The position numbers were made by a program, and so were the translations under genes. Below, piece by piece: positions 1 to 47,812 of a DNA stretch of 47,812 bases; the stretch's first letter is position 1, and every line of letters begins with the position of its first letter. This DNA comes from a virus. The stretch is from IMG/VR virus record IMGVR_UViG_3300028809_000022, positions 1-47,812 of that record. One strand, written 5' to 3'. A model generated the notes under the pieces. That model ran no database searches and was not told where the DNA came from. It worked only from the letters and a program-made list of their open reading frames with translations.

Positions 1-89
1 GGTGGACTACCTGCAGAATCTGCATACCCCCCCCTGGAGGCTCTATCCCGCGGCTTTCATCCTCCCAGAACCCGCAAATCGCGCGCATT
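1..89. other. Genome-end region, candidate packaging (cos) site
   Basis: No gene is visible here. The stretch contains a perfect 13-base palindrome (12-24, TGCAGA-A-TCTGCA) and a run of eight C (27-34). It lies between the HNH nuclease gene and, across the window edge, terS. In HK97-like cos phages the cohesive-end site normally sits between these two genes, so the window edges are probably at or near the packaging cut. That is inference from gene order; no terminase recognition sequence is known to me here. Confidence 0.35.
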
Positions 90-110
90 AAAAAGCCCTC
101 ATTCGAGGGC
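90..110 (-). terminator. Rho-independent terminator after the HNH gene
   Basis: Read on the minus strand, GCCCTC-GAAT-GAGGGC is followed directly by TTTTT. It stands 24 bases beyond the stop codon of the HNH gene, at the end of the leftward operon. Late transcription into terS across the genome end therefore needs another promoter or antitermination. Confidence 0.85.
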
Positions 111-133
111 CGTTTAGGTGCTGCCTATTCGCT

Positions 134-484
134 TTATCCCTTTCGATCGGCTCCGATTCCGCCATCGGCCGCCGTCTTGGTCCCGTGACACGGCTTGCAC
201 AGCGGCTGCCAGTTCGACGTATCCCAGAACAGCGTCATGTCGCCTCGGTGATCCTTGATATGGTCGACCAGGGTGGCTTCGGTCACCTTGCCTTGGGCCT
301 CGCACATACGGCAAAGCGGGTGCTTCGCCAAATACCCCAAGCGTGCGCGCTGCCACTTGCCGCCATAGCCACGTTGCGCCGTGGTCAATCCCTCACGCCA
401 CGCATCAGGATTCAGCATCTTGACTGCCTGGGTATCCGCTACGGCAGCGCGAGTGGGTTGCATGCGGACGCGGGGCTTAGCCAC
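134..484 (-). CDS. HNH endonuclease (terminase-associated type)
   Basis: A 116-residue protein with a GTG start at 484 that overlaps the stop of the upstream gene by 8 bases. The HNH zinc-finger nuclease core is plain: Cys58/Cys61, Asp74-His75 (VDHI), Asn91, Cys96/Cys99-His100. Small HNH proteins of this kind lie next to the small terminase gene in many HK97-like cos phages, where they are known to take part in packaging with the terminase. The position at the genome end beside terS fits that role rather than homing. An in-frame ATG at 463 is an alternative start but has no ribosome binding site. Confidence 0.88.
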   Translation of the reverse strand: MAKPRVRMQPTRAAVADTQAVKMLNPDAWREGLTTAQRGYGGKWQRARLGYLAKHPLCRMCEAQGKVTEATLVDHIKDHRGDMTLFWDTSNWQPLCKPCHGTKTAADGGIGADRKG

Positions 485-848
485 GGAAGCTACCTTCGAC
501 GAACCTATCGATCGCCTCTTGGGTTACCTCAGCACGACCTACTGGCCGGCTATTCAGCGATGAGGGACGCGCGTTAAGCCCCTGTGGGGCCGTATCAGCG
601 ACGATCGCATCGGGGGCTTCACCCTGAACCGCAATCTTCTCTAGCGCCTCACAGACGCGAAGCAGGAGTGCCTCAGACCCCATCTTGAGTTCCACGTCTA
701 CGCCAAATGGCAAGACCATAGGCTCAACGCCCAGTTTGTCCGCTGTCGGGGTGATCGCTGCGGTCAGCCTCTCGATCTGCTCGTCTGTCAGCGCCATTCC
801 CATCTTCAGCACAAGCAACCCGTTGCTTGATTTGTTCGAATCGTTCAT
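477..848 (-). CDS. Hypothetical protein, 123 aa
   Basis: I do not recognise a family. The ATG at 848 is preceded by GGAGA at a 7-base spacing, which supports this start even though it lies inside the preceding gene. The protein has no membrane segment. The middle is rich in Leu, Val and Glu, including a predicted helix around residues 58-75, and the C-terminal third is polar. It belongs to the leftward operon between the primase and the HNH nuclease, overlapping the latter by 8 bases, so the two are probably translationally coupled. Confidence 0.7.
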   Translation of the reverse strand: MNDSNKSSNGLLVLKMGMALTDEQIERLTAAITPTADKLGVEPMVLPFGVDVELKMGSEALLLRVCEALEKIAVQGEAPDAIVADTAPQGLNARPSSLNSRPVGRAEVTQEAIDRFVEGSFRG

Positions 849-909
849 TCGCTATCTCCATCCACTTTTTGAGTTTGGCCCGTCGCCGAGCGCAGCCTGC
901 ACACGCCAT
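724..909 (-). CDS. Small CxxC protein, overlaps next gene out of frame
   Basis: A 61-residue protein starting at ATG 909, which has a good ribosome binding site (GGGAGAAG). It begins MACAGCARRRAKLKKW, a Cys-x2-Cys plus basic-helix pattern seen in short phage proteins; the C-terminus of the 4011-4241 protein (CVACAKKRAKL) is very similar. Its last 125 bases overlap the start of the next gene in another frame. There the protein becomes a run of Arg, Asp and Gly, as expected if that part is constrained by the other frame. The function is unknown. Confidence 0.55.
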   Translation of the reverse strand: MACAGCARRRAKLKKWMEIANERFEQIKQRVACAEDGNGADRRADREADRSDHPDSGQTGR

Positions 910-1184
910 ATCACTTCTCCCGTTTCGTCGCACCAGCCTAGCGCCACATGAGCACCTCGACCAGTACCCAGCGATCTGCGAAACGGTCAGGGGATGCGAA
1001 AGGGTAAATGTGCAAAAGCTGCGTGTTCATCACATTTCATCGAATCCGCAGTTTTTACGTTTTCTATTCTCGATTGCTTGAAAAAACGATTGCATGTTGC
1101 ATTACTCCTAGACAGAGTAATGCAATGCAACCAAGATCCGGTTGCATATATGCTATTTGCAACCCTATTTGCAATGCAATCGTA
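910..1184. other. Non-coding AT-rich region after the primase gene
   Basis: No convincing gene on either strand. The stretch is richer in A and T than its surroundings and has A/T runs (for example AAAAAA at 1081-1086). It holds the repeat cluster at 1090-1179 described separately. On the minus strand TTGCAA (1174-1169), an 18-base spacer and TATATG (1150-1145) form a possible sigma70-type promoter for the downstream small genes and HNH gene. It is only moderately close to consensus. Confidence 0.5.
1090..1179. repeat. TTGCAT/ATGCAA repeat cluster, candidate origin or operator array
   Basis: Within 90 bases there are eight copies of a TTGCA(T/A) element in both orientations, at about 1090, 1097, 1120, 1125, 1142, 1157, 1169 and 1174. 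Two lie in an 11-base perfect inverted repeat (1097-1107 and 1115-1125, seven-base loop). Two more lie in a direct repeat CTATTTGCAA (1153-1162 and 1165-1174, 12-base period). GCATATATGC (1144-1153) is a 10-base palindrome. The cluster sits immediately past the stop codon of the primase-helicase gene, a common place for a phage origin. Origin function is inference. Confidence 0.6.
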
Positions 1185-3149
1185 TCAATCCGCATTTTCT
1201 GCGCTCAGGGAAATCATACCGTTTTCCGCAAAAATTGCGCCTTTCTCGATCAGATTCTCGATTGACCTGTTAAAGGCTTGGTTCATATAGCCCGGCTTTT
1301 TGCCTGGCTCGAACTGCGAAACGAACTCATCGCGAACCCTGGCCGATTCGATAGCACCGCCAGTTTCCATGCCGAGCAGGTCGTGTAGGATGCCGAGGAT
1401 CGACAGCTCGTTCTTACCGGTCTTCTTCTTTTTGTCTTCCGTTTCCACCGTACCAGGGCCGAGGAACTCGACGATGCAGCTAGAGATATCATCGCCATCC
1501 TCATCAATCCCGAGTACGACCGTGTGAAGGGTGAAGATGTAGCTTAGGCCCTCTCGGCCGTCCTTCATCTTGGTCGTGGTGATGCTGCGAGTATCCTTGC
1601 CTCTCTTAACCTCAAGCTCGACGTCGCAGGCCGCCTTGATGCTGGAGTGGCCGCGAGAGCCCTTGGAAGCGTCCTTACCGCTATGGTGGACCAGTAGGAC
1701 CATAGCGCCGCTACGCTGCGCCAGCCGCTTGCACTGGCTGAGGGCTACGCCTACGTCTTCACCGCTGTTCTCGTTCGCGCCTGCCGTCACTTGGGCGAAG
1801 GTATCCATCACAATCAGATCGTATGGCTCGCGCTCACAAACCTCTTTGATAAGATCGGACACCTGCGCCACGTCCATAAGGTTCGGCGTTACGTCGTAGA
1901 TGACGTCGAAGCCGATACGGGATAGCGCGTGTTGGTGGCAGTAGGCCCGAATCCGTTGTCTGAAGCCCGAGACACCTTCCGCTACCACATAAAGGACTCG
2001 GCCAGCGCTGACGCGGTGCCCGTTCCACGTTTCCAGGCCGCGTGAAATGGCGGCGCACATATCCAAAGTGGCGAACGACTTGCCTGCACCAGATTCGCCG
2101 AAGAGAACGCCTAGCATGCCTTGGGGCAAGAACCCTTTGATAAGCCATTTGATCGATGCTTCCTGAGCCGCAAACTCGTCGTCTGCGGTGATGCGGAACT
2201 TCCCGCTCTTGGGCATCGCAAGGGATTCGAATTCATCGGCGGAAGCTACCTCCAAGCCAGTTTCGCCGCCATGCTCGCGGATCATCTGAAGAACGGTGCC
2301 CATGGTCTTATAATCAGCGGTGCCGTTCCGGCCGAACGAGACCCACCGTTCCATGCTGTACTCAGTGCTCGTGTACTTAGGCGAGCGGGAAGACCACTCG
2401 TCCCAGATGTCGAAGCCTTCGCCTTCAGTCTCGTGATGCACACACATGCCCACCGCGACCCAATCGTCGTAGTGCAGGTCTTCCGGAAGCTTCTTCAGGA
2501 ACTCGGCGATCTCTTCGAACGAAAAGCCCATGGTCGGTTTGCCCGCGCCGACGCATTCAGCCCTTACCCGATCTAGACGTTTGAAGCGAGTAGCGCAGAA
2601 CGCCTTCACCTCTTCGGTAAGGGGAGCGACGGTGTTCTCCGATCCGGTCAGTTCAGTAAGTTCAGTAACGTGGCCAGTGAACGTCACGAAGCCTTTCGCG
2701 TGGAACGTCTCGAAGCCGAACGATCCGTCGACCGGAGTACTATCCTTGCTGTCCGGCGATTCGCCCAGCATAAAAGCGCGGACACCCGTACCGGAAGGGC
2801 TCAGCTCGGCGTAAGTGCCCGCGGTTAGCTTCTCCACGCGCGGATCTATGACGCCGTCTTTGACGCAGTTGTCGAAGTCTAGAGCGGTAATCCCGAACTC
2901 AGGCATCAACGCAAGTCCAACGCCGGCGAAGTCGTGCTTCTCGGCGAAAGCCTTAGCATCGTCGAACGATACGAGTAAGCGGCGATCTTCGGCAGATCCG
3001 TGAGTTCTGTTGCGTACAGACCCAGAAAGGTAATACGGCATCTTTAGTGCCTTCGGCCTTCCGGGCCGCTGGACCCATCGCCAAACCAGCCAGCCTTTCA
3101 GTTCCCGCAGCGCAGCCGGTGCCTGCAGGTGCTCGAATTTCTTAGCCAT
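1185..3149 (-). CDS. Bifunctional primase-helicase (Prim-Pol-like plus RepA-type ATPase)
   Basis: About 654 residues. The N-terminal 170 or so residues resemble the archaeo-eukaryotic-type Prim-Pol domain of phage and plasmid primases (ALDFDNC; SPSGTGVRAF). A PriCT-like linker (about 215-285; DDWVAVGMCVHHE) follows. Then comes a RecA-fold hexameric helicase domain of the RepA/AAA_25 type, with Walker A GESGAGKS near 351-358 and Walker B LIVMD near 447. It is expected to prime and unwind DNA at the replication fork. The ATG at 3149 is preferred because GGGAG lies upstream at proper spacing; an in-frame GTG at 3164 is also possible. It lies 19 bases after the Cro-like gene in the same operon. 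Confidence 0.88.
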   Translation of the reverse strand: MAKKFEHLQAPAALRELKGWLVWRWVQRPGRPKALKMPYYLSGSVRNRTHGSAEDRRLLVSFDDAKAFAEKHDFAGVGLALMPEFGITALDFDNCVKDGVIDPRVEKLTAGTYAELSPSGTGVRAFMLGESPDSKDSTPVDGSFGFETFHAKGFVTFTGHVTELTELTGSENTVAPLTEEVKAFCATRFKRLDRVRAECVGAGKPTMGFSFEEIAEFLKKLPEDLHYDDWVAVGMCVHHETEGEGFDIWDEWSSRSPKYTSTEYSMERWVSFGRNGTADYKTMGTVLQMIREHGGETGLEVASADEFESLAMPKSGKFRITADDEFAAQEASIKWLIKGFLPQGMLGVLFGESGAGKSFATLDMCAAISRGLETWNGHRVSAGRVLYVVAEGVSGFRQRIRAYCHQHALSRIGFDVIYDVTPNLMDVAQVSDLIKEVCEREPYDLIVMDTFAQVTAGANENSGEDVGVALSQCKRLAQRSGAMVLLVHHSGKDASKGSRGHSSIKAACDVELEVKRGKDTRSITTTKMKDGREGLSYIFTLHTVVLGIDEDGDDISSCIVEFLGPGTVETEDKKKKTGKNELSILGILHDLLGMETGGAIESARVRDEFVSQFEPGKKPGYMNQAFNRSIENLIEKGAIFAENGMISLSAENAD

Positions 3150-3168
3150 TTTTGCGGCTCCCACGGCG

Positions 3169-3483
3169 TCACGCTTCGTCGGAGAAGTTGGGCTCCGCCA
3201 GTGCGGCAGCGTATTTCGGATTCATCAGCTCAGCACGCGGCACGCCGTACAGCGATTCGATTTCCGTAACCCGGATCAGAGGCACATAACCCTGGCCCAT
3301 CCATTGTTGGACAGCCTGGTAAGAGACGCCCAGTTGGCGCGCCATAGGCGAAAGGCCACCGGCGGCTACTACGGCGGCGAGAATGCCGGTGTATTTCTTG
3401 GCCGACATGACGGTGTTCAGTAAGGCGCCGTGCGTGCCGTCGTTGATGATGCGTTGGGTCAGTTCTTTGAGACGGTTGTCCAT
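3169..3483 (-). CDS. Cro/YdaS-like helix-turn-helix regulator
   Basis: A 104-residue protein. The start at 3483 follows GGAGAAG and shares its A with the stop of the upstream gene (TAATG). Residues about 41-88 match the YdaS/Cro-type HTH pattern: GGLSPMARQLGVSYQAVQQW, then a variable loop, then I-E-x-L-Y-G-V-P-R-A-E-L-M-N-P. Such proteins bind operator DNA in the control regions of temperate and lytic phages. It is the first recognisable gene of the leftward operon and faces the rightward early promoter, so it probably represses one or both divergent promoters. No CI-type partner was found. Confidence 0.82.
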   Translation of the reverse strand: MDNRLKELTQRIINDGTHGALLNTVMSAKKYTGILAAVVAAGGLSPMARQLGVSYQAVQQWMGQGYVPLIRVTEIESLYGVPRAELMNPKYAAALAEPNFSDEA

Positions 3484-3716
3484 TATTTCTTCTCCGGGGT
3501 CTTGGAAAGGTCTTTGCTTCGGGCTTCCAGCATTGCGTCTGCGATTCGGTAAGCGAGCACCGCTACGTTCAGCCGGGCATCCGCCTTCCAATCCGTAACG
3601 GTAGGATCGAATTCGTAGCGCGTGTCGTACTCGCTCAGGCGCATCAGTTGTCCTAGCGCCTCGATCGCGGCGGTATCTCGGAAAGCTAACTCTTCTGCGG
3701 TTCGCTGTTTTGCCAT
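3483..3716 (-). CDS. Hypothetical protein, first gene of the leftward operon
   Basis: The likely start is ATG 3716, giving 77 residues beginning MAKQRTAEEL. A longer in-frame reading to 3767 is less likely because it runs into the promoter area. The protein is soluble, charged and mostly helical by composition (AADRLN.. and EARSKDLSK-like stretches). It ends exactly at the start of the Cro-like gene (TAATG overlap), so the two are coupled. I do not recognise the family. Confidence 0.6.
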   Translation of the reverse strand: MAKQRTAEELAFRDTAAIEALGQLMRLSEYDTRYEFDPTVTDWKADARLNVAVLAYRIADAMLEARSKDLSKTPEKK

Positions 3717-3747
3717 TGCTCTATACCTATCGGCGTGAATTCGGGCT

Positions 3748-3777
3748 AGCATACAACCACTCGCCAACGAAACGCAA
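3748..3777 (-). promoter_or_regulatory. Candidate leftward promoter
   Basis: On the minus strand TTGCGT (3777-3772), an 18-base spacer and TATGCT (3753-3748) precede the first leftward gene by about 30 bases. The match to sigma70 consensus is weak. The position in the divergent control region, opposite the stronger rightward promoter, is the main support. Confidence 0.35.
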
Positions 3778-3848
3778 GCTAGCAGTCTCTTGCGCTCCTA
3801 CCCTCTGTACCCGCGGACGAACGGTAGGAAAGAATTTGAACGAGGTGC

Positions 3849-3877
3849 TAGACAACACAAGAATCTACTTGTACAGT
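3849..3877 (+). promoter_or_regulatory. Early rightward promoter with internal inverted repeat
   Basis: TAGACA (3849-3854), a 17-base spacer and TACAGT (3872-3877) form a sigma70-type promoter. The spacer contains ACAAG-AATCTA-CTTGT (3857-3872), a perfect 5-base inverted repeat with a 6-base gap. The same element starts two bases after the -35 box in the promoters at 5209 and 10067, so it is probably an operator. This promoter opens the rightward early region. Confidence 0.65.
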
Positions 3878-3912
3878 TCATCTCACCAACCACAACAACG
3901 GAGAACGCCACC

Positions 3913-3951
3913 ATGTGGACCGCCGCCCTGATCCTCCTCTTGCTGTTCTGA
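3913..3951 (+). CDS. Leader peptide, 12 aa, hydrophobic
   Basis: ATG 3913 to TGA 3951 encodes MWTAALILLLLF, half of it Leu or Ile. CGGAG lies 11-12 bases upstream, a loose spacing. The stop codon is 5 bases before a strong hairpin terminator (3957-3974). A short leader reading frame followed by a terminator and then the operon is the layout of an attenuator. It could equally be a tiny membrane peptide or chance. Confidence 0.35.
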   Translation: MWTAALILLLLF

Positions 3952-3956
3952 TGTGG

Positions 3957-3976
3957 ACCCCGCTTCGGCGGGGTTT
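3957..3976 (+). terminator. UUCG-capped hairpin, possible attenuator
   Basis: ACCCCGC-TTCG-GCGGGGT is a 7-base-pair stem with a UUCG tetraloop, followed by TTGT, a weak U tract. It lies between the first early promoter and gene 4011-4241. It is therefore likely to stop part of the transcripts or to insulate the operon. Confidence 0.6.
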
Positions 3977-4010
3977 GTCGGTACCGAAACCATAATACGG
4001 AGATAGTGAG

Positions 4011-4241
4011 ATGCACCAGCCAATGCAAGGCGCCTCGGCGCAGGTAGAGAATAAAAACGAGAAGCCAACCCGCGGATGGGGTTTCCCGGGAAATTCTAGG
4101 AAAGCGCATTACTTTGACGATTCAATGTTCTCGCTGTGCAAACGATGGGCGTACACCGGAGAGCTTGAAGACACCCGGCACGAACACCCTGATAACTGCG
4201 TAGCTTGCGCGAAGAAACGCGCAAAGCTCTTCGGCCAATAA
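4011..4241 (+). CDS. Small early protein with C-terminal CxxC
   Basis: A 76-residue protein with GGAG 8 bases upstream of the ATG. Its middle reads RGWGFPGNSRKAHYF and it ends in a Cys-x2-Cys plus basic helix (CVACAKKRAKLFGQ), alike in style to the 724-909 protein. A further Cys (SLCKRW) could complete a zinc site. It is the first full-size gene after the early promoter and hairpin, so it is likely to be made soon after infection. The role is unknown; a nucleic-acid-binding or host-takeover protein is a guess. Confidence 0.75.
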   Translation: MHQPMQGASAQVENKNEKPTRGWGFPGNSRKAHYFDDSMFSLCKRWAYTGELEDTRHEHPDNCVACAKKRAKLFGQ

Positions 4242-4252
4242 GGAGATCCACC

Positions 4253-4543
4253 ATGGGCAAACTAGTACTCACCCGGCGCGCCGGGGAAAGTGTGAAGCTT
4301 ACCGAGCCGAACGGCGAGGTTTGGGTAATTCGCGTCGAGCAGATTGCGTCCATGCTACGCCAGCGCATCGTAGGAACGCTGACTACCCCAAGCGGATTTG
4401 AGAGGCTTTACCTGGACGCGAATCAATGCCGAACCTTCGCCGGCGGCAACGTCGAGCTGCGTCCGCATAAGCGGCCAGACCAAGCGATTCTGGCTTTCGA
4501 CTTCCATCGGGATGTGACTATCGTCAGGACGGAGATTGCGTGA
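4253..4543 (+). CDS. CsrA/RsmA-like RNA-binding protein with insertion
   Basis: A 96-residue protein starting at ATG 4253, with AAGGAG 7 bases upstream. The first 15 residues, MGKLVLTRRAGESVK, match the first strand of CsrA (LxLTRRxGE). The end, AFDFHRDVTIVRTEI, matches the last strand of CsrA, where APK-x-V-x-I-x-R-x-E-I carries the RNA-binding Arg. Between them lie about 35-40 extra residues (roughly 34-76) absent from the usual 60-residue CsrA. CsrA proteins bind GGA motifs in mRNA leaders and block or alter translation. A phage copy could redirect host or phage mRNA use. The assignment rests on the two ends, so it is probable rather than sure. Confidence 0.6.
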   Translation: MGKLVLTRRAGESVKLTEPNGEVWVIRVEQIASMLRQRIVGTLTTPSGFERLYLDANQCRTFAGGNVELRPHKRPDQAILAFDFHRDVTIVRTEIA

Positions 4544-4830
4544 TGGCTAATTTGATCAGATGCGCAACGTGTGAAGGGTGGGGCGTTACTTCTTACGATG
4601 CCGCAGGTGTTCCACACATGTGCGAACGGTGTAAAGGCGTCGGTAAAGTGGAGGAGGTTGAATACCCGCCTATAGAATACGCGTTAACCGCTTGTCAAGC
4701 CGCTGTAAAAGCAGTGTTGGATATGGCAATCGAAAAATTGAATTCGAACAGCTTTGAAGCGCGCGAACTGGCCGAGCTAGTCGTCAAGCTATTCGACGAC
4801 TTCGAGCTTGAAGAAGCGGAGCCTTGGTGA
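4543..4830 (+). CDS. DnaJ-type zinc-finger protein (two CxxCxGxG)
   Basis: A 95-residue protein. The ATG at 4543 overlaps the previous stop (TGATG) and follows GGAG. The N-terminus carries two Cys-x2-Cys-x-Gly-x-Gly units (CATCEGWG and CERCKGVG), the zinc-binding signature of the DnaJ central domain. The C-terminal half is an acidic helical segment ending EEAEPW. No J domain is present, so it is not a full chaperone. Short phage proteins with this fold are common and mostly uncharacterised. Confidence 0.75.
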   Translation: MANLIRCATCEGWGVTSYDAAGVPHMCERCKGVGKVEEVEYPPIEYALTACQAAVKAVLDMAIEKLNSNSFEARELAELVVKLFDDFELEEAEPW

Positions 4831-4994
4831 CCCAAATGACCCTCCAATGCCCAAAGTGCGGTAACCCATACGTGATCCGTATGAGCAGCCTTCGCATTAT
4901 CCACTGCCCGGATTGCCATACCGAATCACCCTGGCCGTTGAAGGACGGTCAGAAGCCTTTGATCAATACGAACCGAGGAGATCGGAAGAAATGA
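4827..4994 (+). CDS. Zinc-ribbon miniprotein, 55 aa
   Basis: The GTG start at 4827 overlaps the previous stop and has CGGAG 5 bases upstream; an ATG at 4836 is in frame but too far from it. Two Cys-x2-Cys pairs (CPKC near 8-11 and CPDC near 27-30) make a four-Cys zinc ribbon, with a basic tail. The size and layout recall the Com-type translational regulators of Mu-like phages, but that similarity is only in general form. Confidence 0.65.
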   Translation: MTQMTLQCPKCGNPYVIRMSSLRIIHCPDCHTESPWPLKDGQKPLINTNRGDRKK

Positions 4995-5191
4995 AATTCG
5001 TTCTAGGAGCCGTGCTGTACCTGTTTTTCTGCGGATTAGCTTTCGGCCCTATGGTTGGCGACGAAATCCGTTGCGGAGAGCGCCCAAAGGTGAAAGACGC
5101 CTTGATCTTCGCGATTAGTCTCCCGCTAGTAGTCGGCGTGGCGATGACTGCAGGTGATATCCCGGAGCGCGAAATGTGCGAGAAACCCTAA
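4991..5191 (+). CDS. Small two-helix membrane protein
   Basis: A 66-residue protein starting in an ATGA overlap with the zinc-ribbon gene. There are two hydrophobic segments, residues about 3-20 (FVLGAVLYLFFCGLAFG) and about 37-53 (ALIFAISLPLVVGVAM), separated by a charged loop. It is probably an inner-membrane protein. It is the last gene before the second early promoter. No family is recognised. Confidence 0.65.
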   Translation: MKFVLGAVLYLFFCGLAFGPMVGDEIRCGERPKVKDALIFAISLPLVVGVAMTAGDIPEREMCEKP

Positions 5192-5208
5192 CCGTTCATC
5201 GGAACCAC

Positions 5209-5237
5209 TAGTAATCACAAGTAGCTTGTTGTATAGT
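5209..5237 (+). promoter_or_regulatory. Early promoter with ACAAG inverted repeat
   Basis: TAGTAA (5209-5214), a 17-base spacer and TATAGT (5232-5237). ACAAG-TAGCTT-GTTGT (5217-5232) starts two bases after the -35 box, exactly as at 3849 and 10067. The -35 is poor, which suggests activation or dependence on the shared element. It drives the gene run 5267-6997. Confidence 0.6.
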
Positions 5238-5266
5238 TCGTTTACACAAACACAGGAGGTTGCGAG

Positions 5267-5419
5267 ATGCGAAACCCACTCTTCATATTTTTCACATCGC
5301 TTGCCGGGATTCTCGTAGCTAGCGCGTTTTACTCGGGCGTAGACAATCCCGTTACCTTTCTTCTAGCCGCGGGAGCCACCGTATCCGGTGTAATCGCGGT
5401 AGCGGAATTCAACGTATGA
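5267..5419 (+). CDS. Small membrane protein, 50 aa
   Basis: ATG 5267 follows AGGAGG at a good spacing. The translated peptide has two hydrophobic stretches (LFIFFTSLAGILVASAF and FLLAAGATVSGVIAV) around a short polar turn, so a two-pass membrane hairpin is likely. It is the first gene after the promoter at 5209, and the next gene begins in an ATGA overlap. The function is unknown. Confidence 0.65.
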   Translation: MRNPLFIFFTSLAGILVASAFYSGVDNPVTFLLAAGATVSGVIAVAEFNV

Positions 5420-5586
5420 ACCGCTTCAAGCCTAACCAGGTCGTGCGCATCAACGACACGCAGAGCGAGTACCACAAGATGCGGGCCAAGGTGGTAAAGG
5501 TCGGCCAAAGGAGCTACGACGTGGCCGTAGGGCGGTTAACTATGCGCGTCGTACCAGAACAACTTTTGGGAGTGAGAAGACCGTGA
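5416..5586 (+). CDS. Hypothetical protein, 56 aa
   Basis: It starts at the ATGA overlap with the preceding membrane protein and ends in a GTGA overlap with the next gene, so three genes are translated in series. It is a basic, beta-rich sequence with alternating Val and charged residues (AKVVKVGQRSYDVAVG), suggestive of a small barrel such as a KOW- or SH3-like fold. That is a reading of composition, not of a recognised family. Confidence 0.6.
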   Translation: MNRFKPNQVVRINDTQSEYHKMRAKVVKVGQRSYDVAVGRLTMRVVPEQLLGVRRP

Positions 5587-5849
5587 AACGTTTTACGTCA
5601 GAGGATTTCGAGGTAGGACAACAGGTTGTATGCGTAGACCCGGATAAATTCCTGCAACCTCGGAGAAACTATCTTAGGGATCGCGTAGGCACAGTGATTA
5701 AGGTTTACCCGGCCGAGCGACCAGGGCCCCAATATTGCGGCTGGACAAACTGCGTTTCTGTTCTTTGGGGTAAGCGGAATGGTCGTGGTAAAGAGCAAGA
5801 GATTCTAATGCGGCCACGCGATATAACCTTGGTAGGAGACTCCAAATGA
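5583..5849 (+). CDS. Hypothetical protein, 88 aa, SH3-like composition
   Basis: GTG start at 5583 in a GTGA overlap. The protein begins with FEVGQQVVCVDPDK and has RVGTVIKVYPAE in the middle. This is the pattern of small beta-barrels of the KOW/SH3 type, with V-x-G-x-x-V and G-T-V turns. It has no membrane segment. It may be a paralogue in fold of the preceding 56-residue gene. The function is unknown. Confidence 0.65.
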   Translation: MKRFTSEDFEVGQQVVCVDPDKFLQPRRNYLRDRVGTVIKVYPAERPGPQYCGWTNCVSVLWGKRNGRGKEQEILMRPRDITLVGDSK

Positions 5850-6007
5850 TCCGTCAATCCGCTAACCGCCCATGGCAACCGGACTGCTACATCCTTTTGT
5901 CGGGCATTGTCTGCTCGCCGGAGCACGTCCGTAAGGTACTCAGCCAGGAAGAGGCCCGCGCCGCGCGTGAGGCCACCGCAGCCATCTACAGGATGATGAA
6001 AGGATGA
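5846..6007 (+). CDS. Hypothetical protein, 53 aa
   Basis: ATG 5846 overlaps the previous stop and has TAGGAG upstream. Two Cys residues (C14, C23) sit in the N-terminal half (PDCYILLSGIVC). The C-terminal half is a helix rich in Ala, Arg and Glu. It ends with ATGA into the next gene. No family is recognised. Confidence 0.6.
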   Translation: MIRQSANRPWQPDCYILLSGIVCSPEHVRKVLSQEEARAAREATAAIYRMMKG

Positions 6008-6273
6008 ACGAGTCACACGTAGGGGCCGTCAGGGTAGTTAAAACCGATAACGGCGAGCGATATGAGGGCGTGCTCTTGGCATCCGCTATCCTAGCCGGCC
6101 AAGTCGAACACGGAACTAAGCTTTATATCCATGCGACGACAGACCCGCGAGAGCTGAGCAATCTGCTCCGTGAGTTGCTGGAGTATGCAGAGCTCGGTTG
6201 GGACTTCGAACCTGAGATCGCTGTAAGAGTTCGCGCCGCCTTGAAGGCCAAAGCACTCGGAGAAAAACCATGA
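6004..6273 (+). CDS. Hypothetical protein, 89 aa
   Basis: It starts in an ATGA overlap. The N-terminal half looks beta-rich (GAVRVVKTDNGERYEGV) and the C-terminal half helical (ELSNLLRELLEYAEL, then RVRAALKAKAL). It is soluble and slightly acidic. It is flanked on both sides by 4-base overlaps, so it is part of the coupled run from 5267 to 6586. The role is unknown. Confidence 0.65.
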   Translation: MNESHVGAVRVVKTDNGERYEGVLLASAILAGQVEHGTKLYIHATTDPRELSNLLRELLEYAELGWDFEPEIAVRVRAALKAKALGEKP

Positions 6274-6470
6274 TCCGCCGCGCCCAAGCTGAAGCGCTAC
6301 TCGAACTGGCCGAGGCGCTGGAAGAGTGCGAGCGGAACGATGTGAGATTTTGGGCAGAAGGCTCGGGCCTGTTCATTGTTCCCGGAAATGAATTCGTCGG
6401 TGAAATGCGAAGCGTGGATGTTCGCATGGCGATCGCCAAGCTTTACCCCAAATCGGAGGCTGCAGAATGA
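6270..6470 (+). CDS. Hypothetical protein, 66 aa
   Basis: ATGA-coupled to both neighbours. It has an N-terminal amphipathic helix (AQAEALLELAEALEECE) followed by a strand-rich part (VRFWAEGSGLFIVPGNEF) and a final helix. It is soluble and acidic. No family is recognised. Confidence 0.6.
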   Translation: MIRRAQAEALLELAEALEECERNDVRFWAEGSGLFIVPGNEFVGEMRSVDVRMAIAKLYPKSEAAE

Positions 6471-6586
6471 AGATCAGCGACGCGGTATTCACTGTTGTCT
6501 TTTCGCTGCTGATCATCCTGTTCTTCGTCGGCGTGGCGAACATGCCATGTAGTGAGAGCATCTTCTGCCCTTACGGAGGCAAATGA
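6467..6586 (+). CDS. Single-pass membrane miniprotein, 39 aa
   Basis: ATG 6467 overlaps the preceding stop and the gene ends in an ATGA overlap with the next. A single hydrophobic helix (residues about 6-25, AVFTVVFSLLIILFFVGVAN) is followed by a short tail with two Cys (PCSESIFCPYGGK). It probably sits in the inner membrane with a small disulfide-capable tail. The function is unknown. Confidence 0.6.
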   Translation: MKISDAVFTVVFSLLIILFFVGVANMPCSESIFCPYGGK

Positions 6587-6933
6587 ACCGCTTCCCCTGC
6601 CGCTGCCGTGCTTGCGGCGCCAGGCGAACGCTGGCGAAGCATCCAGTCGACACCATAACTAACTGTCGCTGCGATCCTTGCAAAGCGCTACGTGAGCAAG
6701 GGCGGGAGACGTTGATCCATTGTGCGTGCGGCGGCTCCTACCGAGTCGATCAGTACCGCCGCAAGACTGAACACAAACGCGCCGGCTGCACCTGTTCCGG
6801 GTTCCCTTGGGACAATGGCCGGCACCGTAAAGGCAGCGCCAGCCTCGAGAATGGCTGGTACTGCATATTTTGGAGAGGGTATGACGATGATCGGATGGAT
6901 GATCGAACAAGTAGCAGGGTTCTTCTGGACTAG
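6583..6933 (+). CDS. Cys-rich zinc-binding protein
   Basis: A 116-residue protein coupled by ATGA to the preceding gene. The first 75 residues hold many Cys pairs (CRCRACG, CRCDPCK, HCACGG, CTCSG), enough for two zinc sites. This suggests nucleic-acid binding. The last 17 residues overlap the following membrane gene in another frame and turn into low-complexity DDDRMDD. The family is not recognised. Confidence 0.65.
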   Translation: MNRFPCRCRACGARRTLAKHPVDTITNCRCDPCKALREQGRETLIHCACGGSYRVDQYRRKTEHKRAGCTCSGFPWDNGRHRKGSASLENGWYCIFWRGYDDDRMDDRTSSRVLLD

Positions 6934-6997
6934 TCTCGCGATCCTCTGGTTCGCCTATGTTTTTGATTTCCCTATCCGCGTTGGCTGCGGCGCATAG
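6881..6997 (+). CDS. Small membrane protein, 38 aa
   Basis: ATG 6881 with GGAG 5 bases upstream, nested in the end of the Cys-rich gene in a different frame. One hydrophobic helix spans residues about 10-30 (QVAGFFWTSLAILWFAYVF). It is the last gene before the promoter at 7025. An upstream in-frame ATG at 6722 would give a longer product, but that part reads as a shadow of the Cys-rich gene. Confidence 0.5.
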   Translation: MTMIGWMIEQVAGFFWTSLAILWFAYVFDFPIRVGCGA

Positions 6998-7024
6998 ACC
7001 TACAAGCAATAGCAATTAAACTAC

Positions 7025-7053
7025 TTGACATCCCTTGTGCTGCTATCTACAGT
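7025..7053 (+). promoter_or_regulatory. Sigma70-type promoter for the replication module
   Basis: A perfect TTGACA (7025-7030), a 17-base spacer and TACAGT (7048-7053). The start of transcription would be near 7060, about 27 bases before the first gene (7087). Unlike the promoters at 3849, 5209 and 10067, it has a consensus -35 box and lacks the full ACAAG inverted repeat, so it may be independent of that control. Confidence 0.7.
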
Positions 7054-7086
7054 TCGCAGCACACCAACTCGAAAGGAACATGTGAC

Positions 7087-7518
7087 ATGTCGATCGAAGC
7101 TCTGCTCCAGGCGCAAATTGATGCGCTCAAAGAAAACACCGCAGCCGTCCTCCTGCTCGAAGCCAGCCTCGTAGGGCGCGCCGGCGGTAGTTCGAAACCA
7201 TCGGCGAAGGGAGAAAAGCCGAAGGCAGAAACCAAGCCTGAGGTTAAAGAAGAGAAGAAACCTGAACCGGAAGTCAAGGAAGAATCTAAACCCGATCCGG
7301 TGAAAGAAGAGGCTGCAGCCACCTCTTACGAAACCCTCCGCGAACTGGTTCTCAAACTGGCCAGTGGCGGCAAGCGTGACGAGATCAAGGCAGTGAGCGC
7401 CAAGCACGGTATTACCGCGCCGAAGGATTTGCTGAAAGATCCGGCCGACATGTCGTCTGTCACCGACCAAGCCAAACTCGAAGCCGTTTATGTCGATCTG
7501 CTGGCGCTGGAGGCGTAA
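7087..7518 (+). CDS. Hypothetical protein with Lys/Glu/Pro linker
   Basis: 143 residues, with AAGGA upstream. The N-terminal 30 residues form a helix (IDALKENTAAVLLLEASL). A charged disordered linker of K, E and P runs from about 38 to 77. The C-terminal 60 residues look like a small helical domain (ETLRELVLKLASGGKRDEIKAV). It is the first gene of the replication module, ahead of the DUF2800 nuclease. A DNA- or protein-bridging accessory role is plausible but not shown. Confidence 0.7.
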   Translation: MSIEALLQAQIDALKENTAAVLLLEASLVGRAGGSSKPSAKGEKPKAETKPEVKEEKKPEPEVKEESKPDPVKEEAAATSYETLRELVLKLASGGKRDEIKAVSAKHGITAPKDLLKDPADMSSVTDQAKLEAVYVDLLALEA

Positions 7519-7519
7519 G

Positions 7520-7714
7520 ATGATCAAAGCTCTCGACATGCTGCGCGCCTATGTGGAACTTGGTGCGTCGCAGGAAGACATTCAAACAGGTGACTACGCA
7601 GATCGCGTGATCAATTCTTGGAACAATTGCGAGTTAGTCGAAGCGCTGGATGACGCAGCTGTATGGGCTGACAGCGTTGACGAAGACGAGCTTAAGGCTA
7701 AGGGGTTGGTCTGA
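7520..7714 (+). CDS. Hypothetical acidic protein, 64 aa
   Basis: ATG 7520 has GGAGG 6-8 bases upstream. The protein is acidic and helical (MIKALDMLRAYVEL; EALDDAAVWADSVDEDELKAKG). Its stop shares a base with the start of the DUF2800 gene (TGATG), so the two are likely coupled. No family is recognised. Confidence 0.6.
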   Translation: MIKALDMLRAYVELGASQEDIQTGDYADRVINSWNNCELVEALDDAAVWADSVDEDELKAKGLV

Positions 7715-9231
7715 TGGCACACGCCTTCCTTAGCCCATCGGGCGCGGCGGCTTGGATGCGATGTAATGCCAAGCCGTATCGTGAACGTGATTTCCCTGAG
7801 TCGACCAACGACTCCGCCGACGAGGGCACCGCAGCACACTTCCTACTTGAGCAGTGTCTCGATCAAGGCGTAGACGCGGCCCACTTCCATGGCACGCGCA
7901 TCAAGGTCGAGAACGGCGCTACCGAGTTCAACATGGGCGGCAAGTGGCCGGTTGGTCCGGACATGACTCGCGATCTGCAGAAAGCGCTTGACTACATCCT
8001 CGCAGTCGCTGATGGGGCTACTGTCTACAGCGAGCAGAAGCTCAGCATCGCCCACATCACCGGCGAGTTCTGGCATCGGCAGACAGGCGCCGTAGCTTTC
8101 AAGCACGAAACTGGTGCCTACGTTGATATCGATAACGGCCAGGTTTATGCAGAAAGCGAAGTTGAACCGGCTACCGGCACTACCGACGTTTGGATCATTA
8201 AGGGCCGTGTTGCTCACTGCATGGACCTTAAGTGGGGAATGGGCGTCCAGGTTTTTGCTCAACATAACGAGCAGCAGGAGATGTATACCGACGCCGGCAT
8301 CAAGGAATTCGACTTCCTGGATGAAGTGGAAGAGATCCATCTTCATATTTTGCAACCGAGGATCAAGCACTTCGACGAAGCTGTTTACAGCCGGCAGCAA
8401 CTGGCCGATCGAGTAAAGGCGATTCGGGAAGCTTCGCTCAAGATCGCTCTGACGCCTGCGGATGAATTGCCCGCTACGCCTGGGGAGAAACAGTGCAAGT
8501 TCTGTAAGAAGGGCGCTTCTTGCAAAGAGCGAACCGAGCACACTATGGAGCTTATCGTGGGCGAATTCGTAGACCTCGACAAAGGGTTCGTGAAAGTCGA
8601 AATGCCACAAGCTGAGAAGCTGCTGGCGCAGAGCTTCGGCGTAACTCCGAAGGCCATCACGTTCCACGAAGAGGCTGAGCAAGACGACGATCACCCCGAA
8701 CACGTTGATGCGCACTTCACCGTCAAGAAGCCAAGCATTCGCCCATCGCTGGAAGCGGCGACTGAAGCAGTAGCCACGGCTGACGATGAGCGCTTGGCCA
8801 CGCTGATGGATGCGGCCGATATGATCGAAGGCTTCGCCAAAGCGGTACGCGCTGAAGTTGAGCGACGCCTCCTGGCCGGATCGTTCACCGATGCCCGCTA
8901 CAAGCTGGTCGAAGGTCGCCAGGGTGCGCGTAGCTGGGTTGACGAAGAGCAGGCTGAGGCTGCGCTCAAGGCGATGCGCTTGAAGTCGGACGAGATGTAC
9001 GACCGCAAGGTCATCAGCCCGACCAGTGCGGAGAAGCTCCTGGGCGAAGCGAACAAACGCAAGTGGGCGAAGCTCCAACCGCTGATCACCCGCAGCGATG
9101 GCAAGCCCTCAGTGGCGCCAGCGAGCGATAAGCGGCCTGCACTGAGCATGGCAATTGCCGAGCAGTTCGAGGAGCTGCCAGCTGAAGTAGAAATTCCGGT
9201 TGTCGAAGATTCCTTCGACGATCTCGTGTAA
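7714..9231 (+). CDS. DUF2800 RecB/Cas4-like nuclease
   Basis: 505 residues. The pattern GTTDVWI...DLKWGMG puts the PD-(D/E)xK catalytic pair at about Asp171-x-Lys173 with an upstream Asp near 160. A Cys cluster follows near 260-270 (CKFCKKGASC), as in the iron-sulfur-bearing RecB/Cas4 family. DUF2800 genes are part of a widespread phage replication-recombination module with DUF2815 and family A polymerase. The protein probably resects or processes DNA ends. The C-terminal 150 residues are helical and rich in Glu, then disordered. It follows the 64-residue gene by overlap. Confidence 0.85.
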   Translation: MAHAFLSPSGAAAWMRCNAKPYRERDFPESTNDSADEGTAAHFLLEQCLDQGVDAAHFHGTRIKVENGATEFNMGGKWPVGPDMTRDLQKALDYILAVADGATVYSEQKLSIAHITGEFWHRQTGAVAFKHETGAYVDIDNGQVYAESEVEPATGTTDVWIIKGRVAHCMDLKWGMGVQVFAQHNEQQEMYTDAGIKEFDFLDEVEEIHLHILQPRIKHFDEAVYSRQQLADRVKAIREASLKIALTPADELPATPGEKQCKFCKKGASCKERTEHTMELIVGEFVDLDKGFVKVEMPQAEKLLAQSFGVTPKAITFHEEAEQDDDHPEHVDAHFTVKKPSIRPSLEAATEAVATADDERLATLMDAADMIEGFAKAVRAEVERRLLAGSFTDARYKLVEGRQGARSWVDEEQAEAALKAMRLKSDEMYDRKVISPTSAEKLLGEANKRKWAKLQPLITRSDGKPSVAPASDKRPALSMAIAEQFEELPAEVEIPVVEDSFDDLV

Positions 9232-9267
9232 GACCAAAACCATAAACTGATACTGAGGATTTAAACC

Positions 9268-9816
9268 ATGAAACACACTTTCAACGACGCTCGAATCTCC
9301 TTCCCGAACATCTTCACCGCCAAGGCCAACGAGCAGGGCAAGGAACAGTTCTCGGCGGCCTTCCTGTTCTCGCCTGACCACGAGGGCATCGCGGGGCTCG
9401 ACAAGGTGATCGAAGAAGTCGGCAAGGCCAAGTGGGGCGCCAAGTGGCCGGCGGTGAAGAAAGAACTGACTGCAGGCGGCAAGCTGCTCGTCCACAACGG
9501 GGACAGCAAAGCCTCTCTGGCCGGCTACGAAGGGCAGCTGTTCTTCAACGCCTACAACACCGTTCGACCAACCGTGGTCGACCGCGACCGCTCGCCGCTG
9601 ACCGCGCAAGACGGCAAGCCATACTCGGGCAGCTACGTCAACGTCATCATTGACGTGTGGGCGCAGGACAACAGCTACGGCAAGCGTATCAACGCCCAGT
9701 TGCAAGGCGTCCAGTTCGTTCGTGACGGAGAAGCTTTCTCCGGCGGCGGTACCTCGGCAGATGCCAGCGACTTCGACGAGATCGCAGACGGCGCTGATGC
9801 GGACGACCTGGCATGA
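9268..9816 (+). CDS. DUF2815 protein, ssDNA-binding-like
   Basis: 182 residues, with GAGGA 8 bases upstream of the ATG. The N-terminus KHTFNDARISFPNIFTAK and the body match DUF2815, an OB-fold-like family found beside DUF2800 and DNA polymerase in phage genomes. The last 25 residues are strongly acidic (ASDFDEIADGADADDLA), the hallmark tail of single-strand-binding proteins that recruit replication partners. It probably coats single-stranded DNA at the fork or aids annealing. The base composition is more GC-rich than in neighbouring small genes. Confidence 0.85.
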   Translation: MKHTFNDARISFPNIFTAKANEQGKEQFSAAFLFSPDHEGIAGLDKVIEEVGKAKWGAKWPAVKKELTAGGKLLVHNGDSKASLAGYEGQLFFNAYNTVRPTVVDRDRSPLTAQDGKPYSGSYVNVIIDVWAQDNSYGKRINAQLQGVQFVRDGEAFSGGGTSADASDFDEIADGADADDLA

Positions 9817-10004
9817 CAGACCGACGCGAGCAGGAAAAACGAGAAGACGTTTATGTCGTGACGGCCATTCCCAAAAACGGGAACCGCTCATTTGTCTACG
9901 GTGTTTTCAAAAGTCTTGACTACGCCCACGAGTACTACAACACCCATGGGTGCCCGAGCAACGACTACTGGGTGACAAAAGAGATGATGATTAGCCTAGC
10001 GTAG
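9813..10004 (+). CDS. Hypothetical protein, 63 aa
   Basis: It starts at an ATGA overlap with the DUF2815 gene. It begins with a charged segment and then shows strand-helix content (VYVVTAIPKNGNRSFVYGVFKSLDYAHEYY). It is the last gene before a terminator (10017-10045). The role is unknown. Confidence 0.6.
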   Translation: MTDRREQEKREDVYVVTAIPKNGNRSFVYGVFKSLDYAHEYYNTHGCPSNDYWVTKEMMISLA

Positions 10005-10016
10005 CGAGTAACACCC

Positions 10017-10045
10017 GAAAAGCCCGGCTAGCGTCGGGCTTTTTG
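10017..10045 (+). terminator. Rho-independent terminator ending the DUF2800/DUF2815 unit
   Basis: AGCCCG (10021-10026) and CGGGCT (10035-10040) pair across an 8-base loop and are followed by TTTTT. AAAA before the stem extends the pairing with the T run. It stands 13 bases after the stop of the 63-residue gene and 22 bases before the next promoter. Confidence 0.85.
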
Positions 10046-10066
10046 CTGACCGCTTGTCAGAACCAC

Positions 10067-10095
10067 TAGACATCACAAGTAATGCGTTGTACTCT
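10067..10095 (+). promoter_or_regulatory. Early promoter with ACAAG inverted repeat (third copy)
   Basis: TAGACA (10067-10072), a 17-base spacer and TACTCT (10090-10095). ACAAG-TAATGC-GTTGT (10075-10090) starts two bases past the -35, as in the promoters at 3849 and 5209. Upstream, ACCACTAG is also shared with the 5209 promoter. It restarts transcription directly after the terminator, feeding the HTH protein and the polymerase region. Confidence 0.62.
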
Positions 10096-10129
10096 TTGAT
10101 TGTCGAAAACAAATATGAGGTTGAGGGTT

Positions 10130-10348
10130 ATGGCTCAGGCACTAGCAATTTTTATCCTTATGACGTGGGGTGCGTCGGCGGTATATCTGTACAAAGTTGA
10201 CCCCTTCGACGACAGGTATAAGGAGTCGTCAAACGTTATGTTCGCACTTGACGTGCTGCTCAGATCGATCATAGCGACGGTCACGATAGTTGGACTTACT
10301 CTGCTGGTAGTAGGTCTCGTCTGCATCGCTTTCGGACTCGTCAACTGA
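10130..10348 (+). CDS. Two-pass membrane protein, 72 aa
   Basis: The start at 10130 is chosen because TGAGG lies 9 bases upstream, and because a TTG at 10100 would fall at or before the expected transcript start. Hydrophobic segments cover residues about 4-20 (ALAIFILMTWGASAVYLY) and 47-70 (IIATVTIVGLTLLVVGLVCIAF). It is the first gene of this transcription unit. The function is unknown. Confidence 0.6.
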   Translation: MAQALAIFILMTWGASAVYLYKVDPFDDRYKESSNVMFALDVLLRSIIATVTIVGLTLLVVGLVCIAFGLVN

Positions 10349-10359
10349 GGTAAACCGTT

Positions 10360-10521
10360 ATGACACACGCAGAGCAAGCCAAGCAATCGTCCGATCCCTA
10401 CCAATACTGCATCGCCCACTTCGAGGCGCGCTACATCGACCGCGCCGAACGCACGATCCGTTTCGTGTTCGCCGATGAGTCCGAAGTCACCTTCTCCGTG
10501 CGCTACGTGGTGAAGCTGTGA
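10360..10521 (+). CDS. Hypothetical protein, 53 aa
   Basis: ATG 10360 with GAGG upstream. The second half is strand-rich with alternating charges (RTIRFVFADESEVTFSVRYVVKL), like a small beta sheet protein. It ends in a TGATG overlap with a possible 31-residue frame. No family is recognised. Confidence 0.6.
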   Translation: MTHAEQAKQSSDPYQYCIAHFEARYIDRAERTIRFVFADESEVTFSVRYVVKL

Positions 10522-10616
10522 TGCCCGCGGAGCGTTACCTGGCCGGTGAATCCTCTGGACCATTGAGCAAATCGTGGGAGGCGCAGCATGAAACCCTCGG
10601 ACGAGTTGTGTGCTGA
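10521..10616 (+). CDS. Possible 31-aa overlapping peptide
   Basis: An ATG sharing a base with the preceding stop opens a 31-codon frame beginning MPAERYLAGESSG. It runs into the HTH gene out of frame. There is no convincing ribosome binding site of its own, so it would depend on coupling. It may be only a chance frame that carries ribosomes towards the HTH gene. Confidence 0.25.
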   Translation: MPAERYLAGESSGPLSKSWEAQHETLGRVVC

Positions 10617-11292
10617 GTATGCCGCACGATACTTGTGCGGCGAGTCTTCTAACGCCATGGCTAAAGAAGCCGGGGTCACCCCACCCACCATGCGACGCTG
10701 GCTGCGCGCCGCTGGTGCGGATATCCGCCCGGTTGGAGGTGTCGCGGAACGCGTGCTGACCCCGGAACAGGAGGACGATGTTGCCCGCAGGATAGAGAAG
10801 GGGGAGAAGCGCGAGTACCTGGCCGCACTATTCTGTGTATCGCGGGCTACTATCGTGCGAACCGGGCAAAGAGTCTTAGGGCGTGAGCCCGGTTCGCCGA
10901 ACACCAAGCGGGCGGTTGCGGAGCGTTGGGGATACCCGTTCTGGGAAGTAGTCCGCGACTTCGCTGAGCAAGGCATGAACCGGGTCCAGACGGCCAAGGC
11001 TCTCGGGTATTCGGTGAATGGTTTCCTGCGACTCCTTTCAGAGAATGCCGCGCATGATCCGTTCGAATCCTACGGTCACGCGAACAACTATGTACGGGAC
11101 TCGGGAGAGCCACTCGGCGACGCGGTCGCGCACATGGCTAAGAGAGGATTCACGATAACCGAGGCGGCCAGGTTCATAGGGTACTCGCACGCAAAAGGGC
11201 TGCGTCACGCTATGCGTTCGCGAGGCATACCAGACCCCGGCTTCAAACGTAAGCCGGCGAAAAATCGTTTCTTAAGGAAGAAATCTAAATGA
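10588..11292 (+). CDS. Protein with about four tandem helix-turn-helix units
   Basis: 234 residues, with GGGAGG 7 bases before the ATG. Four segments have the HTH rhythm of a helix, a Gly or short turn and a recognition helix: about 14-45 (SSNAMAKEAGVTPPTMRRWL), 66-96 (REYLAALFCVSRATIVRTGQ), 121-153 (NRVQTAKALGYSVNGFLRLL) and 178-212 (TITEAARFIGYSHAKGLRHAM). The tail is highly basic (FKRKPAKNRFLRKKSK). It probably binds DNA over a long site. Candidates are regulator of the early promoters, activator of late genes or replication initiator. Its place after a terminator and promoter shows it is separately controlled. Confidence 0.7.
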   Translation: MKPSDELCAEYAARYLCGESSNAMAKEAGVTPPTMRRWLRAAGADIRPVGGVAERVLTPEQEDDVARRIEKGEKREYLAALFCVSRATIVRTGQRVLGREPGSPNTKRAVAERWGYPFWEVVRDFAEQGMNRVQTAKALGYSVNGFLRLLSENAAHDPFESYGHANNYVRDSGEPLGDAVAHMAKRGFTITEAARFIGYSHAKGLRHAMRSRGIPDPGFKRKPAKNRFLRKKSK

Positions 11293-11483
11293 GCAATGAA
11301 ACCCTGATCCGTCTGGAAAAGCGCGCCGACTACTACGCCGAGCGCACCGAACAACTTACGTTCCAACTAGGTGCAGAGCGTCGTGATCACCGCACCACCC
11401 GCAAGTACCTGACAGCGTATCGCTGGATCGCGTTGATCGGTTGGGCTGCTGTCCTCGTTGTATTGACTGCTAAGGAGATTTGA
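11289..11483 (+). CDS. Coiled-coil membrane-anchored protein, 64 aa
   Basis: It starts in an ATGA overlap with the HTH gene. The first 40 residues are a charged helix (LEKRADYYAERTEQLTFQL) likely to form a coiled coil. Residues about 45-61 (WIALIGWAAVLVVLTA) form one membrane helix at the C-terminus. It is probably tail-anchored with the coil in the cytoplasm. The role is unknown. Confidence 0.6.
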   Translation: MSNETLIRLEKRADYYAERTEQLTFQLGAERRDHRTTRKYLTAYRWIALIGWAAVLVVLTAKEI

Positions 11484-11485
11484 AT

Positions 11486-12043
11486 ATGGCTGAAGAAAAG
11501 GAATACACCGGCGGTTCGGTCAGCTACTACGCAGTCGATGTGAACGCACCGATCAACGAAGAAAGCGATCCGTACACCGCAGAGTGCCAAGACATCATCG
11601 AAGCGCTAAAGCTCGACTTCAACGAAGGCAACGTTCTGAAAGCGATCTGGCGCCGCGCGGCAGCGCGCCTTGGCCGCTCCAAGAAAGGTTACGATGACGG
11701 ATTGTACGACGCCGAGAAGATCGTCTTCTATGGACAGCGATTGGTCGCGATCGAGCAACGCGCTAAAACCCCGGCTGCAAAACAGGCAGCGGCCAAAATG
11801 GCGGGTCTCGATCTTGCCGACGTTGAGGCCAAGGTTCTCGCACAGACTGACCCCTACGGCCCCCGTGACGCAGAAGGCTGGTATACCTGGAACGGCGACG
11901 AGACCATGCGCCCGGCGGGAAGGGTGGACGTTCGTTACCGAGATACCTCTACTGCCTGGAACATGGCCGCGGATACTTTCGGGTGGAAGCACGAGATCAC
12001 TGATTCTGAAAACGACATCGTGAAATGGAGGCCGGCGCAATGA
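11486..12043 (+). CDS. DUF3310-like protein
   Basis: 185 residues. ATG 11486 is chosen because AAGGAG lies 8 bases upstream; an in-frame TTG at 11480 is too close to it. The segment DIIEALKLDFNEGNVLKAIWR, followed by YDAEKIVFYGQRL, matches the core pattern of DUF3310, in which a GN-x-x-K-x-x-W-R block and a later Y-L block are conserved. The family is found in phage replication regions and is sometimes labelled as a nucleotide kinase, without proof. The C-terminal 60 residues add a Trp-rich part (GWYTWNGDE). Confidence 0.65.
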   Translation: MAEEKEYTGGSVSYYAVDVNAPINEESDPYTAECQDIIEALKLDFNEGNVLKAIWRRAAARLGRSKKGYDDGLYDAEKIVFYGQRLVAIEQRAKTPAAKQAAAKMAGLDLADVEAKVLAQTDPYGPRDAEGWYTWNGDETMRPAGRVDVRYRDTSTAWNMAADTFGWKHEITDSENDIVKWRPAQ

Positions 12044-12237
12044 CGGCGTTGCCTAAAATGGACCGCGCTAGCCGTGCTGCTTGGCAGCATGTAGCTGCGC
12101 ACAAACGCCGTTGGTACCAGCTAGGATCGGGGTTTCGCCGGAGCTTTTCGGTCGTATCAGACGTTAAGTTTTACCACTCAGTGCTTCTGAAATACGCGCG
12201 AACGGGGGAGAAGTTCGACCCTTACTGGTGGGCCTAA
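12040..12237 (+). CDS. Hypothetical basic protein, 65 aa
   Basis: ATG 12040 overlaps the previous stop and follows GGAGG at 8 bases, better placed than the in-frame ATG at 12025. The protein is basic and aromatic (HKRRWYQLGSGFRRSF), ending EKFDPYWWA. Its stop overlaps the polymerase exonuclease gene start (TAATG), so the two are probably coupled. The role is unknown. Confidence 0.6.
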   Translation: MTALPKMDRASRAAWQHVAAHKRRWYQLGSGFRRSFSVVSDVKFYHSVLLKYARTGEKFDPYWWA

Positions 12238-13310
12238 TGAACCTCGACAAATGCCTATTCCTGGACACGGAAACCTTCTGCGAAACGCCCATCAACAACG
12301 GGACGCACCGTTATGCAGAAGGCGCCGAGATCATCATGTGGCAGTGGGCGGTCGGCGATGGGCCTGTCGAGATCCGCGATGGGGACGAAGACGTTTCGGA
12401 TCTCTTCGAGCTACTGGCTGACCCTTCTTACGAGATCGTGATTCAGAACTCTGCTTTTGATCGCGCTGTCATGTGGCACGCGATCGGCCACTGGGTAGAG
12501 ATTGAGCGGGTCTTCGACACGATGGTCTGCGCCATGGCACACAGTCTCCCGGGCGCTCTGGAGAAGCTGTGCGATATCCTAGGTGTTGCGACCGATAAGG
12601 CCAAGGACAAAGCGGGTAAGGCGCTGATTCAGCTGTTCTGCAAGCCCCGGCCTAAGAACAGCAAGTTGCGTCGCGCTACCCGGGAAACGCATCCTGTCGA
12701 GTGGCAAGCTTTCCGCGACTACGGCGGGAACGACATTGAGGCTATGCGCGAGGTCTACAAGAAATTGCCGCGCTGGAATTACCGCGGTGCAGAGCTTGAG
12801 CTGTGGCACCTCGACCAGCGAATTAACGAGCGCGGCGTATTGCTAGATCTCGACCTGGCGCACGGCGCTATCCGTGCCGCTGACCGGGCGCAGAAGCAGC
12901 TAGCGAAGCAGACAGTCGAAATGACGGACGGTCAAGTCACCGCTGCTACGCAGCGCGACAAGATGCTCGAATACATCCTCGAAGAGTACGGCATTGTCTT
13001 CGCCGACCTCAAAGGGAGCACCGTGGAAAAGGCCCTAGCCGATGTCGACATGCCTGTCGAGTTGAAAGAGCTGTTGATAGTTCGCTTGGAGGCTTCGAAG
13101 ACGTCGGTAAGCAAGTACAAACGTGCGCTTAGCGGTGTCAGTAGCGATAACCGGATGCGTGGTACAGCGGCATTCTGTGGCGCAGGCCGCACCGGGCGAT
13201 GGGCAGGCCGCCTCCTACAGCTGCAGAACCTTCCACGCCCGACCATCAAGAATAAAGAAATCGAGCTTTGGATCGAAGCAATCAAAGCCGACTGTGAGGA
13301 CTTGGTATGA
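12237..13310 (+). CDS. DNA polymerase A, N-terminal piece (3'-5' exonuclease and start of the polymerase domain)
   Basis: 357 residues. The proofreading motifs are intact: Exo I FLDTET (Asp10, Glu12), Exo II N-x3-FD (IQNSAFDRAVMW), Exo III YGGNDIEAM. Near the C-terminus, GAGRTGRWAGRLLQLQNLPRP is the conserved family A block that comes just before motif A in whole enzymes. The protein then stops at 13310, where a whole enzyme would go on to motif A. The missing part begins almost at once in the gene at 14014. The stop overlaps the start of a methylase-like gene (ATGA). Confidence 0.88.
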   Translation: MNLDKCLFLDTETFCETPINNGTHRYAEGAEIIMWQWAVGDGPVEIRDGDEDVSDLFELLADPSYEIVIQNSAFDRAVMWHAIGHWVEIERVFDTMVCAMAHSLPGALEKLCDILGVATDKAKDKAGKALIQLFCKPRPKNSKLRRATRETHPVEWQAFRDYGGNDIEAMREVYKKLPRWNYRGAELELWHLDQRINERGVLLDLDLAHGAIRAADRAQKQLAKQTVEMTDGQVTAATQRDKMLEYILEEYGIVFADLKGSTVEKALADVDMPVELKELLIVRLEASKTSVSKYKRALSGVSSDNRMRGTAAFCGAGRTGRWAGRLLQLQNLPRPTIKNKEIELWIEAIKADCEDLV

Positions 13311-14017
13311 AAGCTATTTTTCTTTACGACTACACAGGGTTCATGGCGCAACCATGGCTTGATGCTGGATACGAATGTTGGCTGTTCGACGGTCAGCATC
13401 CCGAAGGTGTAACAAGGGAAGGGAACCTCATAAAGGTCGGCATGTGGTTCGACCCTTACAAACTGCGCGAGCACGCTGCGAAGATCGCGGATCTAGTCGG
13501 AGAGAATGTCGTTCACATTTTCTCCTTCCCGGAGTGTACAGACCTCACCAACGCCGGAAGTGGTAGCTGGGCAAAAAAGCGAGCTGCGAATCCGATGTTC
13601 CAGCAGGAGGCAGTCACCCTCGCCCAATTGGCGGCCGTGGTCGCCGACAAAACCGGGTGCGATAGCTGGGCGGCGGAGAACCCTGTGGGTAAGCTCTCCA
13701 CACTTTGGCGTAAACCGGATTTCTGGTTCGATCCGTGCGACTTCGGCGGGTACCTACCGCTAAACGACCGCCACCCGCTGTACCCTGATATCTACCCTCC
13801 GCGGGACGCCTACAACAAAAAGACAGGTATATGGGCCGGCAAAGACTACGTTCAGCCTTTCCGTAAAAGGATCGAGCCTTTCCACAAAGACAATCCAGGC
13901 TGGGCGAAGTGTGGTGGTAAGTCTACCCGCACGAAGAATATCCGCAGCTCCACTCCTCGGGGGTTCGCGATCGCTAATTTCCAAGCCAATGCTCCTCACT
14001 TGCGGGGTCTCGTATGA
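13307..14017 (+). CDS. DNA cytosine methylase-like protein between polymerase pieces
   Basis: 236 residues. The N-terminus (IFLYDYTGFMAQPWLDAGYECWLFD) fits the SAM-binding start of cytosine-C5 methylase relatives. FPECTDLTNAGS places Cys77 at the site of the catalytic Cys in the phage 'PPCT' family, although Pro is replaced by Glu. AENPVGKLSTLWRKPD and the C-terminal KSTRTKNIRSSTPRGFA are also features of that family as I know it. Activity is uncertain because of the PEC change. It begins and ends in ATGA overlaps with polymerase pieces, so all three are translated from one message. It could protect phage DNA by methylation. Confidence 0.65.
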   Translation: MKAIFLYDYTGFMAQPWLDAGYECWLFDGQHPEGVTREGNLIKVGMWFDPYKLREHAAKIADLVGENVVHIFSFPECTDLTNAGSGSWAKKRAANPMFQQEAVTLAQLAAVVADKTGCDSWAAENPVGKLSTLWRKPDFWFDPCDFGGYLPLNDRHPLYPDIYPPRDAYNKKTGIWAGKDYVQPFRKRIEPFHKDNPGWAKCGGKSTRTKNIRSSTPRGFAIANFQANAPHLRGLV

Positions 14018-14949
14018 CTTCGGTAATGGAAGCCTGCAGCAGTGCAATTCGCGGGCTCATAGTCGCGCCGCCTAAAAAGAAACTGGTTATCGCCGACTTG
14101 AGTAACGTAGAAGGGCGTGTACTCGCCTGGCTGGCCGGCGAGTCTTGGAAGCTTCAAGCGTTCCGGGAATACGACACGCAGCAAGGTGAGGACGGCAAGT
14201 GGTACACCGGTGACGAGATTAACGCTGCAGCACTGCGCGGAACTCCCATAGCTGTCGAGCTAAACACGAAGGGCGATCCTATAACGCTTGGGCATGACCT
14301 CTACAAACTGGCCTATGCGAAGGCGTTCGGGATTGATCCCGCCGACGTAGATGGGTTCATGCGCCAAATAGGCAAGACGATGGAACTGGCTCTAGGATTC
14401 GGTGGAGGGTGCGGCGCGTTCATCACCTTCTCACTCGCTTTCAACATCGACCTTGAAGCAATGGCCGATAAGGCATACAGCAACATCCCACAAGCTACCC
14501 TAGATGAAGCCGCCAGCTTCCTCGAATGGCAACTCGGCCAGGGTAAGAGCCAGTTTGGCCTGTCTGACAAAGCGTTCATCGTCTGCGAGAGTTTCAAGCG
14601 CTTGTGGCGCGAATCTCACCCGGCGACTAGCAGCTACTGGAAAGACCTCGAAGGTGTCGTCCGTTCTGCGATCCAGAATCCCGGGCAGACTCTTACCTGC
14701 CGCAAGCACAAAGTTCGTCGTGACGGCGCTTGGCTGCGCATCATGCTGCCTAGCGGACGATATCTGTGCTATCCGTCTCCGCGTGTCGAAGATGACGGTG
14801 GGATCACCTACATGGGCGTGAACCAATACACCCGGAAGTGGGAACGAATCCGCACATACGGTGGCAAGTGCGTCGAGAACTGCACTCAGGCAGCCGCCCG
14901 CGATGTGATCGCCCGATCAATGCCGAGGATTGAAGCATGGAGACCGTAA
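14014..14949 (+). CDS. DNA polymerase A, palm/fingers piece (motifs A and B)
   Basis: 311 residues, ATGA-coupled to the methylase-like gene. Motif A is [17 protein letters not shown] (catalytic Asp28, Glu33). Motif B is [16 protein letters not shown] (Arg117, Lys121). The sequence just before motif A ([20 protein letters not shown]) joins smoothly to the end of the 12237-13310 protein, so little or nothing of the ancestral enzyme is lost. The product stops at 14949, ahead of motif C, which is in the next, overlapping frame. Alone it cannot be a polymerase. Confidence 0.88.
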
Positions 14950-15134
14950 AGCAGTTCGACCAGGGCTTCGAGATCGTCGTCACCGTGCACGACGAAATCA
15001 TCTGTGAGGCGCCCGATGATCCCGCTTTCAACGATGGGGTTTTAGCAGCCCTCATGGCCCAAGGCGAAGACTGGACAGAAGGCTTACCGCTCGCCGCAGC
15101 CGGCTTCGAAGCGTATCGCTACCGGAAAGGTTGA
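14937..15134 (+). CDS. DNA polymerase A, C-terminal piece carrying motif C
   Basis: 65 residues. [16 protein letters not shown] holds motif C with His18-Asp19-Glu20, the second catalytic carboxylate of family A polymerases. The frame is -1 to the preceding piece, overlapping it by 13 bases. ATG 14937 has its own ribosome binding site, GAGGA at 14925-14929 with 7 bases between. The -1 frame is closed by TGA at 14931, so any frameshift would have to occur within about 15 bases, and no slippery heptamer is present there. Separate translation and assembly, or a recent frameshift mutation, are the two readings. Confidence 0.75.
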
Positions 15135-15159
15135 CTACAAGTCGAATCTTGCATAAGCT
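15131..15159 (+). promoter_or_regulatory. Weak promoter candidate with ACAAG element
   Basis: TTGACT (15131-15136), a 17-base spacer and TAAGCT (15154-15159). The spacer begins with ACAAG-TCGAAT-CTTGC (15137-15152), close to the inverted repeat of the early promoters but placed directly against the -35 box. It lies in the gap after the last polymerase piece. Confidence 0.4.
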
Positions 15160-15185
15160 TGCGTACAAATAGAGGAGGATTCGTG

Positions 15186-15386
15186 ATGGGCGAAGAAAAT
15201 GATTACACGAAACTTTACACCTGCATCGGCAAAGGTGGGCGGTATGAGATCCTCGGCCTCGCTACGGGCGCTGGGTTAACGCGAGGGGAAGACCGCCTAG
15301 TATACCGTGACGTATCCACCGGTCGGCTTTTCCTGCGTACCGAGAAGGATTTTTCCGCGCGCATGGAGAGGATCAAGCCATGCTAG
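15186..15386 (+). CDS. Small DUF1653-like protein, 66 aa
   Basis: ATG 15186 follows AGGAGG at 7 bases. The pattern GGRYEILGLATGAG...EDRLVYRDVSTGRLFLRTEKDF resembles DUF1653, a short beta-rich domain (Y-E-V-L-G-x-A, then V-x-Y-R, then L-W-V-R-x-x-x-x-F). The match is by eye and moderate. It overlaps the VRR-NUC gene by 7 bases, suggesting coupled production. The role is unknown. Confidence 0.55.
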   Translation: MGEENDYTKLYTCIGKGGRYEILGLATGAGLTRGEDRLVYRDVSTGRLFLRTEKDFSARMERIKPC

Positions 15387-15700
15387 AACGCGATATAGAA
15401 GCCTACCTCGTCAAGCGCTGCAAAGAGATTGGCGCGCTTTGCGACAAGTTCACCTCGCCGAGTCGTCGTTCGGTTCCCGATCGGCTGATCACGTTCGGCG
15501 GGCGCGTGTTGTTCGTTGAGCTGAAAGCGACCGGCAAAAAGCCTACCGAAGCGCAGGCGCGCGACCACGAGCGTCGCCGTGCTGCGGGTGCCGAAGTGGT
15601 TTGGCTGGATAGTGAAGCGGGGGTTGATCTAGTCGTTAATCGCGTTCAGACGAACTGGGCAGTTTTGGTAGATGAAAATTACAAAGTGAGGGATGCGTGA
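15380..15700 (+). CDS. VRR-NUC domain nuclease
   Basis: 106 residues, a stand-alone VRR-NUC of the PD-(D/E)xK superfamily. Catalytic residues are visible as Asp34 (VPDRLI), Glu47-x-Lys49 (FVELKATG) and Gln59 (EAQ). Single-domain phage members cut branched or flapped DNA structures and are regular partners of the DUF2800/DUF2815/polymerase/helicase module. It probably processes replication or recombination intermediates. It overlaps both neighbours. Confidence 0.88.
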   Translation: MLERDIEAYLVKRCKEIGALCDKFTSPSRRSVPDRLITFGGRVLFVELKATGKKPTEAQARDHERRRAAGAEVVWLDSEAGVDLVVNRVQTNWAVLVDENYKVRDA

Positions 15701-16203
15701 TGGAGACGCTCCAGGGGTTCACTTGGGAGTTTCTCAACTCCCTTTTCTACTACGAAGATGGTCTGGTGCGCCGCAAGGTAAAACGTGGACCACGCCTTGC
15801 GCACGCCGTTGTGGGTTCGGTCGATGGCAAAGGCTATCTGCATGTGAACGTTGAAGGGAAATTTGTGCGGCTGCATAAGCTTATCTATTTCCTCTTCCAC
15901 AAGACCGTGCCGCAGGAGGTCGACCATAAGGACCGAGATCGGAGAAACAACCGAATCGACAATCTGCGCGGTGCGACGCGCCAGCAGAATTCCGGCAACA
16001 TCGGCATGTTCAAGCACAACACTTCAGGCTTTAAGGGCGTTGTGTACATCAAAGGCAAGAACAAGTGGGACGCGCGAATCAAGATCAACGGCAAGCAAGT
16101 TTACCTAGGCAGGCGCTCTACGCCTGAAGAAGCCTCTCAGCTTTACGAAGCAGCAGCGCGCCAGCACTTCGGAGAATTCGTAGGTAAGAACCATGCCGAT
16201 TGA
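15700..16203 (+). CDS. HNH homing-type endonuclease with AP2 domain
   Basis: 167 residues. ATG 15700 shares a base with the preceding stop and has GAGG 8 bases upstream. The HNH_3 core is HKLIYFLFHKTVPQEVDHKDRD, then NNRIDNLRGAT. A C-terminal AP2 DNA-binding domain follows (SGFKGVVYIKGKNKWDARI, then KQVYLGRRSTPEEA). This domain pair is typical of free-standing homing endonucleases. It sits between the VRR-NUC and helicase genes, which are usually adjacent, so it is likely an inserted selfish gene. It overlaps the helicase start by 11 bases. Confidence 0.88.
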   Translation: METLQGFTWEFLNSLFYYEDGLVRRKVKRGPRLAHAVVGSVDGKGYLHVNVEGKFVRLHKLIYFLFHKTVPQEVDHKDRDRRNNRIDNLRGATRQQNSGNIGMFKHNTSGFKGVVYIKGKNKWDARIKINGKQVYLGRRSTPEEASQLYEAAARQHFGEFVGKNHAD

Positions 16204-17590
16204 TTACAAGCCGCACAAATATCAGGGGCTCATCATCTCAGCCATTCAGTCGATCAAGCGTATAGCTGTGTGGGCTGGCATGGGTTTGGGCAAGAGTGTA
16301 AGCACGGCCACGGCGCTTGAGGACTTGTCCCTGGCCGAAGAGGTCTACCCGGTTTTGGTTATCGCGCCACTCCGGGTAGCACGGACCACATGGCCGCAGG
16401 AGTACCGGAAGTGGAACCACTTGAAACATCGCAGCGTCGTGACCATTTGCGGCTCGGCCAAGGAAAGGCAAGCAGCGTTGCGAGCCAAGGCGGATATCTA
16501 CACGGTCAACTTCGAACAGCTCGAATGGCTTGTCGAACAGCTTGGCGATAAGTGGCCTTTCCGCACTGTCGTAGTGGACGAGGCGACCAAGCTCAAGGGC
16601 TTTCGGCTGCGCCAGGGCACACGAAGGGCCAAAGCCCTGGCTCGTGTTGCACACACCAAGATCAAGCGCATCATCCTGTTGACCGGTACGCCAAGCCCTA
16701 ATGGCCTCCAAGACCTTTGGGGGCAGATGTGGTTCGTTGATAAGGGTGAGCGACTGGGCCGAACCTACGACGCTTTCAAGCAGCGCTGGTTCCGAGCTTC
16801 GCATACCGGCTTTGGCGTTGAGGCTACAGAGAACGCGCAGGAGCAAATCCAGAAAGCTTTGGGCGACGTGTGCATCACGATTGACGCCGCGGATTGGTTC
16901 GACCTCAAAGAGCCAATCGTGAACGTCATTAAGGTGGATCTCCCGCCTGCTGCTCGCGTTCTATACAAGGACATGGAAAAGAAGATGTTCATGGAGCTAG
17001 AAGGATCTGAAGTTGAAGCCCTGAATGCCGCTGCCAAGACGCAAAAGTGCCTCCAAATTGCCAGCGGGGCCGCGTACGTGGATGGGGGGCCTGCGTGGAA
17101 AAAGATCCACGATGAAAAACTGCAGGCGCTCGAAGAGATCCTAGAGGAAGCGGCGGGTATGCCGGTTCTAGTGGCGTATCACTTCAAGAGCGACCTTGAA
17201 CGCTTGCTAGCGCGTTTCCCTCAAGGCAAACACCTAGACAAGAAACCCGAGACGATCGACGCTTGGAACCGGGGAGAAATCCCGATCATGTTCGCCCATC
17301 CGGCCAGTGCGGGTCACGGTTTGAACCTGCAGGACGGGGGCAACATCCTGGTATTTTTCAGTTTAAACTGGTCATTGGAAGAGCATCAGCAGATAATAGA
17401 GCGGAACGGCCCGGTTCGTCAGCTTCAAGCCGGCCATAACCGCCCCGTGTTCCACCACTTCATCATGGCAGCCGATACGGTGGATGAACTTGTCCTGGAG
17501 CGCCTGCAAAGCAAGCGAGAGGTACAGGATATCTTGCTCCAGGCGATGAAGGAGAGGGGCTTCAACCCTATCGAAGAGAACGCCGCATGA
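16193..17590 (+). CDS. SNF2/DEAD-type helicase
   Basis: 465 residues, superfamily 2. Motif I AGMGLGKS lies near 27-34, motif II VVVDEATK near 127-132 and motif III LLTGTPSPN near 160-168. The C-terminal RecA lobe has ASAGHGLNLQDGGN and IIERNGPVRQLQAG in the place of motifs V and VI. This family accompanies the DUF2800-polymerase module in many phages and probably unwinds or remodels DNA at forks. It ends in an ATGA overlap with another HNH gene. Confidence 0.9.
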   Translation: MPIDYKPHKYQGLIISAIQSIKRIAVWAGMGLGKSVSTATALEDLSLAEEVYPVLVIAPLRVARTTWPQEYRKWNHLKHRSVVTICGSAKERQAALRAKADIYTVNFEQLEWLVEQLGDKWPFRTVVVDEATKLKGFRLRQGTRRAKALARVAHTKIKRIILLTGTPSPNGLQDLWGQMWFVDKGERLGRTYDAFKQRWFRASHTGFGVEATENAQEQIQKALGDVCITIDAADWFDLKEPIVNVIKVDLPPAARVLYKDMEKKMFMELEGSEVEALNAAAKTQKCLQIASGAAYVDGGPAWKKIHDEKLQALEEILEEAAGMPVLVAYHFKSDLERLLARFPQGKHLDKKPETIDAWNRGEIPIMFAHPASAGHGLNLQDGGNILVFFSLNWSLEEHQQIIERNGPVRQLQAGHNRPVFHHFIMAADTVDELVLERLQSKREVQDILLQAMKERGFNPIEENAA

Positions 17591-18075
17591 AAGATCTAGC
17601 GCTAGAAGATGTTACGCGAGTCCTTAACTACGACCCTGAAACGGGGCTATTCACCTGGAAGTTGTACCGAAATTGGCGCTCCCTAGCGGGGTCGGTGGCC
17701 GGGGCAATAGACTCCCATGGCCACCGGCAGATCCGGGTAAACCACCGGCTGCATTTCGCTCACAGGCTGGCGTGGCTCTACGTCCATGGGGTACCCCCGT
17801 CGGGGGACGTAGACCACATAAACGGTGTGAAGGACGATAACCGAATCGCCAACCTCCGGGATGTACCAACCAGTATCAACTGTCAAAACGAGATACGCGC
17901 CCGTTCTAACAACGGCTGCGGATTCTTAGGCGTAACCAAGAAGAAATACGCCTACCTTGCGCAGATACACGCGAACGGTAAGAAGATTCATCTAGGGAGC
18001 TTCCGGACCGCCGAAGCTGCACACGAAGCCTACCTCAAGGCTAAAAGAGAATTGCACCCCGGTAACACTCTATGA
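17587..18075 (+). CDS. HNH homing-type endonuclease with AP2 domain (second)
   Basis: 162 residues, ATGA-coupled to the helicase. The HNH_3 core is FAHRLAWLYVHGVPPSGDVDHI, then DDNRIANLRDV. An AP2-type end follows (LAQIHANGKKIHLGSFRTAEAAHEAY). The domain order is the same as in the 15700-16203 protein but the sequences have diverged, so the two are separate arrivals or an old duplication. It probably has a homing role. The next gene starts in its stop codon. Confidence 0.87.
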   Translation: MKDLALEDVTRVLNYDPETGLFTWKLYRNWRSLAGSVAGAIDSHGHRQIRVNHRLHFAHRLAWLYVHGVPPSGDVDHINGVKDDNRIANLRDVPTSINCQNEIRARSNNGCGFLGVTKKKYAYLAQIHANGKKIHLGSFRTAEAAHEAYLKAKRELHPGNTL

Positions 18076-18221
18076 GAAACCGCTACCCCGACGTTTGCTA
18101 CCGCTGCAATAAACCAGTCGCTATAGGTGAAGGGCACTTCCATAAACACAACGGTCAGTGGGTTACCCACCACGCGGAATGCGCTATCAAAGCGCGTGAG
18201 GAGAAGTTGAATGGCGCTTAA
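18072..18221 (+). CDS. Small zinc-binding protein, 49 aa
   Basis: ATG 18072 is in an ATGA overlap. CYRC (residues 9-12) and the later HH-x2-C segment (HHAEC) can form a Cys/His zinc site. The rest is polar. It overlaps the following HNH gene by 11 bases. Small treble-clef-like proteins of this kind occur beside HNH nucleases; the function is unknown. Confidence 0.6.
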   Translation: MRNRYPDVCYRCNKPVAIGEGHFHKHNGQWVTHHAECAIKAREEKLNGA

Positions 18222-18618
18222 GAAGGCCGAACGAGAAGCCCTGAAACTCAAGTACGACGGGCGTTGCGCTTACTGCGGGACTGAACTTGGTAAAACTTGG
18301 CACGCAGACCACTTCGAGCCCTGCCGACGAGATATTGAATCGTACCGCGGACCTGACGGGCATTTTAGGCTTCGCAGCGTGGGGGGAGGTAGACCCGAGG
18401 CGAATGTTATCGAAAACTTCATGCCCGCTTGCGCGCCGTGCAATATCAGCAAATCGGCGTACACCCTGGAAAGTTGGCGCAATTACCTACAGAAGCAGAT
18501 CACATACCTGAACAACTACAGCAAAAAGTATCGTATGGCCTTGGCGTATGGCCTTATCGCGGAGACTGGTGCGGAAGTAGTCTTCCATTTTGAAAAGGTA
18601 AAGCGAGAAGATAATTAG
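18211..18618 (+). CDS. HNH endonuclease
   Basis: 135 residues with a classical HNH core: CAYCG at 19-23, then HADH with two His, and near the end of the domain ACAPCNISK preceded by Asn (VIENFMPAC). The long loop between is Gly/Arg-rich. There is no AP2 domain, unlike the two HNH proteins upstream. It is the last gene of the large rightward operon. It could be a homing enzyme or a phage nuclease for host or competitor DNA. Confidence 0.85.
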   Translation: MALKKAEREALKLKYDGRCAYCGTELGKTWHADHFEPCRRDIESYRGPDGHFRLRSVGGGRPEANVIENFMPACAPCNISKSAYTLESWRNYLQKQITYLNNYSKKYRMALAYGLIAETGAEVVFHFEKVKREDN

Positions 18619-18664
18619 TACTTGTGTCTCGTTTTCTTCTAATTATGAGGCACAAGTACTTTTC
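18617..18664 (+). repeat. Perfect 10-base inverted repeat at the end of the operon, terminator or operator
   Basis: AGTACTTGTG (18617-18626) and CACAAGTACT (18651-18660) are perfect arms. CTC/GAG adds three inner pairs after one mismatch, and the loop has 16-24 bases, followed by TTTT. The left arm overlaps the stop codon of the HNH gene. It may terminate the operon despite low GC. The arms also contain CACAAGTA, the core of the operator-like repeats in the early promoters, so protein binding is possible. TTGTGT and TATGAG inside it look like a weak promoter. Confidence 0.55.
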
Positions 18665-18696
18665 AGCAGTGGATATTAACGACAAAGGACTATGAA

Positions 18697-18888
18697 ATGA
18701 GAGTTAACTGGTACGACCCTATCGCGTGGGGCATATGCGTTTGCGTCGGCCTGTACTTCGGGCATCACACCCCGCGTGACGTAGAAATAGAATCAACGAA
18801 GTCGGTTTACTTCCTGCTAAACGCCGACGTGCAAGCAGCGAAGCTACTGGTCGACCAGTGCGAACCTGTGAAGGAGGATGCGGAATGA
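18697..18888 (+). CDS. Hypothetical protein with short hydrophobic N-terminus, 63 aa
   Basis: AAGGA lies 7 bases before the ATG. Residues 8-22 (IAWGICVCVGLYFG) are hydrophobic and may be a single membrane segment or signal anchor. The rest is acidic. It is placed after the inverted repeat 18617-18660, so it has its own control. Its stop overlaps the next start. Confidence 0.6.
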   Translation: MRVNWYDPIAWGICVCVGLYFGHHTPRDVEIESTKSVYFLLNADVQAAKLLVDQCEPVKEDAE

Positions 18889-19304
18889 CTATCCAATTCC
18901 AGTGCAAAGGCTGCCGACACGAGTGCACTGAGCCCGAGTCAGGGCACGCCGAAAAAGGCTATTGCGGCTTATGCAACGCCAAAGGCATAGGGTTGCCGCA
19001 GATCCGCTCAGTGGAGAAGTGGGAAGCACGCGACGGGACTCTTCACGATTCGCTTGAAGCTGCGGAGGAGCACCAGCTAAAAGCAGAGTTGGAGAAAGCC
19101 TTAAAGGTTGGCGAAGGGTATGCCCAGCGGCAAGCAATGCACTTGCTCAGTCATTTTGACATAAAGCGAAAAGGGGATGCGCCTAAAGGCGTAATGTTTT
19201 TACCTGTACCGCCCGCGCCGGACTACAAATCTAGCGTTTATTTCTGGGCAGGATTCGTGATCTCCGCCGTCCTGCTGATTGGCGCAAACATGTTATTTCG
19301 CTGA
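18885..19304 (+). CDS. Zinc-ribbon protein with C-terminal membrane anchor
   Basis: 139 residues; ATG 18885 has AAGGAGG 8 bases upstream. Two Cys pairs in the first 36 residues (CKGCRHEC and CGLCNAKG) form a zinc ribbon. The middle is a helical, charged segment (EAAEEHQLKAELEKALKV). Residues about 117-138 (SVYFWAGFVISAVLLIGANMLF) are a membrane helix. The gene ends inside the 3' end of the Rz gene on the other strand, with a 12-base overlap at the convergence of early and late transcription. The role is unknown. Confidence 0.65.
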   Translation: MTIQFQCKGCRHECTEPESGHAEKGYCGLCNAKGIGLPQIRSVEKWEARDGTLHDSLEAAEEHQLKAELEKALKVGEGYAQRQAMHLLSHFDIKRKGDAPKGVMFLPVPPAPDYKSSVYFWAGFVISAVLLIGANMLFR

Positions 19305-19754
19305 CCGCTTCCTCAATTCCGACCGACAGTACTGTAACTCTCCGTACTGCCGGTCGGCTTCTCGTCTGAGGGTGTAATAATCCGATCTAGCAGCGTGTTC
19401 AAGTTCTGCGGTTCCCTCTCCAGTTCTGCCGGGAACGGCTCCAGTGGCGCGCACTGGGTCGGGACAGGAGGCTTTGACGAGCAACCGCTTAGCGCCAGCA
19501 GCAACAGCACGCTCAAGCTCAGACGTTTCATTCTCTTTACCCGTTTTGTAGTCCAGATACTCCGCCCGAATGCGTTCCGTCTCGGCGCGGGACGTGATCA
19601 AGTGTTGGTTAACCGCGTCGACGTTTACTGAGATCGCTTCCGCTGCTGCCAAGTCGCGTTTCTGCACGTCCGAATCCCAACGCAACCCCTGGACGCACCA
19701 GGCAACGCCGAATCCGATCACAACCGCCGTGACGTATCCGTAACCCGGCGTCAT
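19293..19754 (-). CDS. Rz-like inner-membrane spanin (i-spanin)
   Basis: 153 residues. One N-terminal membrane helix (YVTAVVIGFGVAWCV) is followed by a long periplasmic coil (KRDLAAAEAISVNVDAV, then ETERIRAEYLDYKTGKEN). That is the layout of Rz proteins, which fuse inner and outer membranes in the last step of lysis. The outer-membrane partner Rz1 is encoded inside it in another frame. It begins in an ATGA overlap with the endolysin gene. This is the last gene of the late operon. Confidence 0.85.
   Translation of the reverse strand: MTPGYGYVTAVVIGFGVAWCVQGLRWDSDVQKRDLAAAEAISVNVDAVNQHLITSRAETERIRAEYLDYKTGKENETSELERAVAAGAKRLLVKASCPDPVRATGAVPGRTGEGTAELEHAARSDYYTLRREADRQYGELQYCRSELRKRSAK
19313..19531 (-). 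CDS. Rz1-like outer-membrane spanin lipoprotein (nested in Rz)
   Basis: 72 residues wholly inside the Rz gene in a different frame. A signal sequence (KRLSLSVLLLLALSGC) ends in a lipobox, Leu-Ser-Gly-Cys17, so the mature protein is a lipoprotein. The following part is Pro-rich (SSKPPVPTQ), as in known Rz1 proteins. The upstream sequence AAAGAGA gives a modest ribosome binding site. Nested Rz/Rz1 pairs are known from lambda. Confidence 0.85.
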   Translation of the reverse strand: MKRLSLSVLLLLALSGCSSKPPVPTQCAPLEPFPAELEREPQNLNTLLDRIITPSDEKPTGSTESYSTVGRN

Positions 19755-20281
19755 TTCAGAACGCTCAACGCGAGACGGTAACGGACTTTGCGATCCTCAA
19801 GGCCGTTCGTACCGCCGTTGATTCGCTTCGTGAGATCCGTAAACCGGTCAGCGTCGGCCAGCGTGTTCAGGTTGCGCGACGACCAGAACCAAACAGCCGA
19901 TTCAGCGGCCCATTCCGGCTGCTCCAGCAACTCCGGCGTCTTGAGCAGCCGATCATCGCCAAACAGCGCTTTGCTAGCCGCCAAGTAGTTGGCCCGGCCC
20001 GTTACCTGAATCAGCCCACGGCCAGCGAACTTCGGCCCGTCGCCGGGTTGCGTGTTGCCGAGGTCTTTGCGGCCTTCATACTTCTGGAAGTAGGACGCGC
20101 CGCCCAGTTCCTTTACCCAAACCAAGCCATTCGTCTCGTGGCCGATCTGCGCAAGGAACGCCACCATTCGAAGTCTGGTGTTGATCTGTCCGCCCTCCAT
20201 CGCTTTGCTAAGCGCTGGTGCCCATTTGCGGGCGCGGACAAGAGGGATTCCCATTGCTTCGGAGAGAGTTTCTGGCGTCAT
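19751..20281 (-). CDS. Endolysin, GH19 chitinase-like muramidase
   Basis: 176 residues, single-domain GH19. The catalytic Glu49 is in LAQIGHETNGL. YEGRKDLGNTQPGDG and KFAGRGLIQVTGRANY are the conserved GH19 endolysin blocks. There is no N-terminal signal, so it depends on a holin to reach the peptidoglycan. The gene is ATGA-coupled to the membrane protein before it and to Rz after it, forming a compact lysis cassette. Confidence 0.92.
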   Translation of the reverse strand: MTPETLSEAMGIPLVRARKWAPALSKAMEGGQINTRLRMVAFLAQIGHETNGLVWVKELGGASYFQKYEGRKDLGNTQPGDGPKFAGRGLIQVTGRANYLAASKALFGDDRLLKTPELLEQPEWAAESAVWFWSSRNLNTLADADRFTDLTKRINGGTNGLEDRKVRYRLALSVLK

Positions 20282-20580
20282 CTAGTCTTACCGTTTGGAT
20301 TCACATAAGCCATGATACGCCGCTTTACGTTCGACCAGTAAGTCTTCATCCACCAGTGGCGGACCGCGATGCTCGCGAAGCTGACGTTCAACAGCATTTG
20401 CGCGAATGGTGATGGTCGGCTGATGTAGGCGAATGCGGCCAGGGTAACGAGCAGATAGAGGACTTTCCCTAGCACCCCATCGCTTACCCTCTTGCAAAGC
20501 AGACACCACACCGCATGTACGATCAGGATGCCGACTGCAATAAGGCTGATTGTTTGGGTTAAGCTCAAGGTTTGTATCAC
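20278..20580 (-). CDS. Membrane protein of the lysis cassette, holin candidate
   Basis: 100 residues with two or three hydrophobic stretches: about 9-29 (QTISLIAVGILIVHAVWCLL), 37-54 (LGKVLYLLVTLAAFAYIS) and a weaker one at about 58-72. The C-terminus is basic (KRRIMAYVNPNGKTR). It lies between another membrane protein and the endolysin, with 4-base overlaps on both sides, so it is a holin, antiholin or pinholin candidate. Confidence 0.7.
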   Translation of the reverse strand: MIQTLSLTQTISLIAVGILIVHAVWCLLCKRVSDGVLGKVLYLLVTLAAFAYISRPSPFAQMLLNVSFASIAVRHWWMKTYWSNVKRRIMAYVNPNGKTR

Positions 20581-20894
20581 TTGGGATCTCCCCCGCCGAT
20601 ACGATTTTTGAGTATCTCCGCGAGGTCCAAGTTCCCTATGGCCTTGAAGACAGCGGACATGATACCGCCACCGAAAGCCCCGATCAGGAAGCCCACGGCG
20701 CCTGTTAGCTCAGGCTTGATGAAGTATAGGTCAACGACGAGTGGCGTTATATAGTAGCCAATGGCCAGTCCGCTAAGGACGAAAACCATTCGCTGCCGCC
20801 AGGTTACGATCTCTTTCTGTGCGAAAACCCCGACAATAGCGCCCACCAAAGCGGCAGCGATAAGGCCGAGGTCATCGAATGCCATATGCATCAT
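20577..20894 (-). CDS. Holin-like three-pass membrane protein
   Basis: About 105 residues; ATG 20894 has GGGAGG 8 bases upstream, better than the in-frame GTG at 20903. Three hydrophobic segments are visible: DLGLIAAALVGAIVGVFAQ, VFVLSGLAIGYYITPLVV and GAVGFLIGAFGGGIMSAVF, with a charged tail. The small size, three helices and position before the endolysin are typical of class I holins. Which of the two membrane proteins is the holin cannot be told from sequence. Confidence 0.72.
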   Translation of the reverse strand: MMHMAFDDLGLIAAALVGAIVGVFAQKEIVTWRQRMVFVLSGLAIGYYITPLVVDLYFIKPELTGAVGFLIGAFGGGIMSAVFKAIGNLDLAEILKNRIGGGDPK

Positions 20895-20932
20895 GCGCCT
20901 CACCTCCCCAGGTTTGGCGCAGTTTAACAGAT

Positions 20933-23095
20933 TTATGCTATCAGATAATCCCAGTTGGACGCCGACGCCGTGTTACCCGACGCCGTGAAGATCGTAAAGC
21001 CCTGCACACCAGGGAGAACGTAAAATCCCTGATCCCGCATTACCGCAGCCGCACCGATATTTCGGGGGATCACAGTAATTTTGCTGTTTACATTTACGTT
21101 TACGTTGCTAACGACGAAACTGGCGGTAGTAGTAGGCCAGGTGAAGCTGCCCGCCATGGCGGCGTTAGGATCCGCCATATTCCGAAGAACGTCAGACGCT
21201 ACTGCAAGTTGGGTAGGCGCGAAAGCTACTAACGAAGCGCTGGTGCAGAAGAACTTGTTGTCCCAGATCTTTGGCAGGACACAACCCGCAGCGACGTTTA
21301 CGCCGATCATAGTAACGTTAGTGCCACCCTGAACGTAGTCAAAGGTATTGTCACGGATTACCGGGAACGAAGAGTTGGCTATAATGATGCCGCTTGTCGA
21401 CGTTGCCCCAGCTGCGACTCCACTAAAGGTGAATCGGTTGTCAAAGATCTCGCAGTAACTATGCCTATTCGCGTTTATACCGTATCCGCCCGCATCAATA
21501 CGGCGGCAGGTATTCCCGTATACCCTAGTGCGGTTCCCGAATCCAGAGGCCATGCTGAGCTCAATAGCGGCACCCGAGGCGCCGAAGAAACCGCTTTGAA
21601 TGATGTTCCCTGCAATCGTGTTGTCATCGCATTCCGTGGCCCCGACACCTAGACGAATACCAACAGTCACGAGAGCCGTACCGAGGGACCGAATAACGTT
21701 GTTGACGATAACGTTGCCATTCATGGTGGTGGTTTCAATGCAGTCCACCAAGATAGACGCGTCGAAACCGTAAACGGTGTTATTGGCGATAACGCAATGG
21801 CTAGCCTCGCGAACGGAAATGGATTGCTCACGGTTCGAACCAGTAGCACCACCGCTGTACATCGTATTGCCGACCACTATGGCGCCTATGCCGTCTGACA
21901 CAATCGGGCGCCGGCAGGCCAGGAAACTGTTCCCGGTGATATTGTGGTTGAGGCCACGGGACATGTATACGCCGTGGTCCCAACAGTTTTTAAAGCTGTT
22001 GCCGGAAATCATAACGCCGGATTGGTTACCAGCTGCGTCATAGTTAGCAATCAAGCAACCCTGAATGTACTCTTCGAAGATGTTCGAAACGATATTCAGG
22101 AACGGCTGCGGCTTGCTGGTCGCCGGGGGGATGTTCTGGATGATCGCGCAATGGTTGGTCGTGGTGTTTTCGTCATAGGACGCATGGGGGTATCGACCTA
22201 TGAACCGGTTGCCGAAGATGTGAGCATATGTGGAGTCCTCCAGCACAATCGCTTCCTTGGGCGTCGTGTCGAAGATTACCCCGGTGCACACGAAGTAGTC
22301 GGCGTTAGCCACCCACACAGTGCCGTAAGTTGGGCGCACATTGGCCCCGTCGAAGGTCGGTTGGCCTTTGATGGTTCCGCCGCCGAACAGGGCGCACCGC
22401 TGTCCGGTGATGTTGATAGACTTAGCCGTAGGCGTTAGAGCTTCGATGACTGCGCCGGGTTCGATGCAGATCGCCACATCGTCACCGGTAATATTCAGCG
22501 ATGTGAACTTATAGGTTCGGCCAGCGATTGCCCGGATGCATTTCGCCCCGCTGTCTAGGGCCGCTTGCATAACCGCCGTGTCGTCTGCGGTCCCTACAAA
22601 ACCAAAATCGTCGAAGGACACCGAATCGTTGGTTTTGTCCTTTAGCGTCCGGGCCACGGCCCCTGTTTGGGCGAGGATCGTACCCACGTTTGCAGAACCC
22701 GCCGAGCTGGCCAGGAGGGAGCGCAACGCAGCGTCACCCACCGACACAAACGACGGGCCCTCGACAGCCCAGTTGCCCGTCGTCGTGTATGGGAGCGTAA
22801 GGCTGTTCCCGGCCTTATAAAGCTCGCCATCTTTACGGAATACCTGATTCCGATTGCTAATCACGATGCCCGGACCATAGTCCCCTAGGTCGGTGTAGCC
22901 CACAGCGGAGATGACCTGATCGAACTCCTGTTCCATCCCCCACAGAGTTTTCCGAAGTCGGTTAAACGGCGGACGATCTGTCCACGAAGGGACTTGGGCA
23001 TTTACGGCGTCGTCTAGGTTGGACGCGTTGTTATACAGCACCTTTGGAGCTTTGGAGCCCAGTGGGTAAAGGGACGTGTCGTAGGTATTGGTCAT
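20933..23095 (-). CDS. Tailspike, right-handed beta-helix
   Basis: 720 residues. The first 110 or so are a virion-attachment part (SLYPLGSKAPKVLYNNASNL, then a fibre-type repeat near RNQVFRKDGELYKAG). DDFGFVGTADDTAVMQAALD is the usual entry to a pectate-lyase-like fold. From there to about 620 are many short strand repeats with Asn ladders (GNTMYSG, ANNTVYGF, GNVIVNNV, AGNIIQS), a parallel beta-helix. Such spikes bind and often cleave surface polysaccharide. The last 100 residues form a separate C-terminal domain. It lies at the end of the tail genes, as receptor-binding proteins do. Confidence 0.85.
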   Translation of the reverse strand: MTNTYDTSLYPLGSKAPKVLYNNASNLDDAVNAQVPSWTDRPPFNRLRKTLWGMEQEFDQVISAVGYTDLGDYGPGIVISNRNQVFRKDGELYKAGNSLTLPYTTTGNWAVEGPSFVSVGDAALRSLLASSAGSANVGTILAQTGAVARTLKDKTNDSVSFDDFGFVGTADDTAVMQAALDSGAKCIRAIAGRTYKFTSLNITGDDVAICIEPGAVIEALTPTAKSINITGQRCALFGGGTIKGQPTFDGANVRPTYGTVWVANADYFVCTGVIFDTTPKEAIVLEDSTYAHIFGNRFIGRYPHASYDENTTTNHCAIIQNIPPATSKPQPFLNIVSNIFEEYIQGCLIANYDAAGNQSGVMISGNSFKNCWDHGVYMSRGLNHNITGNSFLACRRPIVSDGIGAIVVGNTMYSGGATGSNREQSISVREASHCVIANNTVYGFDASILVDCIETTTMNGNVIVNNVIRSLGTALVTVGIRLGVGATECDDNTIAGNIIQSGFFGASGAAIELSMASGFGNRTRVYGNTCRRIDAGGYGINANRHSYCEIFDNRFTFSGVAAGATSTSGIIIANSSFPVIRDNTFDYVQGGTNVTMIGVNVAAGCVLPKIWDNKFFCTSASLVAFAPTQLAVASDVLRNMADPNAAMAGSFTWPTTTASFVVSNVNVNVNSKITVIPRNIGAAAVMRDQGFYVLPGVQGFTIFTASGNTASASNWDYLIA

Positions 23096-23098
23096 TAA

Positions 23099-25837
23099 TC
23101 AAGGCTCCGGAGGGAAATTGTCATCATCGGCGTACATGCGCACATCATACCCTACGGCCTTCACGCTGCAAGTTCGCGTCCCGCTCGGTGAGACATCGGT
23201 TATAAGCGCAGGCACAACCCACTTAGCTTCATGCCCGAACTGAATTATCGGTGGCTCAGTTGTGCCGGAAAGATCCGGTACGAAATCCAGGGGGACGGGG
23301 ATCGTAAACAGATAGTTAGAGTCTTGATAGCGGGTAGCAAGATACGGACCACTGGCTGTTCCGTCGCGGCGGCGAACCAATACGTAGTAAACCCCCGCTG
23401 TCGACCAGTCAAGAATTTCTGCCGACTCCAGCAACGCGCCTGCACTCTGCTCTTGGTAGCCCCGCAGCTCCGCGCTCTGACCGTACCCCGGAGTCGAAAC
23501 ACCGAGGGCGGAGTAATCCCAGTACCCACTGTTCAATGCGTCCAGTTCTGTCTTGAAGGAATATTGCTTCTGGCGGTACAGGTGGGAACGACGCTGGCGC
23601 ATGCCCAAGCGCCAAGCTCGGGTTGGATCTGAAACACCGTCTATCTTGATCTTCTCGACCCGCGATCCCGCATCCCCCGGTAGACGGCATTCGATTGTTT
23701 CTACTTGTCTAGTCCCTTGGTCGAGGTACTCAACGTCCACGCCGTCGAACTCGTCCGGAAGATTCGGAGCCTTGAACTCGTAAAGTAAAGGTTCGAGCAT
23801 TATCTGAGGGTTGTACATGCTGTCGAATGAAGGGCCTCGGGGTCCGTCCCTCACCGGGGTTAATACACCCCTATCGATGGTCATTTCGGAAAATCCGACA
23901 CGCAAAATCTCCTGCATGAAGCTTTTCACGGTATCTGCTTTCGTGATGACGCGATCGTACCAATCGCCGCGAGGCGTCCAGTAGGTTTCTTCGAGGCGGG
24001 ATAGCTCGGCCAAATCGATATCCGTGGTGTCCGAGTACCCCACGTTTCTGATGATGTAGCCTATCGCCGCTGAGATCTCCCGAGTTGCTTCAGGCGGCTG
24101 CCATGCGCCTCCGCGCAGAACAGGAAGGACGCGCGTACACGCCAAGTTAATCAGCGTCTCAGTTTGCGAGCTGACCCGATCACCGCCACGAATATCTACC
24201 GTCAGCGTGGTAAGCCCATCGTAGCTGGTAGGGGAACTGGACGCCATCAAGCCTTTCAGACCGTACCACATGATATTGTCTTGCTGTTCGTTTTCAGGGT
24301 CCGCTGACCCTTGGTTGACGAAGATTTTCTTTGCTCGACACTCCGGGCGCATGGGGTACGGCAACACAATCCTGTGCGTAAACCCTACAGCGTCCAGGGA
24401 TCCCCAAGTGTCTGTGTACGTTGCTGCTGTCCATGCGCCGCCGATCGCCATGTCCCGGTATTCGAAGCTATGGTACGAGTTCAGGTTGTACCGAGCGCCA
24501 TCCGCTGACAGGAAGACGAGGCCCGCGGGGAAGAATACGTCCCACTCGATGGCGGTGATAAGCTCGCCCTCCGGACACGCAGGAAACGGTCCACGGTATC
24601 CGCCTTCGAGAGATCCCGGATCTAGGATGACCCGCCCTTGGTTACTGGTCAGCGAGTCCCAGCCGGGCCAAGAGCCGACTACGGCGCCTGCGGAGTCAAG
24701 TTGCTCAACCGTCATGCTCTGCGCGGCGATCGTCAGGATACGCCAGCGTAAACCGCGATAGCCGATCGCCATCGTTACGCTGCCGACGACCAAGCCCGTG
24801 GCCGGGGCGCCTCCTGAAGTGTTCAGCTGTAGCTGAGTCGGGGTAACGCTGAAGACTTCGTAAAGCCCTGAGTTCTGTCCCTGGATCTCTATCAGATCGC
24901 CAGGCGCGAAACCGTGTTGGGCAACGGGGCCCGTGATTACATCACGACCGCCAGTTCCGGTTCCGTCTGCGACGGTATAGGCATACGGTGCGCCTATACC
25001 AAGAGTCAAGCCGGCTGTCCAGTCACTGGGGAAGCTGCCGGCGCCCACCGCAATGCTAACCGTGTTCCCATTAAACGTGAACGCTTGGGCCGTTGCCTGC
25101 GGCGTCAGCGTCGATTCGACCGTAAGCTCAAGACCCGCAGCTCCTGTCGAACTGGCACCGACTTCCGGCGCGAGATACCAGTACATATGGGCGGGGTCCG
25201 CTGACAAGTCTTCCCCCGGCCCGTATATCGCGAACTGGGCATCGTCAGCGCTTAGTGCCAAGAGCGGGGTCTCCCCTACGCGGACAGTTTCAAGGGGGAT
25301 TTCATACTCGCCTACCCCCACGCCTAGTAGCATCTCAATACGCTGTTCGCGGGGCGATCCGTTCACGAAGTATCGCCGCCCTCCGGGGGTCAGTAGGTCA
25401 GGATACCGGGCGGGCGAATAGCCCAGACATTCCGGACGGATCTCGTTAAGCTTGATTTTGTTACCCTTGGCGGACGCTTCATCGAGCGCCTCGCCCGCGG
25501 CGCCTCGCCCACTGGAAGGGATTCCGGGAATCTTCGGCATCAATGCGCCTAGGACAGCTTTGGCGCCCGCGATGAGCGCGAAGGTGATAGAGAACGGGTC
25601 AGTGCCCTTCGGCTCCCGATAAATCTCCACATGATCCTTCTCAGTGAAATACGTCCGCCCCCACTGCGCTGGTAACAGCCGATCACCGTTCAGATACAGA
25701 CTCAACGGCAACATATCGAGGCGTGCGTCCAGCGAGATGCCATGGCCGTGCAGCCACGTTAGCAGTGTTTGGCGTCCGCTAACCTCATACGTCTCTTTGC
25801 CTTCGTCGGAAAGTCGACTGGCGTAGACTTCAATCAT
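23099..25837 (-). CDS. Tail tip hub protein, J-like
   Basis: 912 residues; ATG 25837 overlaps the NlpC/P60 stop (ATGA). The first 80 residues resemble the ubiquitin-like start of tail tip proteins (MIEVYASRLSDEGKETYEVS). A Gly/Ala-rich hydrophobic patch follows (ITFALIAGAKAVLGALMPKIP), common in this class. The body is beta-rich with phage-tail-type repeats, and the last part (QFGHEAKWVVPALITDVSPSG) has fibronectin-like spacing. Its place after NlpC/P60 and DUF1833 genes fits the central hub that contacts the cell surface and opens the tail. Confidence 0.82.
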   Translation of the reverse strand: MIEVYASRLSDEGKETYEVSGRQTLLTWLHGHGISLDARLDMLPLSLYLNGDRLLPAQWGRTYFTEKDHVEIYREPKGTDPFSITFALIAGAKAVLGALMPKIPGIPSSGRGAAGEALDEASAKGNKIKLNEIRPECLGYSPARYPDLLTPGGRRYFVNGSPREQRIEMLLGVGVGEYEIPLETVRVGETPLLALSADDAQFAIYGPGEDLSADPAHMYWYLAPEVGASSTGAAGLELTVESTLTPQATAQAFTFNGNTVSIAVGAGSFPSDWTAGLTLGIGAPYAYTVADGTGTGGRDVITGPVAQHGFAPGDLIEIQGQNSGLYEVFSVTPTQLQLNTSGGAPATGLVVGSVTMAIGYRGLRWRILTIAAQSMTVEQLDSAGAVVGSWPGWDSLTSNQGRVILDPGSLEGGYRGPFPACPEGELITAIEWDVFFPAGLVFLSADGARYNLNSYHSFEYRDMAIGGAWTAATYTDTWGSLDAVGFTHRIVLPYPMRPECRAKKIFVNQGSADPENEQQDNIMWYGLKGLMASSSPTSYDGLTTLTVDIRGGDRVSSQTETLINLACTRVLPVLRGGAWQPPEATREISAAIGYIIRNVGYSDTTDIDLAELSRLEETYWTPRGDWYDRVITKADTVKSFMQEILRVGFSEMTIDRGVLTPVRDGPRGPSFDSMYNPQIMLEPLLYEFKAPNLPDEFDGVDVEYLDQGTRQVETIECRLPGDAGSRVEKIKIDGVSDPTRAWRLGMRQRRSHLYRQKQYSFKTELDALNSGYWDYSALGVSTPGYGQSAELRGYQEQSAGALLESAEILDWSTAGVYYVLVRRRDGTASGPYLATRYQDSNYLFTIPVPLDFVPDLSGTTEPPIIQFGHEAKWVVPALITDVSPSGTRTCSVKAVGYDVRMYADDDNFPPEP

Positions 25838-26229
25838 ACTCGGTCCCTGTGGTACGTAACTTTGAGATGGTCGCGTCGCCAAGTGCGCAGAGGTATGCAG
25901 CGCGCGCCTCGCGTTGGGTTGATTTCCAGCACCTTCAAAATGCCGCCGACCTCTAAGACTACAGCAACATGGACGCAGATTTCACCTCGCATAACCGCAG
26001 CGATAGCACCATGCTGAGGTTCGCATTGCTCCATTTTCGCCGACTCATTGCGATACGCGCGTGTAAAGTCTTTGGGATTTTTGTTGCGCAAATCCCCATA
26101 GCTTGGCAGCTGAGAGAGCCCAAGGTATTCAGCCCGAGATTCCCTCACCAGGCCCCAGCAGTCGTACACGTCCGGCCCGCGGCCCCCATCTTTGTAGCAA
26201 GCGCGCAGATAATGATTTATCCACTCCAT
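25834..26229 (-). CDS. NlpC/P60-family tail peptidase
   Basis: 131 residues, starting at ATG 26229 (TGATG overlap with DUF1833). The catalytic Cys is in DVYDCWGLVRE and the His in CVHVAVVLEV. The last part (EINPTRGARC) closes the papain-like fold. Tail-tip members (lambda gpK type) cut cell-wall peptides during entry or assemble the tip. A longer frame to 26313 has no independent support. Confidence 0.85.
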   Translation of the reverse strand: MEWINHYLRACYKDGGRGPDVYDCWGLVRESRAEYLGLSQLPSYGDLRNKNPKDFTRAYRNESAKMEQCEPQHGAIAAVMRGEICVHVAVVLEVGGILKVLEINPTRGARCIPLRTWRRDHLKVTYHRDRV

Positions 26230-26714
26230 CACACGTACCTCAGCGGCGGAACGTAGTTCGCAGTGTACAGCGCTCTCGGCCACGCCACGCCGATCATATT
26301 GAAGTATCCACATTGCAACTGGGCGGAGAGCCCTTGCAGGCTCCCGGAGAGGATTGTCAGGTTGTAGGGTACTTCTGCAGGCGCACTTTTGTTACTTTCC
26401 AAGAACGTTCGATATACCGCGGTAACGCGAGCGTTGGCGTCCGTCGCCTGGTCGATCTTATTAGAGACTTCCCCCGTTGTGTTGTCGACCGTAAACGCGA
26501 GTACCTGATTGCCCTTGTTGTCCCTTTTGGCTAGGGCGATATCAATGTTTGCGGCGATAAAGGTATGCGTTTGCCCCAGTTCCGTGGTAAGGACTTGGTC
26601 CTCGAAGCCGTTGCATATGTAAACCGGCGCCGCCCATGCGGCGCAGTTCAATTCAAGCGTGCGGATAATGATATCCGGGCCGGCACTGGCGTTTACCTCT
26701 TCGAGGACTGTCAA
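26229..26714 (-). CDS. Minor tail protein, DUF1833
   Basis: 161 residues with the DUF1833 pattern: an N-terminal LEEVNASAG, then ILTLEL-like strands (IIIRTLELNCAAW) and a body that ends PRALYTANYVPPLRYV. This family occupies the same place in lambda-like tail modules, between the distal tail proteins and NlpC/P60 peptidase, and probably forms part of the tail tip complex. Confidence 0.8.
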   Translation of the reverse strand: MTVLEEVNASAGPDIIIRTLELNCAAWAAPVYICNGFEDQVLTTELGQTHTFIAANIDIALAKRDNKGNQVLAFTVDNTTGEVSNKIDQATDANARVTAVYRTFLESNKSAPAEVPYNLTILSGSLQGLSAQLQCGYFNMIGVAWPRALYTANYVPPLRYV

Positions 26715-26727
26715 CGTAAGACCCTCG

Positions 26728-27486
26728 TTAGACTGTGATGCCTAAACGCTGCATGCGAACCCGCATCTGCGATGCTACTTTCGCGATCTCATCGTCCGTA
26801 AGGTCCACGGAGTATATAGCGATTGACGAGATGTCGACTTCGCCGCCCGTGAAGTTCGAGATCGCACTGCCGATCCTGAACGGGTTTGCAGTTAGCGCCC
26901 TCTGGGTAAGCGTGGTTCCTACGACTTTCGTCCCTTGAGTGATATTCTGCGCCATTGTCCCCGCAGCGTCAGAGGTTCGGAGTACACGGATGCCCCAGTT
27001 TTGAGGGGTATCGGCGGCGTTTACTTGGCCTGTAGTCACGCCGCCACTTCCATTGTTGCGCGCTGAGGTCGAGTTAAGAAGCGCCGTGGTACTATTAGAG
27101 AGTGTCACCCCGAATGAAGTGCCCGTGATACCCGGCGTGATAGAGGGGCCGCTGAAGGTGCTCGCATAAACTGGCCGAGGATCGGGTACAGGCATTGGGT
27201 CAGGTAGCACTACAGGCGATCGACCAACGGCGATAATCGTTGCGCTAGCGGAATCCATCACTTGAGTAATCAGGTAGTTGGAAAGAGCTTTGAAACGACC
27301 GTGAGTTGCGAATGCTACTGGGGTTCCGACAATCTGCGCATTCGGCTTATAGGGCGCGCGGTTAAAACCGAATCGCGAAGCATCGGTATCGAAAGTAAAC
27401 CAAGCTTCTAGGCCGCGAGTTACTGCCGGAATTACTTTAGTGTTCCAAGGGCCGACCGTGTCTGCCGCTACAATTTGAGTGCCCAT
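26728..27486 (-). CDS. Lectin-like (concanavalin-fold) tail protein
   Basis: 252 residues with GAGGGATAG before the ATG. The start (AVTRGLEAWFTFDTDASRFG) and the end (GGEVDISSIAIYSVDLTDDEIAKV) are the signatures of LamG/concanavalin-type jelly rolls. The middle is low in complexity (STTALLNSTSARNNGSGG). It lies between the SGNH esterase and DUF1833, so it may be a carbohydrate-binding part of the tail fibre complex. The assignment is by pattern only. Confidence 0.65.
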   Translation of the reverse strand: MGTQIVAADTVGPWNTKVIPAVTRGLEAWFTFDTDASRFGFNRAPYKPNAQIVGTPVAFATHGRFKALSNYLITQVMDSASATIIAVGRSPVVLPDPMPVPDPRPVYASTFSGPSITPGITGTSFGVTLSNSTTALLNSTSARNNGSGGVTTGQVNAADTPQNWGIRVLRTSDAAGTMAQNITQGTKVVGTTLTQRALTANPFRIGSAISNFTGGEVDISSIAIYSVDLTDDEIAKVASQMRVRMQRLGITV

Positions 27487-27505
27487 TTCTATCCCTCTGT
27501 CCTGA

Positions 27506-29371
27506 TTAGATGATGTTCAGTTTTTGCGCAGCGACAAACGGCGCCATCGCTTGATAATACCCATATCGGGTCGAGCCGATTGGATGGATATCGTCGCTCC
27601 AGTTCCCTTCTACGAAACCGTCGTCACCTGGTGTACCTGCAGGGAAGCCGTAACCCCCGTCGGGGTTGGTCATCGCCCACAAAGGGGCTACGAATACCCG
27701 AGAACCTAAGTCGACGGCAGACTGTTTGAGCGCTCCAATAATCTCTGTATAAGACGAAGACCACAGAGCGTTCCTACTAGTGTCGATGGCTGTCCCTGGG
27801 ATAGTTCTCAGAATTTTCACTGATGGCCAGGTTGCGAGGATCTGTGAGTGCATGATCCGGTCAGAATCTGACATTGAGGCGTAGACATCCTCGGAGGGGA
27901 TGTTAAGGGCATCGTTCGTCCCGAGAGAACTAACGACGATATCCGGCGTGTCTAAGCCGAATCTCGACTGGTAAAAAGCAGGATCGAAAACATACCCGTT
28001 ACGCACCAGCGAAGGGTCATCCCCCACCTCGGAGGCCCGCAGGAAGGGGTTGTAGTTGACTTTATCAGCCTTGGGGAGCGCTTGGTAAGACGCCTCAGAT
28101 CCCGGCGCTACGATTAGCTTTCTGTCAATGGCGTAGGTGAAATCCCTAGCTTGCCATCCGTGCCGGCCTTCGTTCAGGGGGCCCCCAGTGCCGGTAGCCC
28201 CCTGGCCGGGAGCTGCACCATTCAAGGTGCCTATAAACTGAGGTGAGAAACCTAGCGAGATCAAGTAATCGTTCAGGATGTAGGCGCCTGCGTAGTTGGT
28301 GATGCTATCCCCTATCATTAGCACCTTGACTACAGGAGACCCGACCTGAACTGATACGTTTTTAAGATTCAGTGTCATGAAACGACGGCTATCTATATCC
28401 GAGGCGTCTCGCAGGTTTAATACAGCTTGATTCCCGAACCGCAACTGACTAATCGGCAGAACGTCCCCGCTAGACTGCGCACTAGTTGTCGAACTGGAAA
28501 GAGTCGCTATCACGTTGGTCACTTGCTCACGCCGCGGAAGAATGCCTTTTACATGGATGTACGATTCCGCGTTGTCCGCAGTCACCACAGTGGGGGAGAA
28601 CAATAGGCCCCCTTGAAACGGCGATACAGATTCAACGGCAGCAGCACCGGAGGGGTCGCTCAGAATGTTCAGGATAGCGCCGTCTGTATCCACGACATAC
28701 AAGCCTGGTAGATCAGTTTCAAGCGTCTGCAGGTGACCGAGCAGAGACCCGAATTCGTCGCAGTAAAATGGCGCGCCACCCTCGGTATCACCTATCAGGG
28801 TAGCGTTAAGGCGTGATGAGATTTCAAACAAAGTAGTAGCGAGCTTACTAGGGGTAAGCTCCGCTAGTAAAGCGCCCTCGGGATCTGTGAGAGTCAAATA
28901 CGCAGGATCTGTGCCAATAGGTGTAAATGGCTTAAGCAAATCTGCGAGAATTTGCACCAATGAGGCGCTAGGCGATGTGCCGATTTCTACAGCTACGCCT
29001 GCGTCATTCCGATACTGTATCGAAAAGGTGTTGTCGGAACCAGGAACAGAGAAAAAGCGATTTGTGGGCCCGCTACCGGAAGTAGCCGCCAAGCCTTCGG
29101 CCACTGTAGGGAACTGATTCGCCGCCGCCGCCGCAATGCTGGCGGCGAGTTGCGCGAGTTGCGCCGATAAGGCGGCCTGTTCAGCCGCTTGGATAGCCGG
29201 TAGTACCGTAGACGCCTCCGCGATTATGCCAGTCCAAGACTTACGTGGTACGCCCAGGCGGTCCGGGTACGTGCTGTTCGCCCCAGTGATAAGGAGGTCT
29301 AAGTTCTCCGCGTTGGCGACTAGATCGCGCGGGTCGTTAGACCCAGGTGGGTTGGTTGTTCCAGTCGCCAT
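27506..29371 (-). CDS. Tail fibre protein with SGNH/GDSL esterase domain
   Basis: 621 residues. Residues 1-340 or so are a virion-type N-terminal region with an Ala-rich helix (QAAEQAALSAQLAQLAASIAA) and strand-rich parts. From about 348 a SGNH hydrolase begins: Ser356 in MIGDSI, Gly in RHGW, Asn in SLGTND, and the Asp-His pair near 593-596 (SDDIHP). It probably removes acetyl groups from O-antigen or capsule during adsorption, an established role for SGNH domains in phage tails. It is an unusual enzymatic fibre in addition to the tailspike at 20933. Confidence 0.82.
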   Translation of the reverse strand: MATGTTNPPGSNDPRDLVANAENLDLLITGANSTYPDRLGVPRKSWTGIIAEASTVLPAIQAAEQAALSAQLAQLAASIAAAAANQFPTVAEGLAATSGSGPTNRFFSVPGSDNTFSIQYRNDAGVAVEIGTSPSASLVQILADLLKPFTPIGTDPAYLTLTDPEGALLAELTPSKLATTLFEISSRLNATLIGDTEGGAPFYCDEFGSLLGHLQTLETDLPGLYVVDTDGAILNILSDPSGAAAVESVSPFQGGLLFSPTVVTADNAESYIHVKGILPRREQVTNVIATLSSSTTSAQSSGDVLPISQLRFGNQAVLNLRDASDIDSRRFMTLNLKNVSVQVGSPVVKVLMIGDSITNYAGAYILNDYLISLGFSPQFIGTLNGAAPGQGATGTGGPLNEGRHGWQARDFTYAIDRKLIVAPGSEASYQALPKADKVNYNPFLRASEVGDDPSLVRNGYVFDPAFYQSRFGLDTPDIVVSSLGTNDALNIPSEDVYASMSDSDRIMHSQILATWPSVKILRTIPGTAIDTSRNALWSSSYTEIIGALKQSAVDLGSRVFVAPLWAMTNPDGGYGFPAGTPGDDGFVEGNWSDDIHPIGSTRYGYYQAMAPFVAAQKLNII

Positions 29372-29372
29372 G

Positions 29373-29897
29373 CTATGCCCCTTCCGGCCAGTATAAGGTT
29401 GCTGCCAAGTCTACCAGACTGGCGTAAGTATCGAACTCCCCGTAGTAAAGGGGCCACTCGCGATTCATCGCGTAGTCGAAAATATCGGCTTCTAAAATGT
29501 ATTCCGGCAAAAGCTCGGCCCATCCTTCGTCTAGCAAGGGGCGGGTGCGCACTTCGCAAACCGCGCGGTAACGCCAACTGAACTTCCCGATTAGCTCACC
29601 ACCTCTAGGAACTTCCGTGAACCGCGCTTCTACCGTCTCGAAACCCAGGGGGGTTAACAGCGTCACGTTGAACCAAGCGGAACCAACTACTTGGGCTTGC
29701 CACGCTTCGAACAGAGAAGCTTCGGAGGCGCTGAAATGCCATGTGAGGGTGGGGAAGGTAGGGACGTTGCGAAATTCGACGCGCTGCCTGGCGCGCCCAC
29801 TGTCCTGCGGGGTGCGCCGAATGTTGTTCGTAGGTTCGAAGGCGTACCCCTCGCGGAGAGGCAGCGGCATGCCATCCGGATAGTCGATAAGCGCCAT
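29373..29897 (-). CDS. Minor tail protein
   Basis: 174 residues located directly after the tape measure gene, sharing a base with its stop. The N-terminus (DYPDGMPLPLREGYAFE) and a core of Trp, Phe and Arg strands (LTWHFSASEASLFEAWQAQVVG) resemble the small minor tail proteins (lambda gpM type) that join the tape measure to the tip. Its size is close to that family. The call depends partly on position. Confidence 0.68.
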   Translation of the reverse strand: MALIDYPDGMPLPLREGYAFEPTNNIRRTPQDSGRARQRVEFRNVPTFPTLTWHFSASEASLFEAWQAQVVGSAWFNVTLLTPLGFETVEARFTEVPRGGELIGKFSWRYRAVCEVRTRPLLDEGWAELLPEYILEADIFDYAMNREWPLYYGEFDTYASLVDLAATLYWPEGA

Positions 29898-32758
29898 TAG
29901 CGGCCTACTGGGGCTACGCCCGTCTTGTTGGTTAACGCTGTCATGACATCATCATCCGAATAAAGTTTGGCGATCCACACATCGATGACCTCTTGGATTC
30001 CGTCTTCGTCCAAGCGCGTCCGGGTTTGGCCGGCCTTCGAAGCGTCTTCGATCAAGTTTACCGTAGTGCCGCCCTTATTGCTCGGTACGCCGTTCGCCAC
30101 GCTGTCTAGTGTCTTATCGAGCTTGGCACTGGTCTCGGCGGTAGTAACACGTTCCCCTTTCTGCAACAACCACGTGCCGGTTTCTGGAACAGAGTCGATG
30201 CCATCGTGCGCCATGCCTGCCAGGGCGACGCCTTCTGCGACGGCAGTAGTCGAGAGGATACCTGCAGTGGCCGGTACCGAGTTTGCGCCGAATGATGCGA
30301 GGGACGCCAAGGCAGCGGCAGGCGCGTAGGCCGCGGCGATAGCCGAACCAGTGACGCCAGCCTGCACGACAGCGGCGGCCGATGTGGTAGAACCGACGAG
30401 TAGCTGAACCCCTTGGTAAACCAGCCACTGGGCCGCCATCTTCACCAGCGCTCCGACGATCGCCGATACCATCTGCTTCCCGAGATCTGCGAAGGCTTCC
30501 CCTACGGATTTGGTGCCGTCGAGAATCGACATGAAGCTTTCCGCCAAGCCGTCGGTAAGCGTATCGAGGGTCCCGGTTACGAACTGCGCGGCCTGCTCAC
30601 TGTAATTCGTGGCTTCCTCCGCCCAGTTCGCCCACCCTTCAGACGCGCCGAGGAAGAAGCTTTGCTGCGCGGCATCAATTTGGTTGTAGTAGTCCTGCTG
30701 CATCACCAAGCGGGAGGCCAGGTTCTCTTCAAGAATGGCCGTCTCTTGGTTGTACAGGTCTTCGCTGATCTGGCCCTTGTTGAACTGGGCGTTAAGCCGG
30801 TCGATCTCCGCTTGGTACTCTTTGCGGATCTGTAGGTCTTCTTTCAGGCGTTCGCGGGCTTTCTCGCCCATGCCTAGGCCGGTCAAGGACGAATCCAAGC
30901 CTTCCTGCGCCTGCGCCAGTTTGCTCGCTTGGTTCTCTTGGAACGCGGCCAGCTTCTCCGCTTCCGCAGTTGCCTGTTTGCGCGCGGCGATCTCTTGCTC
31001 TAGGGCGACATTTCGTTTCAGCTGGGCGCGAAGAAGTTCTTCGCTGGCCAATAGGGACTTTTGATCCTCGGTGCGAATGTCCTTCGCTTTGATGTCGGCG
31101 ATCTGCTGTTCGAATCGCGCCAACGCTTGAGCCTGCGCGCCGAGTTTTTCGTTCGTCTCGCTCTGAAGCTGTAGCGCCGCGGCCTGCTGGCGCAGAGTAT
31201 CCAGCATCCGCTGGCCGGCGTCTTCGCGGAAAGTCGGGCCCTTAGGTCCGGTAGTCTCTTTGAACTGCGCTTCGGCGGCTTTGCGCAGCTGTTGGATCTG
31301 AGCTTCGCTGTATTGAACACCGCGTTTCGCGGCTGCGGCGACTTGCTTGTCGATCTCCGCGAAGCGCTTAGCGAGTTGAACGGATTTGGATTCGCTTTGC
31401 TCCAGACCTCTGTTCAATGCCTCTACGGCAGCGATGCCGGCGCGGTCTTCGGCGGCGGTCTTCGCAGTAGCGGCGGCGCGCTTCCGGCTTTCCTCCTGCT
31501 GGACGAGAAGATCGGTGATCTCCTTCTCCGTTTGCTCGCGGCGGAAATCATCGGCCGGCGCTAAGTTGCCGATACCATCCGTTGAGTTCAGCCGGTCGGC
31601 GTTCTGGATATCGGCCAGGCGCTGATTCAGGGTTTTCAGCTTGCTTTCGAGCGTACCCTCTCGACCGATGTCGAGCATGGCGTCCCATGCGCCTTTTGCC
31701 GCATCCTTGACGATCTTCCATGCCCCCTCAACGTACCCGAGGTCGCTGGTGATCTTGTTCGCGCGGCTGGTGACCGCTTCCGCGTACGCCTGTTCGGCCA
31801 GGTTGGCGGCGCCTTGCGCATCGCCTTGGCGCTGCAAGGCTTCGATCTGTGCGTAGGTCGAAGCGGTCAGGAAATTCATCGAGTCGTTTAACTCGCGAAT
31901 CGCCTTCACAGGGTCTTTCGCGAGCTTCTCGAAGTCCTTGACGGTCTCTTCGGCTGCTTTGCCAGTAGCCTCCTCCATTTTGATAGCGGCGATCGCGATG
32001 GTGTCGAACGATGCCGCCGGGATACGACTGGACGACGCGAGCTGCGCCAAGACCGAAGCAGCTTTACCAACGGTGCCAACGACTTCCCCGACACTCTCCG
32101 CGGTATCCGCGAGTTGGCCGGAAGTTACTCCAGCAGCGTTGCCGCTCAGTGTTAGCGCAGTAGTGAACGCCGTAGCTTCATCGCTGCCTTGCTTGTAGGC
32201 CAGGGCCAAAGCGGCGACTGCGGCGGCCGCTACGGTAAGGGGGTTCACCAAGCCTACGATATATCCGCCCAAGGCTTTAGCCGCTGGGCCGACGCCCCCG
32301 AACATGTCCTTGAGCTGCCCACCTTGTTGCAGGAATACGGTTAGGGGGTTCTGGCCGGCTTGGAGCGATACGGCGATGTCGGTAAACTGCGCCGGCACAC
32401 CGCGCAATGCTGCCGCCGTTTGCTTGGCCGTCATGCCCGTTTTGGAAAGCGCGATATCCGCTTGACCTAACGCAGCCCGGGCGGCGTCGATCTGGCCCTT
32501 GTAGACTTTGTAGTCCGATTCGTCCAGGCGATTGGCTTTGCGGTGGGCAGCAAGTTGCTGCTCCATTTTGTCCAGGCGGGAATACGCTGCGACGGTCGGG
32601 TCGATTTGGCCGATCAAACGATCAAGGGCATCGCCTTGGCGCTTGGCCTCTTTGGTAGCGGAGGCCAAAGCGCGTTCGGCTTGATCCATACCGCGCTCGA
32701 AGCCTGCGGTATTCGCGACGAGGTCAACCGTGAGCTGTCCCAGTGAAGAAACACTCAT
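29897..32758 (-). CDS. Tail tape measure protein
   Basis: 953 residues. The N-terminus SVSSLGQLTVDLVANTAGFERGMD, followed by long Ala/Glu/Lys coiled coils and a hydrophobic segment (GGYIVGLVNPLTVAAAAVAALAL), is typical of lambda gpH-like tape measures. The lambda-type motif LRGVPAQFTDIAVSLQAGQNP is clear. Length fixes tail length. A hydrophobic Ala-rich stretch near the C-terminus may help membrane passage. The chaperone pair G/GT is encoded just upstream, but a GIY-YIG gene separates them. Confidence 0.92.
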   Translation of the reverse strand: MSVSSLGQLTVDLVANTAGFERGMDQAERALASATKEAKRQGDALDRLIGQIDPTVAAYSRLDKMEQQLAAHRKANRLDESDYKVYKGQIDAARAALGQADIALSKTGMTAKQTAAALRGVPAQFTDIAVSLQAGQNPLTVFLQQGGQLKDMFGGVGPAAKALGGYIVGLVNPLTVAAAAVAALALAYKQGSDEATAFTTALTLSGNAAGVTSGQLADTAESVGEVVGTVGKAASVLAQLASSSRIPAASFDTIAIAAIKMEEATGKAAEETVKDFEKLAKDPVKAIRELNDSMNFLTASTYAQIEALQRQGDAQGAANLAEQAYAEAVTSRANKITSDLGYVEGAWKIVKDAAKGAWDAMLDIGREGTLESKLKTLNQRLADIQNADRLNSTDGIGNLAPADDFRREQTEKEITDLLVQQEESRKRAAATAKTAAEDRAGIAAVEALNRGLEQSESKSVQLAKRFAEIDKQVAAAAKRGVQYSEAQIQQLRKAAEAQFKETTGPKGPTFREDAGQRMLDTLRQQAAALQLQSETNEKLGAQAQALARFEQQIADIKAKDIRTEDQKSLLASEELLRAQLKRNVALEQEIAARKQATAEAEKLAAFQENQASKLAQAQEGLDSSLTGLGMGEKARERLKEDLQIRKEYQAEIDRLNAQFNKGQISEDLYNQETAILEENLASRLVMQQDYYNQIDAAQQSFFLGASEGWANWAEEATNYSEQAAQFVTGTLDTLTDGLAESFMSILDGTKSVGEAFADLGKQMVSAIVGALVKMAAQWLVYQGVQLLVGSTTSAAAVVQAGVTGSAIAAAYAPAAALASLASFGANSVPATAGILSTTAVAEGVALAGMAHDGIDSVPETGTWLLQKGERVTTAETSAKLDKTLDSVANGVPSNKGGTTVNLIEDASKAGQTRTRLDEDGIQEVIDVWIAKLYSDDDVMTALTNKTGVAPVGR

Positions 32759-32759
32759 A

Positions 32760-33575
32760 TCAAACCACCATCTTATAGCGTTTAAAGCTAACGATTTGAG
32801 AGATCAAGGTTTGACTAACACCGAACTCTTCTGCTAGGTGGGACTGACGTTCGCCATTGGCTACCCTGCTGCGGATATCTAGGATTTGTTCGCGGGAGAA
32901 CTGCCCTCTGGACATGCTACTGGCGAGTTTGAATTCATCAGTGTGCTTCCTTCCGATCAGCGCTGCTCTGGTTTTCTCGATAGCCTCTTGCGGGCGTTTC
33001 CGACCCCGGAGTTTTTGCATACGCTTTTCTATCGTTTCGGCCGATTGTTTCTTACCGGTGTTTAGTTCCCGCAGATGCTGCTTACGTTCCTCGGAGATAG
33101 TACGACCGCGATGTGCTGCAGCGATCTTCGCTTTGGTCTCTGCCGATAGGACTCGCCCGACCCCTTTACCCTTACGCCCGGCGCTAATTCGTTCGCAAAC
33201 CTCCTTAGGTTCTGTGCGGCCTCGACGATGCGTATTTCCGCGGGCACGTTCGGCTGCTGCCGTTTTGGCTTCGTATGTGTGCCGGTACCCAAGAACAGAG
33301 CCGGCAACCTTGCAGATGTTGTACGCGGGTTTCAGAACGTCGATAGCGCGTTGCTCGTACCAGATCAGATCGGCCTTAGCGCATACGAGCAGTTTTTTGA
33401 ACTGGAAGGCGGCTTCGCCGTACTTGTTCCAAGCGCGCTGCATAACCGTAGAATGATGTTCGCCGTTCGATAGCTGGCGAACATGTTCTTTCCATCGCTT
33501 GGTGAAGCTGACAGCGCTTCCGACGTAGCACTTGCCGTTCTGTAGGTTCGTGATCTGGTAGATGCCGGTATTCAA
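32760..33575 (-). CDS. GIY-YIG homing endonuclease
   Basis: 271 residues. It starts with TTG at 33575, with GGGGAG 6 bases upstream. The GIY-YIG catalytic domain is at residues 1-90 (TGIYQITNLQNGKCYVGSA, with Arg27 in TKRWKEH and a Glu in WYEQRA). Then there are repeated NUMOD3-like segments (SAETKAKIAAAHRGR; SEERKQHLRELNTGKK) and a C-terminal HTH (RQSHLAEEFGVSQTLISQIV). This is the layout of I-TevI-like homing enzymes. It lies between the tape measure and its chaperone, which are otherwise contiguous, so it is a free-standing insertion. Confidence 0.9.
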   Translation of the reverse strand: MNTGIYQITNLQNGKCYVGSAVSFTKRWKEHVRQLSNGEHHSTVMQRAWNKYGEAAFQFKKLLVCAKADLIWYEQRAIDVLKPAYNICKVAGSVLGYRHTYEAKTAAAERARGNTHRRGRTEPKEVCERISAGRKGKGVGRVLSAETKAKIAAAHRGRTISEERKQHLRELNTGKKQSAETIEKRMQKLRGRKRPQEAIEKTRAALIGRKHTDEFKLASSMSRGQFSREQILDIRSRVANGERQSHLAEEFGVSQTLISQIVSFKRYKMVV

Positions 33576-33586
33576 ATCACGCTCCC

Positions 33587-33991
33587 CTATCGTTGGGCTT
33601 TGAAGACGTCTAGAGATCGCTTGGAGCCCTGCAACACCTTCAGGAAATCTTGAGGCGTAGCATACCGCAATTCGTCGTCTTCGCCTGCAGTACGGTTAGG
33701 AATGAAATCAGAAATTTTCGTGTTCTTGTTGCCCATCAGCCGGGCGCCGGTGGAGCAAATCAAAGCGGCGGCTTGCTCTACCCGTTCGGCGATATTCAAG
33801 CCCCCGCGGCGCCGGATGTAATCCGCCCATTGGCGCGCCTCGATCATCGACATGTTCTGTTGGGCTTCGGCGATCGTTCGACCGCCGATCCCATTCATCA
33901 CTAGTTCGAACCAGAGGTCGTCGGGGGCTTCGGCTTTCCCGAGTTGACTTCGTTTACCGCAGTGATCAGTGCGAGAAACAACGTATCGCAC
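33587..33991 (-). CDS. Tape measure chaperone, T extension of the G-T frameshift product
   Basis: The reading frame downstream of the G gene. It has no need of its own start: the -1 shift at 33934-33940 joins it as ...SGK/AEAPDDLWFELVMNG, giving a GT fusion of about 230 residues from 34281 to 33587. The part after the shift (TIAEAQQNMSMIEARQWADYI) is helical like the T domain of lambda, which binds the tape measure. Bases upstream of the shift in this frame are not expected to be translated. Confidence 0.8.
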   Translation of the reverse strand: MRYVVSRTDHCGKRSQLGKAEAPDDLWFELVMNGIGGRTIAEAQQNMSMIEARQWADYIRRRGGLNIAERVEQAAALICSTGARLMGNKNTKISDFIPNRTAGEDDELRYATPQDFLKVLQGSKRSLDVFKAQR

Positions 33992-34281
33992 ATAGCACCT
34001 TGGCCCTTGGTGGAAGTGCCCAAGACATCGCCAGCGTTGAACAGCGGGACACCTTGCTCGTTACAAACCATGGTAGCGATACGCGCGGCCAGGTGCTCTT
34101 GATGACCTTCGGCAGCACGCCAAGTGTTTGTTATCGTGTGGTAACTAGCACGCTTTACATACACGTAGGCGTGTAACTCTTCGCCTTCGATGTTGTGCCA
34201 TGAGATCTCTCGCTTGACGAGGGGCTCGTTAACGAAAGCCCCCTTTGCCGCCATTTCTTTCAGGTTAAGGAGATCAGTCAT
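33901..34281 (-). CDS. Tape measure chaperone G
   Basis: 126 residues. A G-type tail assembly chaperone: it begins MTDLLNLKEMAAKGAFV and has helical GHQEHLAARIATMVCNEQG. The end (NSGKPKPPTTSGSN) is a short Pro-rich tail after the slip site. In lambda-like phages G and the frameshift product GT coat the tape measure during tail assembly. The gene follows the major tail protein by 3 bases. Confidence 0.82.
   Translation of the reverse strand: MTDLLNLKEMAAKGAFVNEPLVKREISWHNIEGEELHAYVYVKRASYHTITNTWRAAEGHQEHLAARIATMVCNEQGVPLFNAGDVLGTSTKGQGAMCDTLFLALITAVNEVNSGKPKPPTTSGSN
33934..33940 (-). promoter_or_regulatory. Programmed -1 frameshift site GGGAAAG
   Basis: On the minus strand, zero-frame codons TCG GGA AAG contain the heptamer G-GGA-AAG, the same slippery sequence as in lambda G/GT. 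A slip of one base back changes reading from SGKPKP to SGKAEAPDD, into the T frame. A conserved site at the right overlap of the two frames makes this almost certain. Confidence 0.85.
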
Positions 34282-34284
34282 GGG

Positions 34285-34767
34285 TTAGCTCGACGATTTA
34301 GGGACGACGATCGGTTCACCCGATACCTGGATGCCCACGGTCGAGGTGACCATGGTGTTAAGGCCGAAGGTGAACGGATAGCTGTTCATGTAGCCTTCGA
34401 AGGTGATCCAACTGCGAGTTGGCGGCAGAACGAATTCATCGTCGCCCGAACTGTCGGTGCCAACGGTCGGCGATGCGGTGCCGTCAGAGAAGCCAACCGC
34501 CCACTGCAGAGTGGTGCCGGCGGTTTTCAGTTGGTGCAGACGGATATGCGCGGGGTCGGACGGGTCGAACTGCAGGCCGAAGGTAGCTGCGCCTGGAGTA
34601 GCGAGACCGGCCTCGTAAGTACGAGTCAGATCGTTCAGACAGGTGGTTTCGATCTGGTCGATAGCGGTGTCGATACCGTCCAGGGAGGTAATGCAACCTA
34701 CGTCGATCAAGCTGCCGTCGGCAGGATCGATCGCAAACAGGTCCGTACCTTGCGACTTGATGGTCAT
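34285..34767 (-). CDS. Major tail protein
   Basis: 160 residues with AAGAGG 8 bases upstream. The pattern DVGCITSLDGIDTAIDQIETTCLND matches lambda gpV/HK97-like tube proteins. The C-terminus is strand-rich. It is located between the tail terminator and the G chaperone, the conserved place for the tube gene. A repeating hexameric ring of this protein forms the tail. Confidence 0.85.
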   Translation of the reverse strand: MTIKSQGTDLFAIDPADGSLIDVGCITSLDGIDTAIDQIETTCLNDLTRTYEAGLATPGAATFGLQFDPSDPAHIRLHQLKTAGTTLQWAVGFSDGTASPTVGTDSSGDDEFVLPPTRSWITFEGYMNSYPFTFGLNTMVTSTVGIQVSGEPIVVPKSSS

Positions 34768-34779
34768 TAGTGAAGCCTC

Positions 34780-35148
34780 TTAAGTTCGGTTGACAAGCCA
34801 GTCCAAATCGAAACTGGTTCGGTACAGCTTGGTTTCTTCGTCACGCATGTTACCCCGATAGCCAGTAATGTAGCAATCGGTCTCCACAGCGTAGCGTATA
34901 GCTTTCGCCGCGTCGGTACTGGATTTGGTCGTCAGGCCGTATACGTCCACCTGTAGGCTGGAACGATCGGCATCCGGGCGGCAGTTCAGCATGTTGAACG
35001 GGTCGCCGCCGATCCACTGATAGACAGCGTAGGGCTTAGCTACGTCTTGTGGCGCTTCGCCAAAAGGATAGATGCGAGGCTCCGGGCCACCGAGCAACGC
35101 TTGCACGGTCGGGTCGGCTTTGCACACGATGTAGAAGGGTACGTCCAT
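34780..35148 (-). CDS. Tail terminator/completion protein (DUF3168-like)
   Basis: 122 residues. The segments ADPTVQALLGGPEPRIYPFGEAPQD and KPYAVYQWIGG, followed by SSLQVDVYGLT, are the DUF3168 family pattern. That family contains the tail-terminator proteins that cap the tail tube at the head side. It lies next to the major tail gene, as usual. Its start is 10 bases after the stop of the gp10-like gene, with a duplicated 11-base segment between. Confidence 0.82.
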   Translation of the reverse strand: MDVPFYIVCKADPTVQALLGGPEPRIYPFGEAPQDVAKPYAVYQWIGGDPFNMLNCRPDADRSSLQVDVYGLTTKSSTDAAKAIRYAVETDCYITGYRGNMRDEETKLYRTSFDLDWLVNRT

Positions 35149-35154
35149 CAGTTC

Positions 35155-35176
35155 AGCCCTAGTTTAGCCCTAGTTT
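35155..35176. repeat. Tandem 11-base duplication at the end of the gp10-like gene
   Basis: AGCCCTAGTTT occurs twice in a row (35155-35165 and 35166-35176). In the minus-strand reading it makes the stop TAG of the gp10-like gene. Removing one copy leaves the same last residues LGLN but a TGA that overlaps the next ATG (TGATG). Confidence 0.85.
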
Positions 35177-35602
35177 AATCAGTTGGAACTTCGCGCTGGA
35201 CAAGAATTCCTGGAAGACTGCCTGCCGGTTCTGCGCGAGCGCGTTGCGCATGAAAGGCTGTGCGCGACTGCGAGCGGTACCCAGCTCGACCCACCACCAG
35301 TAGAAGGTGTTGCCGCCGCGCTGCCCTCGTTTCGTCTTGCGCACACCCACGGAGATCTTGGTCGCGCCGGTCTCGTTGAAGAACTTCGTGTCTTCTACCA
35401 TGGCGATGTTTAGCGCGATGTTGTTCGGCGTGGCGGGGTCGTCGATGCGCGACGCCCGGTCCTTCGCGTCGACGAGGACTAGATCCATCGCGTCTTTCGC
35501 AGCCGGAATCACGACCTGGCGCTGCAGCTCTTGCGGCAGGGTGCGGAAAACCCTAGAAAGCTCGTCAGCGCCTTTCAGCTTGTACGTGATGTAATCAGCC
35601 AT
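35159..35602 (-). CDS. HK97 gp10-like head-tail protein
   Basis: 147 residues with GAGGG 7 bases upstream. The N-terminus (LKGADELSRVFRTLPQELQRQVV) and the later GKRTK-like basic loop (VRKTKRGQRGGNTFYWWWVELGTARSRAQPFMRNAL) match the HK97 gp10 family (tail component joining neck and tube). The family's ELGT-x-x-x-x-A-x-P-F-x-R-P motif appears as ELGTARSRAQPFMRNA. It follows the non-coding stretch at 35603-35832, so it heads a transcript. Confidence 0.88.
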   Translation of the reverse strand: MADYITYKLKGADELSRVFRTLPQELQRQVVIPAAKDAMDLVLVDAKDRASRIDDPATPNNIALNIAMVEDTKFFNETGATKISVGVRKTKRGQRGGNTFYWWWVELGTARSRAQPFMRNALAQNRQAVFQEFLSSAKFQLIKLGLN

Positions 35603-35627
35603 GGTCGAACCCTCGCGAGATGGGCTG

Positions 35628-35633
35628 AGTATA
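35628..35633 (-). promoter_or_regulatory. Possible -10 box for tail genes
   Basis: TATACT on the minus strand (35633-35628) lies about 25 bases ahead of the gp10-like start and just after the terminator. The best -35 candidate at the right spacing would fall inside the terminator hairpin and is poor, so this is a weak candidate. Confidence 0.25.
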
Positions 35634-35642
35634 CCGCAAAAG

Positions 35643-35664
35643 AAAACCCGCCGAAGCGGGTTTT
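35643..35664 (-). terminator. UUCG-capped terminator before the gp10-like gene
   Basis: On the minus strand AAAACCCGC-TTCG-GCGGGTTTT is a 9-base-pair hairpin followed by CTTTT. It stops transcripts coming from the methyltransferase gene and separates the moron-like genes from the tail genes. The symmetric A and T runs make it bidirectional. Confidence 0.85.
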
Positions 35665-35832
35665 GGTCTGAGCATTTGAGCTTGCTACGCAGAGGCTTCT
35701 CAGTGTTTTCGGATGGCCGGTGCTGATCTCCGGCTTTTTACGATCCGACCGGCAAGTCGTAAATCTGCAGGGTGGTAGTACGGTCTTAACCCTTGCGTCA
35801 CATCAGCCTGTGCATCCATCCGAAACACAATC
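35665..35832. other. Non-coding stretch between methyltransferase and gp10-like gene
   Basis: No convincing gene. On the plus strand GCCGG, a 9-base loop and CCGGC followed by TTTTT (about 35713-35740) looks like a terminator pointing against the late genes. TTACGA/TCGTAA beside it adds a second hairpin. A 60-codon frame on the minus strand through this area is read as chance: no ribosome binding site and basic, random composition. Confidence 0.4.
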
Positions 35833-36465
35833 TTAGCCCGCAACCCGCTTAAACGCAAACGACATGATGCCTTCCCGGCCAAGGTCGCTCTCTACGCGGT
35901 TCATCTCTACGCATTCGAAGCCCTGCTCGGCGCACCAGTTGATGAAGCCGGTGGACGAGAAGTACCATAAATGCTCGCCGGGCTTGTAGTGCTTTGAACC
36001 GGTCACATCACTGCCGTCGAATTCAAAGATGGGCAGCGAGACGAACAGCCATTCGCGGACTTCGGCCAGGAGTGCTCGCGGATCGGGAATATGTTCCAGC
36101 GAATCCCAGCAGGTGATCGCCTTTACGTCGCCCATCACGTCGCTGTAAGGGTTCCGGTAACACCCATTGCCTCGGAGCCAGGTAACGGCATCCGCGCAGA
36201 CATCGTAGCCCCAACCACCGGACTCCTGAACATACCGACCGCCTCCGATCCCGATATCTACAGTGTCGATGGGTTTGCAGTATTTGCCTACCAGCTCCAG
36301 CCGAGCGCGAGTCAGCAAAGCGCCCATCTTGGTGTTGTCGAGCTTCTGGTAATGGGCGAAGTAATCGCCGCTATACAGCATCGGCGGGCGGCTGTGCCAG
36401 CCGTACCCCTTCTCAGGGCTCCAGAGCAGACAATCCGTCAAACCAGTTGGCAAGCTTTGCGTCAT
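35833..36465 (-). CDS. SAM-dependent methyltransferase (class I, Methyltransf_23-like)
   Basis: 210 residues. ATG 36465 follows AAGAGGA at 9 bases; an in-frame ATG at 36492 lies within the upstream gene without such a site. Motif I is TVDIGIGGGRY. The acidic loop and post-I strand are in GWGYDVCADAV, and the motif-IV-like AITCWDSLEHIPDP is typical of small-molecule or sugar methylases of the UbiE type. The substrate is unknown. It begins inside the end of the glycosyltransferase-like gene (53-base overlap), so the two probably work together. Both are atypical guests in the head-tail joining gene run. Confidence 0.8.
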   Translation of the reverse strand: MTQSLPTGLTDCLLWSPEKGYGWHSRPPMLYSGDYFAHYQKLDNTKMGALLTRARLELVGKYCKPIDTVDIGIGGGRYVQESGGWGYDVCADAVTWLRGNGCYRNPYSDVMGDVKAITCWDSLEHIPDPRALLAEVREWLFVSLPIFEFDGSDVTGSKHYKPGEHLWYFSSTGFINWCAEQGFECVEMNRVESDLGREGIMSFAFKRVAG

Positions 36466-37246
36466 AATTCGAAATCCTCTTATCACAGCCATGCTGTTTC
36501 AGTCTGCAGCGACAGAAATTGTCTGGCACCGCGAAGGTAATGTTAGTTTGCCCTTTCGGGGTAATCAGCTCCGGCGCATTGTACCCGCCTTGGCCACCGC
36601 ATACGATCCATGCAGGAACTTTAGCGCAAAGGGCGGCGGGGACAATCCATCCGATACCGCCGATCACTGCCGCTGCGCCCTGTACGAGCGCCAGCAGTTG
36701 TTCGACTGGCAGTTCACCTTTGTGGTAGCGCACGTGGGCGGGCGGCTCAGATCCAACGAGCCACTCCTGGCCGTCCTGAAGGTCCGCAACGCTAACCACC
36801 TTGTATCCGAGCAACCGAGCTTCCCAAGCTGCCCGATAAATGTACTCTGGATCTGGATTCCTCGTATCCGCGCGCCATTCCTGACGCACCGTCACTGGCC
36901 GAACGACAACGTACTTCCCGGTCTCAGGGGATGGCGGCAGCGGCGGTAAGTCAAACTCAGCCGGCGCCACGCCGAAGCACGCAGTCATGCCGGGGATAAT
37001 GCCTTCGGTGCCGTAACGAATTTGGCGCGTAGGTTGCGGGCCAGGGGGTACAACCCAGTTCGTGTGCCGCGCGATGTTCTTCGACTGGGTGCGGAGCGTG
37101 GTTTGCGGTCGGATGAAGTGCACGTTTGGCAGGTCGGCCAGTAGCTCAGGCCACGGAGTATCGATGTAGAGCGGACCGGTTAGGTTTTTGATGAAGGCGC
37201 GGGCATATAGGGAGTCACCCAAACCGCGCATAGCATTGATTATCAT
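36413..37246 (-). CDS. GT9-like glycosyltransferase (heptosyltransferase family)
   Basis: 277 residues. The start MIINAMRGLGDSLYARAFIKNL has the RxGDxL-x-x-x-P-type loop of GT9 enzymes (ADP-heptose:LPS heptosyltransferases). The C-terminal half shows the nucleotide-sugar-binding lobe (LVQGAAAVIGGIGWIVPAALCAKVPAWIVCGG), where the family has a G-x-D-S/T-G-x-x-H-x-A motif; here it reads GGIGWIVPAA, so the key Asp/His are replaced. It may bind or act on a different sugar, or be inactive. The ATGA start is coupled to a 57-residue gene. Modification of host LPS, phage virion or DNA are possible jobs. Confidence 0.6.
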   Translation of the reverse strand: MIINAMRGLGDSLYARAFIKNLTGPLYIDTPWPELLADLPNVHFIRPQTTLRTQSKNIARHTNWVVPPGPQPTRQIRYGTEGIIPGMTACFGVAPAEFDLPPLPPSPETGKYVVVRPVTVRQEWRADTRNPDPEYIYRAAWEARLLGYKVVSVADLQDGQEWLVGSEPPAHVRYHKGELPVEQLLALVQGAAAVIGGIGWIVPAALCAKVPAWIVCGGQGGYNAPELITPKGQTNITFAVPDNFCRCRLKQHGCDKRISNYDAKLANWFDGLSALEP

Positions 37247-37416
37247 TTGCCCTCCGACAGCACTTTGCGGAAATGCTCTTTGAGCTTCTCGTAGGCTTCC
37301 GCAGTGAGCGTAAGGTCGGTGTAGTTCTCGCCGTTGTGCTCATACGAAGACAGAAGGCCCAGTTTTACGGTAGGGAACAATCCTTCATCGCTCCCTAGCG
37401 CATAGTGTTCTGCCAT
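37243..37416 (-). CDS. Hypothetical protein, 57 aa
   Basis: It starts at ATG 37416, with AGGAGA 6 bases upstream. The peptide reads MAEHYALGSDEGLFPTVKLG, then LLSSYEHNGENYTDLTLTAE, then AYEKLKEHFRKVLSEGK, with no membrane segment. Its stop overlaps the start of the GT9-like gene (ATGA). It begins 16 bases past the terminator at 37432-37456, so it leads its own transcript, or is reached by read-through. The function is unknown. Confidence 0.65.
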   Translation of the reverse strand: MAEHYALGSDEGLFPTVKLGLLSSYEHNGENYTDLTLTAEAYEKLKEHFRKVLSEGK

Positions 37417-37431
37417 GCTGCATCTCCTGAC

Positions 37432-37456
37432 AAAAAGATCCCGCCATGAGGCGGGA
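37432..37456 (-). terminator. Rho-independent terminator closing a non-coding stretch
   Basis: On the minus strand TCCCGCC-TCAT-GGCGGGA is a perfect 7-base-pair hairpin followed by TCTTTTT. It lies at the end of the 330-base non-coding stretch and 16 bases before the 57-residue gene. Confidence 0.85.
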
Positions 37457-37788
37457 CAAGTGAGGGCCGACGGAGGAATTTGTCTCGGAATTTTTACCGT
37501 GGCTCCGAGTCCACTTATCGCTTACCTCCTAGGGGCCTACCGCGCCAGGCGATAACGGCGCTGCTACGTGCCTAGGACAGCCGGGCTAGTGCGGTTTTCG
37601 CCCTGAATCCCCAATCCGAAACGCCGCGGGGAAAGTCTTAAATTCTAGTGGGCCCTTTTGCTAGGTGGACCCGCAGTTCATCCTATTGTAGGCCGCCCGC
37701 GAAGCTTTCCTTCGATTTGGATAGACGACATGTTTTCTCCTTGCCCCGCCGGGGATCGGCACGCCGATGACCTCCTACGAAACGAACT
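37457..37788 (-). other. Long non-coding stretch in the late operon, possible structured RNA
   Basis: About 330 bases without a convincing gene, the longest gap in the late region. It holds several self-complementary parts: TTATCGC/GCGATAA (37515-37521 with 37549-37555), CTCGGA/TCCGAG (37484-37489 with 37504-37509), and a GGCGT-type hairpin near 37749-37775 (ATCGGC/GCCGAT). On the minus strand a strong AAGGAG and ATG near 37732 would start only a 17-residue peptide. It ends in the terminator at 37432-37456. A released small RNA or a decayed gene are both possible. Confidence 0.45.
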
Positions 37789-38346
37789 CTAGCCGCGTGA
37801 ATCACAAGTGTCAACAACCTTTTGCAATTCTTTTTCCAGCAACCCTAGCGCGTAGCATTCCAGCGACGTGGCGCGACTGCAGTTCACTACCTGTGCGCGC
37901 TGCGGCAACCTGGCGTGCTGCTTCATCCAATCTCGGCAGCGCGCGGCGTCGGGATTCTTCGTGTCCGCATGGTCGCCGTGCCAGTGCGTACCGGCGTCGA
38001 CGTTGCAGTCATACCCGAGCAGCAGAACGCGCGCGGCGCCCAGGTCGAACGCAAGCTCGATCGCGCGCAGCCCGGAGTTGTACCCGCCGTATTTTTGGTG
38101 CAGGTTCAACCCGTATTTGGCTGACGCCTGGCGGGTACACGTCCAGCGTTTAGGGCCTTCTGGAACCGAAGAATGATTCGCGTCCCACCAAGCTAGGTCG
38201 CCCGCGTAAAGGTGATCACACCACGGCGATAGCTGCCATGAGTTGTTCACGGCGATCGTCGGTAAGCCGGACGCGCGGACCAGTTCGCAGTCGTGCGCGT
38301 TTAGGCTTGGGCCGGATGCTAGGCAGACGTAGGTTTTACTGCCCAT
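37789..38346 (-). CDS. DUF115/MptE-like protein, sugar or nucleotide-binding moron candidate
   Basis: 185 residues. YVCLASGPSLNAHDCELVR and PTIAVNNSW, then HLYAGDLAWWDAN, match the pattern of DUF115-type domains (glycine-rich GxGPSL loop, then IAVN, then D). Related phage genes are often labelled 'norphogenetic protein' without known function. LLLGYDCN and GTHWHGDH are the conserved C-terminal half. It overlaps the head-closure gene by 11 bases. The three genes here (this one, GT9-like, methyltransferase) may make a shared modification. Confidence 0.6.
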   Translation of the reverse strand: MGSKTYVCLASGPSLNAHDCELVRASGLPTIAVNNSWQLSPWCDHLYAGDLAWWDANHSSVPEGPKRWTCTRQASAKYGLNLHQKYGGYNSGLRAIELAFDLGAARVLLLGYDCNVDAGTHWHGDHADTKNPDAARCRDWMKQHARLPQRAQVVNCSRATSLECYALGLLEKELQKVVDTCDSRG

Positions 38347-38695
38347 CGTTCACGCCGAGCGACACTGGAGCGCTGACGTAGTCTTTCCCGCTATCAGGGT
38401 CACGCAACCATGCGTGGGCGTTGTAAACGCCTAAGATCTCGTTTCCGCTTCCTTTTTGCAGTACCCGCTGCCTCGCTTTAAGCCCGGGGCGCGCACGTAC
38501 AACAATCCGTGCGATGATCTCAGACTGGGTAGCGGCAGACTCTTTAAATTCTCGCCCGCTGGCGTCCACGATGCGTGCCGGGACGTTCTCGAAGACCGTT
38601 ACCCAAGCTTCGGTGAATCCGCCGGTATAGGGGTCGCGGACTTCCGTCCAGTCTTGGATGTCCACTCGGTGGCGGTACTGGCCGGCGCGGCTCAT
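38336..38695 (-). CDS. Head closure protein (SPP1 gp16/HK97 head-tail joining type)
   Basis: 119 residues; ATG 38695 shares a base with the preceding stop (TGATG). The start MSRAGQYRHRVDIQDWTEVRDPYTGGFTEAW is the common head-tail joining family motif (G-x-x-R-H-R-V, then D-x-Y-T-G-x). It forms the lower part of the neck that closes the portal after packaging. Confidence 0.87.
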   Translation of the reverse strand: MSRAGQYRHRVDIQDWTEVRDPYTGGFTEAWVTVFENVPARIVDASGREFKESAATQSEIIARIVVRARPGLKARQRVLQKGSGNEILGVYNAHAWLRDPDSGKDYVSAPVSLGVNDGQ

Positions 38696-39477
38696 CAACG
38701 TTCCTCGAACATGATTTGGTAGATGTATTGCGCGGCATCGTTCACAGTCAGGCCGCCCGTAAGCGTGGAGAGACGTCCGTAGTAGGTGCCGGCCGGGAGG
38801 CCGCGTTCGCTAAAGGATCCCCCTACGTTGTTCGCGGTGTTGTTTGCCGCAGAGGCACGAATCTTCATCACGTCAACACGGGTTCCGCCGGTGAAATTCC
38901 CGGTGCCGCCTACGCTGGTCTCGATGATGCTGGTTGGCGCGTAGAACGGCGTTGGGCGCTCCCCCATGCGGTTTACGCCGATCAAAGGGACGTTCACCCA
39001 GGTTCCGCTTGGCGTCGCGCCTGTGAAAACTTCCAGCTGCAGCGCGCCTTGCGTCAAGTCCAAATTCTGCGACCAGAGGATAAAGTCCTTGGTGGCCGTG
39101 AAGCGGAACTGTACCGAGGGGCCTGCCGTAGGGATAACACCGTCAAGGAAAGCGCGGAACATCCGACCGGCGAAGAAACCCGTTTGCCCGGAATCGACAC
39201 GCAGACGAGGGCTAATCCCGGCGATGCCGCCACCGGTGATCAATGCCTGCGGCAGATTCACGTCGATCGGTTCGTCTAGATTCACTTTCAGACGATTGTC
39301 TACGACCATTTCCGGCGGAAAACCCATCTCGGCATCGACCAAGAGGCGGCCATCTACGACCATCTCTGCCGGCGGCTGGGCGAGAACGCGGGTAGCGTGG
39401 GTGTTGTCGCCCATATACTTCTCGAACCGGTTAGGGCCGCCGAAGATGCGTCGGATGTAGTCCGTGACTATTGGCAT
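38695..39477 (-). CDS. Virion-associated protein of unknown role, 260 aa
   Basis: ATG 39477 has GAGGG 8 bases upstream. There are two copies of an EMVVDGRLLVD / EMVVDNRLKVN segment near residues 38-69. The rest is strand-rich with many Gly and Asn (GGTGNFTGGTRVDVMKI). It sits between the connector and the head-closure genes. A capsid decoration or neck-related protein is plausible from position and beta content. No family is recognised. Confidence 0.6.
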   Translation of the reverse strand: MPIVTDYIRRIFGGPNRFEKYMGDNTHATRVLAQPPAEMVVDGRLLVDAEMGFPPEMVVDNRLKVNLDEPIDVNLPQALITGGGIAGISPRLRVDSGQTGFFAGRMFRAFLDGVIPTAGPSVQFRFTATKDFILWSQNLDLTQGALQLEVFTGATPSGTWVNVPLIGVNRMGERPTPFYAPTSIIETSVGGTGNFTGGTRVDVMKIRASAANNTANNVGGSFSERGLPAGTYYGRLSTLTGGLTVNDAAQYIYQIMFEER

Positions 39478-39842
39478 GCTGGGTCCCTCAAGGCGTAAAG
39501 AAGCGCGGTCACCGGTTTTGGCAAGTAGCCCTGCTGGAAAGCCTCATCCGGGTTCTCGTCACGGTCTTTGTACAGGAAGCCGACCATCAGCAGCGTTGCC
39601 GCCTGGACAGCATAGCGCACGATCTTGTCGCCGTTGCTGTCTACCGCGTAGATCGGGTCGCCCGAGCTGTCTAGCACGGGATCGTCGTTGCTGTCGCGCT
39701 CCACTTCGTAAGCGCTGGCCGATTTCAGATAGTTCTTGACAGCTTCTGAAGCCGCGCGGACATACGCGTCGATCAACACGTCGTCTTGGTCGTGATCCAT
39801 GTTCAGGTGCTGCTTAGCGCGCGCCAGCGTTACGTACATCAT
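39468..39842 (-). CDS. Head-tail connector (HK97 gp6-like adaptor)
   Basis: 124 residues. The helical N-terminus (YVTLARAKQHLNMDHDQDDVLIDAYVRAASEAVKNYL) is the gp6-like adaptor pattern, which forms a ring under the portal. Its middle carries a repeated-looking acidic loop (DSNDDPVLDSSGDPIYAVDSNGDK) that is unusually long. It overlaps both neighbours by a few bases. Confidence 0.87.
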   Translation of the reverse strand: MMYVTLARAKQHLNMDHDQDDVLIDAYVRAASEAVKNYLKSASAYEVERDSNDDPVLDSSGDPIYAVDSNGDKIVRYAVQAATLLMVGFLYKDRDENPDEAFQQGYLPKPVTALLYALRDPACQ

Positions 39843-40741
39843 AGTTTGACCCCCTTCGACGCGTCGAAGGTGCTCGCGTTCTCTCGAAGGTCTTTACCGT
39901 TTCGGCCGGCTTTAACGCAGAGCGTCCAAGCGTCGCTAGTACCCGGCTTGTCGGTGTTCTGCGCTTTGGTAGAAGTCCACTGGCTGCCCGCCCAGGTGAC
40001 GTTGTCGTGCCGGTCGTAGGCTTCGCCTTCGCGGTGGACGCCTTTGTAAATCTGGATCGGCAGGGCGAACTTCTGGACGACTTCTGCACCGCTAGACTTG
40101 GCCAGGGTGACGGAGAACTCGCGATCGCTATCCTGCGTAACGTTTACCGCTGCTACGCCGTCCACGATGCACTCCCAGCCACGCATTCCGTGGGTGCGCT
40201 CGTAAGACTTCCACAGGCCGCCATTGTGCGCTGCGTAGGTGCCCCGGGCGTACTGTTTGCTTTCGTCGATCGCCGGCAGGATCTCCAGGTCGATCGCGTC
40301 TCGCCCGTGCTCCGGTTCGGGGATTACCGGAGCAGGGATAAGGGCGGCAGCAGCCCGCGCGACGGCGTCTACGTCGACCTTCTCGGGTTCAGGCACCTTG
40401 ACCAGCGCGGCCACGGCTTCGAGATCCACCGAATCCGCGTCTTTGCCGTCCTTGACCTCGGGCAGTTCGATCAACGCCGCGGCGGCTTTTGCCAGCGCGT
40501 CGAGGTCCACCGGATCCGCGTCTTTGCCGTCCTTAACTTGCGGCAACTGGACAAGCGCAGCGATCGCCGAAAGGTCAGGTTCGACCGGCTCTGGCAGTTC
40601 GTCCATACGCTTGGTCAGGTCAGCAATCTGCGAATCGCGCTGCGCGAGCTGTTCTTTCAGCGGGGCAACAGCTTTCGCCACGGCTGCAGCAATTACCGGG
40701 GCCAGGAATTCGGCTTGCGCTTCGAGTTCACGCAGGTTCAT
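39839..40741 (-). CDS. Head fibre/decoration-like protein with repeats and CBM5/12-like domain
   Basis: 300 residues. The N-terminal 45 residues are a coiled coil (LKEQLAQRDSQIADLTKRM). Three related units with LPxVKDGKDADxVDL and AAALIxxP follow at about 65-145, alternating helical and acidic. The last 80 residues contain IYKGVHREGEAYDRHDNVTWAGSQWTSTK, the aromatic chitin-binding type pattern (CBM5/12). Such proteins stand out from heads in other siphoviruses. The AGAR-like Gly repeats and the carbohydrate-binding end point to surface adhesion. It overlaps the portal gene end by 14 bases. Confidence 0.7.
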   Translation of the reverse strand: MNLRELEAQAEFLAPVIAAAVAKAVAPLKEQLAQRDSQIADLTKRMDELPEPVEPDLSAIAALVQLPQVKDGKDADPVDLDALAKAAAALIELPEVKDGKDADSVDLEAVAALVKVPEPEKVDVDAVARAAAALIPAPVIPEPEHGRDAIDLEILPAIDESKQYARGTYAAHNGGLWKSYERTHGMRGWECIVDGVAAVNVTQDSDREFSVTLAKSSGAEVVQKFALPIQIYKGVHREGEAYDRHDNVTWAGSQWTSTKAQNTDKPGTSDAWTLCVKAGRNGKDLRENASTFDASKGVKL

Positions 40742-42107
40742 TAGCGAGCCTCTTTTCGATCAGCAGGGCGAGCATTTTCGCGCTGTCTTGGATTTGTTCG
40801 TCGGTTGGGTCTTCCGGTTGCGCTGCTGGCGTCGGAGCAGCGGGCGTAGCGTTCTGCCCGAAGGGGTCTGCAGCGTCGCGCTTGGCGAGAGCCGCCAGGC
40901 TATAATCCTGCTGCTGGGCGGTGACGACATCGCCACCCTCAACCGGCGGCAAGTTCAAGCGTTTGCGCGCCTCGTTGGTGGTCATGATAGACCCTTTGAC
41001 GCCTTCCGACAGCGTACTAACCGTCGTTGCCTCGTCCATGCGGAGTAGGCCGGTTTCGTCTACGTCCACGCCGTAACCGGCTGGTAGCGCCAAGCCCTCG
41101 TCCATGCAGACTTCGTACTCTTCGATCAGGCTTTGCAAGCAGTCGGAGTAGTACTTCTGGTTCTCTTGCGCCGCAGTAGTACCCGTGGCGGACTCGGTTA
41201 CACCTACCTTCGACGCGGGAACGTGAAACGCGGTGCAGATCATCTGCGCTGTGAGCTTGAACTGCTCGATGAGCTGCGAGTCGGTAGCGCTCATGCGCAT
41301 CTGTTCAAACTTCAGGCCATCACCGACCACGGCTACTTTGCCGGAGTTGTTGCCTGAATAGTTCGCGTCCCAGTGCGCTTTGAGCCGTCCTGCAGTCTCG
41401 TCGGAGATCGCACCGGGGGCCGTCAGAATGCCGCCCGGGCGAGCGCCGTTTTCAAAGAAGGTGCTCGAATCGTTCTGCATCTTCAGCGATTGGCACGCGG
41501 CCAGGGCGCAAGCGTATAGCGGCGGGATGCCGACCAGGGGGTGGAACAGACAGTTCATCCGGTCGTGGATGATCTCGGAAGCTGGAATCGTGATTCCCTC
41601 GCTACCGATCGTGTTCAGGTCATCGCCGTTGCACTGGTACCACACTTCACCGGACGGGGTGACGAGGGGCGTTACCCGGCAGGGGTCGAGTATGTATATC
41701 GCAGTGACGATTCCGCGAGCGTCCCGGCGCTTCAGCCCGTAGGCGTTGCCGTTAGTCAGCTTCGACGTTTCCCACCACTGTTTGAACTGGATGTGGTTCT
41801 GGTACTCGTTCGGCTTGCGCAGCACGGGGCTAAACGCGGGGCTCGTAGTCTCTTTCCAGATCCCGTTATCGTCCAGGGACATCAAGCGCTGGCGCAGCTT
41901 GCCGATGTCGTTGGCGATCAGCGTTACGCAGGCGTAAACGGCGTAGTGCGCCAGGACTGTCGGCGATTTCCACTCGTCGTTCTTTTGCCAGGCGCCGGTA
42001 TACGGCTCTCGAATGATCGGCCACCAACCGCCTCCGCCGTTACCGCTAACGGGCGACGTTACCGACGGCAACCGCTTAAAGGTCAGCTCGCGGCCAAAAA
42101 TTCGCAT
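40728..42107 (-). CDS. Portal protein (HK97 family)
   Basis: 459 residues. The N-terminal core has WKSPTVLAHYAVYACVTLIANDIGKLRQRLM, typical of HK97-like portals, then GNAYGLKRRDARG and DRMNCLFHPLVGIPPLYACA. The tunnel helix lies near 265-300. The C-terminal 60 residues are a Pro/Ala-rich tail. The start shares a base with the stop of the 92-residue gene (TAATG). It forms the twelve-subunit ring for DNA entry. Confidence 0.92.
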   Translation of the reverse strand: MRIFGRELTFKRLPSVTSPVSGNGGGGWWPIIREPYTGAWQKNDEWKSPTVLAHYAVYACVTLIANDIGKLRQRLMSLDDNGIWKETTSPAFSPVLRKPNEYQNHIQFKQWWETSKLTNGNAYGLKRRDARGIVTAIYILDPCRVTPLVTPSGEVWYQCNGDDLNTIGSEGITIPASEIIHDRMNCLFHPLVGIPPLYACALAACQSLKMQNDSSTFFENGARPGGILTAPGAISDETAGRLKAHWDANYSGNNSGKVAVVGDGLKFEQMRMSATDSQLIEQFKLTAQMICTAFHVPASKVGVTESATGTTAAQENQKYYSDCLQSLIEEYEVCMDEGLALPAGYGVDVDETGLLRMDEATTVSTLSEGVKGSIMTTNEARKRLNLPPVEGGDVVTAQQQDYSLAALAKRDAADPFGQNATPAAPTPAAQPEDPTDEQIQDSAKMLALLIEKRLANEPA

Positions 42108-42385
42108 TAGACAAGTTCCTGAGCTTTGATCGCGGCTTCGATGTCCGATTTGTTGATGCGGCCGTCTTTACCGGTGCCGACTACGGTTTTGACATCGATG
42201 CCGTTCTCTTTGGCGAACGCGGCGACGTTATCGGAGATCAACAGTTCGTCTTGCTGCGCGGGCTCCACCTGGCTGCCTTCGTCAGGATAGGTGCCGTGGC
42301 CCAGCTTGCGCAGGGTTTCGGCATACCGACGCGCCATCAGCACAGTGCGGCCATTTTTACCGTAGGTGAATTGGACTTTAGACAT
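42107..42385 (-). CDS. Small protein with E3-binding (peripheral subunit-binding) domain
   Basis: 92 residues with GAGGG 8 bases before the ATG. The last 40 residues (ISDNVAAFAKENGIDVKTVV, then GTGKDGRINKSDIEAAI) are a very clear E3_binding domain of the E2 subunits of 2-oxoacid dehydrogenases, a fold that also occurs in small DNA- or protein-binding adaptors. The N-terminal 45 residues are separate. In other phages this domain is seen near portal and terminase genes. It probably tethers a protein partner. It is coupled to the portal by a TAATG overlap. Confidence 0.75.
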   Translation of the reverse strand: MSKVQFTYGKNGRTVLMARRYAETLRKLGHGTYPDEGSQVEPAQQDELLISDNVAAFAKENGIDVKTVVGTGKDGRINKSDIEAAIKAQELV

Positions 42386-42419
42386 TAAGGAAGCCCTCGA
42401 ATTTTCGGCAGTATAGCGG

Positions 42420-43499
42420 TTAGGACTCGGTTTGTGCTAGGGCGGCTTTTTCCGCGCGCTTACGTGCCCAGTATTCTTTCATTTTGGCGCCTTGTCTTGC
42501 TCTTACTTCAGGAGTCATAGCGGCGGCCATCTTTTCTCTGCGCGCTTCTAGCGCTGCGGCTTGGGCGGCTCGGTGTTCGTCCGTCCAGCGAGCATCATGC
42601 ATTTTCTTCTTGGCTTCGGGGTCTTTCCATCGCCGAGCAAGCCTTTCACCCTGCTCCTTCTTAAACTCTTCAGACTGCACGCATTGCTGCAGGCCGCCAC
42701 CTTCGTAGTTGGCCTTAGCCGCAGCAGCTTTCTTGGCTTTAACTTCAGGTCGCTCTTTTATCTCGGCTAGTGCGGCTAGGTTCTTTGCGCGGTACTCCGG
42801 CGTGGATTGCGCGACAGATAAGCTGGCACGGCGTTTTGCTTTTGCCTCCGGTGTTTGCGCAGACGCTTGGAAAGCTGTGAAGGCTTCGGGGTTTTCTCTT
42901 GCCACTCGCCGTGACCGCTCGGCATGCAGAGCCACTTGTTCGGGGTCTTGGTAACGTTTACGAGTCGCGCGTCCTCTATTTTCCTTTGCCTCTGGAGTCT
43001 GCATTCCCGCCATGTAGCGTTCTCGTATACGCGCATCCTGCCACGTTTTCTTAATACGCGCCGAAGCTGCAGCCCGGAATTCCGGAGTAGAACGCACCTC
43101 TCGCATGATAGCCGACAATCGTTCTTTGTACTCCGGGGTTGATCGCGTAAGTCTTGCCGCTTCATTTCGCTTTTTGAGAGCGTCAAGATCCAAACCCGCT
43201 AAACCGTCGCCTCCTGAAGTCGAATTCGTAAGCCTGTGCCCTTCCGCTTTGAATTCAGAAATCATGCGAATTTCATAAGGCTGCCAGGGCTCCCCTTCAG
43301 GTACTTCCAGGACGATTTCTATCTCTGGCTTCTGCCCGTTGTCCAGAAGGCTGCGTATCCAGTTAGCCGTATGGTGCTTCGTGTCCCCGCTGCGTGCGGC
43401 GGAAATATGCTTAGACAGTCTTACCGCGGGATTATTGGTTTTCCCGGTGTACCGAATCTCCCCTTGAGGGCACAACAGCGCGTAGATGTAGTCAGTCAC
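42420..43499 (-). CDS. GIY-YIG homing-type endonuclease, 359 aa
   Basis: GTG start at 43499. The GIY-YIG catalytic part is at residues 1-95 (DYIYALLCPQGEIRYTGKTNNPAVRLSKHI, with Glu in PYEIRMISEF). It is followed by a long region of short repeated motifs with Lys/Glu/Ala (TPEYKERLSAIMREV; SPEFRAAASARIKKTW; TPEAKENRGRATRKRY), a repeat-type DNA-binding tail. It sits between the capsid gene (after a terminator) and the small E3-binding gene. It is inserted between genes normally contiguous, so homing is likely. Confidence 0.87.
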   Translation of the reverse strand: MTDYIYALLCPQGEIRYTGKTNNPAVRLSKHISAARSGDTKHHTANWIRSLLDNGQKPEIEIVLEVPEGEPWQPYEIRMISEFKAEGHRLTNSTSGGDGLAGLDLDALKKRNEAARLTRSTPEYKERLSAIMREVRSTPEFRAAASARIKKTWQDARIRERYMAGMQTPEAKENRGRATRKRYQDPEQVALHAERSRRVARENPEAFTAFQASAQTPEAKAKRRASLSVAQSTPEYRAKNLAALAEIKERPEVKAKKAAAAKANYEGGGLQQCVQSEEFKKEQGERLARRWKDPEAKKKMHDARWTDEHRAAQAAALEARREKMAAAMTPEVRARQGAKMKEYWARKRAEKAALAQTES

Positions 43500-43521
43500 G
43501 ACCTAAGACCCCGCTAAACGT

Positions 43522-43555
43522 AAAAAGGCCGATACGAATCAACGTATCGGCCTTT
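43522..43555 (-). terminator. Strong terminator after the protease-capsid gene
   Basis: AAAGGCCGATACG (43524-43536), AATCAA loop and CGTATCGGCCTTT (43543-43555): a perfect 13-base-pair stem. Read on the minus strand it is followed by TTTTT-type bases. It would limit transcription beyond the capsid gene and so raise capsid mRNA over the downstream genes. Confidence 0.9.
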
Positions 43556-43587
43556 AGTTTACCAGACTAACTACGTCTGTCTAGGGG

Positions 43588-45555
43588 TTACGCGGTTCCC
43601 CACTGCACGTCTGAAAGGTACGAAACGGCCTGTGGGCGGCGTTTCTGCCACCGGCACCATCTTTCTGCACGGATGGCCGTTTGGTTGGTTTGGAACATGC
43701 TAACCAGTTGGGCAGCGGTTGGGGTTGCGTTGGCAGCGTCATCGTCCAGGAAGATGGTCGCTTCCTTCGACAGGTCGATGGTCACTACGCCGTCGTCGGC
43801 CAGGTAGATCTCGCTGGCGAATGCCAGAATGAACAACGAACCGCTGGAATCAGACGGCACGTAGTTCGACACGATCATCGGAACGCCGTCGATGGTGCCG
43901 CCGTTCAGACCTACTTCCGGGAACTCTCGCGAGCCAAGGGGATTGCGCATCAAGGTCAGCGCACGCGCGGTCTTGGTGTCGGTGATGTACACCGCGCTGC
44001 CGGTAGGCAGGTTGGTAGCATCGGCTTCAGCCCACAGAGCGGCGATGTCAGCACGAACGGCGTCAGCGTCGGTACCACTGGACGGAATCGGGGTAACGCC
44101 GTTGGTGATCGATGCCGGGCTAGCCGAGGCACCGGTACCAACTGCCTTCGCTGGATCGACGAAGTCCTCGTCCATGCGCTCGATTACTGCGTCGGCCAGG
44201 TCGTCGCGGACGAGGGTCTGAATCGACGGATCAGAGAAGCGCGACAGCTCGTCAGTAACGACCGAGATGGCGGCGATCTTCGCCCAGGTCAGGGTTTGCG
44301 CTTCGTAACCGGACTTGGTTACTGGCTTGCGGTAGCCTTCGCCGACCCACGAAGCGCGGCCTGCGGAGGTCTTGCCGGGGATACGCACGTTGAACGGTAC
44401 GCGGCGAAGCGAAGGCACACCGTTTACGCCAAACTGGCCGACAATTGTGCGGGGGCGCAAAAAGTCAACAAATTCCGACGAAAGGTTGGTGTAGTCCACC
44501 AAATTGCCGGCCCAGGTTGGGTCAGTAGTGGTGCCCGCGGCGACAGCGGCCTTCATGATGCCTTGCAGACGGATGTCATCGGCGAATTTGTTCTCGGCGA
44601 AAGCCTTGGCGCTGGAGATGTCGCCTTTACCGGCGTACATGGCCAGGGCGAATTTGGCGAAGCCGATGCCCGGCTCTTCGTTCTTCACGCTTTTGACGAC
44701 AGCAGGAGCGGAGGGGCGCATGCGCTCGGCCATCTTTGTTACGTCTTCCACCGGCTTGGCCTTGGCAACGTCGGCAGCCTGCATGGCTTCGAGGCGCTTG
44801 ATGTGGGTGGTGGTAGCAGTGATCTCGTCCGACAGGGTGTCGAACTCTTCGGACTCGGCAGCGTCCAGGCTGCGGCCTTCTTCACCGGCTTTTTCCATCA
44901 GCTCGGTTTGGCGAGCCGACTTTTGCTCCAGGGCAGCCTGGAACGATTTGATTTGTTCACCGAATTTCATGTCTTGGCCCTCCTCGGGCTTCGGAACGAC
45001 TGGAATGTGTTTTACAACGGGTGCCGAAGCGCCGGCAGGTTTACCGAGACGCACGACGGGGATTTCCTTTTTGCCGGACGCGGCAGGCAATCCAACGTCG
45101 AACGACTTGATATTGAAAACGGCGCCAGCGTTGGCCGGCACCGACACCAAACTCAATTCATAGACTTCCGTGGACTTGTAACGGATGCCGTAAGTACCTT
45201 TGATCGGCTCCGAGTCAAGCGACCGGAAGCCAATCGACACAGCACGAATCAGACCGGCTTTGACCGACTGCCAGGCTTCGTCCACTCGATCCTTCAAAGT
45301 GCCCGGCTCGTCGACCGTAGCCACGGTGGCGGTAAACGGAACGCCTTTAGCGGTTGGCGCGCCGAATTCCACAGTACCGATCGGCTTGTCGTGGTCGTGC
45401 TGCCACAGCAAAACGAGCGGGTTCTTAAACTTCACGCCCAAGGGCTCAACAACATCGCCTACGCGATCCGGCTGCGGGGTCGTAGCCCACCCGGTAATCG
45501 TGCGGCTCTCGTCGCTAACCGCCTTGGTCTCTAAGAAGCTATAGGCTCTGTTCAT
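43588..45555 (-). CDS. Fused prohead protease-major capsid protein
   Basis: 655 residues. Residues 1-155 or so are an HK97-type S78 prohead protease: His53 in LLWQHDHDKP, Ser107 in AVSIGFR. A low-complexity linker to about 195 is followed by a coiled delta domain (KFGEQIKSFQAALEQKSARQ) and from about 295 the HK97-fold capsid (GTTTDPTWAGNLVDY, then WVGEGYRKPVTKSGYEAQTLTWAKIAAIS). In HK97 the protease and capsid are separate genes, while here they are joined in one frame. A strong internal ribosome binding site allows capsid alone to be made from 44970. CGGAG precedes the first ATG. Confidence 0.9.
   Translation of the reverse strand: MNRAYSFLETKAVSDESRTITGWATTPQPDRVGDVVEPLGVKFKNPLVLLWQHDHDKPIGTVEFGAPTAKGVPFTATVATVDEPGTLKDRVDEAWQSVKAGLIRAVSIGFRSLDSEPIKGTYGIRYKSTEVYELSLVSVPANAGAVFNIKSFDVGLPAASGKKEIPVVRLGKPAGASAPVVKHIPVVPKPEEGQDMKFGEQIKSFQAALEQKSARQTELMEKAGEEGRSLDAAESEEFDTLSDEITATTTHIKRLEAMQAADVAKAKPVEDVTKMAERMRPSAPAVVKSVKNEEPGIGFAKFALAMYAGKGDISSAKAFAENKFADDIRLQGIMKAAVAAGTTTDPTWAGNLVDYTNLSSEFVDFLRPRTIVGQFGVNGVPSLRRVPFNVRIPGKTSAGRASWVGEGYRKPVTKSGYEAQTLTWAKIAAISVVTDELSRFSDPSIQTLVRDDLADAVIERMDEDFVDPAKAVGTGASASPASITNGVTPIPSSGTDADAVRADIAALWAEADATNLPTGSAVYITDTKTARALTLMRNPLGSREFPEVGLNGGTIDGVPMIVSNYVPSDSSGSLFILAFASEIYLADDGVVTIDLSKEATIFLDDDAANATPTAAQLVSMFQTNQTAIRAERWCRWQKRRPQAVSYLSDVQWGTA
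44970..44985 (-). promoter_or_regulatory. Internal ribosome binding site for capsid-only product
   Basis: GAGGAGG (44985-44979 on the minus strand) lies 8 bases before the in-frame ATG at 44970 (residue 196, MKFGEQIKSF). It is the start of the capsid's delta domain, as in separately encoded HK97 capsids. Its product would be 460 residues, ending at 43588. The site is stronger than that of the full-length fusion. Confidence 0.75.
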
Positions 45556-45587
45556 ACACAGCTCCGGTAAATTAGGCGCACTGTAAC

Positions 45588-47261
45588 CTAAAGAATCAGC
45601 ATTTGGAACTTTTTGTGCGCCGCGGCCGGGTTGAGCGACATAAGGCTAACCGCGTTGAACAGCGCCATTACCGGGTCGATCTTCGCAGCGCCCGAAGCCT
45701 GCTTAGTTACGAGGATGGAGTTAGCCCGGGGCTCAACTCGGCAGTTTGATACTGCCCAAACCATCAGCCCTTGTTTTGCGTGCACCAACTGGCCACCTGC
45801 CAAGCGCCGTTCCGCGGTCTTGATCGCTCCGCCTAGTTTCCACCCTTGGCTTATACCGACGATCTTGTCCTCGGGAATGCCGCGGTTTATCAACTCATCG
45901 AAGATCGCTCCGATACCCACCGGGTCAACGCCTATCTTGTCGAGCAAGCCCCAGTCGTAAACCTGCTCAACCAAATCGCAAAGCTCTGTCACGTCGTCGC
46001 CGATGCGCTTGACGATACCCAAGTCCCCCTGTTGTGCGAAGTCTTCCATCTTCGACTTCTCGGCCAGGTTGCGCTTAAGCGCGGAAGGGTGTGCCCACGC
46101 GCGGGACCACGACACCCAAGTGTCAGTACCAATCAGTCGGCCGAGAATGCTAAGTCCAAGCAAGTCGTCCAAGCCGCCGCCGTCGATCCCCACCGTGATC
46201 ACCTCACAGAGATCGCGGAACTTCTCGAAGGTCAGCTTTTCGTCGGTTTGCTCTAGCCAGAAGTCGGCACCGGCCCATCGGTCGGTACGCAGTGCCATGC
46301 CTACTTCGATGTTCAGGTACTTCGACAAGACGATCAGCATCTCTTCCGGTCCGACCGCTTCGGCGCGCCGGATCTCCCGCTCGATGAAGTCGATACTGGC
46401 CGACTTGCCGAGGTTGGGGTTCGTCATGTGGAAGTTAGCGGGATCGAGGTACAGCTTGTTCTCGACGTAGTGCCGCGGAAACTCGTACAGGATAGGAAGG
46501 AAGTTTTTGTCGATGATCTCGCCATCGCGGACCTTCCTCGCGTACATCAGCTTGGAAGCGAAGACGCCGGCCGGGGGTTCGTCCGACTGAGTGGTCAGAT
46601 ACAGCACGAAGCCTTCCGGTCGAGACGCCAGGCCGCCAGTCGCTTCGACCAGCATCTTGGCAGCGTTCGGGTTCTTGCCGAACAGGTGGATCTCATCGAC
46701 CAGGACAACGGCGGCCTTTTTACCGCCTACCGTGTTGGTGTCGGCTGCTACGACTTTCAAGGTGGCACCGGTGCCGAGGTGCTTGATGGTTCGAATGTGG
46801 TCTTGTACCTGCATCATCGCGTCGAGCTGTGGGTCCGCCTTCACCATGTCCCGGGCCGGCGCGAAAGCGTTATCGGCCACCTCTTTCGTCGGGGCTAGGA
46901 TCATGAACTCGGCCGACTGACGCCAGTTCATCTTCAGGACCGTGATCATGATGCTCGCGGCCTCGGTCGACTTGGCGTTTTTCTTCGAGATCATCAGGAA
47001 CGCTTCGCGGATGTGCTGAATACCCGTGTCCGGGTCGTAGGCTCCGAAAATCGCGTTCGACAGATCCTCCGCCCAGCTGGCACCGATATCGCCGATCGTT
47101 TGTTGCCCATCGGCCACGTCTACGATTTTCAGCCGGTGGCGGAAGTCCCGCGCCTCTTGCGCAGATTCAGGGAACAGCGGATCGAACGGTACCAGGCTCC
47201 GGCCTTCGACGATCCGCTGTTCCCAGTCGGGGCAACTCGTTACGTATTCGGGCGCGCCCAT
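45588..47261 (-). CDS. Terminase large subunit
   Basis: 557 residues of the Terminase_1 (HK97-like) family. A Walker-A-like motif lies at 91-98 (ISKKNAKS). Walker B VVLVDEIH has Asp189 and Glu190. The nuclease domain's Asp residues are visible in VGIDGGGLDDLLG and KIGVDPVG. It cuts the DNA and drives packaging by ATP hydrolysis. The start shares a base with the stop of terS (TGATG). Confidence 0.93.
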   Translation of the reverse strand: MGAPEYVTSCPDWEQRIVEGRSLVPFDPLFPESAQEARDFRHRLKIVDVADGQQTIGDIGASWAEDLSNAIFGAYDPDTGIQHIREAFLMISKKNAKSTEAASIMITVLKMNWRQSAEFMILAPTKEVADNAFAPARDMVKADPQLDAMMQVQDHIRTIKHLGTGATLKVVAADTNTVGGKKAAVVLVDEIHLFGKNPNAAKMLVEATGGLASRPEGFVLYLTTQSDEPPAGVFASKLMYARKVRDGEIIDKNFLPILYEFPRHYVENKLYLDPANFHMTNPNLGKSASIDFIEREIRRAEAVGPEEMLIVLSKYLNIEVGMALRTDRWAGADFWLEQTDEKLTFEKFRDLCEVITVGIDGGGLDDLLGLSILGRLIGTDTWVSWSRAWAHPSALKRNLAEKSKMEDFAQQGDLGIVKRIGDDVTELCDLVEQVYDWGLLDKIGVDPVGIGAIFDELINRGIPEDKIVGISQGWKLGGAIKTAERRLAGGQLVHAKQGLMVWAVSNCRVEPRANSILVTKQASGAAKIDPVMALFNAVSLMSLNPAAAHKKFQMLIL

Positions 47262-47758
47262 CAGTTAACTGCCTTCAAGGGTGGTGGGCGTCGCGTGGCG
47301 TAGGCGTCGCTGCCAGCTGCAGCCTGCTTGGCGCCATCCGCTTTGGTTTCCTTCTTCCCCTTCTCGCCGATCTTGGCGTGCTGGAAAGGCAGCAACGCTT
47401 TCGCCACCTCGATGCGACGGCCGAGAGGAACGCGCGGGTTCGCCTGGACAGCTTCGAGGAATTCCAGGGAGTCGCCGGTTTGGGGCAGATCGTCCAGGGG
47501 GTCGTCTTCTGGCTCTTGGTCTTCGGGGGTGGCTGGCGCTGGTTTGCGCGGATGAATAGGTTTATGCGCCTCTGGGGATACGCCCGGGGTCGCGAACCCG
47601 ATAGCAGCGAGTGCCGCCACGATCTTCGGGTCTTTACGAAGGCGTGAGCCAGCGGACGCGGCGGTTTTCTCACTGAGTCCCGCATCGATCGCAGCTTGCT
47701 TGGGGCCATTCCCGCGCAGGGTGGATTCCACAAACTTTTGGCGGGTTGGGTCGAGCAT
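47261..47758 (-). CDS. Terminase small subunit
   Basis: 165 residues. The N-terminal HTH part, LDPTRQKFVESTLRGNGPKQAAIDAGLSEKTAASAGSRLRKDP, is typical of TerS DNA-binding domains. It continues in a Pro/Glu-rich linker and a helical C-terminus (EVAKALLPFQHAKIGEKGKKE), which binds TerL. GAGG lies 8 bases before the ATG. It recognises the packaging site next to it at the genome ends. Confidence 0.87.
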   Translation of the reverse strand: MLDPTRQKFVESTLRGNGPKQAAIDAGLSEKTAASAGSRLRKDPKIVAALAAIGFATPGVSPEAHKPIHPRKPAPATPEDQEPEDDPLDDLPQTGDSLEFLEAVQANPRVPLGRRIEVAKALLPFQHAKIGEKGKKETKADGAKQAAAGSDAYATRRPPPLKAVN

Positions 47759-47769
47759 ATGTTGAGCCT

Positions 47770-47798
47770 CGTGTTATGCGTGTTCGCAGCTTAACACG
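47770..47798. repeat. Inverted repeat ahead of terS, near the genome end
   Basis: CGTGTTA (47770-47776) and TAACACG (47792-47798) form a perfect 7-base inverted repeat with a 15-base gap. It lies 12 bases ahead of the terS start and within 15 bases of the window end, where a terminase-binding (cosB-like) or operator site could be. Confidence 0.4.
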
Positions 47799-47812
47799 GT
47801 CAACAAAAGGGC

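Follow-up and report, generated by a model that had tools for sequence, protein, structure and literature searches.

Phage enzymes encoded in pieces, with another gene standing between the pieces, are already a known kind. The nrdA gene of Aeromonas phage Aeh1 is split by mobE and the enzyme stays functional (cited in PMC2988022). In phages 25 and 44RR, gene 43, which encodes a family B polymerase (PolB), is split; the 43A and 43B proteins of phage 25 co-purify and polymerise, and a seg endonuclease may have invaded a gene 43 that was already split (PMC2988022). Where translation proceeds by termination-reinitiation, the second gene of the pair often yields less protein (PMC2988022). In the Methylophilales phages MEP401 and MEP402, a family A polymerase is encoded at gp13/gp14/gp15, with gp13 stopping just before motif A, gp15 starting there and a 77-residue unknown protein lying between them (PMC10580990). 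The PolB of Pseudomonas phage MIJ3 is split, with a split intein and an HNH gene (PMC6892783). Moreover, homing endonuclease gene (HEG) islands bracket essential phage genes and lie at boundaries of genetic exchange, and the content at their cognate sites is unstable (PMC10448857).

The window analysed here is the whole of a 47.8 kb virus record from IMG/VR. The segment studied (12237-15134, plus strand) contained four genes arranged head to tail, encoding four proteins: EXO, a methylase-like protein, PALM and TAIL (Table 1). The polymerase is BPP-1-like, belongs to family A and is split into three chains. The initial annotation had placed EXO, a 236-residue gene and PALM here, joined by ATGA overlaps, and all of these positions, including both joints, were confirmed. 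It had also described three coupled proteins from one message; the start/stop coupling and one likely message stood, but the proteins number four, TAIL having been missed. Coupled translation had been suggested to keep the dose equal, a putative effect to be set against the lower second product that termination-reinitiation often gives. The polymerase had accordingly been taken to be in two pieces, which was incorrect: a second split was overlooked, and the chain with motif C starts at its own ATG (14937) in the other frame. No promoter or terminator was found inside the segment by consensus patterns.

Table 1. Positions of the genes, motifs and seams in the window.
Feature	Position	Strand	Length	Description	Basis
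EXO	12237-13310	+	357 aa	3'-5' exonuclease and part of the thumb, family A DNA polymerase; ends ...EDLV	PF01612 E=7e-8; phrog_17 positions 670-989 E=6e-49
Seam 1, left copy	13296-13310	+		Shine-Dalgarno GAGG 13296-13299; GACTTGGTATGA 13299-13310	
First ATGA joint	13307-13310	+		EXO stop TGA overlaps cassette ATG	
Cassette gene	13307-14017	+	236 aa	Putative DNA methyltransferase of C5-cytosine-methylase fold; FPEC and ENP motifs	phrog_757 E=8e-66
Seam 1, right copy	14004-14017	+		Shine-Dalgarno GGGG 14004-14007; GGTCTCGTATGA 14006-14017	
Second ATGA joint	14014-14017	+		Cassette stop overlaps PALM ATG	
PALM	14014-14949	+	311 aa	Palm and fingers, motifs A and B; ends ...PRIEAWRP	phrog_17 993-1171 E=3e-36; phrog_7766 E=4e-39; PF00476 E=9e-6 (under curated cut-off)
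Motif A, Asp28 codon	14095-14097	+		Motif A = ADLSNVEGR	
Seam 3	14925-14949	+		Shine-Dalgarno GAGG 14925-14928; TAIL ATG 14937; PALM TAA 14947-14949; overlap, other frame	
TAIL	14937-15134	+	65 aa	C-terminal part of the palm, carrying motif C (VHDE)	phrog_7766 E=2e-19; phrog_17 1177-1232 E=6e-9
Motif C, Asp19 codon	14991-14993	+		Within VHDE	

Almost none of the ancestral chain was lost, as had been proposed. Aligned with 30 relatives in which the gene is uninterrupted, the pieces left only three of the 688 residues of an intact relative (358, 631 and 632) unmatched. The matches of EXO, PALM and TAIL to the PHROGs profile phrog_17 (DNA polymerase) adjoin one another, so the colinear pieces leave almost no gap. 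Among 28 intact polymerases, 128 alignment columns do not vary, and all of these were kept except for L255F, Q312A and I390V, a count that sets aside other mismatches produced where the aligner misplaced the ends of TAIL and PALM. The exonuclease motifs DTET, NSAFD and YxxxD were all found in EXO, whose match to PF01612 was above the cut-off, and the catalytic Asp and HDE were kept, with motifs A and B on PALM and motif C on TAIL. The PF00476 gathering score (34.3) was reached by neither PALM (25.3) nor TAIL (11.9), because each carries only part, whereas the intact relative L107 scored 52.2.

The fold was read from the single-chain model of intact L107. This model (pLDDT 89) matched the Klenow structure 1kfs (E=2e-17) as well as Pol I of phage G20c, which points to a Klenow-type fold. 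Seam 1 fell in the loop that connects helix 339-350 to helix 362-373 (about residues 351-361), and seam 3 fell at the turn leading from helix 606-631 into strand 635-640 (about residues 632-634); on the model, both seams are predicted places where the chain can end with the core unbroken. By analogy with NrdA of Aeh1 and gp43A/B of phage 25, the three chains would assemble into one working polymerase, and the earlier view of a split polymerase whose chains must come together was supported to this extent. The scan of large genes in the window, which took in a primase-helicase, tape measure, portal, head protein and terminase, showed no second DNA polymerase. HNH and GIY-YIG endonucleases were common in the window phage.

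The product of the cassette gene belonged to phrog_757. Its structural model (pLDDT 93) matched the folds of DNMT3A (Z 13.4) and M.HhaI (Z 12.6) with about 193 residues aligned, and Cys77 in FPEC and Glu124-Asn125-Pro126 of motif VI (ENP) were invariant across 48 relatives. The Pfam search gave no match of this protein to PF00145 and the methylase profile found nothing among the PDB sequences; the family was settled via the fold. The modelled fold and the motifs support a C5-type DNA methyltransferase with putative activity, in line with the methylase-like insert of the initial annotation, and the enzyme probably shields the phage DNA from restriction. Many phages carry free-standing relatives that are not next to a polymerase; these end without the xDLV tail.

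Searching IMG/VR twice with EXO and PALM and a third time with an EXO alignment yielded 35 distinct contigs, counting the window, in which seam 1 could be read. Two were intact at this site (L104, L107), ten were split without an insert (L006, L039, L085, L086, L096, L097, L100, L109, L115, L118) and 23 carried an insert, so that the seam-1 split was common to 33 contigs. The insert families, read for some members and assigned by similarity to those for the rest, were phrog_757 methylases (window, L005, L037, L113, L108), N6/N4 methylases of PF01555 (L008, L088, L089, L093, L105, L119), C5 methylases of PF00145 (L092, L095, L099), HNH with NUMOD4 (L091, L106), HNH with AP2 (L098, L102, L103, L117, and after the methylase in L108), and others, namely phrog_839 (L111), phrog_12600 (L087) and a 40-codon ORF (L110); in addition, a DUF7220 gene stands before the methylase in L092 and L113. 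At least eight kinds of insert, with three methylase classes and two HNH types among them, thus occupied one seam, while the pieces kept together and in order in every relative. Judged from these contigs, seam 1 is a hot spot, the contents of which vary between related phages with no part of the enzyme lost. The suggestion that the site is of the kind used by homing elements was borne out by HNH genes at exactly seam 1 in seven relatives. All split members were metagenomic contigs and none was a cultured phage. A megablast of 9.7 kb against cultured phages gave no match, a scan of GTDB genomes with EXO alone gave nothing, and a scan with the EXO alignment gave only outgroups, of which 17 were intact and the remainder were decayed or cut prophages.

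The short repeat GAYYTNGTATGA bounds most of the methylase cassettes and brings with it a Shine-Dalgarno sequence and a stop/start. It was present exactly at both ends of the insert, as paired 12-mers, in ten contigs (L005, L007/L089, L008, L010/L095, L017/L088, L018/L113, L037, L053/L092, L077/L093, L078/L099); in the window the left copy was exact and the right copy had one mismatch. The right copy supplies both the C-terminal xDLV of the cassette protein and the GGAG/GGGG Shine-Dalgarno sequence for PALM, which is probably translated by termination-reinitiation. Codon 354, which forms part of the Shine-Dalgarno sequence, encoded Glu in 33 of 33 split genes and Ala in 58 of 63 intact outgroups; it also encoded Glu in both intact genes nested among the split ones.

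The intact genes of cultured phages and prophages read ...GAYCTNATCTATGACAAC... at the seam site (most clearly in L127, L128 and L133), and TATGAC is already present there in the intact outgroups. L118, the split member that diverges most, has GAGGACTTGATCTAATGCC / ATCTAATG there, with stop and start together and no insert, and other split members read GAGGACTTGGTATGACAACG. On this comparison, the stop and start of the seam are the native TATGAC exposed by small indels, of which the common form needs two. The split clade was supported at 100/100 in the careful concatenated tree, with the insert-free members scattered over it, and the seam content must have changed at least 20 times. The intact genes of L104 and L107 nested deep in the split clade, and forcing them out was rejected (AU p=1e-4, concatenated). 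Since the exo and palm histories differ, the genes being mosaic, this test was repeated on palm+tail alone, and the nesting held (AU p=2e-5). The basal position of L118 was weak in the palm-only tree (72/74), and mosaicism weakens any single tree. The genes of L104 and L107 are best read as re-fusions. Because TATGAC is native, L118 is insert-free and two intact genes nest in the split clade, the most likely order is a split by small indels, then the docking of genes, with some copies re-fused.

The explanation that we consider probable is that the active replicative family A polymerase is a three-chain complex, and that the split preceded the docking of cassettes. In a phage with a BPP-1-like replication module, the complex would consist of EXO with the thumb, PALM with the fingers (motifs A and B) and the 65-residue TAIL (motif C). 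Frameshifting small indels in the linker before motif A would have changed the native ...D-L-I-TATGAC... so that a stop overlapped a start, GAG-GAY just upstream of the junction would act as a Shine-Dalgarno sequence, and the gene would have survived as two coupled genes. The stop/start junction would then have become a docking slot for whole genes, where three kinds of methylase, HNH homing endonucleases and small unknown genes would have docked and been swapped between phages, most of them ending in a copy of the junction (Shine-Dalgarno plus repeat) that would restart the translation of PALM. A second, later seam before motif C would have produced the third chain.

The reverse order, in which an HNH homing endonuclease jumped into the intact gene, split it and afterwards disappeared or gave way to methylase cassettes, seems unlikely. 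The two HNH types at exactly seam 1, the frequency of HNH and GIY-YIG endonucleases in the window phage and the precedent of an insertion-made split in Aeh1 nrdA (PMC2988022) agree with it, but the ten insert-free split relatives occur across all subclades, the most divergent one included, the junction is native TATGAC plus small indels, and the contigs with HNH genes fall into shallow groups, several of which have a junction sequence of their own. The claim of the initial annotation that insertion of a gene made the split was not supported by these observations or by the free swapping of the inserts. An older insertion may have been followed by clean loss, the seam being two indels from the native sequence.

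The inserts were found to change freely between near relatives. In two methylase families, the identities of cassette and polymerase do not track one another: the methylases of L005 and L108 are 86% identical versus 70% for palm, while those of the window and L005 are 66% identical versus 90% for palm. The cassettes have been exchanged, since the two similarities do not track each other, and the exchange could have proceeded via repeat recombination, endonuclease-driven repair, or both. Seam 1 may, with an even chance in our estimation, be a standing exchangeable cassette slot, in which the Shine-Dalgarno sequence and the repeat let modification and endonuclease genes swap harmlessly and for which the split was kept as a protected, always-expressed home for cargo.

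Seam 3 was split in eight contigs (window, L005, L006, L037, L039, L086, L089, L110). The sequence CCGAGGATYGAARC followed by RTGG, with ATG or GTG as the start, was kept in all eight of these split forms and was absent from the contiguous genes. Inteins (Cys1, TPDHL, HN-C) were observed elsewhere in the polymerase gene, in L089 and L113 at a site upstream of motif C and in L037, L039 and L086 at motif B. No Rfam group I/II intron family reached its gathering score in the window and intein marks (Cys/Ser1, block B TxxH, HN-C) were absent at the window seams, in line with the earlier statement that the insert lacks such marks. A -1 programmed frameshift could read through seam 3 to give one PALM-TAIL chain and an enzyme of two chains, and TAIL does overlap PALM briefly and is in the -1 frame with respect to it; we find this rather improbable, since a slippery heptamer was not visible in GAAGCATGGAGACCGTAA and a GAGG Shine-Dalgarno sequence stood 8 nt before the ATG/GTG in all eight seam-3 split forms and nowhere else.

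Compared with the nearest split relatives, dN/dS was 0.03-0.13 for EXO, 0.009-0.10 for PALM, 0.014-0.28 for TAIL and 0.05-0.13 for the methylase, given only where dS could be estimated and rough because many dS values were near or past saturation. TAIL was 97-98% identical to its nearest relatives, with a dN/dS of 0.014-0.03. Purifying selection acts on all four genes. The three-chain complex must be weighed here against the proposal that the chains act apart, with EXO as a stand-alone nuclease, PALM and TAIL separate or inactive, and replication carried out by the host polymerase. Stand-alone phage exonuclease subunits exist and phrog_403 gave a weak match, but EXO carries the thumb too, strong purifying selection preserves all of motifs A, B and C although they are divided over PALM and TAIL, the pieces stand in unbroken order in every relative and re-fusion into one chain happened, which leaves this proposal very doubtful. 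An assembly error or a decaying gene, which might be suspected in a record that is a single metagenomic contig, decayed copies being known from Arsenophonus prophages, has next to no likelihood and is already refuted by the relatives, given that the segment was identical in contig L004, the split was shared by 32 other contigs from many samples and dN/dS was low among those tested (about 0.01-0.28), so the check on close relatives that had been called for favoured the split form.

Empty, filled and re-fused forms coexist in close relatives, and the insertion-first and split-first origins of genes in pieces can therefore be tested here. On the split-first explanation, the locus shows an essential enzyme gene broken by ordinary frameshift, surviving via translational coupling and then docking other genes; its polymerase would be a natural family A enzyme of three chains, one of them a separate 65-residue chain with motif C. 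In a literature search covering few subscription journals, we found no description of a methylase inside a split polymerase gene, of a split polymerase seam with interchangeable methylase or endonuclease cargo, of motif C on its own chain or of re-fusion.

Among known polymerases, that of Bordetella phage BPP-1 (Bbp42) is 55-59% identical and has the same domain order and similar neighbours (exonuclease, SSB, endonuclease, helicase), but it is one uninterrupted 688-codon gene, whereas that of the window is in pieces. The MEP401/402 polymerase is the closest split system, a family A enzyme divided near motif A with a small ORF between; it differs in that these phages are unrelated Zobellviridae, the break is at motif A itself, motifs A-C lie on one chain and no cassette exchange was described. 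Gene 43 of phages 25 and 44RR likewise gives a replicative polymerase in two chains, although it is of family B with one kind of insert, compared with a family A enzyme in three chains and at least eight kinds at one seam here. Aeh1 nrdA resembles the locus in that a gene separates the two chains of an essential phage enzyme; its insert is a homing endonuclease and one insertion explains the split, whereas many splits here are insert-free and the insert is mostly a variable methylase. In homing-endonuclease genes in pieces generally, the endonuclease stands between the pieces, while the window has a methylase and HNH inserts occur only in its relatives. MIJ3 shares a mobile gene interrupting a polymerase gene, but its chains are spliced by a split intein, signatures of which are lacking at the window seams. 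The HEG islands share homing endonuclease genes at boundaries of exchange and unstable site content; their sites are between or beside genes, with methyltransferases unmentioned in the text (PMC10448857), whereas the slot described here lies inside a gene. Set beside these systems, the three-chain active site and the interchangeable cassette slot appear to be new.

The exonuclease and thumb part of the BPP-1-like polymerase and its palm part had different relatives in L108, L102, L093, L099, L119 and other related contigs, as illustrated by identities of 92% in the exo part and 70% in the palm part. The breakpoint of this mosaicism fell within the exo/thumb part, so exchange extends to the domains of the polymerase itself.

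Inteins were found in the polymerase genes of four relatives, at two distinct sites, and their middle parts of about 200 residues had no Pfam match. The polymerase of the related L147 contained a large in-frame insertion close to motif C. In L138, L139 and L142, from Arsenophonus endosymbionts, the prophage copies of this polymerase were frameshifted and broken, as expected from prophage decay.

Inteins in relatives and endonuclease genes in the window
Feature	Location	Remark
Intein in polymerase gene	L089:8657-9556	approximate coordinates
Intein in polymerase gene	L113:8836-9723	approximate coordinates
Intein in polymerase gene	L086:7449-8177	approximate coordinates
Intein in polymerase gene	L037:5115-5933	approximate coordinates
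HNH/AP2 endonuclease gene	window 15697-16203	one side of SNF2-type helicase
HNH/AP2 endonuclease gene	window 17587-18075	other side of SNF2-type helicase
GIY-YIG/NUMOD3 homing endonuclease gene	window 32760-33575	minus strand

Immediately 3' of the polymerase stop lay GGTTGACTACAAGTCGAA (window 15129-15146), where a sigma-70 consensus scan detected no promoter; the element was identical and in the same position in more than 25 related contigs, and in L111, a split relative, a methylase gene followed shortly downstream. Near the split polymerase, two HNH/AP2 genes bracketed the SNF2-type helicase, and the GIY-YIG/NUMOD3 gene was located in the structural region, immediately upstream of the tape measure gene.
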